Source of the DNA: Solobacterium sp.
GTDB lineage: Bacteria > Bacillota_I > Bacilli_A > Erysipelotrichales > Erysipelotrichaceae
Direction: 5' to 3'
Length of the DNA: 12,652 bases
NCBI GenBank assembly: GCA_016291725.1
Contig: JAEEYJ010000022.1
Location: 1 to 12,652, forward strand
Shown: positions 1 to 12,652 of the stretch, piece after piece
Layout: every line of letters begins with the position of its first letter
How positions within the stretch are numbered: position 1 is the stretch's first letter
Notes under the pieces: model-generated
The model's input: the letters and a program-made list of their open reading frames with translations, nothing else
Databases searched by the model: none
What the model was told of the DNA's origin: nothing
Made by a program: the position numbers and the translations under genes

Positions 1-28
1 GCTATTGTAGAAAAAAGGAGACACCGCA

Positions 29-385
29 TTGATTGCTGTACAATCCAATAAGTACCTGCACCGGCTTGTACTGTCCGCATTCATCATGACTGCGCTGCCG
101 TGGCTGACCGTGACGTTCATCCGGAGCGATGCCGGCATGGCCGTATGCTTTCTGCTGTTCTTCGCTGTCAATCCCGCCTGGTCCATCATCCTCGGTGTCC
201 TTGCGGGGGAAAACCTGCAGAAGCAGTGGAGTCTGCCGGTCCTTTCCGCCGCGTTCTTCCTTGCTGGCACATGGCTCTTCTTTGATATGGGAGAGACGGC
301 TTTCCTGCTGTATGCCGGCATCTACCTCGCACTGGGTACCGGAAGCATGCTGGTATCAGCAACTGTCAGGAGGAAGGACCGGTGA
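29..385 (+). CDS. Small four-helix membrane protein, unknown function
   Basis: 118 residues, not recognised as a known family. It starts with TTG at 29-31. I accept this start because AAGGAG at 15-20 lies 8 bases upstream, and no ATG start is as well placed. Hydrophobic stretches at about residues 13-31, 37-59, 70-86 and 90-112 predict four membrane helices with very short loops, and the tail is basic (RRKDR). No catalytic or binding motif is visible. The gene ends 59 bases before the peroxiredoxin gene, which has its own strong ribosome binding site, so joint transcription is possible but not shown. All three frames in the first 51 bases reach a stop (10, 32 or 51), so an upstream gene probably ends here, but which frame it uses cannot be decided. 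Confidence 0.72.
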   Translation: MIAVQSNKYLHRLVLSAFIMTALPWLTVTFIRSDAGMAVCFLLFFAVNPAWSIILGVLAGENLQKQWSLPVLSAAFFLAGTWLFFDMGETAFLLYAGIYLALGTGSMLVSATVRRKDR

Positions 386-408
386 CGTTTGGCAAGTATG
401 GTTTGTCC

Positions 409-424
409 TGCGGCGGTGTACAAT
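409..424 (+). promoter_or_regulatory. Possible -10 element before the peroxiredoxin gene
   Basis: TACAAT at 419-424 matches the -10 consensus at five of six positions and lies 20 bases before the start codon, with AGGAGG at 431-436 between them. No -35 hexamer sits at a normal 16-18 base distance. TTGGCA at 389-394 is a good hexamer but 24 bases away. The operon could instead be read through from the gene at 29-385. Confidence 0.25.
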
Positions 425-444
425 GAACACAGGAGGGAAGAACT

Positions 445-900
445 ATGCTGAATACCGGAATCCAAGCACCTGATTTCACCCTGCCGGACCAGGCCGGCAC
501 AATGCATACACTGAGCGAATACCGCGGCAGGAAGGTCATTCTCTATTTCTATCCGAAGGACAGTACATCCGGCTGTACAGCACAGGCCTGCGGCTTTGCG
601 GAGCGGTATCCGCAGATCCAGGAAAAAGGCGCAGTCGTATTGGGCGTCAGCAAGGACAGCATCAAATCCCATGCCCAGTTCGCAGAAAACAACAGTCTGC
701 CTTTCACCATTCTCTCCGATCCGGAACTGAACGTGATCAAAGCCTATGATGTCTGGAAAACGAAGAAACTGTACGGGAAGGAGTCCATGGGCGTCGTGCG
801 TACGACCTATCTGATCGATGAAGAAGGAATGATCATCCAGGCCATGGACAAGGTCAAGGCTAAGGACAATCCCCAGCAGATACTGGAGATCCTGGGATGA
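445..900 (+). CDS. bcp: Thioredoxin-dependent peroxiredoxin, Bcp/PrxQ type
   Basis: 151 residues, the usual length for the Bcp/PrxQ family. These cytoplasmic enzymes reduce hydrogen peroxide and organic hydroperoxides and are recycled by thioredoxin. The thioredoxin-fold signature is clear: APDFTLPD near residues 8-15, YFYPKD at 34-39, then the active site TSGCTAQAC. Here Cys44 is the peroxidatic cysteine and Cys49, five residues later, is the expected resolving cysteine of a 2-Cys PrxQ. The usual TPGCT is TSGCT here, a mild variant. Arg119 in GVVRTT is the conserved active-site arginine. ATG at 445 follows AGGAGG at 431-436 by 8 bases. The stop TGA overlaps the ATG of yaaA (ATGA at 897-900), which implies translational coupling in a peroxide-defence operon. 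Confidence 0.95.
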   Translation: MLNTGIQAPDFTLPDQAGTMHTLSEYRGRKVILYFYPKDSTSGCTAQACGFAERYPQIQEKGAVVLGVSKDSIKSHAQFAENNSLPFTILSDPELNVIKAYDVWKTKKLYGKESMGVVRTTYLIDEEGMIIQAMDKVKAKDNPQQILEILG

Positions 901-1655
901 AGATCATCATTTCTCCTGCCAAACAGATGAAGGAGGACGATATCCTTCTGCCGATGAATGAACCGGTATTCCTGAGGGACACAGAAAAACTCAGGGACTG
1001 GATGCGGTCATTGAACAGCGCAGCTCTGAAGAAGCTCTGGGCCTGCAGCGACCGGATCCTGAACCAGAATATCCAGCGTCTGGAATCCATGAAACTGCAG
1101 GGATCCACGACAGCTGCCCTGTTCGCCTATGACGGCATCCAGTACAAATACCTGGCACCGAACGCCTTCACCCAGGAAGAACTCGACTATGTCCAGGATC
1201 ACCTGCGCATTCTGTCCGGTTTCTACGGCGTACTGAAGCCGATGGACGGTGTTGTACCGTACCGGCTGGAGATGCAGGCAAGAACAGATCTGGACGGCAG
1301 GGACCTCTATGGATACTGGGGAGACCGTCTGTACCGGGAAGTCCTGGATGACAGCCGGATCATCGTCAACCTGGCTTCGGAGGAATATGCCCGGTGCATC
1401 CGGGACCACCTCACACCGCAGGATACCTTCCTCACCTGCACTTTTGCGGAAGAAGACAACGGCAGGCTCATCAGCAAAGGCGTCTACTGCAAGATGGCAC
1501 GCGGGGCCATGGTACGCTGGATGGCGGAGCACAGCATAGAAGATGTACATGACCTGCAGGCATTCCGCCTGCTGGACTACAGCTACAGCCCGGCGTGCTC
1601 TGCAGATACAGAATATGTCTTTATCAGAAAGAAGGAATCAAGGAATGAAGAATAA
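897..1655 (+). CDS. yaaA: Peroxide stress protein YaaA (UPF0246/DUF328)
   Basis: 252 residues, close to the family's usual 240-260. In E. coli YaaA is induced by OxyR under hydrogen peroxide stress and lowers free intracellular iron, limiting Fenton damage. Its biochemical mechanism is still incompletely defined. Family signatures visible here are IISPAK at residues 4-9, FAYDG at 76-80, the long conserved segment from HLRILSGFYGVLKP (102-115) to YRLEM, GYW at 139-141, VNLASEEY at 157-164, and the basic KMARG near 199-203. The ATG at 897 overlaps the bcp stop by 4 bases, and its 3' end overlaps the next gene by 11 bases. Pairing with a peroxiredoxin fits the peroxide-defence role. No OxyR or PerR box was identified. 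Confidence 0.93.
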   Translation: MKIIISPAKQMKEDDILLPMNEPVFLRDTEKLRDWMRSLNSAALKKLWACSDRILNQNIQRLESMKLQGSTTAALFAYDGIQYKYLAPNAFTQEELDYVQDHLRILSGFYGVLKPMDGVVPYRLEMQARTDLDGRDLYGYWGDRLYREVLDDSRIIVNLASEEYARCIRDHLTPQDTFLTCTFAEEDNGRLISKGVYCKMARGAMVRWMAEHSIEDVHDLQAFRLLDYSYSPACSADTEYVFIRKKESRNEE

Positions 1656-2001
1656 ACGGTTCGGAAAAAGATGTGCATGGCTGTACCTGATCGTACTGTT
1701 TCTGCTGAGCATTCTGATGGTGAAGCTCTATATCGAAGATTCCTACGCGCACATGCAGGCAAGCGGTACCATCGGTACACCGTCACCCGTCGGCATCTTC
1801 GTATTCGCAGGGGTGATGTGGGTGGCTTCCATCGTCGTGTTCCTTGTAATGGACCTCCTCCACGCAGTCATCGCTCATGGTGATGAAGGCATTGTACCGT
1901 GCTTCTTCAAGGATCTTGGATCATTTGTACTGAGAATGCTGCTGTATTGGCCGCTGCTGATTCCGGCGATGTATATCGGAGCGTATCTCGTAAGGCTGTA
2001 G
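1645..2001 (+). CDS. Small three-helix membrane protein, unknown function
   Basis: 118 residues from ATG 1645. A longer open frame begins at 1543, but it lies inside yaaA and has no ribosome binding site. AAGGA at 1632-1636 sits 8 bases before 1645, so I use the shorter start. The start overlaps the yaaA end (stop at 1653-1655). Hydrophobic segments at about residues 10-28, 49-71 and 91-115 predict three membrane helices, with a basic N-terminus (MKNKRFGKR) likely cytoplasmic. The family is not recognised and no catalytic motif is seen. It is the last gene of the bcp-yaaA operon: its stop codon lies inside the stem-loop of an intrinsic terminator. A link to redox or iron stress is only suggested by its position. 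Confidence 0.8.
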   Translation: MKNKRFGKRCAWLYLIVLFLLSILMVKLYIEDSYAHMQASGTIGTPSPVGIFVFAGVMWVASIVVFLVMDLLHAVIAHGDEGIVPCFFKDLGSFVLRMLLYWPLLIPAMYIGAYLVRL

Positions 2002-2015
2002 AAACAGCCTTTTTC
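1992..2015 (+). terminator. Intrinsic terminator of the bcp-yaaA operon
   Basis: The stem AAGGCTGT at 1992-1999 pairs with ACAGCCTT at 2004-2011 around a four-base AGAA loop. It is followed by a T run ending at 2014. The TAG stop of the upstream gene (1999-2001) lies at the loop. Confidence 0.85.
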
Positions 2016-2053
2016 ATGATTCTACGGAGCGTGGATAGGATTCTGCGGACCAT

Positions 2054-2071
2054 CAGTATATGCTTGTACTG
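2054..2071. promoter_or_regulatory. Palindrome upstream of XRE gene, possible operator
   Basis: CAGTATATGCTTGTACTG has perfect outer arms CAGTA/TACTG separated by 8 bases, and 14 of 18 positions are symmetric about the centre. It overlaps a weak -10-like TATGCT at 2059-2064 and ends just before the ribosome binding site at 2072-2077. XRE regulators often bind such short dyads in their own promoters. Binding here is inferred. Confidence 0.35.
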
Positions 2072-2085
2072 AAGGAGAAGCATCT

Positions 2086-2775
2086 ATGGACCAGATCAGA
2101 ACAGGACAGTTCATCGCTGAGCAGCGGAAGAAACAATCGCTGACACAGCGCCAGCTGGCGGACAGACTGGGAATCAGTGACAAGACCATCAGTAAATGGG
2201 AGACCGGAAACGGGCTTCCGGAAGTATCCTTGATGATCCCTCTGTGCGAAGAGCTCGGGATCACCGTCAATGAACTGCTCAGCGGGGAACGGATTGCCGA
2301 AGCCGACTATAAAGACAGAGCGGAAGACAACATCCTTGCCTTGATGAAGGCGCGGTACAGAACCCTCAGCCTTGCCGTTCTGCTCAGTGTATTCCTGACT
2401 CTCTTCGCGGTCTTCATCGGTGTCTGCCTGTCCCTGCAGATCCGGTCCACCGGCTGGGCAGGCACTGCACTTTTTGAGTTTGACGCAGAAAGCTTTGCGT
2501 TTGAGATCCTGATATACATCCTCGCTGCCCTTCTGTTCTTCCTTGTTCAGACACTGCTCCTGCGCAAGGCAAAAGCCCGCTGGGCAAAGCCGCTTCCCGT
2601 ACTGCTGTCCGCAGCGGGATACCTGTTCTGCCTGTGTGCGGGGCTCAGCAGTACAGGCTCACCGAGCGTCATTGCGGAGAACCGGTACTTTGCAATGTTC
2701 CTGAGCATGCCCGTGACAGGCGCCTTCGTCGGCAGTGTCCTGGCCTTTCTCCCGCAGAAGCTGCTGAAGCCGTAG
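2086..2775 (+). CDS. XRE-family transcriptional regulator with membrane-embedded C-terminus
   Basis: 229 residues. Residues 4-62 form a lambda-repressor/Cro-type helix-turn-helix domain. RQLADRLGIS (22-31) and KTISKWETG (33-41) are the classic helix 2 and recognition helix, and the domain ends with the family's typical LxEELGITVNELLSG. A charged linker follows. Hydrophobic stretches at about residues 92-116, 137-157, 170-188 and 203-223 then predict four membrane helices. The DNA-binding head would therefore be held at the membrane, an arrangement known for many Bacillota XRE proteins, whose signals are mostly unknown. ATG 2086 has GAAGGAG at 2071-2077, 8 bases upstream. A palindrome at 2054-2071 could be its own operator. 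The next gene, 95 bases on, seems to have its own promoter. Confidence 0.88.
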   Translation: MDQIRTGQFIAEQRKKQSLTQRQLADRLGISDKTISKWETGNGLPEVSLMIPLCEELGITVNELLSGERIAEADYKDRAEDNILALMKARYRTLSLAVLLSVFLTLFAVFIGVCLSLQIRSTGWAGTALFEFDAESFAFEILIYILAALLFFLVQTLLLRKAKARWAKPLPVLLSAAGYLFCLCAGLSSTGSPSVIAENRYFAMFLSMPVTGAFVGSVLAFLPQKLLKP

Positions 2776-2808
2776 GCATACGAAAAGAAACAGCACGGTG
2801 GCTGTTCC

Positions 2809-2837
2809 TTGTCCGGATACTTTGCCTGGGCTATTAT
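2809..2837 (+). promoter_or_regulatory. Sigma-A type promoter for the PAS-CPBP gene
   Basis: TTGTCC at 2809-2814 (four of six -35 matches) is separated by exactly 17 bases from TATTAT at 2832-2837 (five of six -10 matches). Transcription would start near 2844, giving a leader of about 27 bases before ATG 2871. Confidence 0.5.
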
Positions 2838-2838
2838 G

Positions 2839-2850
2839 TGATTGTAATCA
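2839..2850. promoter_or_regulatory. Perfect 12-base dyad at predicted transcription start
   Basis: TGATT-GT-AATCA has perfect 5-base arms directly downstream of the -10 at 2832-2837. A repressor bound here would block initiation. The adjacent XRE regulator is one candidate, but this dyad differs from the palindrome before the XRE gene, so the same protein need not bind both. Confidence 0.28.
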
Positions 2851-2870
2851 TGCCCGGTAGGAGGACAGAG

Positions 2871-4097
2871 ATGGAGAACCAGAAAGAGACACAGGAAGCG
2901 ATTAAGGAAGATCAGGAAACCCTTGTACGCAGTATACAGGAAGATGAACTGCAGGATATGCTGGATGAAAAGGTCACCGATACGCTTCTGAACAGTGAAA
3001 TGGAAGTCGAAGTCACAGACGAAGAGATCTCGGAATCGGTGATCGATCCGGAGATGGTTCAGCAGACCATTGACGCGGAAGAAATGCAGGGGGTCCTCGA
3101 CACACGTGTTCTCAGGGACTTCGACGAAGGGATCATCACCTTCGACCGCAGCGGAGTCATCCAGTATATCAATCCCGCAGCGTCGCTGATTCTCGGCCTG
3201 ACAGGCAACGCAGTCGGGAAGAGATACCGTGATGTTTTCGACAAAGAAAACAGTGCACTGCTGGAGTTCCTGGTACGGTCTACGGCAGAAAAGAACACCT
3301 CGTACCGCGGCGATATTGTATTCCACCGGGATGATGGCAGAGACGTGCGCCTCAATACCAGCTGCATCTGCCTGCAGGATGATGATTCCCAGGAAAGAAG
3401 CTTTGCGGTTCACTTCGAGGACATCACAGAGATCGATATTCTGCGCCGCAAGCGCCGTGAAAGCTCAGCGGTATTCATCGGTACAATGACGGCTGTTTCG
3501 GTGTGGATCTTTATTGTGGCACTGTGGCAGCAGACAGGACAGAAGGTTCCCCAGGAAGTCATGACGCAGTTCATTCATGTCATATCTCTGGTCATGTTCT
3601 TCTATGTCCGCCGCTATACACATTTCTCCTTCGATGAAATGGGTCTGAAGTACAAAGGGATTTCCAAAGCAGTGAAAACAGACTGCCTGTTTACAGCCAT
3701 ATTCGCAGTGATGCTGTTCGGAGCCAAGTATCTGATCCTGCGTGTTTCACCGGGTTTCTTTGCACAGGGTGCTCCCTTCTGGGACTGGAGCAGGGCCAAC
3801 TGGTCCGACTATACCTATCCCTTGACGGTGGTCCTGCAGGAATTCCTGTCGCGGGGTGTCATCCATGAGAACCTTCGGCGTATCTTTGTCGGGAAGTACA
3901 GTGAAGCTGCGGCAATCATCGTTTCTTCTTTGCTGTTCGGTGCACTGCACATTCACCGTGGATTCATGTACATGATCGCTGCGACGGCACTGCTGTCGAT
4001 ATTCGGGGTTCTCTACCGGAAGCAGAACAGTATCTGGGGTCTGTGCATTCCGCACTTCGTTCTGGGAGAGATGGTATGGTTCCTGGGATTTGTGTGA
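2871..4097 (+). CDS. PAS-domain sensor fused to CPBP/Abi-type intramembrane protease-like domain
   Basis: 408 residues from ATG 2871, chosen because AGGAGG at 2859-2864 lies 6 bases upstream. The in-frame ATG at 2850 precedes that site and lacks its own. Residues 1-80 are strongly acidic and helix-prone. Residues about 80-190 form a PAS domain (GIITFDRSGVIQYINPAAS at 87-105, ending in FEDITEID), and a basic patch RRKRR follows at 192-196. Predicted membrane helices then run at about 198-219, 232-248, 270-290 and through 315-405. The last part has CPBP features: QEFLSR at 323-328 in place of EExxxR, FxxxH at 356-360, and His395. CPBP/Rce1-type proteins cleave peptides within the membrane or serve in bacteriocin immunity. 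The altered motifs make catalysis uncertain. The PAS domain would sense a cytoplasmic cue, but no ligand can be named. Confidence 0.8.
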   Translation: MENQKETQEAIKEDQETLVRSIQEDELQDMLDEKVTDTLLNSEMEVEVTDEEISESVIDPEMVQQTIDAEEMQGVLDTRVLRDFDEGIITFDRSGVIQYINPAASLILGLTGNAVGKRYRDVFDKENSALLEFLVRSTAEKNTSYRGDIVFHRDDGRDVRLNTSCICLQDDDSQERSFAVHFEDITEIDILRRKRRESSAVFIGTMTAVSVWIFIVALWQQTGQKVPQEVMTQFIHVISLVMFFYVRRYTHFSFDEMGLKYKGISKAVKTDCLFTAIFAVMLFGAKYLILRVSPGFFAQGAPFWDWSRANWSDYTYPLTVVLQEFLSRGVIHENLRRIFVGKYSEAAAIIVSSLLFGALHIHRGFMYMIAATALLSIFGVLYRKQNSIWGLCIPHFVLGEMVWFLGFV

Positions 4098-4360
4098 GTC
4101 TGTGCAGCGATCTGAATCATACGGAAAAGCATTGCCGGCCCATGTGCAAAAACGATTCATAGGTTAACGGGATTATCGGAAGGGCATCAAATGCCGGGAA
4201 CCTATTCATTCACTTCAGAAGCAGTCTGTTATTCACAAAAACCAAGCCGGCTCTGCGCTGGCCTGGCTGCGGCAATGCCTTGAGATCCATCACTGTAGAA
4301 ATCAAAGGCCTGAAGGTGGATCTGCAGTCCGTATGCCCGAGGACTGACAATCGGCTGAAA
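4098..4360. other. Intergenic stretch with no convincing gene
   Basis: About 260 bases without a supportable gene. On the plus strand, 4163-4381 is open for 73 codons with no usable start codon or ribosome binding site, and its translation was not recognised. A short hairpin CAGTCC/GGACTG (4325-4330 with 4341-4346, 10-base loop) has no T tract. No promoter, RNA gene or mobile-element end was identified. Confidence 0.5.
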
Positions 4361-4401
4361 CACAAAAACAGGTCTGGCCGGTAAGGGTCAGACCTTTGTT
4401 T
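4361..4401. terminator. Bidirectional intrinsic terminator
   Basis: AGGTCTG at 4370-4376 pairs with CAGACCT at 4389-4395. On the minus strand the stem is followed by GTTTTTGTG, a good tract for ending the DUF362 transcript 24 bases after its stop codon. On the plus strand it is followed by TTGTTT, so it may also stop transcripts from the PAS-CPBP side. Confidence 0.75.
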
Positions 4402-4418
4402 CTGTACAGGCTTCTGGA

Positions 4419-5402
4419 TTATTTTATGAGTTTGAACGGCTTGACGCCTTCCACTGCCTTTTTCGGTGTAATGCGTGCCTCCTCATTGTCCAGATCGATC
4501 AGGATGTACTTCATGTTGCCCATCCCGAGCTCATACATATAGGACAGCTGCCTGTGGCCGTGCCTTGTCTCAATGCGCTCCACCAGATCATGGTGGTCTT
4601 CCTCGCACATGGCATAGATCAGATCAACGCTTGCCGTATCGATGGCGCAGATATCGGTGGATGCCAGGATGCCGACGTTCGGGGTCACAACCGGTGCCGC
4701 CGCAACGCCCTCACAGTCGCAGGATACCGACATGTTGCGCATGACGTTGACGTAGGTAATGTTTTTGCCGAAGAAGTCGATCGTTGCTTTGGTGGATTCC
4801 GTGATCTTCTCCATCAGTTCCTCTTCCACAACACCCCAGTCATTGCCGTCCTTGGCGTGGATCATGCCTTTGCCGATGCGTCCGTCCGCGCAGCCGATGC
4901 CGATGTTCTTGTTGGAACCGCCGAAGCCGCCCATGGTGTGGCCCTTGAAGTGGGTCAGTACGAACATGGAATCATAATCGGTCATATGAGAGCCATGGGT
5001 CATATGGTCGAACCACTTGCCGCCCTTGACCGGCAGATCGACAGTTCCGTCTTCGTCCATGATATCCACCGGACGGAAGGTCCATCCGTTGATCTCCAGG
5101 GTCTTCCTGTGCTGTTCAGTAGTATAGCGGTCGCCTGTGTAGAATGTATTGGTTTCGACAATCACAGCGTCCTTCAGTGTCTCTTCGGTATCCAGGACCT
5201 TCTGTACCCAGGATGCAGGTGTGAAGTTGGGACCGTGCGGTTCACCGGTATGCAGCTTGACCGCAACCTTGCCGGTCATGTTTGCGTAGACTTTCTCATA
5301 GGCTTTCATGATGCCTTCCGGGGAAATGTCCCTGGTGAAATAGACGATGGATTCGTTGCCGGTTCTTTCCTCTGCAGGAATATACTTTCTTCCGTCTGCC
5401 AT
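4419..5402 (-). CDS. DUF362 domain-containing protein
   Basis: 327 residues. The DUF362 family is recognised by VAVKLHTGEPHG (residues 46-57) and especially HFKGHTMGGFGGSNKNIGIGC at about 151-171, followed by GKGMIHAKDG. Many DUF362 proteins carry 4Fe-4S ferredoxin domains or stand next to them. Here the whole length is the DUF362 domain and no CxxCxxC ferredoxin motif is present, although scattered cysteines (171, 228, 230) and a DCEG motif at 229-232 are seen. The biochemical role of the family is unsettled, and iron-sulfur or redox functions have been proposed. There is no signal peptide, so it is probably cytoplasmic. ATG (5402) has a strong AAGGAGG (complement of 5409-5415) upstream. The gene diverges from the deaminase-like gene and is closed by the terminator at 4361-4401. 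Confidence 0.88.
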   Translation of the reverse strand: MADGRKYIPAEERTGNESIVYFTRDISPEGIMKAYEKVYANMTGKVAVKLHTGEPHGPNFTPASWVQKVLDTEETLKDAVIVETNTFYTGDRYTTEQHRKTLEINGWTFRPVDIMDEDGTVDLPVKGGKWFDHMTHGSHMTDYDSMFVLTHFKGHTMGGFGGSNKNIGIGCADGRIGKGMIHAKDGNDWGVVEEELMEKITESTKATIDFFGKNITYVNVMRNMSVSCDCEGVAAAPVVTPNVGILASTDICAIDTASVDLIYAMCEEDHHDLVERIETRHGHRQLSYMYELGMGNMKYILIDLDNEEARITPKKAVEGVKPFKLIK

Positions 5403-5450
5403 TCGTGGCCTCCTTTTCTGCTCTTCAGAGCGGGTGATGCTTCTGAGTAT

Positions 5451-5481
5451 ATGATAACTTATCCAGTGCCCTGCAGGTCAA
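5451..5481 (-). promoter_or_regulatory. Possible promoter of DUF362 gene
   Basis: Read on the minus strand, TTGACC (complement of 5476-5481) is followed after 19 bases by TATCAT (complement of 5451-5456). An alternative -10, TATACT, lies 5 bases further on. The spacing is long, so the call is tentative. Confidence 0.3.
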
Positions 5482-5506
5482 GCAGTATCCGTATGATGAT
5501 GGTTTG

Positions 5507-5515
5507 TGATATGAT
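5507..5515 (+). promoter_or_regulatory. Extended -10 promoter of the deaminase-like gene
   Basis: TGATATGAT is a TGnTATGAT extended -10 element. No -35 consensus sits 17 bases upstream, as expected for extended -10 promoters. The start site would be near 5522, about 19 bases before ATG 5541, with GGGAGG at 5530-5535 as the ribosome binding site. Confidence 0.5.
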
Positions 5516-5540
5516 GTAACACAATATCCGGGAGGTCGGT

Positions 5541-8006
5541 ATGGCATACTTCGGCAGGTTCTATCTGGACAAGGAAAAAGACATCATCATGGACATGGAT
5601 ATGACGGATGGTGTGCTTTCGTACGTACTATCCACACCGAACCATGGCACAGGCAATCTGATCACCAATTTTGCCAGGATGTGCCGTCTCCCGCTGTCTA
5701 CGGACGGCCACGGCCTGAAAGTAATCCGGGGAACCGTCCCCTGCTATATCGACGCCTACAACCGCAGGGTCTACATCTTCCGTCTGAACAATACCAAGAC
5801 AGCCAATATCTGGCCGGACGGTACGGTAGAGCTGAAAGCCTCCGTTCCGTCCATCTCCAAGACCCTGATGAGCCAGTCCAAGGAGTATGAACTGCCCTTC
5901 GAAAAGACCGTCGTCAAGACCTATATCCTGGATGAGTACAAGTTCCACAGTGACCTGCATACCCATATGAACGCCAACCTGCCGGCCGACATACTCATCG
6001 CCCTGGGCATTCATCACCGGATCCGCTATCCGCTTTACTACATCAAGAAACTGGAGCTGCGCTGTACGGAAGCACAGCAGAAGCTGCTGGAAGAGCGCAG
6101 GCAGAAAACAGCGGAACAGTTCCGGGATTCCGGACTCAGCGGGAGATACCTCGAACGGAAGATCGATGACAATACATACATCAGCTTTGCGGATCTGATT
6201 CTGAACAACCTGCAGAACGCAGCCTGGAACATCCCCCGGATCCGTGCCTCCCTGGCCGTCATGAAGGACGGGCAGGCCGTATTCACCAACCTGGAGAAGG
6301 TATATCTCTACCGGTATGTGTTCACAAAAGGGATAACGGTCGATGAGGAGGGGAAGATGCCGTCCGTGGACGGGATTCCCGATCCGGATATCGTCCGTAT
6401 CCTCCACCGGATGGCAGAAGACCGCAGACACCCTGTCTACGGACCCAATACTCTGTTTGAAGACAAACTGCTCTGGACAGCCCGGGAATTCCGCCGGCAC
6501 GGGATTTCCTATGCAGAGATCTCGGACACAACCCTGGTGAAAAGGGAAGGTGCGGCACAGATGCTCGCCCAGGTGCACCGGGTCATGCCGTCCGTCACAG
6601 CGGAAACCGGTGTTGTCCTGCGCTTCCTTGCCGCGATGCGCAGAATACCCCTGACCATCATTAAGGACCGCATTGAGAGTGATTATGCCCGGGAGAACCT
6701 GCAGGTACTGCAGGCGGTTTCCTGTGATCCCTATGTAGCCGGTTCGGACATTGTGGGAGAAGAGATGAATGATATCCTCGATCTCCGTCCGGTCATCAGT
6801 GAAATCGTACGGATTGCGGCAGAGGATCCTTCGTTTGTTGTACGGATCCACGCAGGAGAGAATGACAGCCTGCGGGACAATGTACACAACAGCGTCCGCT
6901 GTGTAAAGGAAGCCCTGGCACCGGGTCAGCCCATGCCGCGCATGCGGATCGGCCATGGTCTGTATACTGCCAACCTGAATTCCGCCAAAGGCCGGAAGCT
7001 GCTCAAGGATATCCAGGAAAACAATGTCGTACTGGAATTCCAGATTACCTCCAATGTCCGTCTGAACAATCTCACCACCCTGGACAAACATCCGCTGAAG
7101 CAGTACATTGCGGCCGGCATCCAGTGTGTGCAGGGTACGGACGGCGGTGCATTGTACGGTACGGACTCCATCGATGAACAGCTTTGCCTGGAAAAGATGC
7201 TGGGGCTGACCAGAGAGGAACTGCTGTCCATGCGCCGCGCGGAAGACCGGGTGGTTGCGGACAGCCTGAAAGGATTCCGGGAGAAGCAGGAGCGCTTCGA
7301 TGCCCTGCGCAGCGGCATGGATGTCCTCTCATTCCTCAGGAGCAGAATCCCGGAAGAAGACACGGGCATACTACCGCTTCCTGCCGGGGAGCGGAAGTAT
7401 GATGGTTCTGCTGTACTGAAGGAGAAGATCGCCCAGATGCCTGCGGACAGGATCCCGGTTGTTCTGGTCGGCGGCAGCTTCAACAAAGACCGGCGCAGCA
7501 CCCGGATCCGTCCGGAAGACTGCACGCTGATAGACCGGCTGATCGAAGAAGGCAATCCCGAACACATGTTCTTTGTCATCGGACACCGCCTGAGCGGATA
7601 TGAACAGTATCTCCTGGAAAGGAACCAGGGGAAATACATGGTATATGCGTTTGTCCCTTCCCTGATCAATGCCCGGGAGAAAAAGCGGCTGCTGGACGCA
7701 GAGCTGAAATACCGTATCTGCCTGGAAACATCCGCTATGGGCATGTACAAGAGCCTGGCCTATGAAATCTTCAAACGGCGTCCTTCCATCATGGTCGCGC
7801 TGGACGGCAACAGTGCAGCGCAGAACATGATCCAGGAAGCGAAGAACGCCAAGTATGCCTGCCGCACCTACATCAGTGCCCGCTCCCGCCTGCTCAGCAC
7901 CAAAGCACGCTCCCTGCACGGCTATGTTACGGTATTCCGGGAAGATGTTTCCCGGGAGATCCTGCAGGATGTGGAAGAGCAGTACAGGCTGATGCATAAA
8001 CAATAA
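5541..8006 (+). CDS. Adenosine-deaminase-like metal hydrolase with C-terminal SLOG/LOG-like Rossmann domain
   Basis: 821 residues, more than twice a typical adenosine deaminase (about 330-350). Residues 1-135 form an unassigned N-terminal region. The deaminase core motifs then appear in family order: DLHTH with metal ligands His140 and His142; IHAGE at 436-440 with metal ligand His437 and catalytic Glu440; RIGHG at 469-473 with His472; and GTDGG at 532-536 with the expected metal ligand Asp534. Canonical enzymes read TDDP there, so the second aspartate is missing. HxH to HAGE spans about 295 residues against about 200 in mouse ADA, implying roughly 100 inserted residues around 165-265. Residues about 638-800 form a separate alpha/beta domain (VVLVGGSFN, then VIGHR, then SAMGMY) reminiscent of SLOG/LOG nucleotide-binding folds; that assignment is inferred. 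Substrate is unknown; a modified nucleoside or nucleotide signal is plausible. Single-gene transcript with its own promoter and terminator. Confidence 0.82.
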   Translation: MAYFGRFYLDKEKDIIMDMDMTDGVLSYVLSTPNHGTGNLITNFARMCRLPLSTDGHGLKVIRGTVPCYIDAYNRRVYIFRLNNTKTANIWPDGTVELKASVPSISKTLMSQSKEYELPFEKTVVKTYILDEYKFHSDLHTHMNANLPADILIALGIHHRIRYPLYYIKKLELRCTEAQQKLLEERRQKTAEQFRDSGLSGRYLERKIDDNTYISFADLILNNLQNAAWNIPRIRASLAVMKDGQAVFTNLEKVYLYRYVFTKGITVDEEGKMPSVDGIPDPDIVRILHRMAEDRRHPVYGPNTLFEDKLLWTAREFRRHGISYAEISDTTLVKREGAAQMLAQVHRVMPSVTAETGVVLRFLAAMRRIPLTIIKDRIESDYARENLQVLQAVSCDPYVAGSDIVGEEMNDILDLRPVISEIVRIAAEDPSFVVRIHAGENDSLRDNVHNSVRCVKEALAPGQPMPRMRIGHGLYTANLNSAKGRKLLKDIQENNVVLEFQITSNVRLNNLTTLDKHPLKQYIAAGIQCVQGTDGGALYGTDSIDEQLCLEKMLGLTREELLSMRRAEDRVVADSLKGFREKQERFDALRSGMDVLSFLRSRIPEEDTGILPLPAGERKYDGSAVLKEKIAQMPADRIPVVLVGGSFNKDRRSTRIRPEDCTLIDRLIEEGNPEHMFFVIGHRLSGYEQYLLERNQGKYMVYAFVPSLINAREKKRLLDAELKYRICLETSAMGMYKSLAYEIFKRRPSIMVALDGNSAAQNMIQEAKNAKYACRTYISARSRLLSTKARSLHGYVTVFREDVSREILQDVEEQYRLMHKQ

Positions 8007-8035
8007 AGACCTTCTGGATCAGAAGGTCTTTTTAT
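8005..8035. terminator. Bidirectional terminator between convergent genes
   Basis: The 11-base perfect stem AAAGACCTTCT (8005-8015) pairs with AGAAGGTCTTT (8021-8031) around a GGATC loop. T-rich tracts follow on both strands. It overlaps the last two bases of the deaminase-like stop codon, and the minus-strand glycosyltransferase stop codon (8019-8021) lies at the loop. Confidence 0.88.
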
Positions 8036-9200
8036 TCAGCAGACGATCCACCGCTTCCCGGTACAGTTCAGTGCTTTTCTCCGGACTGAACCGGGTCCGC
8101 CAGATTTCCAGTGCCCGCTGCTTCTTTTCGGGACTCAGCCGGGAGGCAGTCAGCTTCTTCAGTGCATCGATGAATGCTTCGGCTATATCTGCCTGCATAA
8201 TACAGTCATTGTCTGCCGGATAGCCGATCAGGGCTTCTTCCGTCCCGAGTACAGGAATGCCCCAGGACAGGGCTTCCGCGACCTTGACTTTCATCCCGGT
8301 GCCGTGCAGCAGCGGAGCAACGCAGAGATCCGCTTCCTGGAAGTACGGACTCAGATCAGCAGGGGAATCCACCAGTTCAACATGGTTCCGGCGGCACATT
8401 TCCCGCAGTTCTTCGTCCGGGTTCCGGCCGGCCAGGATGAGCCGGCAGTTCCTTTCCGGCATTTCTTTGCGGAAAGGAACCCATACATGTTCAATGAACC
8501 AGAGCAGGCCTTCCTTGTTCGGGTAATACCAGAAAGAGCCGGTGAACAGAATACTGAAGGGCTCTGCGGAATCCTTTTCCGACAGATCCACCTCCCGTTC
8601 CGGAACACAGACCGGAATGATGACGCACTGATCCGGGTTCACGTGATAGAGCTCCATAGCCCGCTGCACATCACGTTCGTTCAGGAAGGCAAACAGAACA
8701 TTCTCCCTCATGGACAGAATCCTTTTTTCACAGGTAGATTCCGGCAGATAGAACGTGAAGAACCGCTTCAGCTTTTTCAGCGGACGATCATCCTGCTTCA
8801 TATTGTTGTAGGAGGAGTCTCTCTCAATGTTGTGCAGCCGGATGATCATCGGCTTTCCCAGCCGTACAGCGGTGTCAACGCCGATCGGTGAACTGCTGCT
8901 TTCTATATGGAACAGATCATAGCCGCTCAGGTCCGTCGTTTTTTCAAACGCATCCATGGACGCAACAAACCCGTTATACCTTCTCCGCAGCAGCAGAACG
9001 GCCAGCCGCCGCAGGGAAAAGTGTGCATGTGTCAGACAGCCCAGGACACGTACGTTGGCGGGGAGGGAGTCCACAACAGGCTCGCTGCTCACAATATCCA
9101 CATCCGCAAAGGATGCCATGGACTGTACGGACTGCATGACGACAATCCCGCCGCCGGATATGTTTCCGGGCGGAAAGAGGGCAACCTCCAGTATTTTCAT
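8019..9200 (-). CDS. GT4-like glycosyltransferase
   Basis: 393 residues with a GT-B layout. The N-terminal acceptor-side domain opens MKILEVALFPPGNISGGG, with the glycine-rich loop at residues 12-18, and LHNIE is at 122-126. The C-terminal donor domain starts near 216 (ILFTGSFWYYPN) and carries HGTGMKVKVAEALSWG at 299-314. In most GT4 enzymes this site is E-x7-E. Here Glu309 is present but the first glutamate position is Thr301, a form seen in a GT4 subgroup with a GTGxKVK pattern. A retaining transfer from a nucleotide sugar at the cytoplasmic membrane face is expected; donor and acceptor are unknown. Its ATG overlaps the stop of the upstream glycosyltransferase (4 bases), with AAAGGAAGG about 8 bases before it. 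Last gene of a leftward three-gene operon. Confidence 0.88.
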   Translation of the reverse strand: MKILEVALFPPGNISGGGIVVMQSVQSMASFADVDIVSSEPVVDSLPANVRVLGCLTHAHFSLRRLAVLLLRRRYNGFVASMDAFEKTTDLSGYDLFHIESSSSPIGVDTAVRLGKPMIIRLHNIERDSSYNNMKQDDRPLKKLKRFFTFYLPESTCEKRILSMRENVLFAFLNERDVQRAMELYHVNPDQCVIIPVCVPEREVDLSEKDSAEPFSILFTGSFWYYPNKEGLLWFIEHVWVPFRKEMPERNCRLILAGRNPDEELREMCRRNHVELVDSPADLSPYFQEADLCVAPLLHGTGMKVKVAEALSWGIPVLGTEEALIGYPADNDCIMQADIAEAFIDALKKLTASRLSPEKKQRALEIWRTRFSPEKSTELYREAVDRLLNKKTF

Positions 9201-10342
9201 GAACGGAACCTTCCTTTCAGAGATTGATAGCGTTCCTTGATCACTGCACCGCAGGATGCATAGGAGAACCCGGTTTCCATGCTTGCCTTCGCCGATTCAG
9301 CGATGGAACGGTAGTAGACTGGATCTGTATACAGACGTTTCATATACACTGCAGCCTGCGCTGTATCCGCTTCTGCCCAGCGGCCTTCCTGGAAGAAGTG
9401 GAACGAGTCTTCAACAGGAATCAAGGTATAGCCCACAGGGCAGGCATTGGCTTCGTTCATATAATCGGTATTGCCGGACCAGCCTGTCGCAATGACCGGT
9501 TTCCCCAGCTTCATCGCTTCTGCTGGAACCAGCCCGAATCCTTCCGCTCTGTGCAGGGATACATATACATCCGTACAATCGATCAAGGACCGTACTTCAT
9601 CTCTGGTCTGTTCCTGAAGGAGAAAACGAACATCGGCATCTCCGGCCAGATCCTTGAGCATTGCAAGCTCCGGTTCTCTGCTATGGGTCACTTTTACAAT
9701 CAGAAGCGGACCGTTCCTGTCCTCACCGAAGGCATTCCGGAACGCTTTGATCGCCGCCATCGGATTCTTCCGGGTATACAGTGAATTGGAATCATACATT
9801 GTCAGGAATACAAACCGGTCCCGGGGAATACCGAAATCCTCCCGGCTGTATACCTTTTCCCGGTCAACATCGGGGATATCCGATATAACAATCACCGGCT
9901 TGTCCGTGATTCTCCGCAGTGCTTCCGCTGAGAAGGATGACGGCGTCCAGAATTCGTCGAACAGATCCAGGTATTTGTACCAGGATACGGGAACATCCTC
10001 CAGTTCCCATACCCAGTGGCTGATATTGTACCGGGAGAGCCACAGCTGTATCGGGATGCGTTCTACAGCGCTCATACAATCGTAGCCGTTGCAGAAGATG
10101 ACATTGATGCCGTAGGGCTCTGCATTGGGCGGCATATGGTCGAAGTCCATCACCTGGTACGGCAGCCCTGCCGCATCCATGGACTTTATCATGCCCCGGA
10201 AGGACTCACCCAGTCCGGTCGGGAACTCCGGATATCCAAAACAAAGGAATCCAGGCTCCAGTTTACGTATATCCGGTTTCCGCAAGGCTTCAATCAGTAT
10301 CCTGCGGGAATGCAGGTACAGCTTCTTCGGTGCGATTCTCAT
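9197..10342 (-). CDS. GT4-family glycosyltransferase
   Basis: 381 residues. The N-terminal domain has FGYPEFPTGLGESFR at 35-49, a glycine loop typical of GT-B acceptor domains. The C-terminal domain has YTRKNP (189-194, basic residues near the donor phosphates) and the full E-x7-E motif, Glu267 and Glu275 in RAEGFGLVPAEA, followed by GKPVIATGWSGNTDY. This pattern is classic for GT4 retaining transferases of capsule, teichoic-like or exopolysaccharide synthesis. No signal peptide or membrane helix is evident, so it is probably a peripheral protein at the cytoplasmic membrane. The start overlaps the upstream gene by ATGA (10339-10342) and the stop overlaps the downstream gene by ATGA (9197-9200), so all three are likely translated in a coupled way. 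Sugar specificity cannot be read. Confidence 0.9.
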   Translation of the reverse strand: MRIAPKKLYLHSRRILIEALRKPDIRKLEPGFLCFGYPEFPTGLGESFRGMIKSMDAAGLPYQVMDFDHMPPNAEPYGINVIFCNGYDCMSAVERIPIQLWLSRYNISHWVWELEDVPVSWYKYLDLFDEFWTPSSFSAEALRRITDKPVIVISDIPDVDREKVYSREDFGIPRDRFVFLTMYDSNSLYTRKNPMAAIKAFRNAFGEDRNGPLLIVKVTHSREPELAMLKDLAGDADVRFLLQEQTRDEVRSLIDCTDVYVSLHRAEGFGLVPAEAMKLGKPVIATGWSGNTDYMNEANACPVGYTLIPVEDSFHFFQEGRWAEADTAQAAVYMKRLYTDPVYYRSIAESAKASMETGFSYASCGAVIKERYQSLKGRFRS

Positions 10343-11481
10343 CCGGTCACCTTCCTGAACAGTGCGGTATACTGTTCTGCACAGTGCGCGGCACTGTATT
10401 CCTGTTCAAAAGCATCCCGGATGTTCATCAGCTTCTCCTGCGGGTCCGGGTGTTCCAGTACATCCAGGATACAGCCTGCCAGTTCCCGGTCATCCATGGG
10501 ATCCTTGTAGTAGTGGACCAGGCCGTGGGTGGTATCGGTAAACGGATGGATCTCCGGTACAATGACGCTCTTTCCGTACAGAGCAGCTTCGATCGGTGTA
10601 CGCCCGAAGCCTTCTGCACGGGAAGAACTGACAAACAAAGTACAGTTCTTCAGAAGATCGTTCACTTCTTCTTCCTTTGCCCGGATGATCAGATCAACCC
10701 GCTCCTCCAGCTGATTCTCCCGGATGAATACCCGCATTTTCTCTACATAGTCGGGATCCTGCCAGCCGCCGCAGAATACCAGCCGGCAGGGCGTCTGTCG
10801 GGCAATGCGGGCGAAGGCTTTCAGCAGAGTCATCTGGTTCTTGTGCTCCCCGTAGCCGTTGATGCTGAGGATATACGGCGTACGCTCCGGATCCGGTACA
10901 GTATGCGCCGGTATCAGGAAAGGATTAGGTATATAGACCGGGTCTGTATCCGGGAAGGAGTCCTTGATATCCCGGCACGTCATCTCCGATACACCTGCAA
11001 TCGCTGCAGCCCGGTTCATCATAGCCTGGAACTCCGCCGCATCTGCCGGTTCCTTGACGTCATTGTGGTAGATCATCAGATCATGGATGGTCAGGATGTA
11101 GTTCCTGCCCTGTGCCGCCTTCCAGAAGAACTCCGGCAGTCCGTAGGGAAACCAGATGCAGTCCACATCCCTCAGCGCCTGTGTACGGAAGAAAAGGGCT
11201 GTTCTCCGGTTCAGCCGCCTGAACCATCTCAGGCTGCGCTCTGCACCGAGCAGAGGCGCGCTCAGCCGCAGGATCCGGTTGACAGCGACGACTTCGCAGT
11301 CCGGAAACCGTTCCTTCAGATAATCCTGCTGCCCGCTTGTACAGCAGATGCGGAACCGGTTCGCCATCCCCGCATCAGCGAACGCATCCAGCAGAACGCC
11401 GGTGAAAATGCAGAAGGATTTCAGAAGCGTCTTCTGTTCGTATTCAATCGTATCCAGGAATGTAAAGTCTACTGCAATCAT
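10339..11481 (-). CDS. GT4-family glycosyltransferase, first gene of leftward operon
   Basis: 380 residues. The N-terminal half shows TIHDLM at 131-136, and the donor half starts near YILSINGYGEHKN (203-215; GEHKN holds the usual basic donor-binding residue). The E-x7-E motif is intact, with Glu290 and Glu298 in RAEGFGRTPIEAALYG. This is the form common in mannosyl- or rhamnosyl-type GT4 enzymes, though specificity is not assignable. The start ATG at 11481 has no Shine-Dalgarno-like sequence. A predicted extended -10 lies so close that the leader would be about 4 bases, so translation may be leaderless. No other in-frame start exists upstream before the divergent gene. It transcribes leftward with the two genes at 9197-10342 and 8019-9200. 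Confidence 0.88.
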   Translation of the reverse strand: MIAVDFTFLDTIEYEQKTLLKSFCIFTGVLLDAFADAGMANRFRICCTSGQQDYLKERFPDCEVVAVNRILRLSAPLLGAERSLRWFRRLNRRTALFFRTQALRDVDCIWFPYGLPEFFWKAAQGRNYILTIHDLMIYHNDVKEPADAAEFQAMMNRAAAIAGVSEMTCRDIKDSFPDTDPVYIPNPFLIPAHTVPDPERTPYILSINGYGEHKNQMTLLKAFARIARQTPCRLVFCGGWQDPDYVEKMRVFIRENQLEERVDLIIRAKEEEVNDLLKNCTLFVSSSRAEGFGRTPIEAALYGKSVIVPEIHPFTDTTHGLVHYYKDPMDDRELAGCILDVLEHPDPQEKLMNIRDAFEQEYSAAHCAEQYTALFRKVTG

Positions 11482-11484
11482 GTG

Positions 11485-11500
11485 TATAATGACTATATCA
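11485..11500. promoter_or_regulatory. Back-to-back divergent -10 elements
   Basis: Plus strand: a perfect TATAAT at 11485-11490, with only a weak -35 match (TGTAAA at 11461-11466, spacer 18). Minus strand: TGATATAGT, an extended -10 whose hexamer is the complement of 11492-11497. The two elements are one base apart and point in opposite directions, so RNA polymerase could probably occupy only one at a time. Confidence 0.5.
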
Positions 11501-11529
11501 GAAAACCTGAACGCATTGCACAGTAACCT

Positions 11530-12642
11530 ATGAAGCTTGGCATTGATCTATGTTCATTCGAAGCCGTCCATGGGGGCGGAAAGGACCAGGTGGCCTACTA
11601 TCTGATCCAGGGCTTTACTATGCTCGGCCATACGGATGAAATGGTCTGGATCTGCCGGGAGGAGCTGATTCCCAGACTGCGCGGCTTCAACGAAAAGGTC
11701 ACCATCCGTACCATAGAAGCCACGGAAGAAGGGCTTTCCCATGCATACTGGAAGCGGGATCTCTGCAGAATCATCCAGGAAGAAGGGATTGATGTCCTGC
11801 TGTTCACGAACAAGTTCACACCCCGTACAAAGTATCCGGTGCCTACGGTATCCATAGAACATGACGTACAGTACCTCATACCGGCCCTGTACGGTTCCTG
11901 GCTGAAGCTGCGTCCCCGCTGGCTGCCCAAGGACCGGATCAAGATCCTCCTGGATTTCATCAACCGCGACCGGATCGTTGCGATCTCCGACTATGACCGG
12001 AGCGTAATGGAAAAGTATGTACCGTTTGCCAGGGGAAAGATACAGCGCATCTACGATCCTGTGGTGTTCCATGGACCGGTCCGGCCGCGTGCCGGCAGGG
12101 AAACAAGCATCACAGCCATCAATGTCCAGCACGGCCACAAGAATACATTGACGCTGGTCCGGGCGTTTGCCGGGATTGCGGACCGCATACCGCATCGTCT
12201 TGTCTGTATCGGGAAACCGCCGGAGAACATGGACCCCATCCGGGCATGCATCGAGCAGCACAGCCTGCAGGACCGGGTCCTGTTCACCGGCTTTGTAGAG
12301 GACATGCAGGAGTATATCCGTGATACCGCACTCTATGTGAATCCGTCTACATTTGAAGGCTTCGGCATGACGGCTGTGGAAATGATGGGTGCCGGCATAC
12401 CGGTGCTCACTGCGGACAACAGTGCCCAGAAGGAAGTCACCATGGGCAGGGGAAGGTACTACAGGCCGGCGACGGACGCAGAAACGCTTGCCGAAGCCAT
12501 GCTGGACGCCTTGAAGAATCCACCGTCAGAGGATGAGCTTCAGGAAAGCGCCCGTCTGGTCCGGGAAGCGTATGACCGGATCCGATGTGCAGAAGCCTAC
12601 TGGGCTTTTCTGTCGGAACTGAGCGGAGGGAAAGCACTATGA
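11530..12642 (+). CDS. GT4-family glycosyltransferase, rightward
   Basis: 370 residues. The N-terminal domain begins MKLGIDLCSFEAVHGGGKDQ, with a glycine loop at 14-17, and continues with SIEHDVQYL (108-116). The donor domain has VQHGHKN at 199-205, with Lys204 in the usual donor-phosphate position. The intact E-x7-E motif follows, Glu276 and Glu284 in FEGFGMTAVEMMGAGIPV. It is therefore a retaining GT-B enzyme of the GT4 family, probably assembling a surface glycan with its leftward neighbours. The only possible upstream start is excluded by an in-frame TAA just before ATG 11530, and there is no Shine-Dalgarno sequence, which is unusual in this window. Its stop overlaps the start of the next gene (ATGA 12639-12642). 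Confidence 0.9.
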   Translation: MKLGIDLCSFEAVHGGGKDQVAYYLIQGFTMLGHTDEMVWICREELIPRLRGFNEKVTIRTIEATEEGLSHAYWKRDLCRIIQEEGIDVLLFTNKFTPRTKYPVPTVSIEHDVQYLIPALYGSWLKLRPRWLPKDRIKILLDFINRDRIVAISDYDRSVMEKYVPFARGKIQRIYDPVVFHGPVRPRAGRETSITAINVQHGHKNTLTLVRAFAGIADRIPHRLVCIGKPPENMDPIRACIEQHSLQDRVLFTGFVEDMQEYIRDTALYVNPSTFEGFGMTAVEMMGAGIPVLTADNSAQKEVTMGRGRYYRPATDAETLAEAMLDALKNPPSEDELQESARLVREAYDRIRCAEAYWAFLSELSGGKAL

Positions 12643-12652
12643 GTACTGTACC
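12639..12652 (+). CDS. Start of next gene, cut by window end
   Basis: ATG at 12639 overlaps the previous stop in an ATGA and is preceded by GGAGGG at 12625-12630 with 8 bases of spacing. Only Met-Ser-Thr-Val and part of the next codon are visible, so no product can be assigned. By position it belongs to the same rightward glycan operon. Confidence 0.6.

Follow-up and report, generated by a model that had tools for sequence, protein, structure and literature searches.

The stretch of DNA analysed here (the window; 12,652 nucleotides) is contig C195 of a 1.67-Mb Solobacterium sp. genome that is 80.9% complete. On its forward strand, positions 5541–8006 (stop codon included) hold an intact open reading frame that begins with ATG, follows a likely ribosome-binding site (GGGAGG, 5530–5535, forward strand) and encodes an 821-residue protein, called ADA-SLOG here, in which an adenosine-deaminase (ADA) barrel is joined to a predicted C-terminal SLOG domain. 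The gene stands alone. The DUF362 gene upstream is oppositely directed, and the downstream glycosyltransferase gene runs toward ADA-SLOG, separated from it by a 12-pair terminator-like stem (8005–8031, reverse strand), one of four such sites found by a scan of the window against 2.3 expected. These strands and this stem, together with the neighbourhoods of homologous loci, bear out the claim of the earlier note that the protein acts as a single gene.

The surrounding genes offer several observations of their own. The DUF362 protein gene (4419–5402, reverse strand) is present in 53 of 70 congeneric genomes, at no more than 98% identity outside its own genome. No second window gene was seen beside it in the ten short loci from other species that were compared, and a clean empty site was therefore not found. 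Positions 2796–4097 (forward strand) encode a single protein that fuses a PAS domain to a membrane protease of the CAAX type (Rce1-like), a combination we find unusual; in locus L002, whose ADA-SLOG protein is 97% identical, a similar gene is also present upstream of ADA-SLOG. The region 8019–12642 contains four consecutive glycosyltransferase genes. Because, at E ≤ 1e-60, the first of these (8019–9200) was found in its own genome and just one other of the 70 congeners, the run looks like a strain-specific surface-sugar locus.

The ADA-type barrel, which carries an insertion, spans residues 127–581 (5919–7283, forward strand). Pfam A_deaminase matches residues 314–565 with E 4.2e-14 and 52.8 bits, above its cut-off of 27, and is the sole Pfam match at E ≤ 1 in the protein. 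The motifs occur in the order known from adenosine deaminases, all on the forward strand: H140-T141-H142 (5958–5966), with two metal-ligand histidines by homology; HAGE at 437–440 (6849–6860), with a metal ligand and the catalytic Glu by homology; GHG at 471–473 (6951–6959), with the catalytic His472 by homology; and TDGGA at 533–537 (7137–7151), with the metal ligand D534. Our alignment of 81 proteins comprises the window protein and the best 80 of at least 545 genome loci. Both histidines of the HxH motif, H437 and E440 of HxxE, the catalytic H472 and also G535 are retained in 81 of 81, and D534 in 80. The Pfam model and the catalytic residues thus both place the protein in the adenosine/AMP deaminase superfamily, and together with structural matches they confirm the adenosine-deaminase core that had been read from the ordered motifs. 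In a viral fold library, a single match of 313 residues passed E ≤ 0.001.

Within this conserved framework, two positions that contact substrate differ from those of canonical enzymes. The position of mouse-ADA D19 is N or S in all 81 aligned proteins, and that of D296, as judged from alignment to ADAs of the PDB, is the invariant Gly535 (81/81). Given these two replacements, free adenosine is probably not the substrate. Ten NCBIfam adenosine-deaminase models match at 20–45 bits against cut-offs of 216–549 (TIGR01430, 43 vs 216.55 bits; PRK09358, 45.1 vs 459 bits), so the equivalog cut-offs are missed, as are the D19 and D296 residues expected of a canonical adenosine deaminase. The same genome contains two other, better ADA-family matches, of 272 and 153 bits. 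These genes (G000, C190:16030–17019, L119; and C98:3858–4817, L120) keep the HLHLDG motif, and both of their proteins have N at the D296 position.

The barrel is accompanied by two further elements. Residues 1–126 (5541–5918, forward strand) form, by predicted secondary structure, a beta-rich domain with no family assigned and no Pfam match, and secondary structure and conservation place a mostly helical insertion in the barrel at approximately residues 171–262 (6051–6326, forward strand). The N-terminal extension and the insertion had both been remarked on earlier, and both are as conserved as the barrel itself: the mean majority-residue frequency in the 81 proteins is 0.777 for residues 1–126 and 0.756 for residues 171–262, compared with 0.753 for barrel residues 305–581. 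Protein searches with residues 1–130 gave 106 matches from 117 candidates, 73–222 residues in size, and those with residues 629–802 gave 90 from 125. Where they have names, the matches are called adenosine deaminase, in partial form, or hypothetical protein, and several are flagged as partial; many of the matching proteins lie on short contigs and a few on contigs longer than 40 kb. We read them as fragments of the ADA-SLOG protein itself, and the domain architecture thus appears fixed at the sensitivity of these searches.

The C-terminal domain (residues 612–821 as modelled, 7374–8003, forward strand; fold core approximately 638–800) is predicted to adopt a SLOG-superfamily fold. An AlphaFold model of residues 612–821, made separately, has a pLDDT of 93, and its best matches in a fold search are the TRPM melastatin region, the Moco carrier, DprA, LOG and PpnN, with sequence identities of just 8–17%. 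The earlier note had arrived at the SLOG name from motifs, and this model vindicates it. That note had also treated a match to a non-nucleotide family as contrary to its reading; the superfamily found has many nucleotide-binding members. By sequence, the domain gave no PDB match, and none of the 13 Pfam families listed when 41 members were compared at E ≤ 10 is a SLOG family. The motifs first noticed hold up unevenly: GGS[FY]N is present in 75 of the 81 proteins and G681 of "GHR" in all of them, whereas H682 is found in just 61. The active-site motif of LOG enzymes is GGxGTxxE, which occurs in none of the 81 C-termini, placing them outside the LOG phosphoribohydrolases by this motif.

ADA-SLOG is a real family. 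Of 7998 database proteins scored, 5528 match at E ≤ 0.001, and the best 120 of these are 59–97% identical over 97–100% of the query, which puts the family beyond chance. Their names, where given, are mostly "adenosine deaminase", with one hypothetical protein. A scan of genome contigs confirmed at least 545 stretches as relatives; the 80 best were retained for alignment, and a single architecture runs through all 81 aligned proteins. The nearest named relative among the loci kept, 97% identical to the window's protein, comes from a Solobacterium sp. bin of the dairy-cattle duodenum. At least 59 of the titles of these best 80 loci carry codes that read as ruminant (RGIG, RUG, RUI, reindeer), a count biased by the choice of the 80 loci closest to a ruminant-associated query. 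Several copies in the taxonomic family of the window genome, such as those at G579:C178, G441:C152 and G427:C36, carry one or two stop codons in frame within the matched stretch, and some of these copies may be broken or end early.

The gene is patchy in gut bacteria, many of them ruminant-derived. In a sample of the phylum, 8 of 392 genomes match, all from the same family or order and one via a short generic match. Within its own family, matches were found in 78 of 272 genomes and in 12 of 59 genera; for two of these genomes, and consequently for one genus, the only matches are short generic hits. In its own genus, 48 of 70 species carry the gene, and some of the absences may reflect incomplete bins or missing contigs. 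When mapped on an rpoB tree that covers 60 of these 70 genomes (the ten without a usable central rpoB stretch being excluded), the trait requires 12 changes, at least seven of them on supported branches. A gene tree of the 81 proteins, built by a quick method and with no outgroup, places 15 Actinomycetota in one group (support 100) with Clostridia bins nearest (99), and sets L035, which is labelled Erysipelotrichaceae, inside a supported set (99) that is otherwise Lachnospiraceae and Eubacteriaceae. Both placements are what transfer would give, with wrong binning as the alternative. The window protein is 58–61% identical to those of the Actinomycetota loci. Searches for mobile elements gave no homologue in phage records, no relative encoded by any of 25 pattern-matching stretches of viral contigs, and no whole-protein homologue on plasmids, where two matches cover 26–34% of the protein at less than 30% identity.

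The gene has no recurrent partner. Flanking open reading frames were chosen by a longest-ORF rule, which also yields false ones, and seven loci (L005, L009, L037, L053, L067, L068 and L072) were lost from the neighbourhood set because a longer false ORF masked the gene. The set thus holds 73 of the 80 loci and the window, 74 in all, with 528 flanking ORFs, of which PADLOC and Pfam scans covered the nearest of 110–700 residues on each side (n = 135). Across these 135 proteins no family had more than three matches, a count made with no random control set. The PADLOC hits common to two or three members (mad3, mad8, GlgB, pVip, PDC-S01, NsnB, AriA, PtuA and others) look generic; a few single strong matches include PDC-S01 (2.9e-166) and PDC-S27 (3.5e-42). 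The commonest cluster of non-query genes, present at 16 loci, looks from its first residues like ABC transporters. Tightly spaced same-strand neighbours occur in 43 cases in the 80 loci, and at most three share any cluster. With families and clusters this scattered, the neighbourhoods give no signal of a defence island and show no salvage operon. The survey for defence islands proposed in the earlier note accordingly came out negative, and consistent placement in purine-salvage operons, which the note had held to be contrary to its view, was not seen either, a YfbR-like 5'-deoxynucleotidase cluster lying near the ADA-SLOG gene in four loci.

The SLOG domains of ThsA are reported to sense cyclic ADPR isomers that ThsB TIR proteins produce (PMC11204291, PMC12948488), and for this reason TIR genes were sought in carriers of ADA-SLOG. 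Among the 70 congeneric genomes, ThsB_TIR matches occur in 30 of the 48 that carry the gene and in 6 of the 22 that lack it (Fisher p 0.0095), and TIR_2 matches in 37 and 8 of them, respectively (Fisher p 0.0025). In seven supported independent pairs on the rpoB tree, this raw signal disappears: ThsB follows the gene in 0.7 pairs and runs counter to it in 1.2, and TIR_2 in 0.8 and 1.7, with so few differing pairs that the test has little power. Because the independent pairs show no trend, we dropped the association. ADA-family genes of at least 100 bits are equally frequent in carriers (15/48) and non-carriers (7/22). TIR_2 matches are very numerous in G444 (47; a genome listed as 10% contaminated), G422 (22) and G429 (16), many of them in ORFs longer than 500 residues.

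From the domain parts and their conservation, we favour a stand-alone, signal-gated purine-nucleotide deaminase in which the SLOG domain senses a nucleotide ligand, and we give this proposal about even chances. The metal-dependent barrel would deaminate an adenine-type substrate bearing a phosphate or other 5' group rather than free adenosine. The C-terminal SLOG domain would bind a nucleotide ligand, which may be ADP-ribose-like, AMP-like or alarmone-like, and would thereby turn deaminase activity on or off. An oligomer built from the N-terminal domain and the barrel insertion would most likely transmit this gating. Candidate roles for such an enzyme are that of an effector in infection or stress, or the control of nucleotide pools or nucleotide use.

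Of the explanations that specify a role, the best is a single-gene antiphage system in which SLOG senses a phage-altered nucleotide and the barrel destroys ATP or dATP in the manner of RdrB and Cad1, so that growth stops; on balance we regard it as doubtful. There is precedent in RdrB and Cad1, ADA barrels that convert ATP to ITP in defence, as reported (PMC9994260, PMC11645235, PMC12669630). The patchy presence in the genus, the grouping of the Actinomycetota proteins next to Clostridia bins, and the union of effector and sensor-like parts in one self-contained protein would all fit. Against it stand the flanking genes, the phage, viral-contig and plasmid searches and the failure of the TIR association on the tree, none of which has so far supported an antiphage role, as well as a sequence conserved well enough, even with respect to Actinomycetota, to differ from many fast-evolving sensors. 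Of the earlier reading, the ADA core, SLOG fold and stand-alone gene have stood.

The strong conservation would suit a bifunctional salvage enzyme, in which SLOG acts as a nucleosidase (cf. LOG and PpnN) alongside the deaminase and the two degrade adenine nucleotides abundant in the gut or rumen. The C-terminus resembles PpnN and LOG proteins, among others, in structure, the YfbR-like gene is found nearby in four loci, and the many ruminant titles fit a habitat-linked metabolic trait. Yet that habitat count is biased toward the query, the LOG motif is missing from every C-terminus, and neither transport nor salvage genes are recurrently linked; we consider this alternative unlikely. Some public records would make the protein an ordinary adenosine deaminase, in this case with added structural domains. 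Such a reading would account for the matches to Pfam and NCBIfam models and for the names of most named relatives, and we think it very improbable: the NCBIfam scores fall far below their cut-offs, both binding positions are altered, the genome already has two better ADA-family matches, and the conserved SLOG domain has no known place in an ordinary ADA.

Whichever role applies, a large family of gut and rumen bacteria, recorded as adenosine deaminase or hypothetical where it has a name, combines changed contacts to the substrate with a sensor-like domain that is conserved. Should it prove to be a nucleotide deaminase under such gating, the few effectors that deaminate ATP (RdrB, Cad1) would gain a SLOG-controlled branch, and even a metabolic enzyme of this kind would show a new mode of allosteric control over purine pools. 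More speculatively, and with the balance of probability against it, ADA-SLOG of gut bacteria could be a widespread one-gene immune or stress effector in which SLOG, rather than CARF or the RdrA funnel, gates a purine-nucleotide deaminase, making it the third independent, signal-triggered ADA-barrel weapon directed at nucleotide pools. Among the open-access papers listed by our searches, none describes a fusion of adenosine deaminase and SLOG.

Several known systems share parts of this design. ADA2/ADGF and the AMP deaminases have the barrel and give the longest alignments among the structural matches listed (348–349 residues, from model residue 104/106); unlike ADA-SLOG, they have no SLOG domain, and the AMP deaminase motif TDDP is TDGG here. 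TRPM, the Moco carrier, DprA, LOG and PpnN share the SLOG fold, at the low identities given above, and join it to other partners. RdrB of RADAR resembles ADA-SLOG in combining an ADA barrel with an N-terminal extension and a core-dividing insertion, and its H152, H154, H498, E501 and H530, as given in PMC9994260, occupy positions similar to those of H140, H142, H437, E440 and H472. It was not among the 50 VIA-align matches listed, an absence that excludes nothing. The window protein differs from it in its C-terminal SLOG, and the neighbours of its gene (DUF362 protein and glycosyltransferase, by Pfam) include no RdrA-like ATPase, nor does any neighbour recur in the 74 loci. ThsA of Thoeris, a SIR2-SLOG protein, likewise joins SLOG to a nucleotide-consuming enzyme. 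ADA-SLOG has an ADA barrel in place of SIR2, no TIR gene was seen beside the window gene by Pfam, and on the rpoB tree TIR genes show no trend with it. In principle the parallel is with Cad1. CARF_ADA is the only PADLOC match at E ≤ 1 in the window protein, and just the ADA part of this profile (341–572 of 605) is matched. No cas gene was named among the window genes scanned, and no cas effector is among the 25 of 30 PADLOC and 25 of 130 Pfam families listed for the 135 flanking proteins; among those families, two WYL models labelled CAS-associated signalling match one protein each. With no CRISPR locus in the window, no adjacent RdrA and no SIR2, ADA-SLOG falls, by these features, outside Cad1, RADAR and Thoeris. 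Cad1 (CARF-ADA) is reported to belong to type III CRISPR and to use a CARF domain that binds cyclic oligoadenylate; residues 1–126 of ADA-SLOG are beta-rich in the model, and its sensor-like domain is the C-terminal SLOG. By analogy, the two would share the principle of a gated deaminase, with a different gating domain placed at the opposite end of the protein.
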